From Zobellia galactanivorans (lineage in GTDB: Bacteria; Bacteroidota; Bacteroidia; Flavobacteriales; Flavobacteriaceae): a stretch of 64,000 nt of DNA. Below the pieces are notes generated by a model. That model was not told where the DNA came from, ran no database searches, and saw nothing but the letters and a program-made list of their open reading frames with translations. The stretch is from NCBI RefSeq assembly GCF_000973105.1, contig NC_015844.1, forward strand, positions 5,328,501 through 5,392,500. The letters are read 5' to 3'. Positions 1 to 64,000 of the stretch are shown here, in pieces. Position 1 is the stretch's first letter. The number at the start of each line of letters is the position of its first letter. Position numbers and translations under genes: made by a program.

Positions 1-2151
1 CTTATTACCGTTGGTAAGATTAATCACCACTTTATCGAAACTAGGACTCCCGAATTCATATTTTGGGTTTTCCTCGGTTCCCCCGTTCATTTGAAACAAT
101 CCAATTTTCATAAGCACGGCCAAACTGCCCATCAGGCCTTGATCTTCATCCCCGTTATAGCCGGTAGCCGGCGACAATCCTCCAAAAACGGTTTGCGCCA
201 CCTTTCTCGACCAGTATTGGGTCAGGTCGGGCCTATCTAGCTTATTGAATACAAAGGCCGTTTGTATGGAAGGCTGGTTCCCGTAGTTGATGGGGATATT
301 GCGATATTCGGGATGCAGTTCCTGCGAATGTGAACTCCCTGCGGTAAAGCCTAACTTCTCGGCCTGTTCGAATTGCATATTCAATTTTTTGGCAGCTGCT
401 TCCTTCCCTCCCATTAACGCGGCAAGTCCTTCTTGGTCATGGGGTACGAACCATGTGGATTGTGCCCCGTTCGATTCAATAAACCCGTTTTCATGCTCGT
501 ACGGATCGTAATTTTCACGCCATTTGCCCGAAACATCTTTAGGTCGCATCCATCCTACGGAAGCGTCGAATACATTTTTATAATTATCGGAACGCTTCAT
601 GAAATAGGAATAGTCCTCAAGGTATCCTAGCTTTTTTGCCAATTGGGCCAAGGTCCAATCTTGATAGGCATACTCCATGGTCATGCTCGCCCCATCTTGG
701 TGGCCACCGAATCTTCCCTCTGGAATGGGGTGTGGTACATATCCGTTCTCTAAGTAATATTTGAGTCCGCCACCTATCGTTGTATGGTGTTCATACCCTG
801 CTTTGCCCATAATACCACCTAGCATATGGTTTTTCTTTAAAGCTTGGTAAATCCCTTCTAAATCTTCAGTAATCAGACCTTTTTGGATGGCACTTACAAC
901 AAACGGTGTAGACGAAGCACCGGTCATTACATAGGTGTAATTTCCTCCGGATGGCCCCCTTGGCACCATTCCCCCATCTTTATAGTATTGTAGGAGCGAA
1001 TGCACAAATTCTTCCATGATTTCGGGATATACCAAGCCCCAAAGCGTGTTGATGGTCCATTGCGCACCCCAAAAGGAATCGGAATTGTAATGATTGAATT
1101 GAGGCTTTCCACGGTCGTCGAGAGGCAATTGCCCTACTCTAAACTCCTCCCCCGTATTATCGGGGTAGGCCCCATTGACATCGCTGATGATCCTTCGGCC
1201 TTGAAGTCCATGCCACAAATCCGTGTAAAACCTTTTTCTGGCGGTCTCTGTACTGCCCTCGACTTCTATTCGTGCCAGTAGACCGTTCCATTCTTTTCTA
1301 GAATCTTGAACGACCTTATAAAAGTCCCAATGCGGCAATTCGGCATCGATATTCGCCTTGGCATTGGCAACAGAGGTATACGAAATACCGGCTTTCATAA
1401 GAACTTCATCAACACCATCCTTTAAAAAGACCAAATAATTCCCCGTGGTTTCGTCACGTTCTATCGAATCGATCCCAGAATTGAAGTCTATGGCAAAAAA
1501 GAGTTTTACGGGTTTGGGCCTTCTACTTGTTTCAGTGATAAGCAATTCCCCTATCAAGGAACCGTTCCCCACAATTTCAAGTCGTCCGTCAGTATTTTTA
1601 TTAGGCCCCAACATTCCGTTTAAATTAAAAAGTACGGCCGGTCTTTTTCCTTTTTTAGGAAAGGCATATTTATGTAATCCCACACGTGTTGTACTGCTGA
1701 GCTCAACATTGATATTGTACTTTTCCAATTCTAGATAATGATACCCAGGGGAGACCTTTTCCTTGTCATGGTCAAACTTAGACCGAAAATCGGTGAATAT
1801 CTCTTTTCTATTGGTATCATCTATGGTTACCGGCATAACCGACAAACCTGAAAGTTGCCATGCATGGATATGGCTAAACCCCTGAACGGTGTCTACCTTG
1901 TACCTATACCCACTTCCCCAGGCACCATCCACTTCGGTATCGGGACTCAAGTTGACCATTCCGAACGGCCTACTCGCCGACGAAAAGAAGAACCATCTTG
2001 AATTTTCAGTATCGAGCTGAGGGTAGACCATATCTACAGGTTCTACCATCTCAACTGTTTGAGGGCCTTGGTTTTCAGCCCCACAAGACGAGAGTGCAAC
2101 CGCTAATGAGATGCAAATTCCGTATAGGGAAACTTTTGAAAATAAATTCAT
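1..2151 (-). CDS. GH92 family alpha-mannosidase, lipoprotein, C-terminus outside window
   Basis: The frame is open from an ATG at 2149-2151 to the window edge, giving 717 codons without a stop. Translating the minus strand shows a lipoprotein signal (a hydrophobic stretch ending in SSCG), then the GH92 pattern. An SSASRPFGMVNLSPD segment sits near residue 50, a DSFWGAQWTINTLWGLVYPE-like segment in the middle, and GGHQDGASMTMEYAYQDW in the second half, whose Glu matches the family catalytic acid. GYNGDEDQGLMGS matches the conserved Asp-rich loop that carries the base. GH92 enzymes are calcium-dependent exo-alpha-mannosidases, usually periplasmic or on the surface. It is the last gene of the SusC-SusD-GH115-like run, with only 13 bp to the gene upstream. 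The linkage specificity cannot be read from the sequence. Confidence 0.85.
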   Translation of the reverse strand, partial: MNLFSKVSLYGICISLAVALSSCGAENQGPQTVEMVEPVDMVYPQLDTENSRWFFFSSASRPFGMVNLSPDTEVDGAWGSGYRYKVDTVQGFSHIHAWQLSGLSVMPVTIDDTNRKEIFTDFRSKFDHDKEKVSPGYHYLELEKYNINVELSSTTRVGLHKYAFPKKGKRPAVLFNLNGMLGPNKNTDGRLEIVGNGSLIGELLITETSRRPKPVKLFFAIDFNSGIDSIERDETTGNYLVFLKDGVDEVLMKAGISYTSVANAKANIDAELPHWDFYKVVQDSRKEWNGLLARIEVEGSTETARKRFYTDLWHGLQGRRIISDVNGAYPDNTGEEFRVGQLPLDDRGKPQFNHYNSDSFWGAQWTINTLWGLVYPEIMEEFVHSLLQYYKDGGMVPRGPSGGNYTYVMTGASSTPFVVSAIQKGLITEDLEGIYQALKKNHMLGGIMGKAGYEHHTTIGGGLKYYLENGYVPHPIPEGRFGGHQDGASMTMEYAYQDWTLAQLAKKLGYLEDYSYFMKRSDNYKNVFDASVGWMRPKDVSGKWRENYDPYEHENGFIESNGAQSTWFVPHDQEGLAALMGGKEAAAKKLNMQFEQAEKLGFTAGSSHSQELHPEYRNIPINYGNQPSIQTAFVFNKLDRPDLTQYWSRKVAQTVFGGLSPATGYNGDEDQGLMGSLAVLMKIGLFQMNGGTEENPKYEFGSPSFDKVVINLTNGNK

Positions 2152-2164
2152 ATAAAGAGTTTCT

Positions 2165-4216
2165 TTAGCTTTTTGTATTAAGGTTTAAGGTGATTTGATC
2201 TAACATTTGAAAAGTTGGGAAGCCATTGTTGGGCCTTCTTATTTCAGGGTTGTACCAATTCTTCCATTTTACTTCTTTGTCACCGGTTTTTCGGTTACGA
2301 TAAATGATCTCCAGTTGTTCTTTTGCTTGTGGCAACAAGGCTTGGGCATCGTTCAAAAACTTATCGTCACCCGTGTCTTCGAACTGTTTCTTAAAGACGG
2401 ACATGTCGTGCAGGGTTTGTTCAAAATCGACCAAATCTTGATAAAGGCGAGCAGGAAGATAGATATAGTCGTGGTAAAAATTCTTGTTCCTCTTCACTTT
2501 CCCCAATCCTTTTTCGGCTTCTTGAACGGCCCTATTTATTTCTTGCCGTATGAACCTGACACGCTCCAAATCGTTCTCGACCCTTTTATAGTCATGCGCT
2601 ACAGGTAATTTTCCGGGACGTTGAATAGGGCTATCGGATAAATAGGATATGGCTTCCCTTATTTCCCAAAGGTGCTGTACATAGCCTATCCTTTCCTGTT
2701 GTGCCCTGTGTAAATATTTCATCGATGCTACTGCATGTTCGGCACTTTCCCCATCAAAATAGCCTTCCGTCCATTTTTTGTAAAAAGCATCCGCCTCAAA
2801 ACTGTTGGGGGAATTACAAACCTCGGCATAAGCTTCGATGTTTAAAAGAAAGGGTCTAAAATTCTGTCCGTTTACCAGACAAAACGTATCGGCATCATAT
2901 CCTGAGAACATCTCTTTCATTACCGATTCTACTTTTTCAGGATAAGGGTTATGCACGGTATGGTTCAGCCAAAACCCGGCATGCATATAGGTACCGAAAT
3001 CGTAACCATCGGTGGTATCGGGATAATATTCAAAATCGCCAAACCCATGGTCGGACCATGCCACAATCCAATCTTTAGGAGGTCGGAAGCCATCGTTCCA
3101 CATTTCCATTCCATCGGAATAACAAACCAAGACCTTATCGGCATTTGGTTTATAGGCATCCACCAAATCACCAAACGCTTTATATACCTCATTGAACACC
3201 TCTACCTTATCTTCCCCGCAACTACTTTCGTACTCCCAATCCCACACTTGGTGTCTGGGGCGTAAAATAAAAATATCGGTTTTACGCAATGGGGTCTCCT
3301 CTAAATAATAACGCCATGCGGTCAACCAGTCTTCCTTATAATCGGCCCAACAAGTAGCTTTATCGGCCGACATAGGGTGTATTTGATAGCCAAGGGCAAA
3401 ATCTATAGCCACCTTCATCCCTTTTTTCTGTGCGTAGTCTATCATCTTTTCTACATAGGCGATATCTAGCTTGTAATCGGTCAGTTCTTTATATTCCGGA
3501 CGAATAAAAAATTCGGGTCGTCCCAGCATATCAAAAATTTGGATGGCATTGTACCTTAGCCGTACCAATGAATTGATCATTTCGGTATAGCTCTCCCAAT
3601 CGTACGACAGTAAATCGCCCCTATAATTGGCCAACTCATCCACATCGTTTTCAAAGTAGCAAAGCAAGGGTACTTTAGGAGGTGCTATTTTTCTATCCGT
3701 AAAATTAAAGAGGTCTTTTATCGATTTAGGTGTAACTTCCTTACCGGTCCAATATTGCAAGGGATCGATACCCAGCATTTCGTTTGAATAGTCGTAAACC
3801 GCATATTGAAAGCCCTGTACATCGGAACCTGCAATAACGATGACCTCCTCTTCTCCCTGTAACGTTGTTTTCGCCCATATACCTCCCCTAGGACCAGGTG
3901 TTTCTTTTGTAATCTTAATTTTACCCTCCTCGTTCAGCACGGCAATCAGATCATTTGAAGCCGGAGTTCCCAATACGATTACGGCTCCCTTATCGGTAAG
4001 GTCGTTGACATCGGAAACGATATGGACTTTTGCCGATACGGTTTTCTCTAAATCTTGTTTAAAATCGTCAACCGCATTGCGTTCCGTTTCACTTGCCCCT
4101 TTACCTATCACTAAAAAACAGGAAGTTGTCTTTTCTTTGGAGAAGGAATAAAACAAGAGCACACCCAGAACCGCAAGTACTATGAGGATTCGGCTAAATC
4201 GTAACGTTCTTATCAT
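2165..4216 (-). CDS. GH115-like glycoside hydrolase (short form)
   Basis: 683 aa with an N-terminal membrane anchor or signal (residues about 8-25). Residues 30-150 resemble the GH115 N-terminal domain, including the IAGSDVQGFQYAVYDYS segment typical of that family's first domain. The middle has a TIM-barrel-like part with a DKVLVCYSDGMEMWNDGF region and a segment around VNGQNFRPFLLNIEAY that parallels the GH115 strand ending in the LKPMEFPIEF-type motif. GH115 proteins are alpha-glucuronidases and usually exceed 800 aa. This one ends after a helical region and lacks the usual C-terminal domain, so activity and substrate are uncertain. A diverged GH20/GH67-like fold is an alternative. It lies between susD and the GH92 gene and is probably cotranscribed with them. 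Confidence 0.55.
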   Translation of the reverse strand: MIRTLRFSRILIVLAVLGVLLFYSFSKEKTTSCFLVIGKGASETERNAVDDFKQDLEKTVSAKVHIVSDVNDLTDKGAVIVLGTPASNDLIAVLNEEGKIKITKETPGPRGGIWAKTTLQGEEEVIVIAGSDVQGFQYAVYDYSNEMLGIDPLQYWTGKEVTPKSIKDLFNFTDRKIAPPKVPLLCYFENDVDELANYRGDLLSYDWESYTEMINSLVRLRYNAIQIFDMLGRPEFFIRPEYKELTDYKLDIAYVEKMIDYAQKKGMKVAIDFALGYQIHPMSADKATCWADYKEDWLTAWRYYLEETPLRKTDIFILRPRHQVWDWEYESSCGEDKVEVFNEVYKAFGDLVDAYKPNADKVLVCYSDGMEMWNDGFRPPKDWIVAWSDHGFGDFEYYPDTTDGYDFGTYMHAGFWLNHTVHNPYPEKVESVMKEMFSGYDADTFCLVNGQNFRPFLLNIEAYAEVCNSPNSFEADAFYKKWTEGYFDGESAEHAVASMKYLHRAQQERIGYVQHLWEIREAISYLSDSPIQRPGKLPVAHDYKRVENDLERVRFIRQEINRAVQEAEKGLGKVKRNKNFYHDYIYLPARLYQDLVDFEQTLHDMSVFKKQFEDTGDDKFLNDAQALLPQAKEQLEIIYRNRKTGDKEVKWKNWYNPEIRRPNNGFPTFQMLDQITLNLNTKS

Positions 4217-4313
4217 TTTATGGATTATATACTGGTCTTAGCATTGGGGGCATTTCAAAAAATATGGACAGGAATACCACTCCCGTCCATATTTAACCAA
4301 CTCAAAACTTCAA

Positions 4314-5975
4314 TTAATAACCAGGGTTTTGTTCAATATTGTTATCGGACAGAATAATTTCGCTAGCAGGAATAGGTCTCAATAAATGCACCGATGGATC
4401 AAAAGAACCATGATCGATCACATGGGGATTGTAAAGCTTCATACGCTCCTCTAGTTTGCCCGTTCTTTTTAAATCGTTCCATCTATTGGTTTCCCCTGCA
4501 AGTTCCAAGGCCCTTTCATCCAAGATATCGTCTATGGTTACGGCGGCATAGTGGTTCGCCACGCCCGTAGCACGCTCCCTAACGATGTTCATATGGGAAA
4601 TGGCCATAGCCGGATTACCCGCACCTAGGTAAGCTTCAGCTGCAATCAAATGCGATTCGGCCACCCTGAACACAAAAGTGTCCCTATAACCGCCTTCCGC
4701 CTCATCAAAGCCGACATCGTCGAATTTTTTGAAAATGGGGAAGTTCGTGGTGTTCGTATTCGCCGTATAAAGGTAGTTGACCCCAGGCACGTCTACGGGA
4801 GCATCGTTGTAGTAATACTGATCGGGCTGATAGACATAATATCGGTCTAATTTATCGGCCAACTGATCGGCGGTCAATGCATTCTTAGGAAAATAAGCAA
4901 CCGTATCACCCACGGCAATTATATCGGTACCCACAGAATCTACGACATTGGCGAACAACGTCCTATGAATGGTTGCTTCTTCCCTAGTATCGTTATCATC
5001 GAACAAGGAATAGAAGAACTCGGTAGGCATTGCATTACCATCCCTGAAACCATATGGGTTTTGCCTATTCATTCCAGGCAATTGGTCCACGCTGTACATT
5101 AATATGGAGTGCTTGTTGTTGTTACGGTCTTCGTAATCACCACCTGCACCGTATTGTATGGCAAACAACACTTCATCATTTACCTGGTTGTCGTAGTCGA
5201 ATACCTGGGCGTACGTTTGTGACTTGATATCATAGCCATCAATCGCACTTTCTGACAAGGCGGCGGCTTTTTCAAAATCATCAGAACCGGCAAAGGAGGT
5301 ATAAGCCCTTGTCAGGTATACCTTTGCCAATAAATGCTGGGCCGCCCTTTTCGAAAACCGACCGGTTTCAGGATAGGCCTCTAAATCGGGAATCGCCTCC
5401 TCTAGATCGGTAATGATCTGGGTATAGGTCTCTTCTTCGGTCGAACGGGTGTAATCGGAACTAATTTCCGTAATTTCTTCCAAGGAAATTACAACCCCGC
5501 CAAACTGTTGCACTAGATTGAAATAGGCCAAGGCCCTCAAACCTTTTGCCTGGGCAATACCATTATCACGGGCAGATAGGTTAGAGTCGACCCAAGAGAT
5601 TTCATTGGTAAACCGGTTGACGACTATATTGGCCTTACTGATTACACTGTAATTTCTACCCCATTCGGAAGAGAAGCTACCGTTACTGCTGTTAAGGTTA
5701 AAATAAACGTTCAACGAACTTAAATCGGTACTGATGTTTCCTTGGGTGGTAAAAATATCCGTTCCCAACATGGCTACATCATACCCCTTGTATACCGGTC
5801 TTAGGGCGTCGTAAATACCAACCACCAATCTATCCGCGTTATCTTCCGAAATAAAGTCCTCACCTGTTAGGTTGGTGTAGTTCTCTTCCTCTAAGTAGTC
5901 GTTACAGGAATATGTGGCAAAGCTTAGGGCCAAACCCAATAGCAACCTTCCGATGTTCTTTATATATCTATTCAT
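4314..5975 (-). CDS. SusD/RagB-like outer-membrane glycan-binding lipoprotein
   Basis: 553 aa with a lipoprotein signal whose lipobox ends at Cys24 (ATYSC), followed by NDYLEEE, a common SusD start. The body has the SusD/RagB helical pattern: the early GLRALAYFNLVQQFGG segment, the RAAQHLLAKVYLTRA TPR-like segment, and the C-terminal DERALELAGETNRWNDLKRTGKL motif seen in nearly all family members. It should sit on the cell surface as the lid of the SusC transporter encoded 18 bp upstream. The glycan ligand cannot be deduced, but the downstream GH92 and GH115-like genes point to a mannose- or uronic-acid-containing glycan. Confidence 0.95.
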   Translation of the reverse strand: MNRYIKNIGRLLLGLALSFATYSCNDYLEEENYTNLTGEDFISEDNADRLVVGIYDALRPVYKGYDVAMLGTDIFTTQGNISTDLSSLNVYFNLNSSNGSFSSEWGRNYSVISKANIVVNRFTNEISWVDSNLSARDNGIAQAKGLRALAYFNLVQQFGGVVISLEEITEISSDYTRSTEEETYTQIITDLEEAIPDLEAYPETGRFSKRAAQHLLAKVYLTRAYTSFAGSDDFEKAAALSESAIDGYDIKSQTYAQVFDYDNQVNDEVLFAIQYGAGGDYEDRNNNKHSILMYSVDQLPGMNRQNPYGFRDGNAMPTEFFYSLFDDNDTREEATIHRTLFANVVDSVGTDIIAVGDTVAYFPKNALTADQLADKLDRYYVYQPDQYYYNDAPVDVPGVNYLYTANTNTTNFPIFKKFDDVGFDEAEGGYRDTFVFRVAESHLIAAEAYLGAGNPAMAISHMNIVRERATGVANHYAAVTIDDILDERALELAGETNRWNDLKRTGKLEERMKLYNPHVIDHGSFDPSVHLLRPIPASEIILSDNNIEQNPGY

Positions 5976-5993
5976 TTTCTTAAAATTTTATCT

Positions 5994-8900
5994 TTAGAAT
6001 GCAACTTTTAAACCTATCAAGGTAGTACGTGTCTGAAAGCTCATATTGTATGAGTTTTGCAACCCTGTTTCAGGATCTGGCCCTTCATAATCGGTAAAAG
6101 TGAAAGGGTTTTGAACATCGACCGACAATCTTGCACTAGACATTTTCAACCTATCCAATAGCTCGCTAGGAAAATTATATCCTACCCCGATATTCCCTAT
6201 CTTAACGAAAGACATATCTTCAAACCAGTACTCACCTACATTTGGCGTAACACCAGGCAAGGGGTTTTCCGCATCGGGGTTGTCGGGGGTCCAATACGAA
6301 GTACTTATTTTATTAAATGCAGTCTCACTGGCATTTATATCGTGATGTTGATGAAATTCGGAATGGCCAAAAACTCCCTGTCTCGTATACATCATAACCG
6401 ACATATCAAGGTTTTTATATTTAAAGGTATTGGTCATACCCCCTGTCCAATCGGGTGCCGTTGTACCAATGACCACCTTATCGTTTACGGCATCGATGGC
6501 TCCGTCGTTATTTTGGTCCTTGAATTTGTACTCACCGGGCACCGCCCCATAAACCGCGGCTTCCGTGGCTTCATCTATTTGCCAAATACCCAATTTTTCA
6601 TATGAATAAATGGCGTCAGAAGGTTCTCCTACGATCAAGGCACTGTGTGTACCGAAAACCTGTAATTCTAAATCCCCTTCCAGTTTTAATATTTCATTTT
6701 TGTTTTTGGCAAAGTTCAAACTGGTGTTCCAACTGAAGTTTTCGGTTTGAATGTTTTTGGTGTTCAAGGTAAACTCTACCCCACTGTTTTTCATTGAACC
6801 AAAGTTCCCCACCGCACTATCGAAACCGGTCAACATTAACAGGTCTCTAGAGAATATAGCCCCTTCGGTCTTTTTATCGTACAATTCCAATGAAAAATTG
6901 ACCCTGTTGTTGAGCATTCCAAAATCGAGTCCGAAATTGATCTCTTCTGACTCTTCCCAAGTCAACTTGTTATTGGAGAAGCCGCTAACAATATTCCCGT
7001 TGGTCAAATTATCACCATAGAGGTAATTGGCCCCTTCAAGGAAGGCAAAAGATTGATAAGGCCCTACGGTATTGTAGTTACCCGATTTACCATAACTCAA
7101 CCTTAGTTTTAGGTTAGACAGCCAATCGGCGCCCTGTAGAAATTTCTCTTCACTTGCCCGCCATGCGAATGCTGCAGATGGAAAGAAGTTCCATTTGTTG
7201 CCCTCGGCCAATTTAGAGGCCCCGTCATATCTTCCGGTAAAGGTAAACAAGTACTTGTCGTTAATATTATAGTTTAAACGACCGGCAAATGAAGCCGTGG
7301 TCTCTTTTTGGTAGTACGAGCTATTCTCACGAATATCGGTACCCGCACCTGTATTATAGAAGCCGTGAAAATCAGGAACATTTCTCGTCTCTATATTATT
7401 ACCTTCGAGTTGATCATAATAGACCGAAGCGATCAAAGTAGTACTCAGTTTTTGCTTATCGGTTATATCGAAGTTGAAGTCCGCCGTATTGTCCCAAGTA
7501 TAAGAATTGTTCCAATCCGTACCGTAATAAGCCCTTGTTCTTGAAGGGTCGTTCCTTGCCGCTTTGGTAAGCAAGCCCCTATGCTCCCCGTTTCTTGTAG
7601 TAGATAAGTTGGGAGAAAAAGTTGTTTTCAAGGTTACCTGATCGCTAGCCGCATATTGCAAGTAGAAGTTCGATATCACGTTCAATATCCTTTGGTTGAC
7701 CTTCCAAGCCCCGTTCACCTCATAATAGGGGTTCATAAACCTTGGGTCTTCATCGTCGGGAACCAATATCAATTCCCCATTATCATCATAAGGATCTACG
7801 GTAACGGGCAACCTATAGGCACTTCTAAAAAGTTCCCGACTACCTGATTCTTGCTCCGAATACGAAAGATAGGCGCGTAGACCTATGGTCAATCGGTTTA
7901 TTTTTTTTGACAAAGACACCGATGCGGTATAGCGCTCATAGGCTTGATCATTGCCCACTACGCCCTCATCTTTTAAATAGCCAATAGATCCACTATAGAC
8001 CAATCCATTCTCTCCACCCGACATAGAAACGGTATGGCTGGTCTGCATTGCCGCCCTAGTAATGTAATCTACCCAATCAAAATATCTTCCGTTGGCTATG
8101 TTGTCGGTTTCCCCATTATTAAAAAACTCGGTAGACCGGTTAAGGGTATAATTATTGAAATCCGCGGCCGAAAGGTTTGATGAAGGGTTATTCAACCAAT
8201 CTGTTTTCCATTGTTCAGCCCGCAAGCTATCATCGATAAAATCAACATACTCGCTTCCCGACATGGTATCCGGAAGATTGGTCGCCGTACTGATACCGAA
8301 TGAGGCATCGTAGGAAAACTGGGTCTTCCCTTCTATTCCGTTTTTTGTGGTAATGATTACCACCCCGTTGGCACCTCTTGAACCATAAATGGCGGTTGCT
8401 GAAGCATCCTTTAAGATATCCATTTGCTGGATATCGGCCGGGTTAAGCAAGTTAATGTTATCGAGAAAAATACCATCGACTACATATAGGGGCCTTGATA
8501 AATCTTCCGTTACATTGTCGCTCTGACCATCTTTATTCGCTTGGTTGCTGTTGGTAATTACCGTATTACCCCTAATCCGGATAGACAAGGGCGACCCTGG
8601 TTTTGAGTTCAGCCTTCTTACATCTACACCTGCTACCGTACCCCGTACAGCCTGTCCCAAATCGGTTTTTCGTTGTTCCGTCAATTGCTCCGTTCCGATA
8701 GATGCAACGGCACCGGTCAAATCGGTTTTCTTTACCGAACCGTACCCAATTACCACAACTTCATCAAGTCCCATAGAGGATTCACTCAGTTGAACGGTAT
8801 AGGTCGAGGTACCGGTCAAAGCAACTTCCTTGTCTTCATATCCTATATATGAAACCACTAAAGCCTTATCGGAATCGCCTACCGATATGACAAAATTTCC

Positions 8901-9068
8901 GTCAAAATCAGATACAACACCATTGTTCGTACCTTTTACTAAAACACTGGCACCTGGCAAAGGTATATTAGCCTCATCGACCACAACACCGGAAATCTGT
9001 GTTTGCGCCCATGAAACTGTTGTCACCCCTAAAAGGAGGAATGCCATTAAAAGTCTGAGTTTTTTCAT
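5994..9068 (-). CDS. SusC/RagA-like TonB-dependent transporter
   Basis: 1024 aa. The signal peptide ends at WAQ (residue 21), followed by a carboxypeptidase-regulatory-like domain (about 25-100), then the TonB plug beginning with DEVVVIGYGSVKKTDLTGAV, and a long beta-barrel ending in an aromatic residue (VAF). No N-terminal STN domain is seen, so signalling to an anti-sigma factor is unlikely. It imports oligosaccharides across the outer membrane with the SusD partner 18 bp downstream. It is the first gene of the run 9068 to 1. A TAGGTTTG -7 box lies 28 bp upstream of the start. Confidence 0.96.
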   Translation of the reverse strand: MKKLRLLMAFLLLGVTTVSWAQTQISGVVVDEANIPLPGASVLVKGTNNGVVSDFDGNFVISVGDSDKALVVSYIGYEDKEVALTGTSTYTVQLSESSMGLDEVVVIGYGSVKKTDLTGAVASIGTEQLTEQRKTDLGQAVRGTVAGVDVRRLNSKPGSPLSIRIRGNTVITNSNQANKDGQSDNVTEDLSRPLYVVDGIFLDNINLLNPADIQQMDILKDASATAIYGSRGANGVVIITTKNGIEGKTQFSYDASFGISTATNLPDTMSGSEYVDFIDDSLRAEQWKTDWLNNPSSNLSAADFNNYTLNRSTEFFNNGETDNIANGRYFDWVDYITRAAMQTSHTVSMSGGENGLVYSGSIGYLKDEGVVGNDQAYERYTASVSLSKKINRLTIGLRAYLSYSEQESGSRELFRSAYRLPVTVDPYDDNGELILVPDDEDPRFMNPYYEVNGAWKVNQRILNVISNFYLQYAASDQVTLKTTFSPNLSTTRNGEHRGLLTKAARNDPSRTRAYYGTDWNNSYTWDNTADFNFDITDKQKLSTTLIASVYYDQLEGNNIETRNVPDFHGFYNTGAGTDIRENSSYYQKETTASFAGRLNYNINDKYLFTFTGRYDGASKLAEGNKWNFFPSAAFAWRASEEKFLQGADWLSNLKLRLSYGKSGNYNTVGPYQSFAFLEGANYLYGDNLTNGNIVSGFSNNKLTWEESEEINFGLDFGMLNNRVNFSLELYDKKTEGAIFSRDLLMLTGFDSAVGNFGSMKNSGVEFTLNTKNIQTENFSWNTSLNFAKNKNEILKLEGDLELQVFGTHSALIVGEPSDAIYSYEKLGIWQIDEATEAAVYGAVPGEYKFKDQNNDGAIDAVNDKVVIGTTAPDWTGGMTNTFKYKNLDMSVMMYTRQGVFGHSEFHQHHDINASETAFNKISTSYWTPDNPDAENPLPGVTPNVGEYWFEDMSFVKIGNIGVGYNFPSELLDRLKMSSARLSVDVQNPFTFTDYEGPDPETGLQNSYNMSFQTRTTLIGLKVAF

Positions 9069-9095
9069 TTTAATTTAGTTAGTTGAACATTATAC

Positions 9096-9103
9096 CAAAC
9101 CTA
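9096..9103 (-). promoter_or_regulatory. Candidate -7 box of the susC promoter
   Basis: On the minus strand this reads TAGGTTTG, an exact match to the Bacteroidota -7 consensus TAnnTTTG, a short distance before the susC start at 9068. A well-spaced -33 TTG element is not evident, so the call rests on one box. The rest of 9104-9354 is AT-rich and holds nothing else recognisable. Confidence 0.35.
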
Positions 9104-9354
9104 AGACTCTTGCCCCCGATCCTTATGGACATATTCTCCAAAAACATGGATAGATTTCCCATCCCCTTATTTTACAAGGGTTGCCAAGTATGTTAAATAC
9201 TAATAATTAATTTAAGATATCGTAAAAAAAGAGGGCAAAAACACTAATATTCCTTTTTTTTATTCTAAAAACTGCCAAATCAATTTCAGCCTCTTTTTGT
9301 CAAATTAATAGCTTAACGACGCCCATCCCCCCCTTAAAATCAAATTGAATGCAA

Positions 9355-9389
9355 CAAAAAACCTCTGGGTTCTTACGAATCCCAGAGGT
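9355..9389 (-). terminator. Rho-independent terminator of the DUF1080 gene
   Basis: CCTCTGGG at 9362-9369 pairs with CCCAGAGG at 9381-9388. On the minus strand the hairpin is followed by a run of T. It lies about 60 bp downstream of the stop at 9447 and separates that gene from the susC operon. Confidence 0.8.
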
Positions 9390-9446
9390 CTTAAAGTTTT
9401 AAAACGAGGCCCCTTCTTCAGTGGGCATCAATAACAAATACGCGGT

Positions 9447-10232
9447 TTACAATTTCCTCAACCAGATATTTCTAAACTGTGTCTTATTGCCATGGTCTTG
9501 CAATGAAATAACATCATCGCCATGTGCGGAAGGATAATTATGTAGACCGATATAATAGGTATTTCCATTTATAACACTGTGGTTTTGAACAAGAACCCCA
9601 TTATGAAGTACGGTAATCGTAGCTTTAGAATCTAACCTACCATCTTCTTTAAAACGTGGAGCCCTGTAGATTATATCATACGTATTCCACTCCAAGGGAC
9701 TGCGCATGGCGTTGACCAAGGGTGCATGGTCTTTATAAATGCTTCCTGCCTGACCGTTACGGTAGGTTCTGTTGTTATATGAATCCAAAATTTGGAGTTC
9801 GTACCTGTTCTGTAAAAATACACCGCTATTTCCACGTCCTTGGCTTTCTCCCTCTACCTTATCGGGAGCACTGAACTCTATATGCAACTGGCAATCGCCA
9901 AATTTCATTTTTGTACTAATCCCTCCGGAACCCGGTACGACTTCAAAGTGGTCATTGTCCACTATTTTCCAAGGGGCAGGCTTGGTATTATCTTTTTGGC
10001 TTACCCACTGGTCAAGATTGCTTCCATCGAACAAAATGATGGCATCGGAAGGGGCATCCCCTAGCTTTTCACCTGGGGTTACCACCGGAACTTCCGGTTC
10101 CCAGATTTCGGTCATCTGAGGCTTCATGGGCATAGGAGAAACTTCGGGAGGGGTACTGGAGTGTTTTTGTGCCGAAAGCTGTATGGAGAACAAACAGGCC
10201 AAGGCACATACTAGTGATAATTTTGAATTCAT
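9447..10232 (-). CDS. DUF1080 (3-keto-disaccharide hydrolase type) secreted protein
   Basis: 261 aa with a signal peptide ending near SAQ (residue 21). Residues 60-260 form a jelly-roll domain of the DUF1080 type: IILFDGSNLDQWVS at the start, then GDCQLHIEFSAP, GNSGVFLQNRYELQILDS and the final GNKTQFRNIWLRKL. Members of this family are periplasmic, and some hydrolyse 3-keto-glycosides. It is single, between its own terminator and the aminotransferase gene. Many PULs carry DUF1080 genes, so a link to the susC operon is possible but not shown. Confidence 0.85.
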   Translation of the reverse strand: MNSKLSLVCALACLFSIQLSAQKHSSTPPEVSPMPMKPQMTEIWEPEVPVVTPGEKLGDAPSDAIILFDGSNLDQWVSQKDNTKPAPWKIVDNDHFEVVPGSGGISTKMKFGDCQLHIEFSAPDKVEGESQGRGNSGVFLQNRYELQILDSYNNRTYRNGQAGSIYKDHAPLVNAMRSPLEWNTYDIIYRAPRFKEDGRLDSKATITVLHNGVLVQNHSVINGNTYYIGLHNYPSAHGDDVISLQDHGNKTQFRNIWLRKL

Positions 10233-10320
10233 AATGAGATTACATTTTGTTTTGATTCAGTATAGTTCTATAAAAAACTAAATATAGCTATAACCGACCA
10301 AAATCATCGAAATAAAATTG

Positions 10321-11511
10321 CTAAATACCAGAAACCACACTGACCATTTTGGCCGCTCTCTCCTTACAATCGCTTTCCGACCATCCTAATTTTATAAGAC
10401 AAGAAACCGTACGGCCCACCCATTTATCGCTAGCCGAAAAGTCAGACTTGGAGTAGTCGGGCAATCGTTCATAGACATCTTTGGGCAGCCTGCCCAAGGA
10501 ACGTTTTTCTATCAGGTGCTCCCATTTACGGTAATAATGCCAATTATTGTCGTACCAGTAAAAACAGGCATCGACCCCGGCCTTACCCAATTCGGTATGT
10601 GCTTTTTTAGCTTTTTCGGCATCGGGCATAAAGAAGTTCAAAAACGCATAACTCTCTTCCCCTCCTTCAGGAACCCTTCTAAAGCTTACGTTCGGCAAGT
10701 CTTGTAAAGCCTCCCTTAGAATGGTGTAATTTTTTTTCTGAATGGCCAAAAACTCGTCTAACCTTTCAATTTGGGCCAAACCTACCGCGGCGTGCAGTTC
10801 CGATATTCTAAAATTATATCCTAAGAAGGGATGGGTTTCCGCTCCCCTGTCCTTCCCTAGGTGATCATGTCCGTGATCCGAATAATGATCGGCATTGGTT
10901 TTATAATCGTCGTTATTGGTTATTACCGCACCACCTTCCCCACAGGTAATGGTCTTAACATAATCGAAGGAAAAACAGCCCAAGTCGCCATAACTGCCCA
11001 AGGGTTTGTTTTCAAACGTACCTCCTATGGCCTGACAGGCATCTTCCAACAACAACAGCTGATGTTTTTCGCAAATAGCCTTTAAAGCCTTTAGGTCGGC
11101 CATAGAACCGCACATGTGCACCGGCATGACCACCTTGGTACGCTCCGTTATGGCATTTTCCACGGCTTGTGGATCCAAGGCCAGGGTATCGTCGACATCG
11201 ACCAAAATAGGCACGGCGCCAATCGCTAAAATGGACTCAAAACTGGCCACAAAGGTAAATGTGGGCATAATAACCTCATCGCCCGCACCTACACCGGCAC
11301 TGGCCAAGGCAACCGTTAAAGCTGCCGTACCGCTGCTTACCAATTGGGCGTGTTTTACCTGCATTTTATGGGCAAGTACCTTTTCAAGTTCAAGGGCCTT
11401 CCAGTGGCCATTGCGCATACCGTCAAAACCGTATCGCATCAGGACCCCTGAATCCAATACGTCGTTTAGCTGTTGGCGTTCCTTATCTCCGAATAATTCA
11501 AATCCTGGCAT
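10321..11511 (-). CDS. DegT/DnrJ/EryC1 family PLP-dependent aminotransferase
   Basis: 396 aa, a normal length for the family. The N-terminal half has the SSGTAALTVALASAGVGAGDEVIMP segment typical of sugar aminotransferases, and EDACQAIGG carries the cofactor-binding Asp. The internal aldimine Lys lies in the FSFDYVKTITCGEGGA segment. Such enzymes transaminate nucleotide-linked keto-sugars or related sugars, but no sugar-nucleotide genes lie nearby, so the substrate is open. It follows the nitroreductase gene by 41 bp, and that gap holds a heptanucleotide tandem repeat. Confidence 0.88.
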   Translation of the reverse strand: MPGFELFGDKERQQLNDVLDSGVLMRYGFDGMRNGHWKALELEKVLAHKMQVKHAQLVSSGTAALTVALASAGVGAGDEVIMPTFTFVASFESILAIGAVPILVDVDDTLALDPQAVENAITERTKVVMPVHMCGSMADLKALKAICEKHQLLLLEDACQAIGGTFENKPLGSYGDLGCFSFDYVKTITCGEGGAVITNNDDYKTNADHYSDHGHDHLGKDRGAETHPFLGYNFRISELHAAVGLAQIERLDEFLAIQKKNYTILREALQDLPNVSFRRVPEGGEESYAFLNFFMPDAEKAKKAHTELGKAGVDACFYWYDNNWHYYRKWEHLIEKRSLGRLPKDVYERLPDYSKSDFSASDKWVGRTVSCLIKLGWSESDCKERAAKMVSVVSGI

Positions 11512-11520
11512 ATGTTATTC

Positions 11521-11546
11521 TAGGTGTTAGGTGTTAGGTGTTAGGT
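11521..11546. repeat. Heptanucleotide tandem repeat TAGGTGT, 3.7 copies
   Basis: Three full copies of TAGGTGT and a partial fourth (TAGGT) fill most of the 41-bp gap between the nitroreductase stop and the aminotransferase start. The unit is not a multiple of three and lies outside the coding frames. Copy-number change would alter spacing between the two genes. Confidence 0.9.
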
Positions 11547-11552
11547 TAAATA

Positions 11553-12191
11553 TCAGTTTATTTCAATGATGCTTTCCTCAATATTTTTTCTGACTTTTTT
11601 AAATTCGGAAAACATATCGTCATCGGCCCTATAGCCAACCGGAAGTACCAAAACCGAGGTGAGTCCTTTTTCCTTCAAATTTAAAACCGTATCGTAGGCA
11701 GAGGGAAGGAAGCCTTCCATAGGGCACGAGTCTATTTTCTCCATGGCGCAAATGGTCAACAAATTGCCCAAGGCCAAGTAGGCTTGATTTTTAGACCACT
11801 GCTCTATTTCGTGCACTTCCTTTTTTGAGAAGTCGGCCACTAGTGCCTTTTTAAAAGGATCTAAAATATCCGGGCTTGTACCCCTGATTTTTTTGACCTG
11901 TTCAAAATAGCGACTTATATAGGCCTCATCGATATCACTTTGAATACAAATAACCAATACGTGGGAGGCTTGTACCACTTGTTGTTGGCCGAAGGAGTGC
12001 TCGACCAATTCCTTTTGTAGTTCTTTATTGCGAATGACCACCAAAGTAATGGGCTGCAAACCGTAGGAAGTTGCCGTGAGGTTGAAGGCCTGTTTTAACC
12101 GTTCAATTTTTTCTTGCGGAAGTATTTTTTCCGAATCGAACTTCTTTACGGCGTAACGCCATTCTAAATTTTTAATAGAATCCAAACTCAC
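11553..12191 (-). CDS. NAD(P)H-dependent nitroreductase family protein
   Basis: 212 aa, matching the NfsB-like flavin oxidoreductase length. The start SLDSIKNLEWRYAVKKFDSEK resembles the FMN-phosphate-binding RRSxKxF region. TATSYGLQPITLVVI, ALGNLLTICAMEKIDSCPMEGF and the C-terminal LPVGYRADDD segment all match this family. It is cytoplasmic, FMN-dependent and reduces nitro-compounds or quinones. It probably shares a transcript with the aminotransferase downstream. Confidence 0.9.
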   Translation of the reverse strand: MSLDSIKNLEWRYAVKKFDSEKILPQEKIERLKQAFNLTATSYGLQPITLVVIRNKELQKELVEHSFGQQQVVQASHVLVICIQSDIDEAYISRYFEQVKKIRGTSPDILDPFKKALVADFSKKEVHEIEQWSKNQAYLALGNLLTICAMEKIDSCPMEGFLPSAYDTVLNLKEKGLTSVLVLPVGYRADDDMFSEFKKVRKNIEESIIEIN

Positions 12192-12539
12192 TTTATTTAT
12201 GTTTTCACCGATGTGAAAAATGATGATCAGCCATGTTCTAAAAATCAGGCTTGTACTACGTATCGGCTTAAACCTAATGAATCTTTCAAGTTAGCCCCGA
12301 TACTTTTTGGTATAAGCTTCTGCAAAAATAGGATAATTATAAAACCCGGCCCATTATTAACGTATACGGAACGGATTATATGGTTTTCGTTTTTTATCGA
12401 ACGAACTTTTTAGAAAATTCAGGCCATGGTCAACGATACTAAAAAGACCTTTCATCCCTACTATTACCATTAAGGTTGAAAAAAAAGATTATTTTAGGTA
12501 TTTAATCGACTTTACCATAAAGTTAGTGACAGCCCCGAT
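12192..12539. other. Divergent intergenic region, no gene recognised
   Basis: 348 bp between the nitroreductase (leftward) and the permease (rightward). It is AT-rich and must hold both promoters. Short frames here have no recognisable protein pattern, and no clear palindrome was seen. Confidence 0.5.
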
Positions 12540-13835
12540 TTGGAAAAAACTGAAATAGATAAGAAAATTAGTTTAAAAGATGCCATTTCTATAGGGATTG
12601 GCGGTATGGTCGGGGGTGGAATTTTTGCCGTTCTTGGATTGGCCGTTTCCCTTGCCAAAGGAGGTACGCCCGTTGCTTTTCTTTTTGCTGGTATAATTGC
12701 ATTATCAACAGCCTATTCATACGCCAAACTCTCAAAAAAATATCCCGAAAATGGGGGTACGGTCAGGTTTGTTCACCAGCAATACGGAAATGGTATTTTT
12801 GCCGGCGGAATAAACAATCTACTATGGGTCAGCTACATTGTTATGCTGGCATTGTATTCTTCAGCTTTTGGCTCCTATGGTGCCCAATTGGCGCCAATGA
12901 GCGGCGATAAGGAAATTGATGTCAGAATTTTTCAATCTGCGATAATCATAGTGGCGTTGTTAATCAATTATCTAAGCGTAAAACTTGTTGGTGACATTGA
13001 AGCCATTGCGGTCATCGTCAAGCTGATTATTCTAATTGCATTTATTGGCGTTGGCTTTTACGGGTTTACGCTACACCCGGAAAACTTAGGGCAACTATTG
13101 CCTGAAAACTGGGAAAGTCCCATTTTACTACTTTCCGGAGGCATGGTCATATTCGTGGCATATGAAGGTTTTGAATTAATAGCCAATTCCATTGCCGATC
13201 TTGAAAACAAAGAAAAGAACACTGAAAAGGCCTACTTTGGAGCGGTAGGCTTCGTAGTCATACTCTATATTCTAATTGCAATTATTACCGTAGGAGCCTT
13301 ACCTTTTGAGCAGATTACCAATGCCGAAGATTATGTTTTGGCCAAAGCGGCAGAACCCACTTTGGGGCAAATTGGATTTACCATCATAACCGTAACCGCC
13401 TTAATCTCTACCTTTTCGGCCATAAGTGCCACTATTTTGGGAAGTGGCAGGGTAAATTATGACATTGCCGTAGATAAAGAGCTTCCCTCTTTTTTTTGTC
13501 ATCAATTGTGGGGTAAGCCCGTAGGTTTGGTAATAACCGCAGTATTGTCGGTAACATTGGTGAACTTTTTCAACTTACAAAGTATATCAACTGCGGGAAG
13601 TGTCGGGTTTTTATTGATTTTTGGTATCGTCAACTATATTGGTTACAAAAAGCATATTGAATTAAACTCTAAAAAGTGGATCCATATAGCGGCCAGTATT
13701 CTTTGCTTTGCCGCTTTCTTGACCTTAATCATCCAACAATTTTCCCAAAATAAAACGGGGGTCATAACGGCAGTGGGTATCATTTTACTTTGCTTTTTAC
13801 TCGAATGGGCCTACAAAAACACCCCCTCGAAATAG
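12540..13835 (+). CDS. APC family amino acid permease
   Basis: 431 aa with about twelve hydrophobic helices. The N-terminal SIGIGGMVGGGIFAVLGLAV segment is the APC-superfamily glycine-rich unwound helix 1, and GGMVIFVAYEGFELIANS is the helix-6 region. It should be an inner-membrane amino acid or amine transporter, probably proton-coupled. The frame opens with TTG at 12540. Residues 1-10 are hydrophilic and plausible as a cytoplasmic end, so that start was kept. It stands alone between a divergent region and rlmF. The substrate cannot be told. Confidence 0.88.
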   Translation: MEKTEIDKKISLKDAISIGIGGMVGGGIFAVLGLAVSLAKGGTPVAFLFAGIIALSTAYSYAKLSKKYPENGGTVRFVHQQYGNGIFAGGINNLLWVSYIVMLALYSSAFGSYGAQLAPMSGDKEIDVRIFQSAIIIVALLINYLSVKLVGDIEAIAVIVKLIILIAFIGVGFYGFTLHPENLGQLLPENWESPILLLSGGMVIFVAYEGFELIANSIADLENKEKNTEKAYFGAVGFVVILYILIAIITVGALPFEQITNAEDYVLAKAAEPTLGQIGFTIITVTALISTFSAISATILGSGRVNYDIAVDKELPSFFCHQLWGKPVGLVITAVLSVTLVNFFNLQSISTAGSVGFLLIFGIVNYIGYKKHIELNSKKWIHIAASILCFAAFLTLIIQQFSQNKTGVITAVGIILLCFLLEWAYKNTPSK

Positions 13836-13935
13836 CGCACTATTTTATAGAACAAGGGTGTAATTAGTTCTCATTATAACCGTTATTTGCAAGTACGATA
13901 TTATTTATTCGATTTACATTAAACCCAAAAAAATC

Positions 13936-14891
13936 ATGTCTTCAGAAAAAAAACCAAAGGAAAAAGCAAGACTTCATGTCCGAAACAAAAACCGGGAGAG
14001 ATATGATTTAGAGGCGTTAAAAACGGTTCAACCTGAATTAAAAGGATTTATCAAACCCAACAAGTTTGGTGTAGAATCAATAGATTTTTCAAATCCGCGT
14101 GCGGTCAAGCTTTTGAACAAAGCACTGTTGAACCACTATTACGGGATTGAAAACTGGGAGTTTCCCGATGAAAATTTATGTCCGCCCATACCCGGAAGAG
14201 CAGATTACATTCATCATATTGCAGACGTGCTGGGCGATACGAATGCAGGCAATGTCCCATCGGGAAATAAAATAACCTGCCTTGAGATAGGCGTAGGCGC
14301 CAGTTGCATTTACCCCATAATCGGAGTAACGGAATACGGGTGGAATTTTATCGGTTCAGATATTGACCCGAAGTCAATTGTTTCCGCAAAACACATTGTC
14401 AATTCCAACCCTAGCTTAAAAGGCAAGATCGAATGTAGGTTACAAAAAAGTGCACGTGATATTTTTCGTGGCATACTGTCACCAGACGAGAAAATCGACC
14501 TCGTCATATGCAATCCCCCTTTCCATTCTTCCATGGAAGAAGCCCAAAAAGGATCTCGAAGAAAAAAAAGAACCTCTCGGGGAAAAAAGTGAAGACCCCT
14601 AAACTCAATTTTTCAGGAATCGGCAATGAGCTTATACATGATGGGGGTGAAGCCAGATTTATTGAAAATATGATATGGGAAAGCCGAAAATTCAACAAAA
14701 ACTGTTATTTATTTTCAACGTTGGTCTCAAAAGAATCCAATCTTAGAAGAATATATAAATTATTGGAAAAGGTCGAAGCCCATTCCATCAAAACTATCCC
14801 CATGGGAACGGGCAATAAATCGAGCCGGATAATAGCATGGACCTTTTTTTCAGAAGAAGCACAGAAAGAGTGGGTCGCCTCTAGGTGGTAA
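13936..14891 (+). pseudogene. rlmF: 23S rRNA (adenine1618-N6)-methyltransferase RlmF, frame broken at an A8 run
   Basis: The first frame (13936-14592, 218 aa) carries the SAM-binding LEIGVGASCIYPI segment and the catalytic NPPF motif with following HSSMEEAQKGS, as in RlmF. It then ends prematurely. The expected rest (a NLSGKK segment, LNFSGIGNELIHDGGEARFI, IPMGTGNKSSRIIAWTF) continues in the -1 frame to a stop at 14889-14891. The switch falls at eight A residues, 14562-14569, which include an A-AAA-AAA slippery heptamer in the zero frame. Rejoined, the protein would be about 318 aa, close to the family length. It could be a decayed gene, a base-count error in the homopolymer, or a slippage site. 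RlmF methylates A1618 of 23S rRNA. Confidence 0.85.
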
Positions 14892-15121
14892 GGTCGATAC
14901 GCAAGACTTTCGGTTCGGGTTCGAATAAATTTGTCAAATGCAAATATTGTGGTGAAAGCCCCTGTTCCAGAAAAATTTTCACCCCAACCCCAATTATGGC
15001 GTTCGAGTCAAGCTTACCCCCTAAGGTCAAGGGCGTACGATGCGTCTATCTGGAAAATATGATAGAACAAAAGGACTTTGTTTTGGAGACTTTGGGTTCT
15101 AAACTTACCAGGCTATAAAAC

Positions 15122-15157
15122 AAAAAGAGGCTGTCTAAAAAAGCGGCCTCTTTTTTT
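15122..15157. terminator. Bidirectional terminator hairpin
   Basis: AAAAAGAGGC at 15122-15131 pairs with GCCTCTTTTT at 15146-15155 around a 14-base loop, and T residues continue beyond. It lies downstream of rlmF on the plus strand and also faces leftward transcription. The stretch 15158-15400 holds no recognisable gene. Confidence 0.75.
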
Positions 15158-15400
15158 GTAATAAGTTCAAAGGATCGTAACTTTAGTTATTAGCCGAAAA
15201 GTAGTATGGAAGCCCCATGACCAGGACCAGTTGAGCCTTCTTCCCCCCTCAGTTATGATGATCTGGTGCCCAAAAATATGGCCCACGACCTTAAAAAGGC
15301 AACTTTAAGGGCATAGGGGGCCTCTTACCCAATTCTGTCCAAGGGAAATAAATCGAAAAAACGCAACATTAAACCATGCGCCCACAAATCATCCCTAAAT

Positions 15401-15437
15401 AAAAAGACCGCCTAAATGTTTTTAGACGGCCTCTTTC
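15401..15437. terminator. Terminator hairpin after the response regulator
   Basis: CCGCCTAAA (15408-15416) pairs with TTTAGACGG one mismatch apart, flanked by AAAAAGA and CCTCTTTCTT. On the minus strand it follows the response-regulator stop at 15496 and ends in a T-rich tract. Confidence 0.65.
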
Positions 15438-15495
15438 TTCGGAGGATGGAGGTCCACCTACAGAACCTCCAGGAAAGCAAACAATCTTTAAGCGC

Positions 15496-16137
15496 TTAGG
15501 CCAATGAGTTGGCATATTCCAACTCTTGCAGTTTTCTAAGTGCTTCCGATTTTGAATTGACATCTAATTTTAAATAGATGTTCTGCACGTGAAAATTAAT
15601 GGCACTGGCCGTAACGAAAAGTTTTTCGGCTATGGTCTTATAAGTTGCGCCTTGGGATAGGTAATCGATCACTTGGTTTTCTCTTTCCGAGAAAATCTCG
15701 ATCGATTTTCGCTGAAACTTTGAAATAATCTGTCTGATGATATCATTGCTCATCGTTGCACCATCTGACTTGATCGAATCAAGGGCGTTGTAAAGCGTAC
15801 GTTCACTCACCGGTTTGGATAGGTAGCCATTTGCGGTATTTTTGAACGCTTTTTTGACCAAGTCAAAGTTGTTCTGGGCACTGAGCATGATAATCTTCAC
15901 CTTTGGGTCTTTCTTTCTAAAGAGTTTAATACCCTCTATACCGTCAATTTCGTCAAGAGCTACTTCTGAAAAAACAATGTCTGGCGAAATGGTGTCATAT
16001 TCCGCCAAGGCATCCTTGACCGAAACGTAGATTCCTTTTAGGGAATACTCGGTATAAGACTCAAAATACTTCTGGTAAGATTCGTGCGATGATAAATCAT
16101 TATCGATAACGATAATTTTTAAAATGTTAGTTTCCAT
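15496..16137 (-). CDS. REC-LuxR response regulator with Glu at the phosphoacceptor site
   Basis: 213 aa. A receiver domain occupies residues 6-125 and a LuxR/GerE-type helix-turn-helix residues 145-205 (FSERENQVIDYLSQGATYKTIAEKL, then INFHVQNIYLKLDV). The acidic pocket (IDND, residues 11-14), the switch Ser in MLSAQ and the conserved Lys in YLSKP are present. The acceptor position, in VFSEVALDEIDG, is Glu58 rather than Asp. Glu can mimic the phosphorylated state, so the protein may be constitutively active or regulated in another way. No histidine kinase lies nearby. The next gene upstream by position is the PorP-like gene, which it might control. Confidence 0.88.
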   Translation of the reverse strand: METNILKIIVIDNDLSSHESYQKYFESYTEYSLKGIYVSVKDALAEYDTISPDIVFSEVALDEIDGIEGIKLFRKKDPKVKIIMLSAQNNFDLVKKAFKNTANGYLSKPVSERTLYNALDSIKSDGATMSNDIIRQIISKFQRKSIEIFSERENQVIDYLSQGATYKTIAEKLFVTASAINFHVQNIYLKLDVNSKSEALRKLQELEYANSLA

Positions 16138-16850
16138 GGTAGTGGGATTTTTAGCATCTTATTGAAAATCAATAAAATACCTGGTTAAATTTGGGTTTAC
16201 TCTTACTAATTTATCGTTCGGTAAAACGATTTTTATTTTCAAATTCGGCGTAGGAAGGCTCTTTCCCGTTGATTCATAAATCAAGAGATTGTGATATCCG
16301 TTTTTTTTGTTTTGAACAAAGACCTATGGTTAAGGCAGTACTCTGCCGGGTCTCGGTTACGGAACGAAACGGATAAATGCGCTATACGCTGGGTGAATCG
16401 ATAAGTTTTAACGCTGTAGGTAAAGCTTTAAAACCTAAAATGATCGCTTTGAAAATTTGTCTCTATCAAACGTAGGGACAATGCACTTTGTTGAAGGGTT
16501 CAAGTGTGCTCTTCTTGTGATAATGTCGTAGGTAATAATGGTACATGGCTTGTGGATTTGGGGTTAATAAATAGGTTCATTTGGTATGGTTATACTCAAA
16601 CTTAAGCATTATTTCCATCGTGAATATTGCCTACCCTCACATTTTCGCCAAAATGCAACCAAGCACCCTATTCAGGTGCATTACATCCGTTTTTTAATAC
16701 CAGTTATCGAAGAATAAGAAGTGAATATATCATAAAATGCCTTTAACCATACCCCTATAAAACAAATAAAACAGCGGGGCCTCCCCCGCTGTTTTAGCCT
16801 AATTTTCTACCAAAAAATCAGGTCCCACTAACCATAAGTTAATATTGTTA
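16138..16850. other. Long intergenic region without a recognised gene
   Basis: 713 bp between the PorP-like gene and the response regulator. It should contain the regulator's promoter and, at its right end, the terminator of the PorP-like gene. No open frame with a protein-like composition, repeat or RNA gene was recognised. A small RNA cannot be excluded. Confidence 0.5.
16768..16795 (-). terminator. Rho-independent terminator of the PorP-like gene
   Basis: AAAACAGCGGGG at 16768-16779 pairs perfectly with CCCCGCTGTTTT at 16784-16795 around a four-base loop, about 55 bp past the stop at 16851. Confidence 0.85.
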
Positions 16851-18725
16851 TTAGTCTTCGTATATATTGTTCACTATAGCTGAATGATCATCTACTTGCA
16901 TGATCCACTTTTCATCTTGGTACTTTCCGTTCAAGTTAGATACGTATGCCATTTGGGCTTCTTCCTTGAAATTATAATCGGCCAAGTACACATAGTGCAA
17001 TCCGTTCTCTTTGTTGTAAAACTGTCGGGCATCTAAACCTTGTTGTTTTAAGGTTTCCATAAAGGCGTTCAAGTACTTTTCGTTCTTATATACATTGGCT
17101 ATTACATAGTACCCTGCTTTTACACCAACGATATCGGACTGGTTAAGAATCTTGATCGGAAGCTTTACGTAATCTTTAATTTGTTCCGTACTTTCCTCCT
17201 TGGCCACAATGGGTTGTGCCTCGGTTTCCGCAACTTGTTCTATCGTCTTTTCCTGTAGGCTTTCCTTTGCGTCGGCTGAAGCCGTAGACATGTTCTCTTT
17301 CATGGCCACATAGCTATCTAAACTATTGAACCTTTTAGGCTCTTCTATTTTCGTTCCGTCGTTAGGATTGTATCTCGTCTTTTTAACATTGCTGGCCAAA
17401 GCCGTATTTGCCGTATTTACCGGTGTTCTTGGCTTTTCTTCAACATCGTTGTTCAAGCTCTCTTTTATTTCCTTCTTAAGCACATCTACCAAAGACTTCA
17501 ATTGCTTTTCAAATGCGGCATCACGAGCGGCATCTATAGAGTCTTGTCTGATGATCAGTTCGTCTAAGATCAAGCGGTTCTCGTAGGCCATACTGTTGAT
17601 ATCGCCTTCCATTTCGGGAGAGAAACTTTTTTGCACTTCCCTTTCCCCTCTAGTACTGTTATTGGCAAGGCTTTTTTGGTTCTCGGCAGTCAATCTTAAA
17701 ATCTGTTCTTCGTAGTTTCTTACGATACGGTCAACTTTGGCATCTTCAGAGCTATCGGCAAATGCATCCATACTGGAGCCATGGTTATCAAAGGTATAGG
17801 CCAAAGATACTTCGTGATTCCAGCCTAAGTCGGCATCATCGGTCATCAAGTCTTTTTCCAATAAGTATCCCAATGACATACGCTTGCTCAGGTTAAAGCC
17901 TAGGCCCAATGAAAGTCCGTAATCATCGTCAAAGTTCGTTTGGAACCAACCGTAATCCGGTAAGTCTAACAATATAGAACCTACGTAGCCCAATCCGCCT
18001 TCCTTGTTCTTTCCGACTTGTACCATTGGCATCAAACGGGCGTGGGCAAAAAGTCCCCTATTGGCCATAAATTGATGGGTATACTGTACCGAAGCCTTTA
18101 CGCTCTTGGTACTTAGGTTCGTTAAAAATTCATTGGTGGTCTGGTTATATTTAAAAAGTTCGGTAGCATAAAGGCCAAAGTCGAATCCTCCTAAAGATAG
18201 GGTCACGCCAGGTTGAACGGCTACCTTGCTCTCTTTTTTGGCATCTGAAATTTTATTGTCGGTATCGGCCACTACCACGCGGTTTTGGTCTAAACCTTCG
18301 GTATAATAGGTAATATTGGTGCCAAAAGTCAATTTACTCTCTTCACCTAATTTTACTGCCGTTGCATAGTTCGCATTGAAACCAAATTCTTGAACGACAC
18401 CTGACCATTGACTATAAACACTGATTCCTAATGCAGTACGGTCGTTTATTCTATTACTGAAGCCCAAGAAGTAGTTCTGGTTGTTGTCTTCAAACGTAGC
18501 GTACTGGTTTCTATGCAAAATATTGATATATGATTTGTTTTCCCTTACCAAAGAAAAGGTAGGATTGATCAAAAATCTATTGAAGAACAACTGGTTGTGA
18601 TAAGTGCTCTTAGAGTTGATCTCGGTCACCGCGGCTTCTTGTCCGTAGTTAGACTCTGTACCGAAGATGGCACATAATAGAAGGAGCAGGTAAATTTTGC
18701 GGATATTATTTTTTTTGTAGCTCAT
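16851..18725 (-). CDS. PorP/SprF family outer-membrane protein with SPOR-like tail
   Basis: 624 aa. After a signal peptide (residues 1-28, ending near NYG), residues 30-310 follow the PorP/SprF barrel pattern: YHNQLFFNRFLINPTFSL, repeated aromatic beta-strands, SKLTFGTNITYYTEG and a SMDAF linker. Residues 320-520 are charged and low in hydrophobics, probably coiled or disordered. Residues 545-620 (AGYYVIANVYKNEKYLNAFMETLKQQG then HYVYLADYNFKEEAQMAYVSNL) look like a SPOR domain, which binds peptidoglycan. PorP/SprF proteins are type IX secretion accessories that help surface adhesins. It is followed by its own terminator, and the PD40 gene lies 178 bp upstream. Confidence 0.85.
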   Translation of the reverse strand: MSYKKNNIRKIYLLLLLCAIFGTESNYGQEAAVTEINSKSTYHNQLFFNRFLINPTFSLVRENKSYINILHRNQYATFEDNNQNYFLGFSNRINDRTALGISVYSQWSGVVQEFGFNANYATAVKLGEESKLTFGTNITYYTEGLDQNRVVVADTDNKISDAKKESKVAVQPGVTLSLGGFDFGLYATELFKYNQTTNEFLTNLSTKSVKASVQYTHQFMANRGLFAHARLMPMVQVGKNKEGGLGYVGSILLDLPDYGWFQTNFDDDYGLSLGLGFNLSKRMSLGYLLEKDLMTDDADLGWNHEVSLAYTFDNHGSSMDAFADSSEDAKVDRIVRNYEEQILRLTAENQKSLANNSTRGEREVQKSFSPEMEGDINSMAYENRLILDELIIRQDSIDAARDAAFEKQLKSLVDVLKKEIKESLNNDVEEKPRTPVNTANTALASNVKKTRYNPNDGTKIEEPKRFNSLDSYVAMKENMSTASADAKESLQEKTIEQVAETEAQPIVAKEESTEQIKDYVKLPIKILNQSDIVGVKAGYYVIANVYKNEKYLNAFMETLKQQGLDARQFYNKENGLHYVYLADYNFKEEAQMAYVSNLNGKYQDEKWIMQVDDHSAIVNNIYED

Positions 18726-18858
18726 GGTAGTGAAAATTTGGGATTATTGTAAACTAAGGGTAACACTATCTATTCTTGTTGGGTCGAAAATCGGGACTCA
18801 AGTGGTAGATGCCCGTAAATTCTAAGAATGTTTAGACTACCTAGGATTTGGGTTATAA

Positions 18859-18880
18859 ACCGGCGACGGTAATCGCCGGT
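18859..18880 (-). terminator. Hairpin after the PD40 gene
   Basis: ACCGGCGA at 18859-18866 pairs with TCGCCGGT at 18873-18880 around a six-base loop. The following T tract on the minus strand is weak (TTTATAA), so it may be a terminator or only an mRNA-stabilising hairpin. Confidence 0.5.
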
Positions 18881-18903
18881 GTATCTTAAACCCCATCCTT
18901 TAA

Positions 18904-20166
18904 TTAATCTTCTTCAAATAAATTTGAAGTAAAGCGCAGTTCTGAATCCGTATTGAAGGCTTCGAGCGTACGATAGTCGCTGTTGTCTTCAGTCGGTCTT
19001 TTATTGGCATAAGTGAAGGCCACTTTTTGTACCTCGGCATTACGATTGCCTCGGTTAGACATCACATATCCTTTTCCGTTTTCAGAGGTAAACGATATAG
19101 CAAAATCATCTTCGCTACTGTTTATCGGGCTACCCAAGTTAACCGCTAGGCCAACATGCTTCTGACCTACTTGGGTCATGTAGACATCGAGTCCGCCCTG
19201 ACCTTTTCTTCCTTCAGAGGCAAAGAACAAGGTATTTGTTCCGACCACATTCGGATAAAGGTCATCTTTCTTTGTATTTACTTTTTGACCAAGGTTTTTG
19301 GCGACGCCCATGCTTCCGTCTTTACGAATGGCCGATACATATATATCGTACTCACCAAAGGTACCTGGCATGTTAGAGGCGAAAAACAAACGTTTACCAT
19401 CGGAAGATATGGAAGGGTGCATTGCCGACGCGTGTTTTGGGGCTACGGCCACTTCCTGAATGTTCTTCCATTTGCCGCGTACTTTTTCTGCCTTGAATAT
19501 TTTGTGTACTTCCTCTTCTTTAGAAAACAGGCCGTACAAAGGCTTAACCATTACTTTTTTACTAAAATAGGCGGTCTTACCATCGGGCGAAACGGCCACT
19601 GGCATCTTATAGCCATTGTGGTCTACGTTCCCGTCTCCTAAAAAGGTCCTAAGTTCGTTTTCAACTATGGTTTGGTCATCTACTATGAATTTGCCATCCT
19701 TTCGTTGAAAATCTAGCTCCCTATACCTTTCGGTCAAAGGCTGATCTAGTATATTTTTAGATGTTTTAGATTTTACTTTATAATCCGAAGCAATTTGAGC
19801 GACCCAGTCATTGTTATCGGAACTGGTAGCTGAACCGATATTATGATATTTGGCCAAAGCGTAGTCGTAACGCTTTTGATAGTTTTTACTCAAGCTGCCA
19901 GACTTACTGACCTCTTTTAATTTATCATACCAAAACAAGGCGGTATCATAATTTTTATTCAAGAAGTTAGCGTTACCCAAGTCTTCAAAAATTTCTTTAT
20001 CTTGGTAACCTTGACTCCTAAGGTATTGGTAATTTTCCATCCTTTTGTTGGTAGCTTGGAGAGTTTCGGCAGCATTGTCTCTAGTCGAATACTGAGCAGT
20101 TACTGAACTGCAGCAGCACGAAAAGAAGCCGGCGAAAAGCACATTGTAAAATAGCGCATTTTTCAT
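18904..20166 (-). CDS. PD40/WD40-like beta-propeller protein of the PorP-associated type
   Basis: 420 aa with a cysteine-rich hydrophobic N-terminus (SCCCSSVTAQ) acting as a signal. A TPR-like helical part (residues 30-125) is followed by PD40 repeats in which SPDGKTAYFSK, SSDGKRLFFASNMPGTFGEYDIYVS and GTNTLFFASEGRKGQGGLDVYM are typical blades. Such proteins usually accompany PorP/SprF genes and often end in an OmpA domain. This one stops after the propeller without it. It is encoded upstream of the PorP-like gene on the same strand, suggesting one surface-assembly unit. Confidence 0.8.
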   Translation of the reverse strand: MKNALFYNVLFAGFFSCCCSSVTAQYSTRDNAAETLQATNKRMENYQYLRSQGYQDKEIFEDLGNANFLNKNYDTALFWYDKLKEVSKSGSLSKNYQKRYDYALAKYHNIGSATSSDNNDWVAQIASDYKVKSKTSKNILDQPLTERYRELDFQRKDGKFIVDDQTIVENELRTFLGDGNVDHNGYKMPVAVSPDGKTAYFSKKVMVKPLYGLFSKEEEVHKIFKAEKVRGKWKNIQEVAVAPKHASAMHPSISSDGKRLFFASNMPGTFGEYDIYVSAIRKDGSMGVAKNLGQKVNTKKDDLYPNVVGTNTLFFASEGRKGQGGLDVYMTQVGQKHVGLAVNLGSPINSSEDDFAISFTSENGKGYVMSNRGNRNAEVQKVAFTYANKRPTEDNSDYRTLEAFNTDSELRFTSNLFEED

Positions 20167-20765
20167 AATAAATTCGATTAGGGGTTAATATCTTCGACAA
20201 AGTTCACTAAAACTCTTATATCTACACTTAGTAAAAATTCATAGGTTTTGCCCCAAAAGCGGTTTTTTTATGTTAAAATTATCGATAAACTGCACTTTTC
20301 TCAGTTTAAGAACCAAAAAATCGGATGAAGTAACCAATTCGCCACCTATTAATTCCTACTAGTACGTCCTGTTATTTTCCCCATTCGATTTTTCCATAAA
20401 GCAGTTATCCCATCTTAATTTTAGTTTCCATCATACGACACTTTTCTAGTTTGAAGACACACGGATGTTCTTTGGAACAAATTCCGAATCGATAAAAGAA
20501 AAAAATCGTTCGGATTCGATCGCAAAAACCATCTTCCAACCTATATAGCACCTCAAATATCGGATAAGGTTACTTTGATGGGGACACTTTCATTATCATG
20601 GCAAGCGTATTGAAACCGGTTTATCGTTCCCTTGTGCCTTAACAGCATTTTAACGTACCGAATGTCGGTTCCCTCTTTTGCCTACGACCAATGAAGCAGG
20701 AAGCGATGGCTGTAAAAAGTCGCCTTTTGACATAACCTAAAAACAATCAATTTAAAAATTACACT
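20167..20765. other. Divergent intergenic region, no gene recognised
   Basis: 599 bp between the PD40 gene (leftward) and the GAPDH gene (rightward). It is AT-rich, with no protein-like frame, repeat or RNA gene recognised. It must hold both promoters. Confidence 0.5.
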
Positions 20766-21755
20766 ATGAAAAGAATAGCAATTAACGGAATGGGGCGAAT
20801 AGGCCGAACCGCATTAAAGGTCATACTAGATACCCCTGAACTGGAAGTAGTTGCGGTCAACGATATTGCATCCATTGAAAACATCGCCTATTTATTGGAA
20901 TACGACAGTGTACATGGAAAGTTCGAGAAATCAGTCGATTTTCAAGAAGGAAAGTTAATCGTAGACGGAAAAGCCATTCGCTTCCTGAACGAAAGAAATC
21001 CGGAAGACCTACCATGGAAGGAATTGGATATTGATGTGGTAATCGAAAGCACGGGTATTTTTACGAAGTATAAGGATGCGGACAGGCATATTAAAGCAGG
21101 AGCGAAAACCGTAGTCTTGTCGGGCCCTTCAAAGAGCCCTGAAATACCTACCGTAGTTCACGGGGTCAATTCCGACGACGGCAAAACCAGCATCTTTTCG
21201 TGCGCCAGTTGCACCACGAACAACATTAGCCCCATAATTGAAATCATAGGGAGGCGTATCGGAATCAAAAAGGCCATTATGACCACGATTCACGCCGATA
21301 CCAGTTCTAACGCCATGGTCGACTCACCGAACAAAGGTAATTTTAGAATGGGACGTTCAGGTATCAACAACCTTATTCCCACAACAACAGGGGCAGCCGT
21401 TGCCACGACCAAGGCATTGCCCGAATACGCCGGTAAGTTTGATGGTATGGCGGTTCGCGTACCCGTTGCCGTGGGTTCTATTTCCGACATTACCATCGTA
21501 ACGGAGAAACCGGTAAGTGCTGAAGAGGTAAACAAAATTTTGGAGGAAGAAGCGCAAACGGACCGTTATAAAAAAGTATTGCAGACCACCTATGCCCCTT
21601 TGGTTTCCAGCGATATTATCAAAAGTCCTTACGGATCCATAGCCGATCTATCCCTAACCAAGGTTGTAGACGGTGATTTACTGAAAGTACTGGCATGGTA
21701 CGATAACGAATGGGGCTTCACCAATCAGATGATCCGTCAAATCCTCGGTTTGTAA
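20766..21755 (+). CDS. gap: Glyceraldehyde-3-phosphate dehydrogenase
   Basis: 329 aa, a normal length. The Rossmann fingerprint INGMGRIGRTAL is at residues 6-17 and Asp33 in AVND indicates NAD preference. The active-site Cys lies in SCASCTTNN (about residue 149) and the catalytic His in TTIHADTSS. The usual pattern is SNASCTTNC, so the flanking residues differ slightly, and the second half of the NAD loop (HAYTNDQ in classical enzymes) reads HADTSSN. It may therefore be a paralogue with a different physiological role. The aldose epimerase gene follows after a terminator. Confidence 0.93.
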   Translation: MKRIAINGMGRIGRTALKVILDTPELEVVAVNDIASIENIAYLLEYDSVHGKFEKSVDFQEGKLIVDGKAIRFLNERNPEDLPWKELDIDVVIESTGIFTKYKDADRHIKAGAKTVVLSGPSKSPEIPTVVHGVNSDDGKTSIFSCASCTTNNISPIIEIIGRRIGIKKAIMTTIHADTSSNAMVDSPNKGNFRMGRSGINNLIPTTTGAAVATTKALPEYAGKFDGMAVRVPVAVGSISDITIVTEKPVSAEEVNKILEEEAQTDRYKKVLQTTYAPLVSSDIIKSPYGSIADLSLTKVVDGDLLKVLAWYDNEWGFTNQMIRQILGL

Positions 21756-21791
21756 TTGAAAACAGATTAGATTAATCATAATTCACTTATA

Positions 21792-21818
21792 AAAAACAGG
21801 CCAAGCTTTTATAGTTTG
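21792..21818 (+). terminator. Terminator after the GAPDH gene
   Basis: An AAAACAGG(C)CAA arm pairs with TTTGACCTGTTTT with one mismatch around a ten-base loop and ends in a T run. It begins about 37 bp past the GAPDH stop and separates it from the epimerase gene. Confidence 0.75.
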
Positions 21819-21883
21819 ACCTGTTTTTACTTTATACCCCTTTTTCTTTTTTGTAATTTGATGCGATTTTTAAAATTTATCTT

Positions 21884-22978
21884 TTGAAGAAGATACTTTG
21901 CTTTGCGGTATTTTTCACCTTGGTCAGCTATCCTATGTATGCTCAATCCATTCAAAAAGAGCAATGGGGAACCGTAAAGGGGAAAGAAGTTTCGCTCTAC
22001 ACCGTTACCAATAAAAATGGAATGAAAATGCAGATCATGAATTTGGGCTGCATTATTACCTCACTCTTCGTTCCCGATAAAAACGGAAAATTGGACGATG
22101 TGGTCCTAGGCTTTGATAATTTGGAAGACTATGTAAAGGGCCATCCTAGTTTCGGTACCACCGTGGGAAGGTATGCAAACCGAATTAAAGATGCCCAATT
22201 CGTTATGAACGATTCCGTTTATAAACTTACGGCTAACGAAGAAGGTACCGCCATACATGGTGGGAACGAATTCAGGGACGCCGTTTGGGATGCCGAGATC
22301 GTTTCTAATGAAAATGGTGAAGGTCTGCGATTTCATTACCTATCGCCCGATGGTTCTTTTGGTTTTCCGGGAAAACTTGATGTTTACGCCACGTATCTTC
22401 TCAATGACGACAATGCCATTTATGTGACTTTTGAGGCGGAGACCGATAAGGATACCCATGTAAGCATGACCAACCACAGCTATTTTAACCTGAACGGAGC
22501 CAAAGAGTTGATTTATGACCACAGGGTACTCGTTGATGCCGATACCTATACGGAATTTGATGAGGATATTACCCCAACCGGAAAATTACCTCGGTTAAAA
22601 GAAACGGCATGGGACCTTTCTTCGATGACCCGGTTAGGCGATAAAATTCACGATATCCCCTTAAACGGCTATCACCACTGTTATGTTTTGAATAAGGAGG
22701 ATGGCGAAATGAAAAAGGCCGCAGAAGTTATAGAACCGAACTCGGGCAGAAAACTAGAAGTGTTCACCACCCAACCGGGAATAACCGTCTACGCCAGTAA
22801 TGGACTGGACAACATTACCGGAAAATACGGCATTGACTATATCCCCCATATGGCCCTTTGTCTAGAAACCCAAGATTTACCGGATGCCGTAAACCATCCT
22901 AATTTTCCATCCACACTCTTAAAACCAGGTGAAACCTATTCCGAAACCGTTGTATACGATTTCGGCATCGTTAAATAA
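21884..22978 (+). CDS. Aldose 1-epimerase, exported form
   Basis: 364 aa. The frame begins with TTG at 21884, which gives a complete signal peptide (KKILCFAVFFTLVSYPMYAQ), so that start was chosen. The mutarotase fold follows, with NLGCIITSLFVPDKNG, GTTVGRYANRI, the His of SMTNHSYFNLNG (catalytic acid region) and the C-terminal MALCLETQDLPDAVNHPNFP with the catalytic Glu. It interconverts alpha and beta anomers of hexoses, here in the periplasm. A second, cytoplasmic paralogue lies in the sugar operon at 42206-43249. Confidence 0.92.
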   Translation: MKKILCFAVFFTLVSYPMYAQSIQKEQWGTVKGKEVSLYTVTNKNGMKMQIMNLGCIITSLFVPDKNGKLDDVVLGFDNLEDYVKGHPSFGTTVGRYANRIKDAQFVMNDSVYKLTANEEGTAIHGGNEFRDAVWDAEIVSNENGEGLRFHYLSPDGSFGFPGKLDVYATYLLNDDNAIYVTFEAETDKDTHVSMTNHSYFNLNGAKELIYDHRVLVDADTYTEFDEDITPTGKLPRLKETAWDLSSMTRLGDKIHDIPLNGYHHCYVLNKEDGEMKKAAEVIEPNSGRKLEVFTTQPGITVYASNGLDNITGKYGIDYIPHMALCLETQDLPDAVNHPNFPSTLLKPGETYSETVVYDFGIVK

Positions 22979-22990
22979 GCTAGGGCCAGC

Positions 22991-23839
22991 CTATGCCTTT
23001 TTAAAATCCCTTATAATATCAATATGTGGTCTATGGGGTCTGCCTGCAGCCATTTCATAGTGAGATGGAACATCATTGACCCCATTGCGGATCCCTTCAT
23101 ATATACCTGCTATTATGGTCCCCATAAAATCACCTAAGGCTTCCTTTCTTTCCGCTGCATATTCCGCTACGGACACGGAGTTAAATTTTAGGTTTAAGCC
23201 ATATACCTCGTTAATGAGGTCGGCCAACTTTGCTTGGGTAATGGCCTCGCCCACTAAGTTATAGACATGTCCGTTGTGCTTATTATCCAAAAGCATTTGG
23301 GCATAGGCATAAGCCAATTCCCCCCTACTGGTATAGCCACACTTTCCTTCACCGGCACAGTTTCGAATCTCACCATCTTTCGCATAATGGTCAATATACT
23401 CTAAATCAGGCTCTATATAAATGCCGTTTCTACCGATGGCCCATTCGAGTCCAGACTCTTTGATATCCTCTTCGGTCTGGCGGTTACTTTTTACGACCGG
23501 ACTAAAAGCCGTGTTCGCTTCATCGCCAACAATGCTGGTATAGACTATTTTTTGAACCCCGTTTTGTTTTGCCGCCTCAATAACGTTTCTATGCTGTTGG
23601 ATTCGTTTCTTGGGGTCATCCATCCCAGAAACCAAAAGAACCGTATCGATGCCCTTTAATGCGGCATCAAAATCTTGACGGCTATTATAATCACCTTTTC
23701 TGACCTCTACACCAAGATGTGTGGCCTTTTCGGGAGTTCGGGCAATTCCTATTACATTTTCTTTTCCGATCTCATTTATCAATTGGCGCACGATTGAAGC
23801 CCCTAATTGTCCACTTGCGGAGGTTACTGCTATTGTCAT
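22991..23839 (-). CDS. NmrA-like NAD(P)-binding protein, quinone oxidoreductase type
   Basis: 282 aa with an N-terminal TSASGQLGASIVRQLI nucleotide-binding loop and a second strand ending in ARTPEK, as in NmrA-like and QorB-like SDRs. The Tyr-Lys catalytic pair of classical SDRs is absent, as in that subfamily. VRKGDYNSRQDFDAALKGIDTVLLVSG is characteristic. It probably reduces quinones or acts as a redox-sensing protein. It converges with the epimerase gene (stop-to-stop gap 12 bp). Confidence 0.85.
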   Translation of the reverse strand: MTIAVTSASGQLGASIVRQLINEIGKENVIGIARTPEKATHLGVEVRKGDYNSRQDFDAALKGIDTVLLVSGMDDPKKRIQQHRNVIEAAKQNGVQKIVYTSIVGDEANTAFSPVVKSNRQTEEDIKESGLEWAIGRNGIYIEPDLEYIDHYAKDGEIRNCAGEGKCGYTSRGELAYAYAQMLLDNKHNGHVYNLVGEAITQAKLADLINEVYGLNLKFNSVSVAEYAAERKEALGDFMGTIIAGIYEGIRNGVNDVPSHYEMAAGRPHRPHIDIIRDFKKA

Positions 23840-23860
23840 GATTGTCGTATTTGTCCTAAA

Positions 23861-24058
23861 TTACAATTTTGCTTTTAGCGCCTCTAGTTCTTTCTCTAGA
23901 TTATTGGCTTTTGCCTTGAATTTCTCCATGGCCTTTTTCATCTGGCCAATCTTTTTGAAGGCCTCTTCGTCTTGTACCGCCTGATAGGTAACAACACCTT
24001 CTTTTTCCTTTATCTTTGATTTGCTGCCGCATGTAGGGCATATTGCTACTTGACTCAT
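23861..24058 (-). CDS. Small zinc-ribbon coiled-coil protein
   Basis: 65 aa if started at the ATG giving MSQVAICPTCGSK, which puts the zinc-ribbon at the N-terminus; a longer frame to 24088 exists but adds a poor segment. A CPTCG half-ribbon is followed by a Lys/Glu-rich coiled coil (residues 30-65, KKIGQMKKAMEKFKAKANNLEKELE). The function is unknown. It is 21 bp upstream of the NmrA-like gene and probably cotranscribed. Confidence 0.65.
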   Translation of the reverse strand: MSQVAICPTCGSKSKIKEKEGVVTYQAVQDEEAFKKIGQMKKAMEKFKAKANNLEKELEALKAKL

Positions 24059-24163
24059 AATTGTATCTTTTTCTTTTACAAAATTCAAAAAACAAGAAGC
24101 TCCGTTAAAGGTAAATCCACTATTAAAAATGGTAAATATGACAATATAATGATGGTAACCTAC

Positions 24164-24547
24164 TTATTCGGCTATCTTCAAATGATCGATAATACCACTT
24201 TGTGAAATTGTTTTTAGCCTTCTTTCAGGTTTGTTCCGGTAGCCGATAATAATTGAAATGTGCATGAGCATTTTATCAAAGTCGAATAGACCCTGACAAT
24301 CCCGACAACATGTATCTTCGTTTCCTCTTGAAGGTCCGCCCACCCATTCGTACTTGGCCCTCCCATCATAAAATATCATGTGTATGGCCACCCCATTTTG
24401 ATACTGAAAGTTCATGGAGTAGCCATCCAAATAATGTTCCGGCTGTCCGAACCGATAGTTGTTTACTTCCATGGCCTTACCCTGACCAAAACCAAGTCCG
24501 ACACCAAACAAGACAAGCCAAATACAGCTAGCCCATTTTGTTTTCAT
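24164..24547 (-). CDS. Small exported protein of unknown function
   Basis: 127 aa with a signal peptide (WASCIWLVLFGVGLGFGQG). The region GYSMNFQYQNGVAIHMIFYDGRAKYEWVG is strand-rich and vaguely like MoaF/lipocalin-type domains, but the match is weak. Four Cys or so cluster at residues 78-84. Not recognised with confidence. It is 97 bp downstream of the AraC-type regulator gene, on the same strand. Confidence 0.5.
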   Translation of the reverse strand: MKTKWASCIWLVLFGVGLGFGQGKAMEVNNYRFGQPEHYLDGYSMNFQYQNGVAIHMIFYDGRAKYEWVGGPSRGNEDTCCRDCQGLFDFDKMLMHISIIIGYRNKPERRLKTISQSGIIDHLKIAE

Positions 24548-24644
24548 TTCTCCAAGATTTTAAGTTGGGTACAAAGTTGGTACAGTACGGCACCCCCAGG
24601 TAGGTAAATGTTCTAAAAGAATGGTAAATATGCGAACAGGGGCG

Positions 24645-25505
24645 CTAAAATTCGGCCTTGAACCGTTTTGGAGTAATGCCGCTGTGCTTTTTAAAGAATT
24701 TGGTAAAGTTCGTTACCTCATCAAAGCCCATGGCATAGGCGATTTCCTTTAGGCTGGAATTGGTACTCGCAATGGCTCTTTTTGTTTCGAGAATCACAAA
24801 TCCGTCAATAAAATGCTTGGCCGTATTCAAGGTAAACTCTTTTACGACCTGATTCAAATGTGCGGTAGAAACGTGCAGCATTTCTGCATAATCCTTTACA
24901 TTTCGCGTCTTCACATACTGCTTTTCCACCAAATTCCTGAATTCAAGAAACAAGGGGTAATGAGGCTGATTTTGCCTTACCAAGGAATTGGAGGCATCAT
25001 CGCGCTCCAGTCTTAACAAGTACAGTTCAAGAATTTTGGCGAGAATGTTCTGTTGGGCCACACTAGGCCCACGTTTGAATTCCTCCCCTAATTGTTTAAG
25101 AAAGGGTTCCAATCGGGTATTTTCCACCAAGGGTTCGGAAAGGTGGTAGTTGTAGAGATGGGAAATATATTCAACAGAGAACTTTGAGAAATATTTTAGG
25201 ATAAAATCCTCGGTAAAGATAACCAAGGCGCCTTGGTAGTTGATATCCTCTTGAAAAGCATGTACTTGTCCCTTGGCTATTTTTAAGACACTCCCTCTTT
25301 TTACCGGATAGGTTTTAAGGTCGATTTTATGGTACCCACTCCCCTCGGTCACCAAGAGCAGGGCAAAAAAAGTGATACGGTGCGGCTGCCACGGATTATG
25401 GTCTAGACCTTTGTCTATTTTAGCGGACAGTTCAGCCATGCTCAAAACATCAAAGTCCCTTATGTGCTCTTGCCCTTCAAATGCTATACTGGGGATATTG
25501 TTCAA
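24645..25505 (-). CDS. AraC family transcriptional regulator
   Basis: 286 aa. Residues 20-140 form an AraC-type cupin sensor domain (YHKIDLKTYPVKRGSVLKIAKGQVHAFQ). The C-terminal 100 residues carry two helix-turn-helices: VKDYAEMLHVSTAHLNQVVKEFT and LKEIAYAMGFDEVTNFTKFFKKHSGITPKRFK, the second being the usual AraC signature. It is a DNA-binding regulator of unknown targets. The neighbouring genes do not show a sugar pathway. Confidence 0.93.
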   Translation of the reverse strand: MNNIPSIAFEGQEHIRDFDVLSMAELSAKIDKGLDHNPWQPHRITFFALLLVTEGSGYHKIDLKTYPVKRGSVLKIAKGQVHAFQEDINYQGALVIFTEDFILKYFSKFSVEYISHLYNYHLSEPLVENTRLEPFLKQLGEEFKRGPSVAQQNILAKILELYLLRLERDDASNSLVRQNQPHYPLFLEFRNLVEKQYVKTRNVKDYAEMLHVSTAHLNQVVKEFTLNTAKHFIDGFVILETKRAIASTNSSLKEIAYAMGFDEVTNFTKFFKKHSGITPKRFKAEF

Positions 25506-25702
25506 TGCCGTTTGGTTTTCTTGCTTATCGAATATGCTAAGTTAAGACGATTCGCTTAAAACAGAAGCCTAAAGTCTGACAACTGGCACAAAAGCAGTCG
25601 CTTTAGCTTTTTCTTTTTAACCAAAACCAAAGCTCCCCATTTTCCATAACCCGATGTTTTCGAGTTACAAGGTATTTTTATTTCACTGTAGAGAAAAACG
25701 AC

Positions 25703-26827
25703 CTAGTTGAGCAACAATAACGCTTTTTGGGGAATAAGAATTTTATCTATGGTATGTATGATCCCGTTGGAAGCTTCAATATCGAACTCAACAAAATTGG
25801 CTTGCTCATCAGAAGCATCTTGTATCGCCAAGCCACCTGCCCCTTCTACCACCTCTATTGAATCACCGGAAATCAGCGTAGGTAACACCCCTACCTTTAA
25901 ATCATTACGGGCTATCACTTGTTCTAGCACATGACCTAGAATAATTTCTTTTAAAGCCTGTTTTTCTAGAATACTTGAAAAGTCCTGAAAAGAATTATAG
26001 TCATCCCCAAGCGTTTTGAACAGGGTCTCGATTGCAGTATTTGTTGGGGCGAAAACCGTGTAATCGCCATCATTGAACCTACCTTCCAATCCGGCTTCCG
26101 CAATGGCCTCTGCGAACATTGACAAGTCATCGCTTTCATTTACCAAATCGATCAAGGATGATTTCGGGAACAAGGCCTCCAGCACGGACTCCGGTATCAA
26201 AACCTTGTCGATGATGTGGAGAACCCCGTTGGCCACCTCGATATCGGCCGTGGTTATTTTGGCTTGCATCTCCGTAGTATCAATAATATACACGTCGCCA
26301 TCTACCGTAATTTTAATTTCTTCGGATTGCATGGTCTCCAAAATGGAACCGTTGGAGAGTTCGGTAGAAAAATTGGCCCCTCCTATAATTGCATGGTACT
26401 TCAATACTTGCGCAAGGATCTCTTTTTCGAGCTCTTCATCAAAATCAAGTACATCGGTATATTCCTTTAAGGAAGCTAAGAATTCGGTAAAGGCTTCATT
26501 GCTCGGCACAAAAAATGTAAGCTTTCCGTTTTCATCCGAAAGTTTTTCCACAAGGGCATCGTCAATAGTTTCCAAGGCTTCGACAGCAATGGTCAAACTA
26601 TCTTCCGATTGAATAAACTCGGCAGCATTCACTAAGGTTTCATCATCAGTCGCCTCTTCCCCAGGAGTCTCCCCTGCAGTTTCCTCGGTCTTGTCTTCCT
26701 CTTTACTAATTTCCTTCTCAACATCATCGGCAATATCATTTCCTTTTGAACATCCTATGGCCATTGATACTCCCATAAGCAGCATCGCCAAATTTTTAAG
26801 AAATCCTTTTGTAGTCTTCATTTTCAT
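25703..26827 (-). CDS. Fasciclin-domain lipoprotein with two FAS1 repeats
   Basis: 374 aa. A lipobox (SMAIGC) ends at Cys26, followed by an acidic Glu/Asp/Thr linker (residues 30-65). Two FAS1 domains follow, residues about 70-215 and 220-372. Each contains the TVFAPTN-type or TFFVPSNEAF element and ends in an ASNGIIHTIDKILIP-type H2 motif, which appears in both as VLHIIDKVLIP and IIHTIDKILIP. FAS1 proteins mediate adhesion or cell-surface contacts. It is monocistronic, with the cytochrome peroxidase gene downstream by position and on the same strand. Confidence 0.92.
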   Translation of the reverse strand: MKMKTTKGFLKNLAMLLMGVSMAIGCSKGNDIADDVEKEISKEEDKTEETAGETPGEEATDDETLVNAAEFIQSEDSLTIAVEALETIDDALVEKLSDENGKLTFFVPSNEAFTEFLASLKEYTDVLDFDEELEKEILAQVLKYHAIIGGANFSTELSNGSILETMQSEEIKITVDGDVYIIDTTEMQAKITTADIEVANGVLHIIDKVLIPESVLEALFPKSSLIDLVNESDDLSMFAEAIAEAGLEGRFNDGDYTVFAPTNTAIETLFKTLGDDYNSFQDFSSILEKQALKEIILGHVLEQVIARNDLKVGVLPTLISGDSIEVVEGAGGLAIQDASDEQANFVEFDIEASNGIIHTIDKILIPQKALLLLN

Positions 26828-26936
26828 GCGGTTTAGTATCTAGCCACAAAGTACTTCTTTATATAAGTTGTAATTCGTGCTTTTCTTTAATTCTAGGTTA
26901 GTTAAAGTTTAAATTTGTAAGTGCAGCCCCAAACAC

Positions 26937-28784
26937 TTAGGAGGTAGCATTGGCCAATTGAGGCATTTCCCCTTCCTCAACATTCGTATCGGACAAGGTT
27001 TTCAAAAATGCAATGAGTGCTTGCTGCTCTTTTTCGGTCAGGTTCAGCTCATCAAATGGCAAAGTTTGGTGCGGTAAGTCGAATCCCATTCCGCCGCCAC
27101 CGCCTTTGTTATAGAAATCCATAACCTCCTCTAAGGTATTGTAAACCCCATTGTGCATATAAGGTGCGGTAAATTCGGCATTCCGTACCGTTGGGGTTTT
27201 GAACATGCCCAAATGTTCTTCTTTATTGTAGCGCCAATAGAAACCCAAATCATCGTCTAAAGTTTTGTTCGCTTTGGTTTCCGGAACCCCAATAACCTCT
27301 TTTTCAGTTTCTGCATAAAAGGGAGGTACCGTACCGTTGGTCAAGGGAATAAAGTGGCAGGTAGCGCAAAGGGCTTTCCCCATAAACAGGTTCATACCCA
27401 ATTTTTCTTCGGCGGAGAAGGAATCTTCTTCACCTCTCATGTTTTTATCGAACTTAGAATCAAAACCGTTCAAAGTAGAGATATACGATGAAATCGCCTT
27501 TATAATATCTGTATTTCTATTGGAAATTCTACCAAAGGCATCTTCGAACAAAACATGGTAGGTGCTATCTTTTAGAATATCGGTGGAAAACTCGTGTACG
27601 CCCGTATTGAATTCTTGTTCATTATTAAATACCGATGAAATCTGATCTAAAATATTCTCGGCACGTCCGTCCCAAAAAAAACTTTTTTGAAAGGCCGAAT
27701 TGATCAAGGTGGGGGCATTGCGTTGCAACGGACTCCCATTATTCCCGATACTGACCATTTTTCCGTCGGTATAGGCCTTATCTGGCATATGACAGGTAAC
27801 ACAGGCCATCGTGCCCGACTGCGAAAGATTGGGATCTAAAAACAATTTCTTGCCCAAGGCGATCTGTTTTTCGGACGGGTTCCTATTGATCGGGGGAGTG
27901 AAGTATTCTAGGTTAAAAGCGTCTTTTTCAAAAAAGGTGGGGGCATCAAAATTAAAAGGTTTGTTGTTCACCCCTTCCCATAGTCCGCTCTCCTTTCGTA
28001 TGGCCACCCAGTTTCGGGTAATGGGGCTCATATACTCTCGAATAAAGGTATAGCGATCAAAGGCATTGAAATCGGCATTCTTTTCAATAAAAGCGACCGC
28101 CCGCGCTATGTTAAGGAGGAACTCCGTATCCAATTCCGCATTTTTTTCTTTTATAAGTTCACCTAGACTATGGTCATACACTTCTTTTAAACTCTCTAGC
28201 GACACTACGGTTTCGGAAAGTCCCAATTGACTCACAGGAGTATCAAAGCCAGAAATACCCATACTTATGATCCGTAAGAGTTGTTGATGGGTAGCGATAA
28301 AAAAACGTTCGGCATTCAATTTGCGTTCGCCCACGTTTTGCATCAGGTTTACCAATAGGCCCTTGGTCAGCTGGGTCTCCCGTACAAAAATTGCCGGGTC
28401 TTCCCCTCCTTCATAAATAGATTCCTCTATTTTTTGGAGCCCTATAGGGTTTAGCACACGTTCCGTGTCTTCCGCAAATACAGGCAGGGCCGGGCCATTG
28501 GCACGATGTCCGACTTCAGGGTTCAGGTAAGAAGCATAGGGTTCCGCTTTTTTAAAGGCTATACGGAGGTCCGTAAAGATTCGTTTGGCCTCATCGCTCT
28601 CCGCATCCACTTTACTCAAGGCATCGATCAACTCAACGGCCTCGGTCATATTTTTATGGTAGTATTTTTGGGCATAGCCCCAGTCGACATTCTCGGTCTT
28701 AAGAACCGTAGCCAATTGCTCATTTTGATTTTTACAGGAGAAAGAACCCAATAGTAGTGTAAGAAAGAAAATCGATTTATACAT
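26937..28784 (-). CDS. Di-haem cytochrome c peroxidase (MauG/CCP type) with an extended N-terminal domain
   Basis: 615 aa from the ATG at 28784, which gives a lipoprotein signal (FFLTLLLGSFSCK). A longer frame to 28865 adds an unlikely stretch before it. Residues 20-260 are a helical domain without haem motifs. The C-terminal 330 residues are the peroxidase, with two CxxCH haem sites (CVTCH and CATCH) and the family segments KLFLDPNLSQSGTMACV, RNAPTLINSAFQKSFFWDGRAENIL and FKTPTVRNAEFTAPYMHNGVYNTLEEV. It is periplasmic and reduces peroxide or oxidises a partner protein. It follows the DUF839/PhoX-like gene by about 85 bp and is likely cotranscribed. Confidence 0.92.
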   Translation of the reverse strand: MYKSIFFLTLLLGSFSCKNQNEQLATVLKTENVDWGYAQKYYHKNMTEAVELIDALSKVDAESDEAKRIFTDLRIAFKKAEPYASYLNPEVGHRANGPALPVFAEDTERVLNPIGLQKIEESIYEGGEDPAIFVRETQLTKGLLVNLMQNVGERKLNAERFFIATHQQLLRIISMGISGFDTPVSQLGLSETVVSLESLKEVYDHSLGELIKEKNAELDTEFLLNIARAVAFIEKNADFNAFDRYTFIREYMSPITRNWVAIRKESGLWEGVNNKPFNFDAPTFFEKDAFNLEYFTPPINRNPSEKQIALGKKLFLDPNLSQSGTMACVTCHMPDKAYTDGKMVSIGNNGSPLQRNAPTLINSAFQKSFFWDGRAENILDQISSVFNNEQEFNTGVHEFSTDILKDSTYHVLFEDAFGRISNRNTDIIKAISSYISTLNGFDSKFDKNMRGEEDSFSAEEKLGMNLFMGKALCATCHFIPLTNGTVPPFYAETEKEVIGVPETKANKTLDDDLGFYWRYNKEEHLGMFKTPTVRNAEFTAPYMHNGVYNTLEEVMDFYNKGGGGGMGFDLPHQTLPFDELNLTEKEQQALIAFLKTLSDTNVEEGEMPQLANATS

Positions 28785-28869
28785 AACTCGGTAAATTGAA
28801 AGAAAATTATAAATAGGGAAAGACCCCCATGCAATCCATGGAGGTCTTTCAACATCATATAGCAAGGTC

Positions 28870-30408
28870 TTATCTAGGCAAACCTTTTAAGATAACGATT
28901 TGTCCACCCTGATTATCTTCCCTGGCACCTGCGGCAATGGCATCAGGCCTATCAGATTCCATATCGTGGCCGTCTTTACTCTTGAAGTCGTCATTCTGCC
29001 AGTAGTGGGGCTGTAGGTTCAATAGGAAAGTATCATCGACACCAACTTTATCGGATATGTCGACCAAGGCACCGAACTCTCCACTGAAACCAGTGCTTCC
29101 AGAGGGATCAAGGTCATTTCTAACCACCAATTCCAATACGACTTTGGCATTGTTACCATTTAAATCGGTTTGGTAGATTGCAGCGGCATGCCCCCTATCA
29201 AAAGAGTTGGGGTCTTCTTGAAGGTAAACAAAGTTCTCGGTAACGGTAATGTTATCCGGACTCTGAAGTCTCGAAATGTTTCCGTCCATATTGTTCGTAT
29301 CGGTGTTACCACTTATAATTTGGGTCAATTTACCCGTCAAAGGAGAATCTTCATCCAACTCTAATTTGTAGGCGGTACCCCAGTCGTTATACGTGCCCCT
29401 GCCCGGACCCCTACCCGTTACGGCAAAGAATACGTTTCTTGCATTGTCTATAGAGCCTTTTTGGTAATCTACATCTTCAACACGCATGAAAGCGGAGGCG
29501 CCAACGGCAACACAAGCATCTTCCATTTCGTTTTTGGTCAAATCGGCACCATTTTCGATTTCAACAAATTCCACTTCATAGGTTTCCCCAAAAGCCAACT
29601 GACCTTCATTGTAGATCACACCTTCTTCAACTGCCATTGGAGCAATTGGGTTTCCATTGGCATCGGTAGAACCAGAAGCCACTTCCTTAAATTTCAAAAC
29701 ATAAATTTTACCATTATTGAAATCGGCATCGCCATTTTCAGAATAGTAAAGTGTAACCTGTCCTTCCGAACCCGATGAATCATCATCGCCACCGATGATA
29801 ACCGTTTTTCCTTTGTACGTATCCCGTGGTAAAGGAACCGCATTCTCCCATGAGAATTCGCCCAATGCATCCAGACCAAAATCTGCGGTCGGTGTAGGTA
29901 CGGCAACATGAGGGTCTATTCCCTTAACATCGTAATGAAAGCTCTCAGAAGCAGAAAGGAATATATCCCTTGGCCCACCGTGAATATCGGCTTCCCACAT
30001 GGTACCGGAACATTGACGGGCAAAATCTGCAACACCGGAGCTCAACAACCATTCACCTCCTATTGGGTTGAGGTTTTTATCCAAGTGAATACGGCTAACA
30101 GCGTAATCGTCTTCTGCGTTCACAACGTACATATATCCATCACCATCTTTCAAAAAACCAGCACCATCTTGGGCACCCACCAATTGAAAACCGTCTTCCA
30201 AAATATCGGTTGAACTAATTAAAGAATATGCCTTGACAAAGTTGAAGTTCGAGTTAATGGCCACTAAAGGCTCAAGCTCGGATTTGTTCTCGAAGATGGT
30301 CCCCTCTTCTTCCCCCTGATTGCCATGGCCAAGATAGTTTTCAAGTTTTTCACAGGAAGTAGTTGCCACCAAACCTGCCAGTAATAACATTTTAGATACT
30401 GTTTTCAT
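28870..30408 (-). CDS. DUF839/PhoX-like secreted phosphatase-family protein
   Basis: 512 aa from the ATG at 30408, giving a lipoprotein signal ending in ATTSC. The frame can extend to 30468 but only through a non-signal stretch. The pattern is the DUF839 beta-propeller of PhoX-like proteins, with Asp/Gly-rich strands, PRDTYKGKTVIIGGDDDSS, NVFFAVTGRGPGRGTYNDWGTAY, LQSPDNITVTENFVYLQEDPN and FLLNLQPHYW. PhoX enzymes are calcium- and iron-dependent alkaline phosphatases. It lies upstream of the di-haem peroxidase in the same direction. The substrate is not known. Confidence 0.8.
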   Translation of the reverse strand: MKTVSKMLLLAGLVATTSCEKLENYLGHGNQGEEEGTIFENKSELEPLVAINSNFNFVKAYSLISSTDILEDGFQLVGAQDGAGFLKDGDGYMYVVNAEDDYAVSRIHLDKNLNPIGGEWLLSSGVADFARQCSGTMWEADIHGGPRDIFLSASESFHYDVKGIDPHVAVPTPTADFGLDALGEFSWENAVPLPRDTYKGKTVIIGGDDDSSGSEGQVTLYYSENGDADFNNGKIYVLKFKEVASGSTDANGNPIAPMAVEEGVIYNEGQLAFGETYEVEFVEIENGADLTKNEMEDACVAVGASAFMRVEDVDYQKGSIDNARNVFFAVTGRGPGRGTYNDWGTAYKLELDEDSPLTGKLTQIISGNTDTNNMDGNISRLQSPDNITVTENFVYLQEDPNSFDRGHAAAIYQTDLNGNNAKVVLELVVRNDLDPSGSTGFSGEFGALVDISDKVGVDDTFLLNLQPHYWQNDDFKSKDGHDMESDRPDAIAAGAREDNQGGQIVILKGLPR

Positions 30409-30611
30409 TTTGTTCTTTTGGTTATTTGTTACAATAATTTGGAACAAAAATATCTTAGCAAAACCCAAATATTGTTAACTGACCATGGTGTTACCTTAAA
30501 TTAAAGTTCATCATTACGTTAAATCGTTAGCTTAACGTTACCATCTATTTTGATTCTAAATAACAGCGTGGTTTTGGAGGGAAAATCAGATTAGAGGTAA
30601 GCCTTCAAACA

Positions 30612-30643
30612 AAAAAAGGGACGTTTTCAAAAACGTCCCTTTC
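30612..30643 (-). terminator. Terminator of the Gfo/Idh/MocA gene
   Basis: AAAGGGACGTTTT pairs with AAAACGTCCCTTT around a two-base loop, with a T run on the minus-strand side, about 25 bp past the stop at 30667. Confidence 0.8.
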
Positions 30644-30666
30644 AAATTCTATGTGTAGAAGAAAAC

Positions 30667-31806
30667 CTATTCGCGTACGATACCCATATCCCCTAAATCG
30701 AGAGGAATCCTTTTCCCGCCTTCCTTAATGGATCTATAAATGGCCTCTACAATTATCATATCGCGCTTGCCCATTTCACCTGGCGCATAGTTGGTCGTCC
30801 CTAGCATTATGTGCTTTGCAAAATCGTCCATCTGCAATTTTTGCTGGCTCTGGTGTGGGAATTTTATTTCCTTACCATTCGATGTGCGTCCGCTCAAAGG
30901 TCCGTAACTATGGCAAGGGTTTAATTCTGCCCAGCCTTTTTCGAACGAAACGAAAAGTCGGTTGGCATTGGCATTATGTGAAGTGAACAAATTGCCCACT
31001 ACCCCTTCTGGGAATTCCATCTGGGCCGTAATGGTCTCATCGGTATCCTTAAAATACTCCGGTTTTGAACTGAATTCCTGTGCGGAAACGGATACCGGGT
31101 TTTGTCCGGTACCGTAAATATTACTCTGTATGGAGTAAACCCCCATATTCATTAAGGCACCACCACCCGAAAGCGCATGGTTCAATCGCCATTGATCGGG
31201 ATTGCCCCGTGAGATATAACCTGCATCGGAAGACACATAACGTACGCTACCATAAGGTTTTTCCTTTACCAAGCGCTTAATTTCATTGGTATAGGGATCC
31301 GACTGCATGCGATAGCCCACAGATAGTTTAACCCCCGCCTCGTTACACGCATTAATGATGGCATCACATTCCGCTACGCTTACCGCCATGGGTTTCTCGC
31401 AAATAACGTGTTTGCCCGCCTTTGCCGCACGGATACAGAACTCCGCGTGCATACTGTTGGGAAGTACCACGTAAACGATATCAATATCGGGGTTTTTGGC
31501 GATGGAGTCGAAGTTTTCATAGTTGTACACGTTCTTTTTAGGAATGTTGTACTTCGCCATCCATTCCTTTTCCTTTGCCGGGGTTCCCGTAACAATACCC
31601 GCCAAATAACAATGTTCCGCATCTTGTAAGCCGGGAGCCAGCTGTCCGCCACTATAGCTTCCCAACCCCACCAAGGCAATGCCCAGTTTCTTTTTTTCTT
31701 TTCTAGGTGAAAACCCATAACCCAATCCAACACTTCCTATAATCGCGGTTCCGGCAATGCCTTGCGACAACTTTGTATTAAAACTTCTTCTTGATATTTT
31801 TTTCAT
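30667..31806 (-). CDS. Gfo/Idh/MocA family oxidoreductase, Tat-exported
   Basis: 379 aa. The N-terminus SRRSFNTKL followed by an Ala/Gly-rich hydrophobic stretch is a twin-arginine signal. LGIALVGLGSYSGGQLAPGL is the nucleotide-binding loop. CEKPMAVSVAECDAI carries the catalytic Lys of the EKP motif, and SGGGALMNMGVYSI the catalytic His-less or substituted region. These enzymes oxidise or reduce sugars with bound NAD(P). The closest analogy is periplasmic glucose-fructose oxidoreductase. It is monocistronic with a terminator. Confidence 0.9.
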   Translation of the reverse strand: MKKISRRSFNTKLSQGIAGTAIIGSVGLGYGFSPRKEKKKLGIALVGLGSYSGGQLAPGLQDAEHCYLAGIVTGTPAKEKEWMAKYNIPKKNVYNYENFDSIAKNPDIDIVYVVLPNSMHAEFCIRAAKAGKHVICEKPMAVSVAECDAIINACNEAGVKLSVGYRMQSDPYTNEIKRLVKEKPYGSVRYVSSDAGYISRGNPDQWRLNHALSGGGALMNMGVYSIQSNIYGTGQNPVSVSAQEFSSKPEYFKDTDETITAQMEFPEGVVGNLFTSHNANANRLFVSFEKGWAELNPCHSYGPLSGRTSNGKEIKFPHQSQQKLQMDDFAKHIMLGTTNYAPGEMGKRDMIIVEAIYRSIKEGGKRIPLDLGDMGIVRE

Positions 31807-31955
31807 TTTGTGTCCCTTTTATAATTTCCTCTCCTAAAATACATATAAATTAGGTTCCCCCTATTCCATCACCTAAGTTCAGTAGCAAAGAAATATCTAC
31901 TTATATACTTTGTAACTTATACGTCTGAACGGATACCTATACCTAAAACTAAATT

Positions 31956-32225
31956 ATGGCTAGTGAAGGTTTCATGGCGCAAGTCATAAGCAGTTTAAAA
32001 CAAAACAGGACTCTTCTTAAAAAACGAAAATTCAAAGGTTTAAGAAAACTCTATAAAAATGAGGTTGATTTTAAAAAGCTAAATAGTAAAGAGCGGGCGA
32101 TACTGAAGCAAAAAATTAAAGAACAGCACCAAAACAATAAAAGTATTGAAATCATTATCTATTCCCTATCCATAGTAGCCGCCTTTAGCATTCTTTATTA
32201 CATCTATTGGTTCATCGTAGGGTAG
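31956..32225 (+). CDS. Small protein with C-terminal membrane segment, unknown function
   Basis: 89 aa. Residues 15-65 are strongly basic (KQNRTLLKKRKFKGLRKLYKNE, then KSKERAILKQKIKEQHQNNK) and residues 67-87 are one membrane helix. No family was recognised. The membrane protein gene downstream on the same strand may be linked. Confidence 0.55.
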   Translation: MASEGFMAQVISSLKQNRTLLKKRKFKGLRKLYKNEVDFKKLNSKERAILKQKIKEQHQNNKSIEIIIYSLSIVAAFSILYYIYWFIVG

Positions 32226-32295
32226 TGACCGCCTAATTAATTTTTTATCTTTCCTGTTGATTAGCTACCTTTATAAGCAGTTTAACTTACATTTA

Positions 32296-32766
32296 ATGGA
32301 CCCGAATCCTTCTGCATCTCTTAAAACCCTATCTATTATTCACCTTGCATTGGTTGGCGGCATTGCTGTCTTTGGCGTGATAACCTATCTTAACAACGGT
32401 AGTTTTATAGCCAATGCAGACCCGAACGATATGTACATTTACGTGGTTCCCGTAGTTGGGGCCTTGGGGTATTTCTTGAGCCAGTTCTTGTTTAAAAAGC
32501 AATTACAGACCATTGATGAAAACGATAGCCTATCCTTAAAACTCGGAAAATACCAGTCCGCATCCATTACAAAATACGCCCTGTTAGAAGGGCCTGCCAT
32601 TCTTGCCATATTTGCCTATAATCCAAGTGGCAATGCCTTGTTTTTGGTCGTCGCGATTTTCTTGGTCGTATACCTTTTTATGCAAAAACCCTCAGAAAGA
32701 AAATTTACCGAAGAGGTGCCCTTGAGCTTGGAGGACAAAAAGCAGTTCAACAATCAGAAAAAATAA
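32296..32766 (+). CDS. Four-helix membrane protein of unknown function
   Basis: 156 aa from the ATG at 32296; an earlier TTG at 32257 exists but adds a non-conserved stretch. Four hydrophobic segments (LALVGGIAVFGVITYL, YVVPVVGALGYFLSQFLF, a segment around PAILAIFAYN, and VVAIFLVVYLFM) indicate an integral membrane protein. A similar small helical protein family occurs in many flavobacteria, but no function is known to me. The next gene begins 13 bp downstream, so they are probably cotranscribed. Confidence 0.65.
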   Translation: MDPNPSASLKTLSIIHLALVGGIAVFGVITYLNNGSFIANADPNDMYIYVVPVVGALGYFLSQFLFKKQLQTIDENDSLSLKLGKYQSASITKYALLEGPAILAIFAYNPSGNALFLVVAIFLVVYLFMQKPSERKFTEEVPLSLEDKKQFNNQKK

Positions 32767-32779
32767 CCTACCGAAGACA

Positions 32780-33466
32780 ATGAAACAAAAATCACTTTTA
32801 CTTGCTTTTTTAATGGGACTAGGAATAATCAATGGGATAAAAGGACAAGATTGGCCGAATTTAGCCAATTTTCAATCAGAAAACGCCAAATTGGCCAAAC
32901 CGGCCCCAAATGAAAACCGGGTCGTTTTTATGGGAAACTCCATTACCATAGGATGGCTGAACTCCCGACCTGAGTTTTTTGCGAACAAACCCTATATCAA
33001 CAGAGGTATCAGTGGCCAGACCACGCCACAAATGCTCCTTCGTTTTAGACAGGATGTAATCGACCTTCGGCCCAAAGTAGTGGTCTTGTTGGCCGGCACC
33101 AATGATATTGCAGGAAATACAGGGCCCTCTACCCTTGATATGATCATGGACAACATAAAATCAATGGCCGAAATAGCGGTGGCCAATGATATCAAAGTGA
33201 TACTGTCTTCCACCCTACCCGCCTTCGATTATCCGTGGAAACCGGGAATGGAACCTGCCCAAAAAATAGTAGACCTAAACAAAATGATCAAGGCATATGC
33301 CGATGAAAAAGGACATATCTATCTTGACTATTTTTCCGCATTGGCAGATGAACGCAACGGCCTACCAAAAAAGTATGCCAATGACGGTGTACACCCTACC
33401 GTGGAAGGTTACAAAGTAATGGAGCCTATGGTAGAAAAAGCCATAGCACAGGCCTTAAAAAAATAG
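32780..33466 (+). CDS. SGNH/GDSL-family esterase, secreted
   Basis: 228 aa with a signal peptide (SLLLAFLMGLGIINGIKGQ). Block I reads GNSITIGW, where the nucleophile Ser follows Asn rather than the usual Asp. Block II is GISGQTT with its Gly, block III is AGTNDI with the Asn, and block V is DGVHPT with the catalytic Asp/His pair. It hydrolyses acyl esters or related bonds, possibly acetyl groups on sugars. It is the last gene of the short plus-strand run. Confidence 0.92.
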   Translation: MKQKSLLLAFLMGLGIINGIKGQDWPNLANFQSENAKLAKPAPNENRVVFMGNSITIGWLNSRPEFFANKPYINRGISGQTTPQMLLRFRQDVIDLRPKVVVLLAGTNDIAGNTGPSTLDMIMDNIKSMAEIAVANDIKVILSSTLPAFDYPWKPGMEPAQKIVDLNKMIKAYADEKGHIYLDYFSALADERNGLPKKYANDGVHPTVEGYKVMEPMVEKAIAQALKK

Positions 33467-33580
33467 AAAAGCTTATTTTTCTACACCGGAGGCCCGTTTA
33501 AAGCGTGAAAATGCTTTCGTTTTTTATACATATCTTAGGATATGTCATTCTATTTTGAATTTCACCCTTTAAACTTGCCA

Positions 33581-35302
33581 ATGCAAAACACAAACCAGGA
33601 TTCCAGTGCAACGCGAACCAAAGATGCCGCCCAGACCTACGATTCCATAGTAATCGGTTCCGGAGCGGGCGGACTTGCGACGGCCATTTGCTTGGCTAGG
33701 GCCGGAAAAAAGGTGGTCGTTCTCGAACAACACGACGTTCCCGGAGGTTGGTGCCATAGTTTTTACTTGAACGGACATCGGTTTACTCCGGGCGTGCATT
33801 ACGTTGGGCTCATGGCCGAAGGTGAAGCTACCAACGATCTGTACAGGGGCTTGGGCATTGCCAACGAACTGGTGTTCTTTAGAATGAATCCCGACGCCTA
33901 CGAACATGTACGCATTGGTCAAGAACGATTTGATTTTCCCGCTAATCTCGATTTGCTTATTGAGCGATTATCAGCACGATTCCCAAAAGAAAAAAAACAG
34001 ATTTACAACTACCTTCACCTTACCAGAAAAGTAAGTGAAGAGCTTTACTCCCTTCCCTATTTCAAAGGATTCTGGCAAAAACTCACTATTCCCTTCAAAA
34101 CCAAACACTTTGGCAAATACGGAATGTTCAGCGTAAGAAAGGTAATTGGGTGGCACATAAAAAATCCGCTTCTAAAAAACATTCTCAACATTCAATGTGG
34201 AGACCACGGGGTACAGCCAAAAAAAGTACCTTTTGTGATGCACAGTGCCCTTATGTACCATTATTTCGATGGCGGTTACTACCCCATGGGCGGAGGTGGC
34301 GCACTTATTAAAGCCATGACCAATACCCTCAAAAAAAATGGTGGTGAGCTCCGCACCTCGACCGCGGTAAGCAAAATACTTCTTGAAGGGGATACACAAA
34401 AAAAGGCCGTAGGAGTAACCTTGTCGAATGGCGAAAATTTGTACGCGGGAAATATTGTTTCCAATGCCGATGTGGGTATTACCTATAACGATTTGGTAGG
34501 AAGGGAAAACCTAAGTCGTAAATTTCAAAAAAAACTGGCGAACACCAAATATTCAAGTACATCTCTAATGTTGTTTTTGATAGTCGATATGGACCTTCGC
34601 GCAGCAGGCCTCGACTCCGGTAATATTTGGATGATGCCCAATAAAGACACCGACGATTTTTACGACAGTATGCTAGCTTCCGATATTTCCCAAGGCGATG
34701 CTTTTGAGGGAATGTTCGTTAGCTGTACCACTTTAAAAGATCCTTCAAGTTTTGACGGGAAGCACCATAGTATCGAGGCTATTACCCTGGTTGACTACAA
34801 AGCCTTTGAAAAGTTCAAAAACGAAGGTCAAGAACGCTCTCAAGCTTACTTGGATTTTAAAGAATTATTGATGCAAAAGATGATTAACGGCTTAGAAAAG
34901 GCCATACCCGGCATCAGCAAACACATCGTTCAGAAAGATTTGGGAACCCCTTTGACCAATAAGTATTACGTCAACACCACCGATGGTAATATTTACGGGA
35001 CCGAGAAAAGCCTAAAACATATTGGTCCCTTTGCCTACAAGGCAAAAAGTGAAATAGAAAATCTATACTTATGCGGCGCAAGCATTCTTTCCCATGGTGT
35101 AGCGGGAGTTTCGCATTCAGGCGTAGATACGGCTGCCCAAATTCTAGGTTGTGACCCTGATGAACTTAAAAAACCACAAGAAGATCAACATATTAGAATC
35201 TACGAAGCCGAAGATGCTTCCGATTATCCGGAGTGGATGCTGAAGAAAATAGCGGTCAAAACTGCGAGAACAAAGAGCAAAACCCAAGAAATAAACTCAT
35301 AA
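33581..35302 (+). CDS. CrtI/phytoene-desaturase-like FAD oxidoreductase
   Basis: 573 aa from the ATG at 33581; an ATG at 33542 would add 13 residues. YDSIVIGSGAGGLATAICLARAG at about residue 20 is the FAD-binding loop, followed by VVVLEQHDVPGGWCHSF. The substrate-domain features YYPMGGGGALIKAMTNTLKKNGG and the C-terminal NLYLCGASILSHGVAGVSHSG are typical of CrtI/CrtISO and retinol-saturase-like enzymes. It acts on a hydrophobic polyene or retinoid-like substrate; the exact one is not known. No carotenoid genes lie nearby. Confidence 0.87.
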   Translation: MQNTNQDSSATRTKDAAQTYDSIVIGSGAGGLATAICLARAGKKVVVLEQHDVPGGWCHSFYLNGHRFTPGVHYVGLMAEGEATNDLYRGLGIANELVFFRMNPDAYEHVRIGQERFDFPANLDLLIERLSARFPKEKKQIYNYLHLTRKVSEELYSLPYFKGFWQKLTIPFKTKHFGKYGMFSVRKVIGWHIKNPLLKNILNIQCGDHGVQPKKVPFVMHSALMYHYFDGGYYPMGGGGALIKAMTNTLKKNGGELRTSTAVSKILLEGDTQKKAVGVTLSNGENLYAGNIVSNADVGITYNDLVGRENLSRKFQKKLANTKYSSTSLMLFLIVDMDLRAAGLDSGNIWMMPNKDTDDFYDSMLASDISQGDAFEGMFVSCTTLKDPSSFDGKHHSIEAITLVDYKAFEKFKNEGQERSQAYLDFKELLMQKMINGLEKAIPGISKHIVQKDLGTPLTNKYYVNTTDGNIYGTEKSLKHIGPFAYKAKSEIENLYLCGASILSHGVAGVSHSGVDTAAQILGCDPDELKKPQEDQHIRIYEAEDASDYPEWMLKKIAVKTARTKSKTQEINS

Positions 35303-35402
35303 ACCCTTCATTTTAAAGGTAAATCAAATTTAAACTAAGCTTTAAATCATTTGATTTTGCTTCACCCTACACAAAAGGTTTACCGCAATCGACCTTTTTT
35401 AA

Positions 35403-35666
35403 GTGAGCAGTCAAGACCAAGAACGTAAATCCGATATCGATAAGGGATGGACCATGGAAATGGCCATCCCCTATTCAAACTTTGGTGAGCTTGGTAAAGT
35501 GGTTGCGATCGAAGCTGGAAATAAGTGGGCCTTCCTCGCTATTCGTCAAGACCGCAATGATGCCAATGGCAAGAGGCGATCTACTTCAACGGTCTTTCCA
35601 ATTTATGACATTTCCAAAAATGTATATCAACCCCACCGTTTTGTCTTAATGGAATTCGTTGAATAG
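35403..35666 (+). pseudogene. Truncated C-terminal part of a CBM9-like protein
   Basis: 87 aa, opening at GTG directly after an in-frame stop at 35400-35402. Residues 12-85 (KGWTMEMAIPYSNFGEL, then NKWAFLAIRQDRND, then YQPHRFVLMEFVE) match the C-terminal half of carbohydrate-binding family 9-like sugar-binding domains. The N-terminal strands are missing and no upstream frame supplies them. It is a probable gene remnant, and expression is doubtful. Confidence 0.6.
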
Positions 35667-35675
35667 TATGTTTTA

Positions 35676-36836
35676 TTACCAGTTGGTAAACGAGCCATCT
35701 TTACGTCGTAATCTTGGTATTTCAATTGGTTTGAAAGTATGTTCCTGTGCCAATTCCTCATTAAATTCCACTCCAAGTCCCGGGGTATCCAATACGGGAT
35801 AGGTCGGCCCGTTCAATATAGGTCGTATCGGATAGAATTCAGGAGCATCCGTACCCATATACTGTGCAGGGGTATTCATTTCTTCCAACCAACCGAAATT
35901 AGGACAAGCTGCCGCCATATGGATGGTAGCCGCCGTACAAATGGGCCCTAATGGGTTATGTGGCATCAAATCAATATAATGTGCTTCCGCCAAACTGGCC
36001 ACTTTCATCGCTTCTGTAATCCCGCCTACATTACAAATGTCTATACGTGCATATTGTGTTAAGTTCCTTTCCAAAAAAGGTAGAAACTGCCACTTACTGG
36101 AAAACTCCTCACCTATGGTAAAAGGGATATCAACCATTTTACGAAGGTTCTCATAGGCTTCGGGGTTTTCATCACGGATAGGTTCCTCTATATAATCCAA
36201 TGTTCCCGGCGGCATACGTTTCATGAACGAATACGTCTGTGCCGGAGTAAGTCTTGTATGGTAATCGATGCCTATGGTAATAGCCGTACCCACTTCTTTA
36301 CGCAGGTCCGTAAGCCATTCGGCTATGATAGCAATGGACTGGCGAGGTTCAAAAAGCTCTTTATCTCCCTCGGCTTCAAACTCGGCAGGTGCCAAACGAA
36401 GCATGGTCCACCCCTCTTTAATACAAGTTTTAGAATACTCAAAGAGCTCCTCCCTTGTTCTAAAACGAACCGAAGCAAAACAATCTACATAGTCACGATG
36501 TTTACCTCCTAGAAGTTCATATACCGGTACACCAAGGGCTTTTCCCTTAATATCATAAAGCGCAATGTCGATTGCGGAAATAGCCGCCGTAAGTACTCTT
36601 CCGCCTTCAAAATACTGTCCTCGGTACATTTCTTGCCAAAGAGCACCAATATTTCGGGCGTCTTTCCCAATCAAAAAACCTTTAAAATGTTCTATGGCCC
36701 CTATAACGGCCAATTCCCTACCGGAAAGACCGGAAGCTCCCCATCCGTATATTCCGGAATCCGTTTCAACCTTAACGACCAACTGACTTCCAAAACCTAC
36801 ATTGATAGGGTATGTTTTTATTGCTGATATTTTCAT
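35676..36836 (-). CDS. Enolase-superfamily acid-sugar dehydratase, DgoD-like
   Basis: 386 aa. Metal ligands Asp191, Glu217 and Glu243 lie in IGIDYHTRL, DYIEEP and TIGEEF. His193 of the DYH motif and His293 in PHNPLGPICTAA occupy the positions of the general acid and base of galactonate and mannonate dehydratases. The protein matches the D-galactonate dehydratase (DgoD) pattern better than the cycloisomerase at 43287-44381. Its job in the operon is not settled: it could dehydrate a hexonate from the galactose half, or handle an isomer of the L-AHG pathway. It is the last gene of the run, 32 bp after the MFS gene. Confidence 0.8.
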   Translation of the reverse strand: MKISAIKTYPINVGFGSQLVVKVETDSGIYGWGASGLSGRELAVIGAIEHFKGFLIGKDARNIGALWQEMYRGQYFEGGRVLTAAISAIDIALYDIKGKALGVPVYELLGGKHRDYVDCFASVRFRTREELFEYSKTCIKEGWTMLRLAPAEFEAEGDKELFEPRQSIAIIAEWLTDLRKEVGTAITIGIDYHTRLTPAQTYSFMKRMPPGTLDYIEEPIRDENPEAYENLRKMVDIPFTIGEEFSSKWQFLPFLERNLTQYARIDICNVGGITEAMKVASLAEAHYIDLMPHNPLGPICTAATIHMAAACPNFGWLEEMNTPAQYMGTDAPEFYPIRPILNGPTYPVLDTPGLGVEFNEELAQEHTFKPIEIPRLRRKDGSFTNW

Positions 36837-36867
36837 AAAAATGCCTATTTACTATGTTTTTATTTTA

Positions 36868-38202
36868 TTATTTTTTTGGCACGATACGTTCCACTTTACC
36901 TACTATAAAGGTGTAAGATATAAATCCGAGCAATGCTATTCCCCCAATAAAGAAAAGAGCTGGGCTAAAATCGCCATCTTCAACCAAATAGCCAATAACA
37001 ATGGGTACAACTATACCTGCAAGACCACCGATAAAGTTAAACGCCCCGCCGGTAAGTCCTATTAGTTTTTTAGGTGCCATAAGCGAAATAAATATCCAAG
37101 CGATACTTGCCAATCCATTACCGAAAAATGCGACAGCTAAAAATAGTATTACGAAGAAAGTACTATCTGTATAATTCGCCCCAATAATACATGTAGATAA
37201 AAGCATTCCAATGATGATAGGGGTCTTTCGTGAAATTTCTACGGAATAGCCTTTTTTAATCAAATAATCAGAAGTAAAGCCCGATAGAAGCACCCCGAAG
37301 AATGCCGCTAAAAAAGGAATGGAAGCCAAAAATCCCGATTTTAGGAAATCCAATCCCCTAAACTCTACCAAATACGTCGGAAACCAAGTCAAAAAGAAAA
37401 TGGTGGTAGCTCCCAAACAGAATTGACCGATGTAAAGTCCCCAGAGTTTTCTATAGATAAAAGCCTGTTTGAAATCGTTCCAGTCAAATTTTTTCCTCTC
37501 TTCCTTTTTCACATCGTTCTTACCGATCAGACCTCCCCCTTTTTCGATGTACTCAAGTTCTTTTTTACTGATGGACTTATAGTCTTTCGGGTCTCGGTAG
37601 AAAAAATACCAGATAGCCGCCCATACCAGACCGATGATCCCGGAAATAATAAAAAGTCCGCGCCAACCAAAATAACTCTGTATGGCTACAAGTACCGGGG
37701 TCAAGAAGGCCAAACCTAGAAATTGGCCCGAGGTATACACCGCTATTGCAGAGGCCCTTTCGTTTTCAGGAAACCATTTGGTCACCACTAAGTTGTTCGT
37801 TGGGTAGGAAGGCGCCTCAAACACCCCAATACTGGCCCGAAGGCCTATCAAGGCCGCAAAAGAACTTACCATACCCTGTATCAAGGTCGCTACGGACCAC
37901 AATGCCATTATCAACGAGTACAATATGCGTGTCGGAAATTTGTCGGCGATAATCCCTCCCGGAATCTGAAGGCAAGCGTAGGTCCATCCAAAGGCCGAAA
38001 AAACATAGCCCATTTGCACATTGCTCAGGCCAATATCTTCCTTCATGGCAAAAGCCGCTACCGAGATATTACTTCTATCCAAATAATTGATCACCACGGT
38101 AATAAAAACCATGGCCAGTATATTGTAACGCTTCCGTGAAGATTTTTCATTCAGGTGTAAATCGGTCATTGAATCGGTTGTGTTTTTTAGGTTGATTTTC
38201 AA
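36868..38202 (-). CDS. MFS transporter, ACS (hexuronate/anion) family
   Basis: 444 aa with twelve membrane helices. The loop 2-3 region (NYLDRSNISVAAFAMKEDIGL and GWTYACLQIPGGIIADKFPTR) matches the anion:cation symporter family with members such as ExuT and GudP. Two symmetric halves are joined by a basic loop (residues 215-240). It should import acid sugars, such as a hexonate or uronate, with protons. Its position between GH2 and the acid-sugar dehydratase fits import of an acid sugar for the latter. Confidence 0.88.
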   Translation of the reverse strand: MKINLKNTTDSMTDLHLNEKSSRKRYNILAMVFITVVINYLDRSNISVAAFAMKEDIGLSNVQMGYVFSAFGWTYACLQIPGGIIADKFPTRILYSLIMALWSVATLIQGMVSSFAALIGLRASIGVFEAPSYPTNNLVVTKWFPENERASAIAVYTSGQFLGLAFLTPVLVAIQSYFGWRGLFIISGIIGLVWAAIWYFFYRDPKDYKSISKKELEYIEKGGGLIGKNDVKKEERKKFDWNDFKQAFIYRKLWGLYIGQFCLGATTIFFLTWFPTYLVEFRGLDFLKSGFLASIPFLAAFFGVLLSGFTSDYLIKKGYSVEISRKTPIIIGMLLSTCIIGANYTDSTFFVILFLAVAFFGNGLASIAWIFISLMAPKKLIGLTGGAFNFIGGLAGIVVPIVIGYLVEDGDFSPALFFIGGIALLGFISYTFIVGKVERIVPKK

Positions 38203-38423
38203 GTGCTTCCCTTTATCTGTTCAGAAACAAACGGTGTAAAAATCCAACACTCAAATTTAAAAGCGTCAAGATAACAATTAATATAATTTAGTGTCTGATA
38301 AGTTCGTTTTAAAACATACTATCCCCTAGCGAATTCGTTATAAAAATATAGGACAACGCATCTATATCCCATGACCGGTCTCTATGGAGATTCCTTAGTT
38401 GGTTACTACCTAACACCCAAAAC

Positions 38424-38460
38424 AAAAAAAGCCCAATTCCTTAAGAAACAGGGCTTTCCT
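38424..38460 (-). terminator. Hairpin between the GH2 and MFS genes
   Basis: AAAGCCC pairs with GGGCTTT around a 16-base loop. On the minus strand it follows the GH2 stop at 38476 and ends in a T run, so it may partly terminate the upstream part of the operon. The 273-bp gap 38203-38475 could contain a second promoter for the last two genes. Confidence 0.6.
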
Positions 38461-38475
38461 TGAAATTACCATTTA

Positions 38476-41013
38476 CTAGTCCACTGCCTTGAGCTTCAAC
38501 ATCAACTCACCCGTTTTCAACCCTTCTGATTCTGCTGCTATCCTTACGTCGCCTACGTTGAAATTCGATTGTACGATAAGAAGACAGCGCCCCTTATCGG
38601 TTACGATCTTGGTCGATTGGTAATCTTGAACATTCCTGGCCGAACCATTGTCTACCCCCAACAATCTTACATCGCCGGTAATGGAGAAAGAAATTTCAGC
38701 GTTACCATGTCTTACAGGGTTCCCTTTTTCATCTACAATTTGGGCCACTATATGGGCCACATCGTAGGCATTGGCAGATAGTTGGTTCTTATCTACGGAA
38801 AGTTGAACGGCATAAGGCACTTGAGCCGTCTTTAATGAAGCCTCTGCCCCTACTTTCTTTCCATTTATAAAACCTTCCGCCCTAAGCTCACCGGCAACAA
38901 AGGGCACAGACCACTTATAAATGCGATCGTCAAAATCCTTAAGTTGTTTTCTGCCTAGCGAAGCATCGTTTAAAAAGAGTTCCACTTCATCGCAATTGGA
39001 ATAGACCTCTACAACGGTCGGTTCGTTGGTCTCGTAGTTCCAATATTCATTACTTTCATGCCAGAACCACAGTGCCTTCTCCCACCCGTTCTCTTTCTTT
39101 TCCACGGGCTCGCCCGCCTCGTTCAATTTATAGATCGATTTGTCTAAAGACTGTGTGGTCAGGTGCAAATGCGGTTCGTCGTTCCACAAAGTTTTCATCA
39201 TGTGGTACGAAGTCTTTTCAAAACCGGCCTGATCCAATAAACCGCTTTGAGTACCTTTTTTGGGCCAACCTCCATTCGATTCGCCCATATAATCGATTCC
39301 CGTCCAAAGGAAGAGGCCGGAAATAAATGGGCGCTCCATCACCGCTTTCCATTCGTGCCATTGCGGTAGATTTTCGGTTCCCATGATGACTTTATCCGGG
39401 TAATTCTTGTGGCCATAATCATAAATCACCCTTCTATAACTGTAGCCTACTACGTCGAGTGCATCGGCATAGCCTGAGAGATGACTTGCGGAGGGCAGAA
39501 TACAATTGGCCGTAACATATCGCGTAGTATCTAATTCCCGGGTCCATTTCGCCAATTTTTTAGCGGTTACCCCAATATCATATTTTTCCTTGGGCAAGGT
39601 GTTGAGTTTCTCTTTTATCTGTTCTACCGAATACGGTGGCTCTGAAAAGAAGTAATTGCCCTGCCATTCCATATTATTGAAAAAACCGGTAGCTTCGGCA
39701 TTTCGCGGATACGTCCATTCTATTTCGTTCCCGATACTCCATTGAATGATACTCGGATGGTTTCTATGGGCCAAAACCGTATTCTTTAAGTCCTTTTCGG
39801 CCCACTCTTGAAAATGCTCGGTATAGCCTCTTGTGATATAGTCTACACTCTGCTCGTTCATATTTTTTCTTTTGTCCTTCGGATTGTCCCATTCATCAAA
39901 GAACTCGTCCTGCACCAAAAAGCCCATTTCGTCACACAGGTCCAAAAACGCTTGTGAGCCGGGATTGTGAGAAATTCTGATGGCGTTACACCCCGCTTCC
40001 TTTAACTTCTGTAGACGCCTTCTCCAGACACCGTCGGGTACGGCCGCCCCTACCAATCCACCATCGTGGTGCAAGCAAACCCCTTTTATTTTTCGATTTT
40101 TACCGTTAAGGAAAAAACCTTGATCAGGGTCAAAACGGATGGACCGTACACCAAAAGCAGTTTCTTGTTGGTCTATGAGCTTTCCTTCATAAAGAATTGA
40201 ACTTACCACTTTGTAGAGATAAGGCTTATCGACATCCCACAAAATTGGGTTTTCAAGGGATACAGACTGTAATTGAAGGCTTTGATTATTCCCTCGAACC
40301 TCAATAGGTTGTATATGACTGTTGACTTTTTGCCCGTCCCTAGTATAAATCTCCATTCGGAGTTCCGCTTTTTTATCCTCAGGAAAATCATTCTGAATTT
40401 GAACCGACACCGACACCTCCGCTTGTTTTTCCTCTATTTTCGGGGTGGTTACGAATACGCCCCAAATAGGTATATGCAATTTGTTCTTCACCAAGAGTTT
40501 TACGTCTCGGTAAATACCCGAACCGGTGTACCAACGACTATCGGCATAACGGGTTCTATCTACTTTCACCTCTATCAGGTTGGTATCTTTTTCCGAATTC
40601 AAATAGGGCGAGATATCGTAGTAAAACGGAGAGTATCCATAGGGATGTTCCCCTACTTCCTTTCCGTTTAGGGAAACCTCGGAATTGTTATAGACGCCGT
40701 CGAACAAGATATAGGCCTTTTCATCCGATTTCAATTGAAGCGGGAATTTTTTACGATATATTCCCACACCTCCTGGAAGGTATCCCGTAGCCCCTTCCCC
40801 GTTTATAGAATCAAAAGAAGCCTCTACACTCCAATCATGAGGAAGCCTAATATTTTTCCAATCATCGTTTTGCCCCGTTGAATCGACCAAACGAAACTCC
40901 CAATCGAAATTAAAATCGGTCATAACATTAAACTGCGAGTCATTTGACGGCTCGCGGCCACATGAAGAGAGCAACACGGCTGTAATTACTACGTATAAAA
41001 AGTGTTTTATCAT
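38476..41013 (-). CDS. GH2 family beta-galactosidase-like lipoprotein
   Basis: 845 aa from the ATG at 41013, which places the lipobox (LLSSCG) near residue 17; the frame continues to 41070 without a better signal. The order is a sugar-binding jelly-roll domain, an immunoglobulin-like domain and a TIM barrel. The catalytic acid/base is Glu430 in WSIGNEIEW and the nucleophile Glu547 in [10 protein letters not shown]-terminal immunoglobulin-like domains follow. GH2 includes beta-galactosidases and beta-glucuronidases; the operon context favours removal of galactose from agar-type oligosaccharides. The lipid anchor places it in the periplasm or on the surface. Confidence 0.9.
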
Positions 41014-41128
41014 AGGTCTAATCTTTATTTTAAAGCCTGAAATAAAAAAAGCCCGATTGAATAGGAACAAACAACCGGACTCAACTACTAAAGAACAATA
41101 TTTTTACTTGTCAAAAACGGAACCATCA

Positions 41129-42145
41129 TTATCCTAAACCATTGGCATATGCTACAATTATGATACCTACCACCATACAACCAAGACCTCCGTATAAAAG
41201 ATTCCTGGCCTTGGGGGAGGCACTTACCCATTCTTTTGTTACGATACCGCTAACGATGGCGGTAGCTACGGAAGCCGTATTAAAAATGGCATATCCGACC
41301 GTATTCCCCGATGCCCCCAACTTAAAGGCTGCATAGGCAAAAAGGGCGGATGCGGCATAATGAAAAACCGCCATGATCAATATCAGAAACAGGTTTTTTC
41401 CGAAAGCCGGAGTCTTGAATTCCCCCCATGCATTTTTAGCGTTCAATTGCCATAGGAAATAGGCGGTCATAACGATACCCCCACTAATAAAGATCGGGAA
41501 CATTACGGCTACGGCCGTTATCCAATCGGCATTGCCCTGGGCCACACTGGCCTCATGCAAGTAAGGTCGACCTGCGGCATTGGCATAGCTAAAGCCCGTG
41601 GCCAATAATCCACCAACAACGGCGATCATAATGCCGGTCACCATTGAACCTTTGGCCGGCGCACCTTCGGAGGCTATTTTAGCTTCGTCCTTTTCTCGGG
41701 TAAGTCCGGCTTTACCGTTTAAGATAACCCCTAACAACACTACTAGAATACCGAGCAAAATAAAGGTCAATACATTTGAGGGAGGAAGTCCGTCTTCAAT
41801 AAACGGCAATAGGGAGCCTACCAAAATTATGGTTCCGATAAAGATGGAAAAACCAAGGGAGAGACCAATATGGTTAATGGCCTTACTCCACATCATAACC
41901 CCAATTCCCCAAAGGAAACTGGTAAGGCCCATTTTCACCCATATATCGGTCGGCATATTTCCGAAAATTTCCCCAAAACCCTGGATAAGGGTCAAAGAAG
42001 CAATAATCGGCACAACGAACATGGTCAAAAGAAAGAAGAGACTCCATGTATTCTCATACTTGAAACCTTTTGTAAATTTTTCGGGAAGGGCATAAAGGCC
42101 CAACATCAATCCGGCGAAAATCGCCCATAATACACCTTCGGTCAT
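41129..42145 (-). CDS. RhaT-like sugar/proton symporter (DMT superfamily)
   Basis: 338 aa with ten predicted membrane helices, starting EGVLWAIFAGLMLGLYALPEKF. The length and the FLWGIGVMMWSKAINHIGLSLGFSIFIGTIILVGSLLPF segment match the L-rhamnose/proton symporter family. It lies between the GH2 and epimerase genes in the L-AHG run, so anhydro-galactose or galactose is a reasonable substrate guess. No member with that specificity is known to me, so this is inference. Confidence 0.85.
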   Translation of the reverse strand: MTEGVLWAIFAGLMLGLYALPEKFTKGFKYENTWSLFFLLTMFVVPIIASLTLIQGFGEIFGNMPTDIWVKMGLTSFLWGIGVMMWSKAINHIGLSLGFSIFIGTIILVGSLLPFIEDGLPPSNVLTFILLGILVVLLGVILNGKAGLTREKDEAKIASEGAPAKGSMVTGIMIAVVGGLLATGFSYANAAGRPYLHEASVAQGNADWITAVAVMFPIFISGGIVMTAYFLWQLNAKNAWGEFKTPAFGKNLFLILIMAVFHYAASALFAYAAFKLGASGNTVGYAIFNTASVATAIVSGIVTKEWVSASPKARNLLYGGLGCMVVGIIIVAYANGLG

Positions 42146-42205
42146 AACTATAATATTTAATTGGGGCCAAGTACACCGGTTCGGGCATACCAGGCCGTGT
42201 TTGGT

Positions 42206-43249
42206 TTACCAGTTGAATTTAAAAATCGTCGTACTATCGTAATCCTCCCCCACTTTTAAGATTGTCTTCGGGGCGTCTGAAATATTGGGGCCATTTGGGT
42301 AGCGGTGAGTTTCACAGCAAAAGCCGCGATATTTACCGTATTGCAATCCCGATTCTCTTTTGAGCTCATCTGAAGTATATTTTCCGGTGTAGAGTAACAT
42401 TCCGGGTTCCGTGGTGAAAACTTCCATGGTGCGACCACTTTTAGGTTCACTAATTTCTGCCACTTTACCCAGTTCAAACCCCTTATCCTCAAAGAGGTAA
42501 AAATGTTCAAAGCCATCGCCCATAGCCTCGTGTACTTCCTTTATGGTCTTTGGAGAGCGCAGGTCGTCGACCTTGCCCGCAACAGAGACGTTTTCCCCAG
42601 TGGCAGCTCCGGTTTCATCCCAAAGCTGTTTGGTATCGGCATCTACCATTACGGTGTGACCCTCAACATTTTCAGCAAAGCCCGAAAGATTAAAATAGGT
42701 GTGATTCGTAATCGTAAAAGGCGTGTCTTGGTCGGTGATAGCCCCATACCGTATTTTAAGTTCGTTGTCATTGGTCAATGTGAAGGTCACCTGAACCGTA
42801 ACATTTCCTGGAAAGCCCTCTTCCAAATGTTTACTCTCAAGCTCCATTTGAACACTGGCAACTTCAGGCGAAAACGCCTTTACCTTCCATATTTTTTTAT
42901 CGAAACCGATTTTTCCTCCGTGCAGGTTATTATCGCCAACTATTCTTGCCAATTGGTATTCCTTTCCATTCAAAGAAAATCGGGCATCTTTTATTTGCGA
43001 GCAATAGCGGCCAACCGTTCCCCCAAAATATGGGGCATTGGCTTGATAGGCCTCGGAGAAATAGCTCTCGAACGTATCAAAACCACAAACGATTTCATCC
43101 GTTTTCCCTGTCTTTTGCGGTAAAAGAATAGAGGTAATGGTAGCCCCATAGTTGGAAATCTTTACACTAAGCCCATTATCGTTCTCTAAAGTATAGCGGT
43201 AAATGTTTTCACCGCTCAATACACCGAAATCTGTCTGTGTCGTTTTCAT
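42206..43249 (-). CDS. galM: Aldose 1-epimerase, cytoplasmic
   Basis: 347 aa without a signal peptide. The NYGATITSILLPQK start, the FGGTVGRYCSQI segment, the TITNHTYFNLSG His region and the C-terminal GFCCETHRYPNGPN with its catalytic Glu are all mutarotase features. It converts galactose-type aldoses between anomers so that dehydrogenases or kinases receive the right form. It lies between the cycloisomerase and RhaT-like genes. Confidence 0.93.
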   Translation of the reverse strand: MKTTQTDFGVLSGENIYRYTLENDNGLSVKISNYGATITSILLPQKTGKTDEIVCGFDTFESYFSEAYQANAPYFGGTVGRYCSQIKDARFSLNGKEYQLARIVGDNNLHGGKIGFDKKIWKVKAFSPEVASVQMELESKHLEEGFPGNVTVQVTFTLTNDNELKIRYGAITDQDTPFTITNHTYFNLSGFAENVEGHTVMVDADTKQLWDETGAATGENVSVAGKVDDLRSPKTIKEVHEAMGDGFEHFYLFEDKGFELGKVAEISEPKSGRTMEVFTTEPGMLLYTGKYTSDELKRESGLQYGKYRGFCCETHRYPNGPNISDAPKTILKVGEDYDSTTIFKFNW

Positions 43250-43286
43250 TATCGTAAGCGTTTTTGAATGTTCTAGTCAGAATTAT

Positions 43287-44381
43287 TTATTTCGATTGAA
43301 AAGCTGCCAGTTTTTCCCAATCGAACTCCACTCCTACCCCTGGCGTATCTGGTGCTACGGCAAGATGGTTCTCTACCACCAACGGTCTTTTGGTGTATTG
43401 GTCAATAGGAAAACTATGTACCTCTAGCCAACCTGAATTCGGTTGGGCGGATACCAAACTCACATGTAGTTCCTGCATTCCATGCGAACAGGCTGGAATA
43501 TTATGCTTATCGGCCAACCGTGCGGCGGCCAACCAACCTGTGATTCCACCACAATTTGAAGCATCTGGCTGTACAAAGGATAATTTTGCCTGATCCATGG
43601 CATATTCAAATTCATGGATGGTATGCAGGTTCTCGCCCATAGCCAAAGGAAAGCCTGTAGCATCGGCAATTTGTGAGAAACCTATATAGTTATCAGGAAT
43701 AATCGGTTCTTCGAACCAAGTGATATCGTATTCCCTAAAGCGGTTAATAGCCTCAATGGCCTTATCAACGGTCATTGAGTAGTTGGCATCGACCATGAAG
43801 GTCACATCGGGCCCGATGAACTCACGTACCGCTTTAATGCGCTCTATGTCCTCATCGAGATTTTCCCTTCCGATCTTAATCTTGACCGCGTTGAAACCCG
43901 CCGACAAATAGCCCTCCATATTCTTCAAAAGTTTTGGAATAGGAAACTGTAAGTCAATTCCCCCACAATAAGCTTTACAGGTATTACCCGCACCACCGGC
44001 CATTTGCCAAAGTGGTTTTTCGGCCTTCTTACAACGGATATCCCACAGTGCAATATCTATCGTAGAAACGGCAAAGGAAACGATACCCCCTCTACCTACA
44101 TAGTGCATGTGCCATTCAAGAAAATCGTAAATCCCATCAATATCGGAACCGTCCTTACCTATCAAGGCCGGTGCTATATCGTAATCGACCATGGCCTTAA
44201 TGGCATTTCCTCCTTTTCCACCCGTATAGGTATATCCAGTGCCCGTACTACCATCTTCTAAAGTGATCGTAGAAGTAATCAGTTCAAAATGCGTATGGTC
44301 TCCGTGTTTGGCATCGTTCATAACTTCCGGCAAGGGAACCCTGAACAATTTACAGTCAACCGATTTTATACTTGTACCCAT
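43287..44381 (-). CDS. 3,6-anhydro-L-galactonate cycloisomerase (enolase superfamily)
   Basis: 364 aa. The sequence closely follows the characterised Vibrio anhydrogalactonate cycloisomerase pattern as I recall it: a [14 protein letters not shown] start, [18 protein letters not shown] and the [13 protein letters not shown] segment. Lys167/Lys169 form the KxK catalytic motif. Asp198, Glu224 and Glu250 are the metal ligands, and His300 lies in [12 protein letters not shown]. It opens the anhydro ring of 3,6-anhydro-L-galactonate, giving 2-keto-3-deoxy-L-galactonate. Its start abuts the stop of the aldehyde dehydrogenase gene, which makes its substrate. Confidence 0.9.
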
Positions 44382-45836
44382 TTATGCCTTGTGTCTAATA
44401 TAAAACGTCTTTTTCTCCATGTACTGCTCAAAGCCGTACTTCCCATCTTCACCTCCCGAGCCACTTAGCTTATATCCGTTATGGAAGCCTTGGTGTTGTT
44501 CACCATGACCACGGTTTACGTAGATTTCACCGTATTCCAACTCATCATTACACTTCATGATGGTATTCATATCATTGGTAAAGACCATGGCCGCAAGTCC
44601 GTATTCACAGTCATTGGCATAACCGACCACTTCTTCAAAAGTCTTGAATTTCAAGACGGGAAGAATTGGCCCAAAAGATTCTTCATGAACAATGGTCATA
44701 TTTTGGGTTACATTGGTCAAAACCGTAGGCTCAAACCAAAATCCTTTTTCAAAAGCACCACCTTCAAGTTTTTTACCCCCTGTAGCCAAAGTCGCACCTT
44801 CTTCTAGGCTCACGGCAACCAAATGCTCCATATGCTTTAATTCGGAAGCATTTACTTTAGGTCCCATATCGGTATCCTCCAACATAGGGTCACCTACCTT
44901 AATAGCCTTTGTCTTGGCGATAAATTTTTCCATAAAGGCATCGTAAATGCCCTCATGAACGTACATTCTTTCATTACAGGTACACACCTGTCCACAGTTA
45001 TCAAAACGCGAGTGTAGGGCAGCGTCTACAGCGGCATCGATATCGGCGTCTTCAAAAACAATAAAAGGAGCTTTCCCTCCAAGTTCCAACTGAACGTGCG
45101 TAAGGTTTTGTGCCGCGGCCCTGGCAATAGACTGACCCACGGGCGTAGAACCGGTCATTGTCACCATTTTAGTAATAGGACTTTCAACAAGGGCATTACC
45201 CATGGCCCTACCCGGACCGGTCAATATATTGATGACCCCATCTGGAATACCCACTTTTTTCGCAAGATTACCCAATTCCAAAGTAGCCAAAGGCGTTTCG
45301 GAAGTCGGTTTTATAACGATAGTATTTCCGGCAACCAAGGCTGGACCTAATTTACGACCGGCCAAGGCCAATGGGAAATTCCAAGCGGTAATGGCAACCA
45401 CTACGCCGCGAGGTATTTTCTGGATCCAAATTTGCTCGTTAGGGTTGTCGGAAGGCACAATATCCCCCTCGATTCTTCTAGCCCCTTCACAAGCATATTC
45501 AATAAAAGAAGCGGTAACAGCCACTTCCCCCTTAGCTACTTTTAGCAGTTTCCCCTGTTCCTTGACCAAGAGCTCGGCCAAGAAATCGGAATTCGCCTTA
45601 ATCTCATCGGCCAACTTATACAGGAGCTCGGCACGCGAACGGGCCGGTAATTTCTTCCATTCCTTTTGGGCCTTTTCGGCCGCCTGTAGCGCTAGATGGG
45701 CCTCTTCGACCGTACCGTTCTGAACCCTTGCAACGACCTCTTCGGTAGATGGGTTTATAATATCTATGGTCTCACCTGAGGTTGAGGTAACCCATTTTCC
45801 GTCGATAAATAGTTGGTATTCTTTAATTCCTGACAT
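44382..45836 (-). CDS. Aldehyde dehydrogenase, probable 3,6-anhydro-L-galactose dehydrogenase
   Basis: 484 aa, standard length. The NAD(P)-binding GSTPVG segment, the general base Glu in LELGGKAP and the nucleophile Cys in NCGQVCTCNER are intact. The conserved ESFGPILPV segment follows. Family members include lactaldehyde and anhydrogalactose dehydrogenases. The adjoining cycloisomerase makes oxidation of L-AHG to 3,6-anhydro-L-galactonate the most likely reaction. It begins the metabolic core, 14 bp after the sulfatase gene. Confidence 0.9.
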   Translation of the reverse strand: MSGIKEYQLFIDGKWVTSTSGETIDIINPSTEEVVARVQNGTVEEAHLALQAAEKAQKEWKKLPARSRAELLYKLADEIKANSDFLAELLVKEQGKLLKVAKGEVAVTASFIEYACEGARRIEGDIVPSDNPNEQIWIQKIPRGVVVAITAWNFPLALAGRKLGPALVAGNTIVIKPTSETPLATLELGNLAKKVGIPDGVINILTGPGRAMGNALVESPITKMVTMTGSTPVGQSIARAAAQNLTHVQLELGGKAPFIVFEDADIDAAVDAALHSRFDNCGQVCTCNERMYVHEGIYDAFMEKFIAKTKAIKVGDPMLEDTDMGPKVNASELKHMEHLVAVSLEEGATLATGGKKLEGGAFEKGFWFEPTVLTNVTQNMTIVHEESFGPILPVLKFKTFEEVVGYANDCEYGLAAMVFTNDMNTIMKCNDELEYGEIYVNRGHGEQHQGFHNGYKLSGSGGEDGKYGFEQYMEKKTFYIRHKA

Positions 45837-45849
45837 TTTTCGTTAATTA

Positions 45850-47238
45850 TTAGTGTTTTCTATATGAATCCATTCGTTTGGCCGCAAGACCTTCAAACCT
45901 TCTTTCCAATTGCCAAAGAGGTCGCTCCAAGGTTAATTCCCAATTAAAGAGCATTTGATAAAGTTCACGGACTTTTTGAGGATATTTAGAAGCTAAATCA
46001 TTAGTTTCGGATATATCTTCCTTAATATTATAGAGTTCCGCAGGGCGATCGGGAAAGCGTACCAGCTTCCAATCGTTATGCCTAATGGCTCCCCTAGCTT
46101 CTTTTTTCCAATACAGTGTTTCATGTGGCCTCCCTTGCTTTTTTCCTTGTAGGTAAGGCAGGAGGTCTACCCCGTCCAATCCGTCGATAGCATTGACGTC
46201 ACCACCGGCCGCCGTAACAAAAGTCGGCAATAGGTCCAATGTACTAATTGGGTTTTCATAAACCGTATTCGGCTTTAATTTACCGGGCCATGACATTAGA
46301 AAAGGAACGCGAATCCCCCCTTCTAAATGGTTGGCCTTGGTGCCGCTTAAAGGAAGGTTCGAAGATTCGTTTGCATCCGATGGCCCACCGTTATCGTTAG
46401 TAAAAACAATTAGTGTATTCTTATCGAGGCCCAATGCCTTGATCCGGTCCAAAACCTTACCGCAAGCCCTATCCATGGCAATGGTCATTGCCGCTAGCGT
46501 CTTTCTTTTTCCGCTTAGGCCTTTGACCTTTTTAAGGTCTTCTTCCTTTGCTTCCATTGGGGTATGTACCGCATTAAAAGCCAAGTAAACAAAAAACGGA
46601 TTCTTCTGGTTCCTCTCGATAAATGCAATGGCCTCATCGGCCAATTCCTCCGTTAGATAGCCTTCGTGTTCTTGAAAACCTCCAAAACCACGTTCTAACC
46701 TATCTTCGTTTCTCGTAAGTTCGTTATCGGCTCCGAAGGGCATATAACTTCTTGCACCTCCGCGAAAACCATAAAACTCGTCAAAACCGCGTTTGGTCGG
46801 ATGAAACCGATCGGCATTCCCTTGATGCCACTTCCCGAACAAAGCTGTTCTATACCCCTGTTCCTTTAGGTAGTCGGCAATAGTTTTTTGATCAAGGGGC
46901 AAGCCCATATCGTCACCCGTAAGACCGTTTTTACTCATCAAACCAGGAACGTTGTTCTCTTCAAACCCAAATTTCTGCTGATACTTTCCGGTTAGGAGTC
47001 CCGCCCTTGACGGACCACACACGGCCGCAGACACATAGGCCTGCGAGAAGCGTACGGCATTTTTTGCAAATTTGTCTAGTTCGGGCGTCTTGAATTCTTT
47101 ACTCCCATGAAATCCGAAATCGGCATAACCGGCATCGTCGGACAATATAAAAACAATGTTCGGTTTGTCTTGGGCCCAGCCACTAAAGAGCATAGTGAAA
47201 GACGCAAAGAACAAGAACACACGTCTTGACCATTTCAT
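45850..47238 (-). CDS. S1 family sulfatase, exported
   Basis: 462 aa with a signal peptide ending at GWAQ (residue 23). The formylglycine Cys74 lies in CGPSR, the maturation motif. Asp34-Asp35 (LSDDAGY) and the DNGGPS segment supply calcium ligands, and GKWHQG the active-site Lys-His. Type I sulfatases hydrolyse sulfate esters, here probably on a galactan oligosaccharide. The S1 subfamily cannot be assigned by eye. It lies between the SDR and aldehyde dehydrogenase genes in the operon. Confidence 0.94.
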
Positions 47239-47283
47239 TTTTCTATATTTTTTGTGGATTATTTTTTACAATTCCCGGTACCA

Positions 47284-48054
47284 TTATCTTCCCATCCAGC
47301 CACCGTCTACCAACATGGTAACACCGTGCATATAAGCCGCTGCATCTGAACTTAAAAAGACTATAGGTCCCGCAAAATCTTCAGGTTTACCCCATCTACC
47401 AGCTGGTATTCGCGACAAAATAGACGCCGATCTTTCAGGATCGTTCCTTAAAGCCTCGGTATTATCGGTACTGATATAACCTGGCGCTATGGCATTTACG
47501 TTCACTCCCTTAGCCGCCCATTCATTGGCAAAGGCCATGGTCATCTGACCGATCGCCCCTTTACTGGCCGCATAACCAGGCACTGTAATACCACCTTGGA
47601 ATGTCAACAACGAAGCCGTAAAAATAATTTTACCTTCCCCTCGGGCCACCATCTCCTTACCGATTTCGCGGGTAAGGACAAATTGCGCCGTTTGATTGAT
47701 TTCGATTACCTTATCCCAATACTCATCGGAATGTTCAACTGCAGGGGCCCGAAGAATGGTACCTGCATTATTTACTAGGATATCGATTTTAGGAAAATCG
47801 TTTTTCACTTCCTTTATAAATTCATATAAAGCTTCCCTATTACTAAAATCACAAGTGTATGCCTTAAATTTTCTTCCCGTGGCCTCGACTTCCTGCCCTA
47901 CCATACTACCATGCTTCTCCAAAGAGGCGCTAACCCCTATGATATCGGCTCCCGCTTCTGCCAATGCTACGGCCATAGCCTTTCCTATACCTCTTTTACA
48001 CCCCGTTACCAAAGCTGTTTTTCCTTTCAGGCTAAATTGATTCAATATGCTCAT
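47284..48054 (-). CDS. KduD-like short-chain dehydrogenase, probable 2,5-diketo-3-deoxy-galactonate reductase
   Basis: 256 aa. TGCKRGIGKAMA is the cofactor loop, NNAGT follows, and the catalytic Ser and Tyr-x-x-x-Lys lie in TASLLTFQGG and YAASKGA. The C-terminal half (ANEWAAKGVNVNAIAPGYIS, RIPAGRWGKPEDF, VDGGWMGR) matches E. coli KduD very closely as I recall it. KduD reduces C5 of 3-deoxy-D-glycero-2,5-hexodiulosonate to give 2-keto-3-deoxy-D-gluconate. Oxidation of 2-keto-3-deoxy-L-galactonate at C5 yields that same diketone, so this gene would complete the C5 inversion. It follows the alcohol dehydrogenase by 24 bp. Confidence 0.9.
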   Translation of the reverse strand: MSILNQFSLKGKTALVTGCKRGIGKAMAVALAEAGADIIGVSASLEKHGSMVGQEVEATGRKFKAYTCDFSNREALYEFIKEVKNDFPKIDILVNNAGTILRAPAVEHSDEYWDKVIEINQTAQFVLTREIGKEMVARGEGKIIFTASLLTFQGGITVPGYAASKGAIGQMTMAFANEWAAKGVNVNAIAPGYISTDNTEALRNDPERSASILSRIPAGRWGKPEDFAGPIVFLSSDAAAYMHGVTMLVDGGWMGR

Positions 48055-48078
48055 TTTCTATGCGTTGTTTCCCTTTAA

Positions 48079-49098
48079 TTATTGTTGACAATCCATAAGT
48101 ACTTTCATACCATCAGGATTATTATCTATATTTTCAAATACTTGTTGAATATTGCTCAATGGCTGAACATCGGTAATCATATCCTCGAAGGGCAGTTCGT
48201 TTTTTGTAATCAAATCGATTGATTTTTCATAGTCCTCCTTTTCGTATACCCTAGCCCCGATCAGGCTCAATTCTTTCCAGAAAAACTTGAAAAGGTCTAC
48301 CGGTTTCTTTTCCCCATGAATGGCCACCATCAAGATTCGCCCGCGAATACCGGCAACCTCACACATAATATCCAAAGCAGGCTGTACCCCTGCAACTTCA
48401 AAAACCACATCGGCACGACGGTTATCGGTTTGCTCCTTCACATACTCTACTAGGTCTACCTTCGTAGGGTTTACGGCATGTAATCCCATTGACTGGGCCT
48501 TAGCGATACGTTTTTCGTTCACTTCTGAAACGATGACGTTTGCCCCTACTTCCTTAGCTACCATGGCCACCAAAAGACCTATAGGGCCGCCGCCCAAAAC
48601 CACGGCCGTTTCACCGGCTACCAAACCACTTCTACGAACGTCGTGGGTAGCAACCGATAGGGGCTCGATCAAAGCGGCCAATTTTAAATCGGTCTCCGCC
48701 TTTAGTTTATGAAGGACGAAGGCAGGTACGTTCCAATACTGCTGCATAGAACCCGGACTATCGATACCGATGAATTTTAAATCTTCGCAAATATGGTTAA
48801 AGCCTTTATCGGAAGCCTTTACCAAACGATCGTCCAAGGGACGGACCACAACTTTATCGCCAACCGCGTAGCCTTCAACCCCTTCGCCAACGGCGTCGAT
48901 GATTCCCGACATTTCATGACCAATGGTCTGAGGCATGGCCACCCGCTTGTCCATCATACCATGATAGATATGCACATCGGTGCCACACACTCCTGAATAG
49001 GCCACTTTAATTCTAACCTCACCTTTTTCCGGTGCTTCAATTTCCTTCTCGATTACGGAAAAGGTTTTGTTTCCTTTGTAAACAGTTGCTTTCATCAA
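48079..49098 (-). CDS. Zinc-type alcohol dehydrogenase, probable 2-keto-3-deoxy-L-galactonate 5-dehydrogenase
   Basis: 339 aa of the medium-chain dehydrogenase family. The catalytic zinc ligands are the Cys of GVCGTDVH, the His-Glu of GHEMSG and the Glu of EPLS. GGGPIGLLV is the NAD loop. The usual four-Cys structural-zinc lobe is absent: residues 90-115 contain only one Cys. It probably oxidises the C5 hydroxyl of 2-keto-3-deoxy-L-galactonate, as proposed for agar-degrading bacteria, feeding the KduD-like enzyme next door. The start follows the GH117 stop by 10 bp. Confidence 0.88.
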   Translation of the reverse strand: MMKATVYKGNKTFSVIEKEIEAPEKGEVRIKVAYSGVCGTDVHIYHGMMDKRVAMPQTIGHEMSGIIDAVGEGVEGYAVGDKVVVRPLDDRLVKASDKGFNHICEDLKFIGIDSPGSMQQYWNVPAFVLHKLKAETDLKLAALIEPLSVATHDVRRSGLVAGETAVVLGGGPIGLLVAMVAKEVGANVIVSEVNEKRIAKAQSMGLHAVNPTKVDLVEYVKEQTDNRRADVVFEVAGVQPALDIMCEVAGIRGRILMVAIHGEKKPVDLFKFFWKELSLIGARVYEKEDYEKSIDLITKNELPFEDMITDVQPLSNIQQVFENIDNNPDGMKVLMDCQQ

Positions 49099-49108
49099 AC
49101 TTATTTTC

Positions 49109-50335
49109 CTATTGTTTTTTTACTCCTTTAGCTACGTGACGTGTTTTTCTTTCCGAAGAAAAACGCATGATACTCTGGTAATCGCCATTATTGTATATAT
49201 GCGTCAATCCCCATCGTAAAATTTCGGTCGGTTCCTTTTCAACATCCGCTGTTCGGTTCAGTCCGATAGCATGGGCATTGACCCCTGGTATTACCGATTT
49301 AATTTCAAAGTTAATTCCGTCTGGAGCCCACTGGATCGTATTCTTTTCAGGACCATCTGTAGTGATCAACGAAGCAATACCTCCGTTATAAGGCCAAACA
49401 CAGATTTCATGACCACTATTGCTAATAGGGTTATATGGAGATTTCACGTAAGGCCCTTTGGGATTGTCGGCTATGGCCACACCATGACGTATCTGTCTTC
49501 CGCCGAAAGTAATCGCTTCACCCATCTGTTCCCCTTTGTAATAGAGATAGAATTTCCCCTTATAAGGTATAATACATGGATCATGTACTTTATGGCTATC
49601 AAAATCACCTTTTTTAATCACGGCGAAACGATCTTGCTCTTCACCCTTCCACACTCCGTTATCGGCAGGACTCAAAATAGGCTCTTCACTTTTGGTCCAT
49701 GGCCCGTCGGGAGAATCCGCCCAAGCCAGACCTACTTGATTTTTAACACGGACATTATAGGGTGATTTTACCGTTTGATAGCAGAGGTAGTACTTATCTT
49801 CCCATTTCATGATCTCAACGGTAAAAACGGAGCGATCATCATAAGCCCCTTTTTCACCTCTTGTTACTGCGGGACCTTCTTCTTTCCACGTCCAACCATC
49901 TTCGGAGGTAGCATACCAAATATCACATCGATCCCACGGAAAAACCTTATCTTTTTCAATATCCCCACCAAAACCTTGCGTTGGCCCGGTACTTTTAGAA
50001 TACCACACGTAGTACTTTCCATTCTCTTTGATTATGGCACTTGGATCACGACGAACGACACCTTCCTCATAAGCCAAATCCCCCTTTAAAGGTTGTAACG
50101 GACCAAATTGAATAAACCATTCATTACCCAAGTCCGTAGGCCATTTCAAGGCTCTTTTTGACGCAGCGCTCAAATGGTTGGTATCCGTAATGCCGAGATG
50201 GTCAATTTGTTCGGGAGTAAACGTCACCTTCTCTGGGCAATCATCTGTAGATTTCATTTCTTTTGTAGTTTTGGGAGAATTGCAGGCCGATACCAGCACC
50301 GCAGCAAAAATTAAAAATTGGGAGTATTTGTTCAT
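49109..50335 (-). CDS. GH117 family exo-alpha-L-(3,6-anhydro)galactosidase-like lipoprotein
   Basis: 408 aa with a lipobox ending at Cys18 (LVSAC). The five-bladed propeller of GH117 is evident: [10 protein letters not shown] with its catalytic Asp, [33 protein letters not shown] and [12 protein letters not shown], whose His corresponds to the proposed catalytic acid. Family members release L-AHG from neoagaro-oligosaccharides, but some paralogous clades have no proven activity on them, so the exact substrate needs caution. It heads the sugar-catabolic run, 51 bp after the AraC-type gene. Confidence 0.92.
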
Positions 50336-50386
50336 AGTTATTGATACTTGATCTAAAATTTAAATATACATGTTTACACTACTAAA

Positions 50387-51118
50387 CTAATTGGCTCGAT
50401 TCATCGCGATATAATCGGACGGGGAAGTTCCATAGAACTTCCTAAAACACTTACTAAAATAATTGGGGTCGCCAAAACCGACCTGATAGCTGACCTCGGC
50501 AATCCGGAGCTCTCCACGGGAAAGCAACTCTCCCGCCTTCATCAGCCTTAAGTTCCTCATAAAATCCTTTGGCGCATGACCCGTTATTTTTTTTAATTTT
50601 CTAAAAAAGGTCGAACGACTGGTATTCATGTCGAATGAAAGGTCATCTACCCAATATGTATTGTCGGAGATATTTTCCTCTACAAAATCCAAAACCTTTT
50701 CAACAAACTCCCTATCCCCTGCTTCTAACGCGGAAAGATTCACCGTTAATCCAGGTTGACCCAAAGTGTTTTTTTCATCTACATCGCCCGCAAAAATCAT
50801 TTTACCCGCTTTACCCTTCAATATCTTGAAGTGTTCTGAAATATTTTGATCCATACCAAACTCTAGTACTTTCACTTTTGCCATCAAGGCATAAAATGCA
50901 TCAAGTAAAATAGCGGGCATATTCAATCCTTTTTCAAAGACCCCATTATACACCTGCACATCATCTCCGTAATCATCAACAAAATCTACATTAATATGTA
51001 GCTCACCGTTTTGCAATACTCCATTCTGGTTTTCAACGTCACCAAGAGCATCTTCCCTTATAACAATTGTAGCATCCATATGGTATTTTTTTTGATTCAA
51101 ATAAGAAACTAGTTTCAT
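50387..51118 (-). CDS. AraC-type regulator with a hybrid two-component-like output domain
   Basis: 243 aa. Residues 1-125 are a sensor-like part of unknown fold. From about residue 135 the sequence (DREFVEKVLDFVEENISDN, VDDLSFDMNTSRSTFFRKLKKITGHAPKDFMRNLRLMKAGELL, IAEVSYQVGFGDPNYFSKCFRKFYGTSPSDYI) is the two-helix-turn-helix AraC domain, in the form usually found at the end of hybrid two-component regulators. It lacks the periplasmic and kinase parts. Its first nine codons lie inside a 40-bp palindrome. It is directly upstream of GH117 and probably controls that operon and itself. Confidence 0.9.
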   Translation of the reverse strand: MKLVSYLNQKKYHMDATIVIREDALGDVENQNGVLQNGELHINVDFVDDYGDDVQVYNGVFEKGLNMPAILLDAFYALMAKVKVLEFGMDQNISEHFKILKGKAGKMIFAGDVDEKNTLGQPGLTVNLSALEAGDREFVEKVLDFVEENISDNTYWVDDLSFDMNTSRSTFFRKLKKITGHAPKDFMRNLRLMKAGELLSRGELRIAEVSYQVGFGDPNYFSKCFRKFYGTSPSDYIAMNRAN

Positions 51119-51130
51119 ATTTGAATCAAA
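51091..51130. promoter_or_regulatory. Near-perfect 40-bp palindrome over the araC start codon
   Basis: The left arm TTTGATTCAAATAAGAAACT (51091-51110) matches the reverse complement of 51111-51130 at 19 of 20 positions. The single mismatch is the pair 51104/51117. The ATG at 51116-51118 lies inside the right arm. It may be a protein-binding operator or, in mRNA, a long hairpin that hides the start codon. A second copy lies at 60296-60327. Confidence 0.75.
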
Positions 51131-51274
51131 AATATATAAAAAATTGACATATAGACATATTTAGACCATCTTTTTTTAGGATATGCCCCACAATTTCCCT
51201 TAAAAAAATCAAAACCCTTATTTCTAGCTATCAGTCGATTAGCACAATGTTCCGGACAAAATATCCATAGACAT

Positions 51275-51306
51275 AAAAAAAAGACCTGCCAGACAGGTCT
51301 TTCTTA
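51275..51306 (-). terminator. Terminator of the first IclR gene
   Basis: AAGACCTG at 51281-51288 pairs with CAGGTCTT at 51295-51302 around a six-base loop. On the minus strand it ends in a run of T, about 60 bp past the IclR stop at 51363. Confidence 0.8.
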
Positions 51307-51362
51307 TCTTCCATCACCTCAAAAGTGATATTTAATTACTCCTATTTTTACTCCACAAAAAA

Positions 51363-52154
51363 TCAATGGGTCAAATATCCCAGCTTGGTAGAAATTACAA
51401 GGGCGTATTTCATAACGATTTTACCCTTACTTTCAAATTGCGATGCAGGAAGTCTACCGTAAGGAGCCGTAATCCAAAGTGCCGCTACGGGATAACCGTA
51501 CTCATTGAATATGGGAGCACCCACACAATTAATCCCTTCAATATCCTCGCTATTATCTACCGCATATCCTTTTTCCCGAACTTCTTTCAACACCCTCTTA
51601 AACTGTTTCTTTGATGTAATGGTATTTTCGGTAAACTTGGTCAGAGGTTTTCCGTTCAAGGCCATATCAGCTTCTTCCGAGGGAATATGGGCCAATATAC
51701 ATTTACCCCCTACCGAACTATGCAGATCAAATTGGGTACCAGGTTCAACAAATAGTTTGACCGGGTAGGAAGAGGGCACCTGTTCCAAAATAGTTCCCGT
51801 AGAGCCTAGAAGCACCCCTAGCATGACCGATTCCTTGAGCTCATCGCGCAATGCGCGCATGACGTCTATAGAATGCTCTACAATACTCTGTTCGTTCATA
51901 GAAGAAATACCAAGGGTCAGCATTTTTCTAGAAAGGGTTATTTTTTTGGTGGTTTCGTTCTTCTGAAGATAATTCTTGAATATAAGGGTACTGACAATCC
52001 GAAAAGCACTGGATTTTGTAATGGAAAGGGTTTCTGTTATTTCCGCAAGGGTCATACCTTTGGTTCGAGTAGCCAATAACTCAATAATCGAAAGCCCTCT
52101 CTCTAAGTTTGGAACATTGTAAGTGGACTTTAATTCTGCCTTCGGTTTCTTCAT
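51363..52154 (-). CDS. IclR family transcriptional regulator, copy 1
   Basis: 263 aa. The N-terminal winged helix-turn-helix (about 14-75: LERGLSIIELLATRTKGMTL, then ITKSSAFRIVSTLIFKNYL) is followed by the IclR effector domain (KCILAHIPSEE, then VDNSEDIEGINCVGAPIFNEYGYPVAALWI). KdgR-type members sense keto-deoxy sugar acids, which would fit the L-AHG pathway downstream; this is inference. It is nearly identical to the gene at 60562-61359. A conserved promoter sits before both. The AraC-type gene follows at 245 bp, after a terminator. Confidence 0.93.
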   Translation of the reverse strand: MKKPKAELKSTYNVPNLERGLSIIELLATRTKGMTLAEITETLSITKSSAFRIVSTLIFKNYLQKNETTKKITLSRKMLTLGISSMNEQSIVEHSIDVMRALRDELKESVMLGVLLGSTGTILEQVPSSYPVKLFVEPGTQFDLHSSVGGKCILAHIPSEEADMALNGKPLTKFTENTITSKKQFKRVLKEVREKGYAVDNSEDIEGINCVGAPIFNEYGYPVAALWITAPYGRLPASQFESKGKIVMKYALVISTKLGYLTH

Positions 52155-52171
52155 TTTAAAATATTATATGC

Positions 52172-52206
52172 GCAATTTAACAATCTTGGGCGTATTTTCG
52201 CAAAAA
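52172..52206 (-). promoter_or_regulatory. Conserved candidate promoter of IclR copy 1
   Basis: Read on the minus strand, TTTTTG (52201-52206) and TAAATTGC (52172-52179) are spaced by 21 bases, a usual Bacteroidota -33/-7 spacing. The same boxes at almost the same spacing precede IclR copy 2, although the flanking bases differ. Confidence 0.45.
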
Positions 52207-52249
52207 TTTGCATAGGCTCCCATAGAGAGACTCCCCTTCGACCAATCTT

Positions 52250-53893
52250 CTAAAGGGACGAAATGTACTCTTCCAGATTGACCGATCTTTCCAATTTCAT
52301 TTTTTTGCGCAATCTATATCTTGTTGTGTGCACCGACTCGACCGAAATCCCCAAAAGTCTAGCTATTTCCTTACTTGAAAAGTTTAGTTTGATCAAAGCG
52401 CACAACTTTTGATCCGCTTGACTTAGCTTAGGGTACATTGTAGTGATCTTATTATAAAAGTCTTCGTTTACCGCGGTAAAGCGAAGGCGGAATTCCTCCC
52501 AATTGTCGCTTCGATTATGGGAAATGGATTTTAAAACCTGTTTGACCTCTGGTTTATCGGAGATTCCTTCCGCTTCTTTTAACCTTTCCGCTATTTCCTT
52601 CAAAAACTCATCCTTTTCGACCATTTGAAGCGCCGATACGGCCAACTCTTTATTCTTCAAGTCAAGAAGTTCCTTCCCCTTCTTGATTTCGAGCTGCTTA
52701 TTTCTCCGCAACATTTGCTTTTCTGTCAAATGCCTAGTTCGAATCGACCTGAAATAAATAAGACCAAGTATAGCCATAAAAACCAAGGAGCCCAATAAAA
52801 TAATACGCTGCAGCATCGATATCTTATCGGCCTGTTCCAATTTTTCCAAACGCTGTTTCCGCACAAGGCGTTCCTGTTTTTCCTTTTCTACCCTAAATTC
52901 ATCCTTTATTTCCAAAAGACTCTGGTTGATTGCCGTTCTACTATCAAAGAACTGGGCGTCAATGGCTTTTGCCTTCTTTTGGTTTTTATAGGCATTTTCA
53001 TACGCCCCGAGACTTTCATACAAATCGGCCAGTTTCTCATACACCAAGGAAGAGAAATCAACATGGCTATTGTATTCTTCCGAAATTGCCAAGGCTTTTT
53101 TATAGTAAACTTCGCTTTGTTTATAATTGGACATATTCGCATAGACGTCACCCATATCGGAATACACCAAAACCAGAAAAGACGGCCCGTTCTTTAAAAA
53201 CCACGACTCTACTTCCCCCAACAACAGCAGGGCCTCTTCGTTTTTATTATCCAAATACAATTGAAAGGCCTGTTCAAAATGTAAATAAGCCATAGGAAGT
53301 TGCCCGTCTATGGGAGCATAATTTACAAAACAACTATCAAGATACACCCTGGCCAAGTGGTGCTGGTTTAATATCCTATGGGTAGCGCTTATCAAGTAAT
53401 AATTTTCAACCAGATCAGCTTTTTGCAGTTTGCCCCTGTCAATTAACTTGCGATTGATTTCAAGGGAGGTCTGCAAATACTCTAGGGCCTCGTCTTTTCG
53501 TTTAAAGAAACTATAAAGTCTACCTAGCCCATTATAGACAGAGGCCTTTAAAGCATCATCATCGACACTATCCGCCAAAAAAAGGGCATACCAAAGCGTA
53601 TCGTATGATTTTGTATAATCAACATGCTGCCCATTTATATAAGGCATCTCTAAAAGAGCCTTTACCGCATTGACCGTGTCGCCTTTTTTTAATAATTCTT
53701 CATGTTTTTCTTGTAACAGGACCAATGCTTCTTCAGGGTTGTCACGCCTCAATTTTCTTGCTTCCTCAAAAAACGCTTCTCCCTGCAGGCCTTCCAAAGT
53801 ATCGGATAGTTGCTGCGCATCTAATCTACTTAGTGGAACCCAACAAAGGATAACCATTATAAAAGAAACCAAATGTTTGACCTGCAAAACCAT
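52250..53893 (-). CDS. TPR-repeat membrane regulator with LuxR-type helix-turn-helix
   Basis: 547 aa. A signal peptide (residues 1-26) leads into TPR repeats (about 70-320, for example ALKASVYNGLGRLYSFFKRKDEALEYLQTSL and VYANMSNYKQSEVYYKKALAISEEY). One membrane helix spans about 362-381 (LLGSLVFMAILGLIYF), a coiled coil follows, and the C-terminus is a helix-turn-helix (SQADQKLCALIKLNFSSKEIARLLGISVESVHTTRYRLRKKM). It looks like a periplasmic sensor acting directly on DNA, common in flavobacterial loci. It lies upstream of IclR copy 1 and may add another layer of control to the operon. Confidence 0.9.
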   Translation of the reverse strand: MVLQVKHLVSFIMVILCWVPLSRLDAQQLSDTLEGLQGEAFFEEARKLRRDNPEEALVLLQEKHEELLKKGDTVNAVKALLEMPYINGQHVDYTKSYDTLWYALFLADSVDDDALKASVYNGLGRLYSFFKRKDEALEYLQTSLEINRKLIDRGKLQKADLVENYYLISATHRILNQHHLARVYLDSCFVNYAPIDGQLPMAYLHFEQAFQLYLDNKNEEALLLLGEVESWFLKNGPSFLVLVYSDMGDVYANMSNYKQSEVYYKKALAISEEYNSHVDFSSLVYEKLADLYESLGAYENAYKNQKKAKAIDAQFFDSRTAINQSLLEIKDEFRVEKEKQERLVRKQRLEKLEQADKISMLQRIILLGSLVFMAILGLIYFRSIRTRHLTEKQMLRRNKQLEIKKGKELLDLKNKELAVSALQMVEKDEFLKEIAERLKEAEGISDKPEVKQVLKSISHNRSDNWEEFRLRFTAVNEDFYNKITTMYPKLSQADQKLCALIKLNFSSKEIARLLGISVESVHTTRYRLRKKMKLERSVNLEEYISSL

Positions 53894-53896
53894 AGT

Positions 53897-54170
53897 TTAT
53901 TCTATATCCTGATTTAATTTAAACAAGTTGTGATAACCGTCATTATTTGCAACTAGAATAAATTTACTGCCTTTTGTATTCAACGCGGCTATATTACGAA
54001 CATCTTTATCCGCAAAGAAACCCGATTGCAAATTAGGCACCAAAACGAAAGTGCCTTTACCATTTCCTTTCAGAAAAGTTCCGATGCCAGCATCTGAGCG
54101 GGTCGTTTCAACTTCAGATTGCTTGTTATTATCGGCCAACACCAAGTATTTGTTCCACCTCTGTAGTCCA
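53897..54170 (-). pseudogene. C-terminal remnant of an FG-GAP/VCBS-repeat protein
   Basis: About 90 codons. The residues VEVETTRSDAGIGTFL-like stretch, NGKGTFVLVPNLQSGFFADKDVRNIAAL and the end GSKFILVANNDGYHNLFKL match the C-terminal tail of FG-GAP/VCBS-repeat proteins that often accompany SusC/SusD pairs. Upstream the frame hits a stop and there are no further repeats. It is the tail of a lost gene, 4 bp from the start of the TPR-LuxR gene. Confidence 0.6.
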
Positions 54171-54819
54171 TGGTGCCATTTACATCAGGTTTATAAAAAA
54201 CTAAAATTAAAGTACCAATTCTTAAAAGCCCAACAATGTTAAGAAAAGCCCCATAAGAACGCTTCCCTTTAAAAGGTTTAAAAATCGGTTTTTCATAATT
54301 GATTACATTTTAATTGTGTAGTTCTGAGTTAATTTTTTATAACAAAACAATAGGCCTCAAATTATCACCTTAGAAATATTACCGTCCCTTTTTTGCTAAA
54401 TCGCCCAAAAAACCTAAAGTGAATGTATGTAATATGTGTTAGTTTTTTGCACAATCGTTCCTAGACAAAAACTGAACAACATTAACTTTCAATGTTAAAA
54501 TAAAAACTACATATAACTCATAATCAACAATTTAACACCAACAACAAACATAAATCAAATAATAGACAACTGACAATTATGTAGCTCCAGTGCAAGAATA
54601 TAAGAAAGTGAATATCTACTTTGAGTAAAGTATATTTAGGGCAGTCCCTTGCATTTTAAGATGAAGAAAATCCGTTTTATTAGCATATTTCATCTAAAGA
54701 ATAGGCAAGCGCACATACGATTTGATTCTTATCCAAATGGATTTAAGAAACTCGTCCATGTAAAATTTTAGGACTTTATAAAAATGGATTTTCACTAAAT
54801 AAACATTTGGCTATTTGAA
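54171..54819. other. Non-coding region between two gene remnants
   Basis: About 650 bp, very AT-rich. It contains no protein-like frame. Given the gene remnants on both sides it is probably decayed coding DNA, but nothing in it could be assigned. Confidence 0.5.
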
Positions 54820-54990
54820 GTTCTCCACTAGAGCGTAATTCCTTCGCCTTCTTAAACCTTATTTTTTTATAAAATCCTTAGAGGCACACTGCGGACTGTT
54901 TTTTAATCTCCTAAAAAAGTAGAGCGACTCGAATTCATATCGAACGATGGATTACCTACCCCATAGGTATCGTCTGAGATATTCTTCTCA
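54820..54990 (-). pseudogene. Decayed AraC helix-turn-helix part, paralogue of the gene at 50387
   Basis: On the minus strand this stretch aligns with 50500-50680 of the intact AraC gene by eye at roughly 60 percent base identity. Shared blocks include TAAAATCCTT, CTAAAAAAG, GAGCGACT-like, ATTCAT(A/G)TCGAA, and GAGATATT. Stops and frame breaks prevent translation. The N-terminal part is not next to it; codons resembling the AraC start are found 5.3 kb away at 60296-60327, beyond the SusC/SusD pair. Confidence 0.65.
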
Positions 54991-54995
54991 ATAAG

Positions 54996-55023
54996 ACGGG
55001 AGGTTCTTTTAAGAACCTCCCGT
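54996..55023. terminator. Strong hairpin after susD
   Basis: ACGGGAGGTTCTT at 54996-55008 pairs with AAGAACCTCCCGT at 55011-55023 around a two-base loop, 13 perfect pairs. It lies about 100 bp past the SusD stop at 55125 and next to the AraC remnant. The following T tract is weak on the minus strand. Confidence 0.7.
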
Positions 55024-55124
55024 TTATCTGAATTTATTGAAGAAACTTCCGAAATACTTTGTCTCAACATTTCCTTTTTTCAGTCGTATTCATCAAAAAA
55101 TTTACTATCTAATATTCAAACTTA

Positions 55125-56873
55125 TTACAGTGATGAATTTTGTGTCAAAACTCCAGGCTGAAGGTCTAATTGTACTTGTGGTATTGGCCAATAATTGTTT
55201 TTACCAGAAGTAAAAGAACTGCCAGACAACCATGGTAGCTTATTGTCCTTCAACTCACTAGACAAATAATTGTTTAAAGTACTATCAGCAATTCCCCATC
55301 TTACTAGATCATAGAAACGCATTCCCTCGAGTGCAAATTCTAATCTCATTTCGTGTCTTACGGCCATCCGAGCATATTCTACACTAGGAAAAGAATCGTA
55401 GAGCCCTAATTTATAGTTTGCGGCAGGTTGTGAGTAATCTACTATGATAGGATTGCCTTCTTCAAAAGTAGTATTTGATACTTTACCCATTACAATATCG
55501 TCAGCTGCCCTCTGTCTTATCCGATTTACCAATGCAAGAGCTGTAGGTAAATCGTTTTCCTCTACTGCGACTTCTGCTCTCCATAATAATACGTGACCAA
55601 GCCTTAGCAACCTGAAATTGTTACCATTTACCCCTGGTGCCCAATAACCGGACTCAGTTGAAATTACACCTCTATTACGCTTATAGAACATGTTTTTCTT
55701 ATTCATGAAAGGCCCCATGTTCAATTGATCAGACATCCAATCGCTTCCACTCATTGGCCCCCAATCTAAAAATGGGATACCTCTTCTTCCAATAGTCCAA
55801 TCAACCCTAGGATCTAATAAATGACTAGTCGGTGTAAATTCTTCCGTATCTGAAATTTGGTAATCCTCTAAAAGAAGGTCATCCTGAAAACTATCTAACA
55901 ATGGAAGACCATTATCTTCTACTTTATACGCATTGAAAAGGTCAAAACTAGGTGCACTATAAGAGTAACCCAGCCCTTCAACATTTGGATACAAAGTCTG
56001 GTGATCAACGCCGGAATTATGTACACCTGCCCCATCATTTACAGAATATTGAATTTCAAAAATACTCTCCCCATTATTTTGATGTTCTTCATCAAAATTA
56101 TTGTAAAAATGAGGCTCTAACTGAAAAGGTCCCTCTTCAATAATGTTATCTAGAAGTGGTTTTGCTTCCGCAAATTCACTCTGAAACAAATGAACTCGTG
56201 CTTTTAATGCCTTTGCTGCCCATTGTGATGCCCTACCAACTTCTGATGGTGCCGGATCTAGATGGTCAATCCCAAATTGAAGATCATCCTCTATATCATC
56301 CCAAATCTCCCGATCGTTTTTAACCAAAGCTGGATCAACATCCTCGGTTATATAGGGTACTTTTTCAAATTTAATTCTTAGTTGAAAATGAAACCATGCT
56401 CGTAAGAATTTAGCTTCGGCTTCAATTTGGTCAGCCTTTTCTGTCGATATTACTTCTCCGGCCGTTGCTAAAACACGAAGAACATCATTAGAGCGCGCTA
56501 CCCCATCAAAATTAACACCCCAGGCACCATTTAACCATTCATTATCTGACCTTACTTCATATCGTTCTATATCATTAATTTGCGACCAACCTCCATTGGT
56601 ATCCCCTCTATGCATATCATCAGAAGGAACGTCTCCCCAAATCCAATTGGTTCCAGAAGCCTCTCCTTGGCCACCCTTAGGACTACCGTTACTAGAGTAT
56701 CCATCAATTAATGAATATGCACCTATAAGCAATCCATTTACCCCTTCCTCATTGGCGAGGGTTAATTCGTTTACGGTACCCACAGGCTCCTCATTAAGAA
56801 AATCATCACTACAAGAGGTTATCAAAACCAAAATTGAGATGGCAAAACTATTTGCGAAAAATTTATTTTTCAT
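55125..56873 (-). CDS. SusD/RagB-like outer-membrane lipoprotein
   Basis: 582 aa. A lipobox (LITSC) is followed by SDDFLNEEPVG, a frequent SusD start. EAKFLRAWFHFQLRIKFEKVPY, the helical QWAAKALKARVHLFQSEFAEA region, and the C-terminal RHEMRLEFALEGMRFYDLVRWG signature are present. It should bind the oligosaccharide for the SusC protein encoded 20 bp upstream. Upstream regulator genes and the downstream AHG operon make an agar- or porphyran-type galactan the likely ligand. Confidence 0.95.
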   Translation of the reverse strand: MKNKFFANSFAISILVLITSCSDDFLNEEPVGTVNELTLANEEGVNGLLIGAYSLIDGYSSNGSPKGGQGEASGTNWIWGDVPSDDMHRGDTNGGWSQINDIERYEVRSDNEWLNGAWGVNFDGVARSNDVLRVLATAGEVISTEKADQIEAEAKFLRAWFHFQLRIKFEKVPYITEDVDPALVKNDREIWDDIEDDLQFGIDHLDPAPSEVGRASQWAAKALKARVHLFQSEFAEAKPLLDNIIEEGPFQLEPHFYNNFDEEHQNNGESIFEIQYSVNDGAGVHNSGVDHQTLYPNVEGLGYSYSAPSFDLFNAYKVEDNGLPLLDSFQDDLLLEDYQISDTEEFTPTSHLLDPRVDWTIGRRGIPFLDWGPMSGSDWMSDQLNMGPFMNKKNMFYKRNRGVISTESGYWAPGVNGNNFRLLRLGHVLLWRAEVAVEENDLPTALALVNRIRQRAADDIVMGKVSNTTFEEGNPIIVDYSQPAANYKLGLYDSFPSVEYARMAVRHEMRLEFALEGMRFYDLVRWGIADSTLNNYLSSELKDNKLPWLSGSSFTSGKNNYWPIPQVQLDLQPGVLTQNSSL

Positions 56874-56893
56874 CTTTTCTATTTTTTTTAAAA

Positions 56894-59800
56894 TTATAAT
56901 GAGATATTCAATCCCAACATGATCTGTTTAGATATTGGCCAAGTACCCACATCAACCCCTCGGTCAATTTCTTGTGGAACGCCATTTTCTCTCTTAGCAC
57001 TAATTTCAGGATCTAGCCCTGAATAGTTGGTAAACGTGAATAAATTTGAGCCAATTACATACAATTTCATATGTTTAAGGTGCAGCTTTTCTATTATTTC
57101 ATCAGGAAGGGTATACCCCACCTGTAGGTTTTGAATACGTAAAAAAGAGCCATCCTCTATATAAAGCGTTGAAGCATTTTGCTCAAATGCAGTTGAAGTA
57201 GATGCTTTAGGTAAAGTAGCATCATTATTATCCTCTAGGTAAGGACTTCCCCATGAGTTATATAATCTTTCCGGACTATTTGGACCTTCAAAAAGTCCGT
57301 ATTTAGTAAATCTACTTGTGTAATTCGCCAAATCATTCCCCACACTTGCATAAAGTGTTGCCGAAACATCAATATTTCCAAATCCCATACCTAAACGGAA
57401 ACCTGCCGTAAAATCCGGATGGGGGTTACCGATATAGGTACGATCTTCTGGAGTAATCTCTCCATCGCCATCCACATCTCTAATTTTCAAATTACCCGGT
57501 TCATTATAAGTACCATTAGTAGCATGTGCATCCGCTTCACTTTGCGTTTGAAAAATACCATCAACTACGTAACCATAATACTCAGGAAAAGATCTTCCCA
57601 CTTCCGTTCTAGTATAGATTTGCTGACGTGTTGGAAATCCCTGTATAAACTCATTCCCATTATCAGAAAGTTTAGTGACCTCATTTTTATAAGCCGTAAA
57701 CGTGGTCGACATATTAAGGGTAAACCAATCATCCAATGCTGAAGTACGGTACGAAAGCGATATGTCTACCCCCTTATTTGACATCCCCCCTATATTTACC
57801 GAAGGTTCAATAACATCACCCACAACTTGCGGAATTGCCACGGTAAACAACATATCCTCAGTATCCTTTTTCCAAAAATCCACAGACAAATCCAATTTTC
57901 TAAATAAAGTGGCATCAAAAGCAATATTAGTAGACGTGGTAGTTTCCCATTTAGCATTTGGATTACCAATTGCCAAAGACTGATATCCTTGAGTAATCGT
58001 ATTATCCGATCCACCAATAGCATAATAAGATGATCCAGGGTCCGACTCATATGTAGTGAAACTATTGTAATTCCCGATTTGATCATTACCCGATTGCCCC
58101 CAACTTGCTCTAAATTTTAAATAACTGAGCCAGTCTTCAGTACCACTCAAAAAATTCTCTTTTGACGCCACCCAACCTAAAGATGCAGCTGGAAAGATTC
58201 CATATCTATTTTCAGCACCAAAACGAGATGAACCATCACGCCGTACAGTCAAGTCTAAAATATACTTTTTTGCATAGTCGTAATTAATTCTAGAGAAATA
58301 GGAAAATAATGTAGACGCAAATCCGCTACCATTGTTCAACTGGTTACTAGCACCTGCATCCAACACTAAGAAATTAATATCATTAGAAAGGTACTCCTGT
58401 CTAGATGCAGAAATAGTTCTATATGCTATTCTTGAAGATTCCATACCAAAAAGAAAATCTACGCTATGGTCTTCTCCAAATGTGTTTTTATAGTTAAATG
58501 TATTTGTCCAGTTCCAACGTGTTTCATTGGCACTACTTTCAGTAAGAGTGGTAGATTTAGCACCGGTATTTTGTTCCCAAGCAGCAAAAGAAGGTGAGAA
58601 ATTATTAAACAAATCCACATCATAACCCAACAAAGTCTTGATCGTTACATTTTTAATAGGTTCAATCGCCGCATAAACATTTCCGGTAATGTTGTATTTT
58701 TTATTACTATTATCTTTAAGCCTATCTAAAAAACCTACAGGATTAGGACCATCATTAATATTAGCTCCACCAACAACACCACCAGCCCAGTTTCCAGCAA
58801 TATCCCTAACAGGAACCAATGGACTAGCTAAATAGATTTGATTAAATAAGTTATTATGTGAATTGTTACCGCCCCAGCCTTTGGTTTCTCCATAAGTAAC
58901 CCCTAAACGCTGACCAATATTCAACCATTCAAAAGGATTTGAATCAACGTTAGACCGGAAAGAAATTCTATTAAATGACGTATTCTTAAGTATACCATTC
59001 TCTTCAAGAAAACCTGCCTGAAAGGAATAGGAGGTTTTTTCAGAGCCCCCCATCAATGACAAATCGTAATTCTGAATCAAACCGTGTTGATATATTTCAT
59101 CTAACCAATCCGTTCCCTGCGGATTTGATTTGGTAATGGGATAATTTACTTGGTCATACAAAGCAGGATTAACATTGGCCGCACCTGAAACCCCTCCGTT
59201 TGGATACAAGTACTCATTAAGAACCGGTGTTGCCCCACTTCCGAAATGGGCATTAGTTTGTGGCAGACCATCGTTCTCTAACTCCAACCACAACATCTCT
59301 CCTATCAATTGAGGATCCATCATGATATCATACTTGGCATCCGAAAAACTCATGCCCGTTTTCACACTGATATCCAGCTTCACTGCTTGATTCTTCTTAC
59401 CGGTTTTCGTGGTAACCAAAATAACACCATTGGCACCTCTTGCACCATAAATAGCCGTAGAGGATGCATCTTTTAAGATTTGAATGGATTCAATTTGTCC
59501 TGGAGGAGGCGATTGCGCACCTTGAACACCATCAACAACCCATAGTGGACCGTTATTATTTATGGTTCCCATACCCCGTATTCGTACCTCGGCATCACCT
59601 CCTGGTGTAGAGGCACTAATTGTCGTCACCCCCGAAGCACTACCCTGAAGGGCCTTACTTACATTTGAAACGGGTTGTTGTTCAAGATAATTTTTATCAA
59701 CCGTAGCTACTGCACTGGTAAGGGCATCCTTACTTCTTGTACCATAACCGATAACCACAACTTCATCTAATTGTTGTTGATCGGTAAGTAAAGTGATATT

Positions 59801-60076
59801 CAATGTGGTCTGATTACCCACTTTAATGTTTTGGGTACCATAACCAAGATAGGAAATAACAAGTACATCCTCTGGGGATGCTTCAATACTAAAATTTCCG
59901 TCAAAATCGGTGGTTACACCGTTAGAGGTCCCTTTGATCAAAATGTTGACCCCCGGAATAGGCCCTTGCTCATCGGAAACGGTTCCCGTCACCATGGTTT
60001 GCGCCTGAATATGGCTTGAAAACAAGAAAAAAATGGCAAGAAAAACTCCCATTTTCAAAAATTTTAAAAGCTTCAT
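56894..60076 (-). CDS. SusC/RagA-like TonB-dependent transporter
   Basis: 1060 aa. The signal ends near SHIQAQ (residue 26), and a carboxypeptidase-regulatory-like domain follows with VTGTVSDEQGPIPGVNILIKG. The plug begins with DEVVVIGYGTRSKDALTSAVA and GVILVTTKTGK marks its end. The barrel ends NISL. No STN domain is seen. It imports oligosaccharides with the SusD partner. The start lies 220 bp from a perfect 32-bp palindrome, so control by a DNA-binding protein there is likely. Confidence 0.96.
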   Translation of the reverse strand: MKLLKFLKMGVFLAIFFLFSSHIQAQTMVTGTVSDEQGPIPGVNILIKGTSNGVTTDFDGNFSIEASPEDVLVISYLGYGTQNIKVGNQTTLNITLLTDQQQLDEVVVIGYGTRSKDALTSAVATVDKNYLEQQPVSNVSKALQGSASGVTTISASTPGGDAEVRIRGMGTINNNGPLWVVDGVQGAQSPPPGQIESIQILKDASSTAIYGARGANGVILVTTKTGKKNQAVKLDISVKTGMSFSDAKYDIMMDPQLIGEMLWLELENDGLPQTNAHFGSGATPVLNEYLYPNGGVSGAANVNPALYDQVNYPITKSNPQGTDWLDEIYQHGLIQNYDLSLMGGSEKTSYSFQAGFLEENGILKNTSFNRISFRSNVDSNPFEWLNIGQRLGVTYGETKGWGGNNSHNNLFNQIYLASPLVPVRDIAGNWAGGVVGGANINDGPNPVGFLDRLKDNSNKKYNITGNVYAAIEPIKNVTIKTLLGYDVDLFNNFSPSFAAWEQNTGAKSTTLTESSANETRWNWTNTFNYKNTFGEDHSVDFLFGMESSRIAYRTISASRQEYLSNDINFLVLDAGASNQLNNGSGFASTLFSYFSRINYDYAKKYILDLTVRRDGSSRFGAENRYGIFPAASLGWVASKENFLSGTEDWLSYLKFRASWGQSGNDQIGNYNSFTTYESDPGSSYYAIGGSDNTITQGYQSLAIGNPNAKWETTTSTNIAFDATLFRKLDLSVDFWKKDTEDMLFTVAIPQVVGDVIEPSVNIGGMSNKGVDISLSYRTSALDDWFTLNMSTTFTAYKNEVTKLSDNGNEFIQGFPTRQQIYTRTEVGRSFPEYYGYVVDGIFQTQSEADAHATNGTYNEPGNLKIRDVDGDGEITPEDRTYIGNPHPDFTAGFRLGMGFGNIDVSATLYASVGNDLANYTSRFTKYGLFEGPNSPERLYNSWGSPYLEDNNDATLPKASTSTAFEQNASTLYIEDGSFLRIQNLQVGYTLPDEIIEKLHLKHMKLYVIGSNLFTFTNYSGLDPEISAKRENGVPQEIDRGVDVGTWPISKQIMLGLNISL

Positions 60077-60096
60077 TTTTGTTTGGTTTAAGTTAA

Positions 60097-60118
60097 TTGA
60101 GTGTTAGTTTTCACTCAA
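60097..60118 (-). promoter_or_regulatory. Leader hairpin before susC
   Basis: TTGAGTG at 60097-60103 pairs with CACTCAA at 60112-60118, eight-base loop, 21 bp upstream of the SusC start. It could be an operator half-site pair or a hairpin in the 5' leader. The evidence is the inverted repeat alone. Confidence 0.35.
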
Positions 60119-60295
60119 AGTCAATTGAGTTATCGTAGCTAATACTATGTCTATAATGACAGAGTATTATTTTAGGTCTAATTAAATCCAGTGTTCCTTC
60201 GCGCCTTCCTTTAAGTTCAAGTTCATTAGCAAAATCGCCTTTCCGTATGGACATCCCATTTCCAGAACTTCAGATGACAATTCCAAAAACAAATA

Positions 60296-60327
60296 ATTCA
60301 AATATGAAACTAGTTTCATATTTGAAT
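60296..60327. promoter_or_regulatory. Perfect 32-bp palindrome upstream of susC, paralogous to the araC palindrome
   Basis: ATTCAAATATGAAACT (60296-60311) is followed directly by its exact reverse complement. The right half and about 45 bp beyond it match the region before the intact araC (51111 onward) closely, including TTTGAATCAAAAATATATAAA. On the minus strand it begins MKLVSYLN, identical to the first eight AraC residues, but then leaves homology and stops after about 45 codons. The gene is gone, yet the palindrome is more perfect than in the intact copy. Confidence 0.75.
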
Positions 60328-60561
60328 CAAAAATATATAAATATTTGATATATCGATATATTTCGTAACTATTTTTTTAAGATATCTTTTACTTCCCTTG
60401 CTCAAAAAACCGATTTCGGAGTTTTTAAAAAACTTGACCATTCGGTACACAAGGGGTCTAAACCACAGAAGTAGGCCTTTTTTTAACATTAAGGCATGAC
60501 AAAAGAGGACACACTTGTACAACAAGTTTAGTGTGACCATTTTACAAATCGAAAGACAGTT

Positions 60562-61359
60562 TTATAGAGACTGGGTCAAATAACCAAGTTTTGTAGAAAT
60601 TTTCATCGCATATTTAAATACGATCTTTCCCTTATTATCGAACTCCGAAACCGGAAGACGACCATATGGCGCCGTAATCCATAGCGCCGCTACCGGATAA
60701 CCATATTCATTGAATATGGGGGCCCCCACACAATTAATCCCTTCTATATCCTCACTATTATCTACGGCATATCCCTTTTCCTTAACTTCCTTCAACACAT
60801 TTTTAAACTGTTTTTTTGAAGTAATTGTATTTTCCGTAAACTTGGTCAAGGGCTTCCCTTTCAAGGCCATCTCAACTTCTTCCGGAGGGATATGGGCCAA
60901 TATACATTTACCCCCCACAGAAGTATGTAAATGGAATTGGGTACCGGGCTCAACAAAGAGTTTAACAGGGTAAGAAGAGGGAACCTGTTCCAAAATGGTT
61001 CCCGTAGAGTCAAGAAGCACCCCTAGCATAACCGACTCCTTAAGCTCATCGCGCAACGCACGCATAACATCAATAGAATGCTCTACAATACTCTGTTCGT
61101 TCATAGAAGAAATACCTAGGGTCAGCATTTTTCTAGAAAGGGTTATTTTTTTGGTAGTTTCGTTCTTCTGAAGATAATTCTTGAAAATAAGGGTACTGAC
61201 GATCCGAAAAGCACTGGATTTAGTAATGGAGAGAGTCTCGGTTATTTCAGCCAAGGTCATACCTTTGGTTCGTGTAGCCAACAACTCTATAATAGAAAGC
61301 CCCCTCTCTAAGTTTGGAACATTGTAAGTGGACTTTAATTCTGCCTTCGGTTTCTTCAT
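60562..61359 (-). CDS. IclR family transcriptional regulator, copy 2
   Basis: 265 aa, about 95 percent identical by eye to the protein at 51363-52154, with changes mostly in the effector domain (DSTGT for GSTGT, PPEEVEMALKG for PSEEADMALNG) and the tail. Residues 14-75 form the winged helix-turn-helix. Because the DNA-binding domains are virtually the same, both copies should recognise the same operator. It is the first gene upstream of the susC palindrome region; the interval 60077-60561 holds that palindrome and no intact gene. Confidence 0.93.
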   Translation of the reverse strand: MKKPKAELKSTYNVPNLERGLSIIELLATRTKGMTLAEITETLSITKSSAFRIVSTLIFKNYLQKNETTKKITLSRKMLTLGISSMNEQSIVEHSIDVMRALRDELKESVMLGVLLDSTGTILEQVPSSYPVKLFVEPGTQFHLHTSVGGKCILAHIPPEEVEMALKGKPLTKFTENTITSKKQFKNVLKEVKEKGYAVDNSEDIEGINCVGAPIFNEYGYPVAALWITAPYGRLPVSEFDNKGKIVFKYAMKISTKLGYLTQSL

Positions 61360-61376
61360 TCTTAAACACTAAGTCC

Positions 61377-61413
61377 GCAATTTAACAATCTTGAGCCTAT
61401 TTTTCTCAAAAAA
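61377..61413 (-). promoter_or_regulatory. Conserved candidate promoter of IclR copy 2
   Basis: Minus strand: TTTTTTG (61407-61413) then TAAATTGC (61377-61384) with 22 bases between. It parallels the promoter of copy 1, including a shared CAAGATTG stretch between the boxes. The rest of 61414-61655 shows nothing else recognisable. Confidence 0.45.
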
Positions 61414-61655
61414 TTGCACACGGTCTAAGCAAACAAGCTAACCCTTGCTGTGACAAAGATATTCTTCATACTCGGTCAAACCTTTCAATTTTGTTTGTTC
61501 CCGACCATCCGTTATCTACAAAAAGGCAACAAGCTTGACCATTGACCTAACTAAAGAGATCAACTGATCCAAGACACTTTTCTCTTTGTCAACCGAATTA
61601 TGTTCACGTCAATATATTGCGGTAATTCCAATACTCGATTTCGTTTCATTTTAAA

Positions 61656-61688
61656 CAAAAAAGGAGATGAAATCCACCTCCTTTCCCT
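61656..61688 (-). terminator. Terminator of the S1 sulfatase gene
   Basis: An AAAAAAGGAG arm and a CTCCTTT arm with a short loop lie about 45 bp downstream of the sulfatase stop at 61732, with the T run on the minus strand. Confidence 0.6.
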
Positions 61689-61731
61689 AGCTCGCCTATT
61701 TACCTACAATTAAACTACAAAGTCTCTTTAT

Positions 61732-63348
61732 TTAATCCTTAGTAAGGTTACTACCCCACCAATTATCCTTAGGGTCAAAATCAGCGGATAAAAAGTCGCG
61801 TCTTTGTTTTTCAAGGGCGGGCATTTTTACTTCTTCAATTTTTTTGAGATAGGCCGCTTCTTTTTTAGGATCGTAGTCAGGATCCTTCTCGGGGTATCGG
61901 GCGCCTACATCATCTAAGTAAGCAAACAATTGCTCGCTCAACTGCTTTGTTAACTCTGGATTCTCCGAAGCCACATTCGATAATTCTTGAAGGTCGTTCT
62001 TGAGATTGTATAGTTCTTCCCGACCATCTTCATAATAATGGATCAATTTCCAATCGCCCTTTCGTATAACCGAGGAGGGCTCCCCTCCTTGGTTTCCGTA
62101 ATGCGGATAGTGCCAAAACAATGCTCTTTCCTCCAAATGGCCTCCCTTTAAAATAGGTAAGAGACTTTTTCCGTCCAAATGTTGTTCCGGTTTCAGGTCG
62201 GCCCCCACCACATCGAGAATGGTCGGATATAAATCGGCACCGGTTACGGGCTCTGAAGTATATGCCCCTCCCTTTACCAACCAAGGTGCTTTTATAAAAT
62301 AAGGCTCACGTATACCTCCCTCAAACTGATAGCCCTTTCCACCTCTCAATGGTAGGTTGGAAGTTGAAAACGAATCTCCCGCAGACACCCCTCCGTTATC
62401 GGAAGTAAACACGACCAAGGTGTTTTTGTCCAAACCAAGTGAATCTAAGGTATTCAACACCCTGCCTACGGCATCATCCATTGTCTCTACCAAACCGGCA
62501 TAGACAGGATTGTCTTGCACCTGACGTATCGGAAGGAATTTCGCCATTTTATAGCCCGAGTCCGCCACCCCGTTCCTTACCGCTTTTTTTCTATATTTCG
62601 CCCACTTCTCCTTTGTTGTCTGTATCGGTCCGTGAACGGCGTAAAAGGAAAGATAGGCAAAGACGGGTTTTCCGGTTTTGTTCGGATCGTTCTCCTTTAA
62701 AAAGGTGACGGTCTCCTCGGCCAAACGCATGCTCAGGTTTTCGCCATCTTTTCGGTTTTCGAGATTTGGATTATTGTATGGTGAGAAATATCCCCCATTC
62801 GGACTCCCGGCATCCCATCCTCCTATGTTGATATCAAAACCGTGATCTTCAGGCCAGGAGCCTTTTTCTCCCAAATGCCATTTTCCCGCAAAAAACGTCT
62901 TGTATCCAGCCGCTTTCATGGCCTCTGGCAAAGTGATGGCCTCGGCCGGCAACTTATGCTCATAATCTGCCGGCAGCAATTTATTAAAGCGTCCGGTCTT
63001 GCGCCATTCCGTTCCTGCCTTCGCCCCTATCCAATCGGTTATTCCGTGTCGGGCCGTAAAGGTTCCCAGCATAATACTCGCCCTGGAAGGACTGCACACC
63101 CTACTTGCCGCATATCCGTTGGTAAAGGACATACCCTCTTTGGCGATTCTATCAATATTTGGCGTTTCGTAAAATTTACTCCCCGTAATACTCAGGTCAT
63201 GATAACCGTAATCATCGGCCAAAATAAAGAGTACATTGGGTTTAGCGACCTGCGTTCCTTGCTGTTTTTCAACTTTTTTTTCTTCGTTCTTACAACCGCT
63301 AAAAACCAATATACTTAAGGTTATAACGGAATAGAGCATGTGCTTCAT
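61732..63348 (-). CDS. S1 family sulfatase, lipoprotein
   Basis: 538 aa from the ATG at 63348. The frame extends to 63501, but the added stretch has no signal, whereas this start gives a lipobox (LVFSGC). The formylglycine Cys85 lies in CSPSR. Asp45-Asp46 (LADDYGY) and the DNGGVS segment bind calcium, and GKWHLGEKG holds Lys and His. It removes sulfate esters, probably from the galactan handled by the neighbouring locus. Its sequence differs clearly from the other sulfatase at 45850, so another sulfation position is likely. The esterase gene lies about 105 bp upstream. Confidence 0.94.
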   Translation of the reverse strand: MKHMLYSVITLSILVFSGCKNEEKKVEKQQGTQVAKPNVLFILADDYGYHDLSITGSKFYETPNIDRIAKEGMSFTNGYAASRVCSPSRASIMLGTFTARHGITDWIGAKAGTEWRKTGRFNKLLPADYEHKLPAEAITLPEAMKAAGYKTFFAGKWHLGEKGSWPEDHGFDINIGGWDAGSPNGGYFSPYNNPNLENRKDGENLSMRLAEETVTFLKENDPNKTGKPVFAYLSFYAVHGPIQTTKEKWAKYRKKAVRNGVADSGYKMAKFLPIRQVQDNPVYAGLVETMDDAVGRVLNTLDSLGLDKNTLVVFTSDNGGVSAGDSFSTSNLPLRGGKGYQFEGGIREPYFIKAPWLVKGGAYTSEPVTGADLYPTILDVVGADLKPEQHLDGKSLLPILKGGHLEERALFWHYPHYGNQGGEPSSVIRKGDWKLIHYYEDGREELYNLKNDLQELSNVASENPELTKQLSEQLFAYLDDVGARYPEKDPDYDPKKEAAYLKKIEEVKMPALEKQRRDFLSADFDPKDNWWGSNLTKD

Positions 63349-63454
63349 ACCTTTTGGAATTTTCAATTTGATGTATCCGAAAGGTAGTAAATAATAAGAT
63401 AGACCGATTCCATCGGCGCGAAAGTCAATAAATGGAAATGGATTCGTTAAAAAA

Positions 63455-64000
63455 CTAACAGAATCTTGAAAAAAACCGAAGACTGTCCTTGACGTGCTCA
63501 CTCCAGTAAGTCCACTCGTGCGCCCCTTTGAACTCTTCGTATAGATGTGGAATACGGTTTTCCTCTAGGTTTTTGTGAAGCGTCCTATTATAAGGGATAA
63601 GATCATCTTCGGTGCCACAATCGAACCGTAGGTTGGGCAACTGGGCCTTGTTTTTTTCTATGAGCCCCCAGACTGTATTTTCGGAATGGTCTTCCTGCAC
63701 ATAGCTATCGAGGGGTTCTTCTACAAAGAGTTCCATTTGCGCAATATCGGTAATGGACGAATGTGCCGAAATAGCCTTGAACCTGTCGTGATATTTCACT
63801 CCCAACCGCAAAGCCCCGAAGCCGCCCATGGAGAGTCCCGAAATAAACAATTCCGATTTTTTACTTACCGATGGAATATTCTCGATAACGGCATTGGGCA
63901 CATCGTCAACGATCCAACTTTCAAAATCTTTTTGATGATGCGGAAGATACCCCGAACCATCTCCCCAAAGTCCGTCTGAAGGCATGGCGATTACCATGGG
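63455..64000 (-). CDS. Esterase of the alpha/beta-hydrolase superfamily, N-terminus outside window
   Basis: The frame is open to the window edge; about 181 residues are visible. The nucleophile Ser lies in GLSMGGFGA (GxSxG), the Asp in CGTEDDLIPYN and the His in GAHEWTYW, an intact catalytic triad of the esterase-D/feruloyl-esterase-like group. It may remove acyl groups from polysaccharides or oligosaccharides. It is oriented toward the sulfatase gene, on the same strand. Confidence 0.85.
   Translation of the reverse strand, partial: PMVIAMPSDGLWGDGSGYLPHHQKDFESWIVDDVPNAVIENIPSVSKKSELFISGLSMGGFGALRLGVKYHDRFKAISAHSSITDIAQMELFVEEPLDSYVQEDHSENTVWGLIEKNKAQLPNLRFDCGTEDDLIPYNRTLHKNLEENRIPHLYEEFKGAHEWTYWSEHVKDSLRFFSRFC

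Follow-up and report, generated by a model that had tools for sequence, protein, structure and literature searches.

A susCD transporter pair appears to have lodged between a predicted IclR operator and an araC gene in Zobellia galactanivorans

How does a SusC/SusD transporter pair come to lie between an iclR regulator gene and the broken end of an araC gene? The question is raised by the window analysed here, a stretch of 64,000 nucleotides of the Zobellia galactanivorans genome (contig NC_015844.1, positions 5,328,501 to 5,392,500). A sequence-only reading had proposed that a regulator block was duplicated and that a new SusCD pair then replaced the interior of the second araC, so that the start of this gene would lie upstream of the pair and its helix-turn-helix (HTH) part downstream. 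Our results point to a different course. With a probability of about 75%, susCD lodged between a predicted IclR operator and araC, which would have given the pair an operator and cost araC its N-terminal region.

All genes given below with coordinates lie on the minus strand. The intact block consists of iclR copy 1 (51363..52154, placed by the iclR tree) and a full-length araC (copy 1, 50387..51079), an intact ORF with a C-terminal AraC HTH (HTH_18/HTH_AraC) and a likely start MDATI at 51079. The GH117-type gene that follows (49109..50335; its Pfam match is Glyco_hydro_43) heads the 3,6-anhydro-L-galactose catabolic genes, and we take it to be ahgA. The locus resembles the agar-induced cluster ZGAL_4657-4669, which holds ahgA (GH117), 3,6-anhydro-L-galactose catabolism, a TBDR/SGBP pair and two regulators (PMC5613140). 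The second IclR noted at 61359 is confirmed: iclR copy 2 (60562..61359, 265 aa, intact, Pfam IclR_C and HTH_IclR, also placed by the iclR tree) shares 87% nucleotide identity with copy 1 across 847 nt. Next come susC (56894..60076, a TonB-dependent transporter) and susD (55125..56873, a surface glycan-binding lipoprotein), both of the A type and both intact. Their RagA/SusC and SusD/RagB domains stand in tandem, with TIGR04056 above cut-off at 868 bits, PF07980 at 126 bits and further Pfam support for susC. Behind susD lies an araC pseudogene (54819..55076), assigned from alignments and the araC tree, of which only the 3′ part is present, with its frame broken. A hairpin within it (54996..55023, 12-bp stem; folding energy −24.2 kcal/mol over 61 nt, z −5.3), similar in letters to a sequence in Z. 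uliginosa, is possibly the end of the susCD transcript.

The araC start that had been read at about 60319 (MKLVSYLN) did not hold up. Those letters fall inside a perfect 30-bp palindrome (60297..60326; 32 bp with flanks) and are a chance reading of it. The match between 60296-60385 and 51095-51184 (85.6% identity, E 2e-22) is promoter sequence and ends at the 3′ edge of the palindrome, whose counterpart in copy 1 (51096..51125) has one mismatched pair of positions. When seven full-length araC genes were translated, MKLVSYLN appeared with an ATG and in frame only in Z. galactanivorans copy 1; the common start is M(D/E)ATI. The palindrome stays behind iclR whichever gene follows, and therefore MKLVSYLN is not an araC start; as a relic of araC it was rejected too, since the same palindrome is also present where no araC follows (Kriegella and the loci in which a dehydrogenase gene comes first). 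We also rejected the presence of araC sequence between operator and susC, where the best hit of the spacer to araC, at E 0.025 over 16 nt, is not significant.

All 41 flavobacterial loci counted have the palindrome behind their iclR ortholog, two of them in a weak form; this count leaves out four distant loci (L063-L066) of the 45. The best match covers 24–30 of 30 positions and lies within 450 nt behind iclR; for L060 it is the one of two palindromes that is farther from the gene. The weak cases, L054 and L056, both reach 24/30, and L054 has a match of 25 elsewhere in its own locus. Among 200 single-base shuffles per locus, one equalled the palindrome match for L056 and none did for any other locus. 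The first recognised gene after the palindrome is a dehydrogenase in 33 loci, araC in four, susC in two, and an aldehyde dehydrogenase and a distant dehydrogenase in one each. A blind pattern search gave matches in 17 of 397 genomes of the family and none in the controls; its sites adjoin the iclR ortholog in all 13 non-Zobellia genomes, which partly overlap the 41 loci. It missed the palindromes of G018 and G234, two genomes of other genera, which match at 25/30. Searched genome-wide, seven of eight other Zobellia have one site and Z. uliginosa DSM 2061 has two. With up to three mismatches the Z. galactanivorans genome holds one place (1585857) besides both operators, the reversed control likewise giving three matches per strand, and partial matches of a 67-base operator query there are weak (from E 0.09). 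The sequence TAnnTTTG, presumably the −7 promoter box of Bacteroidota, stands at offset −9 in 34 of the 41 loci and at −8 in two more. In copy 2 the box TATTTTTG (60328..60335, minus strand) fits this pattern and ends one base short of the palindrome, which would place the transcript start within the left arm; the box TATTTTTG of copy 1 (51127..51134, minus strand) has counterparts in neighbouring loci.

What binds such a site? Most likely, judging from its build and position, the palindrome is an IclR operator. IclR-family sites have half-boxes GKTYC/GRAMC, a group-1 spacing of 7–8 nt and tandem centres 18–22 nt apart (PMC8222616). In Kriegella and Z. amurskyensis the palindrome is GGTTC-N6-GAAAC-N2-GTTTC-N6-GAACC, which reads as tandem IclR half-sites in inverted pairs with centres 18 nt apart, although the box spacing is 6 nt. 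The outer box letters are near-invariant across the 41 loci, all of which also carry the regulator gene; those of Z. galactanivorans (GATTC and GAATC/GAATT) are at least one letter off the consensus. Like the operators of IclR and KdgR (PMC8222616), the site has palindromic half-boxes with centres 18 nt apart beside the regulator gene; unlike them, it unites four boxes, alternating throughout, in a single 34-bp palindrome with spacing 6. Bacteroidetes/Chlorobi make up 0–1.6% per column of the IclR-family table in that source. In the literature searched we found no IclR operator in agar loci and no paper naming both Zobellia and IclR. The term IclR is absent from the main text of the agar cluster paper, and its passages considered here contain no operator, duplication or araC remnant (PMC5613140).

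The HTH part of a second AraC, placed by the first reading at 54990-54820, is borne out: 54819-54989 matches the araC HTH region 50508-50680 with 71% nucleotide identity (E 2e-15). By comparison with the short araC of G005 the remnant reaches upstream to about 55076; 54819-55076 contains stop codons and frame changes, and in the araC tree it groups with araC copy 1. We compared the slot between operator and GH117 gene in nine Zobellia genomes, Kriegella and the two other genera. It holds either a full-length araC or susCD with a downstream araC whose 5′ half is missing. In Z. amurskyensis and G005 this truncated araC has an open frame; in Z. galactanivorans it is a pseudogene. The short araC of Z. 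amurskyensis corresponds to the 3′ part of the full araC of G001 (90.6% nucleotide identity over the piece compared). The idea that SusCD replaced part of araC stands in that the pair takes the place of the 5′ part; the interior is not what is missing. In Kriegella no trace of araC was found from susD to GH117 (best E 0.47); about 13 kb upstream of its iclR there is an AraC match at 28%. In an AlphaFold model of AraC from five sequences, residues 1–129 have pLDDT below 50, too low to assign the N-terminal region. On the distribution of the two contents, the full-length araC would be the older one overall, because operator, araC and GH117 gene follow each other in G018 and G234, where susCD is elsewhere, and a full araC occupies the slot in five other Zobellia.

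That the SusCD pair is new to the locus is contradicted by Kriegella, which has the pair at the same operator, and by G018 and G234, which carry a 79–80% relative at another place of the same cluster. We measured exchange as the identity at 4-fold sites of the susC interior plus susD against the flanks. Z. galactanivorans and Z. amurskyensis agree at 78.0% of 583 such sites in the susCD interior and 38.2% of 498 in the flanks; the values are 74.8% of 580 and 38.1% of 501 for Z. galactanivorans and G005, 77.3% of 594 and 48.8% of 504 for Z. amurskyensis and G005, and 57.5% of 557 and 31.8% of 446 for Z. galactanivorans and Kriegella. Control identities are 55–57% for rpoB (two Z. galactanivorans pairs), 45–56% for susC_B and 43–61% for susD_B. 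By this measure the susCD interior was exchanged between species. The leader and the initial 480 nt of susC have diverged like the flanks (4-fold identity 39–50%), so either a long residence was followed by exchange of the interior or the donors are unsampled; comparison with Kriegella gave no identity step at susC 480 nt (p 0.42 and 0.44). Separate and recent landings of susCD are no more than a possibility. In iclR, the sister genomes G001 and G005 are 95–100% identical up to column 300; identity is 41–85% in the tract from there to the araC linker and 97–100% thereafter. As it is also low, at 67%, over the 100 columns preceding iclR, those 300 columns are what defines the left border of the swap.

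The duplication of the regulator block agrees with the trees, in which both Z. galactanivorans copies of iclR pair, as do those of araC. The IclR proteins are identical over residues 1–116, with 17 differences over 263, and iclR copy 2 is broken in Z. uliginosa DSM 2061. A duplication of the iclR-operator-araC block seems to date to the ancestor that Z. galactanivorans and Z. uliginosa share, and gene conversion between the copies could mimic a late duplication. The duplication need not have preceded the entry of SusCD, as had been supposed, because in Z. amurskyensis and G005 the locus is single and has susCD in this position as well.

The model in which SusCD split the second araC after the duplication would account for this pairing of the copies and for the genuine HTH remnant downstream. 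We nevertheless consider it improbable: its upstream piece is a palindrome shared with loci without araC, the susCD slot exists without duplication, and no intact second araC without SusCD was found in 34–38 kb from each of eight other Zobellia genomes. A better contender, though still unlikely, is an ancestral state of Zobellia and Kriegella with SusCD at the operator, full araC having been restored in other species via recombination with araC-bearing DNA. The Kriegella arrangement, the divergence of the susC 5′ end and leader, and the foreign tract that G001 could have received all fit this order, but the array of operator, araC and GH117 in two other genera and five other Zobellia speaks against it.

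Both these readings leave the palindrome as an operator; it would be least probable of all that it is instead an RNA hairpin (a leader attenuator) or a site-specific recombination site. As RNA it folds well (z −4.8 and −7.1), and homology between the two slot types (A and B) stops at its edge. Yet a transcript start expected within the left arm does not suit an attenuator, in 28 of the 33 dehydrogenase-first loci 7–15 nt separate the palindrome from the estimated start codon, its four alternating boxes are like IclR sites, and no recombinase was found among 18 neighbouring proteins searched in Pfam. A transposon or integron cassette was rejected as well: there is nothing but susC and susD between the edges, and repeats are short and imperfect, none joining the edges convincingly.

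If susCD did lodge between operator and araC, the events may have run as follows. Bound to the palindrome at the promoter, IclR would block transcription of the agar (3,6-anhydro-L-galactose) catabolic operon until an agar catabolite releases it. The earlier slot would have held operator, araC and then the GH117 gene. In Kriegella and part of the Zobellia lineages, susC-susD would have entered directly behind the operator, probably by recombination, deleting the 5′ part of araC (Zobellia) or the whole gene (Kriegella) and placing the transporter under operator control. A control shared by transporter and catabolic genes fits the agar induction of ZGAL_4657-4669 (PMC5613140). The gain of a ready-made operator, suggested earlier, agrees with the position of susCD directly behind the predicted site. 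The block would have been duplicated in the ancestor shared by Z. galactanivorans and Z. uliginosa; araC and the catabolic genes would have stayed with one copy, and the other carried susCD with the araC remnant, which decayed. Similarly, the carrageenan regulon has a PUL with susCD distant from the catabolic operon, and the carrageenan susCD is co-induced (PMC5698469); neither 'palindrom' nor 'IclR' occurs in the main text of that paper.

The palindrome is a candidate operator for the IclR regulator of agar use across Flavobacteriaceae, of which the literature searched gave no earlier description. The coming of a susCD pair under the control of a locus is rarely visible; here the old and new contents of the slot persist in sister species, the exchanged tract can be mapped and the likely operator is recognised by its conservation. 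Somewhat against the odds, the slot may even be one of exchange, in which interspecies homologous recombination in iclR/operator and in the 3′ part of araC swaps the contents and the truncated araC survives in some species as a regulator with a DNA-binding domain only. If this is true, such exchange changes what the repressor controls: a full araC or a transporter pair.

Comparison of the window with itself shows two similar regulatory blocks on the minus strand, iclR1 with araC copy 1 (50387-52154) and iclR2 with a susCD pair and a dead araC (54819-61359). The genome of Zobellia galactanivorans is a single contig of 5,521,712 bases, in which the window covers positions 5328501-5392500. The iclR copies (51367-52212 and 60572-61418) are 87% identical and the promoter places behind them (51095-51184 and 60296-60385) 85.6%. 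The two promoter places also share a 38-base inverted match (97%); therefore both are palindromic. An AraC start, MKLVSYLN at about 60319, had been proposed at the second place, and it is a piece of this palindrome. The helix-turn-helix remnant of araC claimed at the other end is real, since 54819-54989 matches 50508-50680 in copy 1 (71%, E 2e-15).

The palindrome, TTCAAATAWGAAACTAGTTTCWTATTTGAA, has two sites in Z. galactanivorans, two in Z. uliginosa DSM 2061 and one in each of seven other Zobellia genomes (pattern search with at most 3 mismatches; control hits 0). With iclR as the query we retrieved 41 flavobacterial loci (L022-L062) and scanned the 450 nt that follow the gene. The best match agrees at 24-30 of 30 positions in all 41, and single-base shuffles equalled it only in L056 (1 of 200). 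L054 and L056 have weak matches, 24/30 each; another place in the L054 locus scores 25. The first recognised gene behind the palindrome is zinc dehydrogenase in 33 loci, araC in four, susC in two, and aldehyde dehydrogenase and a distant dehydrogenase in one each. Of 397 family genomes put through a gene-blind pattern search, 17 have the palindrome (reversed control pattern, 0 hits); 13 of these are not Zobellia, and in all 13 the site adjoins an iclR ortholog. Some of these genomes are also represented among the 41 loci. Wenyingzhuangia loci carry two such palindromes about 80 bp apart behind iclR (L058 10893-11003; L060 1097-1209).

TAnnTTTG is the -7 element of Bacteroidota promoters. This box lies at a constant offset from the palindrome in 34 of the 41 loci and is shifted one base closer in two; the 18,450 bases scanned contain it 43 times. 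The palindrome of Kriegella aquimaris and Z. amurskyensis has the sequence GGTTC-N6-GAAAC-N2-GTTTC-N6-GAACC, i.e. two inverted box pairs 18 nt apart from centre to centre. In a survey of IclR-family sites (PMC8222616), boxes are GKTYC/GRAMC and tandem sites lie 18-22 nt apart; the boxes of the Kriegella and Z. amurskyensis site are of this type and the 18 nt between its centres fall within that range, whereas box spacing is 7-8 in the survey and 6 in the palindrome. We conclude that the palindrome is most likely the IclR operator. The first 116 residues are the same in IclR1 and IclR2, and therefore both proteins should read both sites.

What follows the operator differs between genomes. Five Zobellia genomes (G001, G004, Z. 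barbeyronii, Z. russellii and Z. uliginosa C3R17) have allele B, iclR-operator-full araC-GH117, each with another susCD pair further down, before an MFS gene (53-55% SusC and 63-64% SusD identity). Z. amurskyensis and G005 have allele A in single copy, iclR-operator-susC-susD-short araC-GH117, and Kriegella has iclR-operator-susC-susD-GH117 with no araC behind susD. Z. galactanivorans and Z. uliginosa DSM 2061 hold both slots, iclR2-operator-susCD-dead araC and iclR1-operator-full araC-GH117; iclR2 itself is broken in the latter. A/B homology reaches no further than the palindrome's 3' edge. The sequence-only reading, which put the pair inside a split araC, came close in that the transporter pair does lie where the front half of araC should be, under a ready-made operator; the upstream araC start was the operator misread.

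G018 and G234, which belong to other genera (operator match 25/30 in both), have the order iclR-operator-araC-GH117, and their susCD pair precedes an MFS gene upstream of iclR, with SusD 79-80% identical to the A type. For each of the two, the alignment of AraC with Zobellia AraC begins at the N-terminus; tblastn matched residues 5-238 (39%) in G234 and the HTH part only in G018. The slot with full araC is therefore the older state and the slot with susCD is derived. In the SusD tree the A type branches with Kriegella, G018 and G234 (91/88), the B type with G292 (87/97). Both branches fall short of the strongest support class, and the root depends on distant rows; the two pairs are probably of different ancestry.

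As for the regulator block, the iclR copies of Z. galactanivorans and Z. uliginosa form one clade (100/99), divided into copy 1 (92/92) and copy 2 (100/99), and the pieces of dead araC cluster with araC of copy 1 (100/99). These trees make the proposed duplication likely, as one event in the common ancestor, unless conversion between copies has mimicked it. AraC copy 1 (50387-51079) is fast-evolving, with 80% nucleotide identity between Z. galactanivorans and Z. uliginosa (GH117-ZnDH, 94%), and Pfam gives no match for its N-terminal half. In Z. amurskyensis the short araC is an open frame of 142 codons that corresponds to the 3' portion of the full gene. Its last 118 codons differ from G001 araC by 30 synonymous and 6 other codon differences, so this frame appears to be maintained; in G005 the 118 codons are open, with 4 synonymous differences from G001 and 1 other. 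Next to the dead araC, 53897-54800 is a deletion scar retaining just both ends of a block that Z. uliginosa DSM 2061 has kept between dead araC and the TPR regulator, namely another SusCD pair and its neighbours. The match to the GH117 gene of that strain (L022 11811-13030) is split into two pieces that overlap (residues 1-85 and 80-407), which points to a frameshift or assembly error.

The transporter pair has a history of its own. We compared 4-fold sites of the susC interior and susD with those of the flanks (iclR2, GH117, ZnDH, SDR). Identity is 78.0% (583 sites) vs 38.2% (498) between Z. galactanivorans and Z. amurskyensis, 74.8% (580) vs 38.1% (501) between Z. galactanivorans and G005, 77.3% (594) vs 48.8% (504) between Z. 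amurskyensis and G005, and 57.5% (557) vs 31.8% (446) between Z. galactanivorans and Kriegella. For comparison, rpoB gives 57.3% and 54.9% for the first two pairs, and B pairs between B species give 45-56% for susC and 43-61% for susD. In Zobellia pairs susC resembles the flanks over its first 480 nt (39-50%), and identity falls again at the end of susD; Z. galactanivorans and Kriegella show no identity step at the first 480 nt. By this pattern the susCD interior was exchanged between Zobellia species; operator, leader and susC start are either old in each lineage or derived from donors outside the sample. Between the sister genomes G001 and G005 a divergent tract runs from near codon 100 of iclR to the araC linker (41-85% identity in 100-column windows). 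The first 300 iclR columns are 95-100% identical and the sequence behind the tract 97-100%; upstream of iclR, where neighbourhoods differ, identity is low again (67%). An allele swap by recombination is the simplest account.

The cluster ZGAL_4657-4669 is agar-induced; its genes include ahgA, two regulators and a TBDR/SGBP pair (PMC5613140). The simplest mechanism would be that IclR represses at the promoter-overlapping operator and that an anhydrogalactose catabolite relieves repression. In Z. galactanivorans, with its duplicated operator, the transporter genes and the catabolic genes would form two separately driven units. A strong hairpin with a 12-bp stem lies inside the dead araC (54996-55023); Z. 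uliginosa, read by eye, has similar letters there with one G-U pair. This hairpin may end the susCD transcript.
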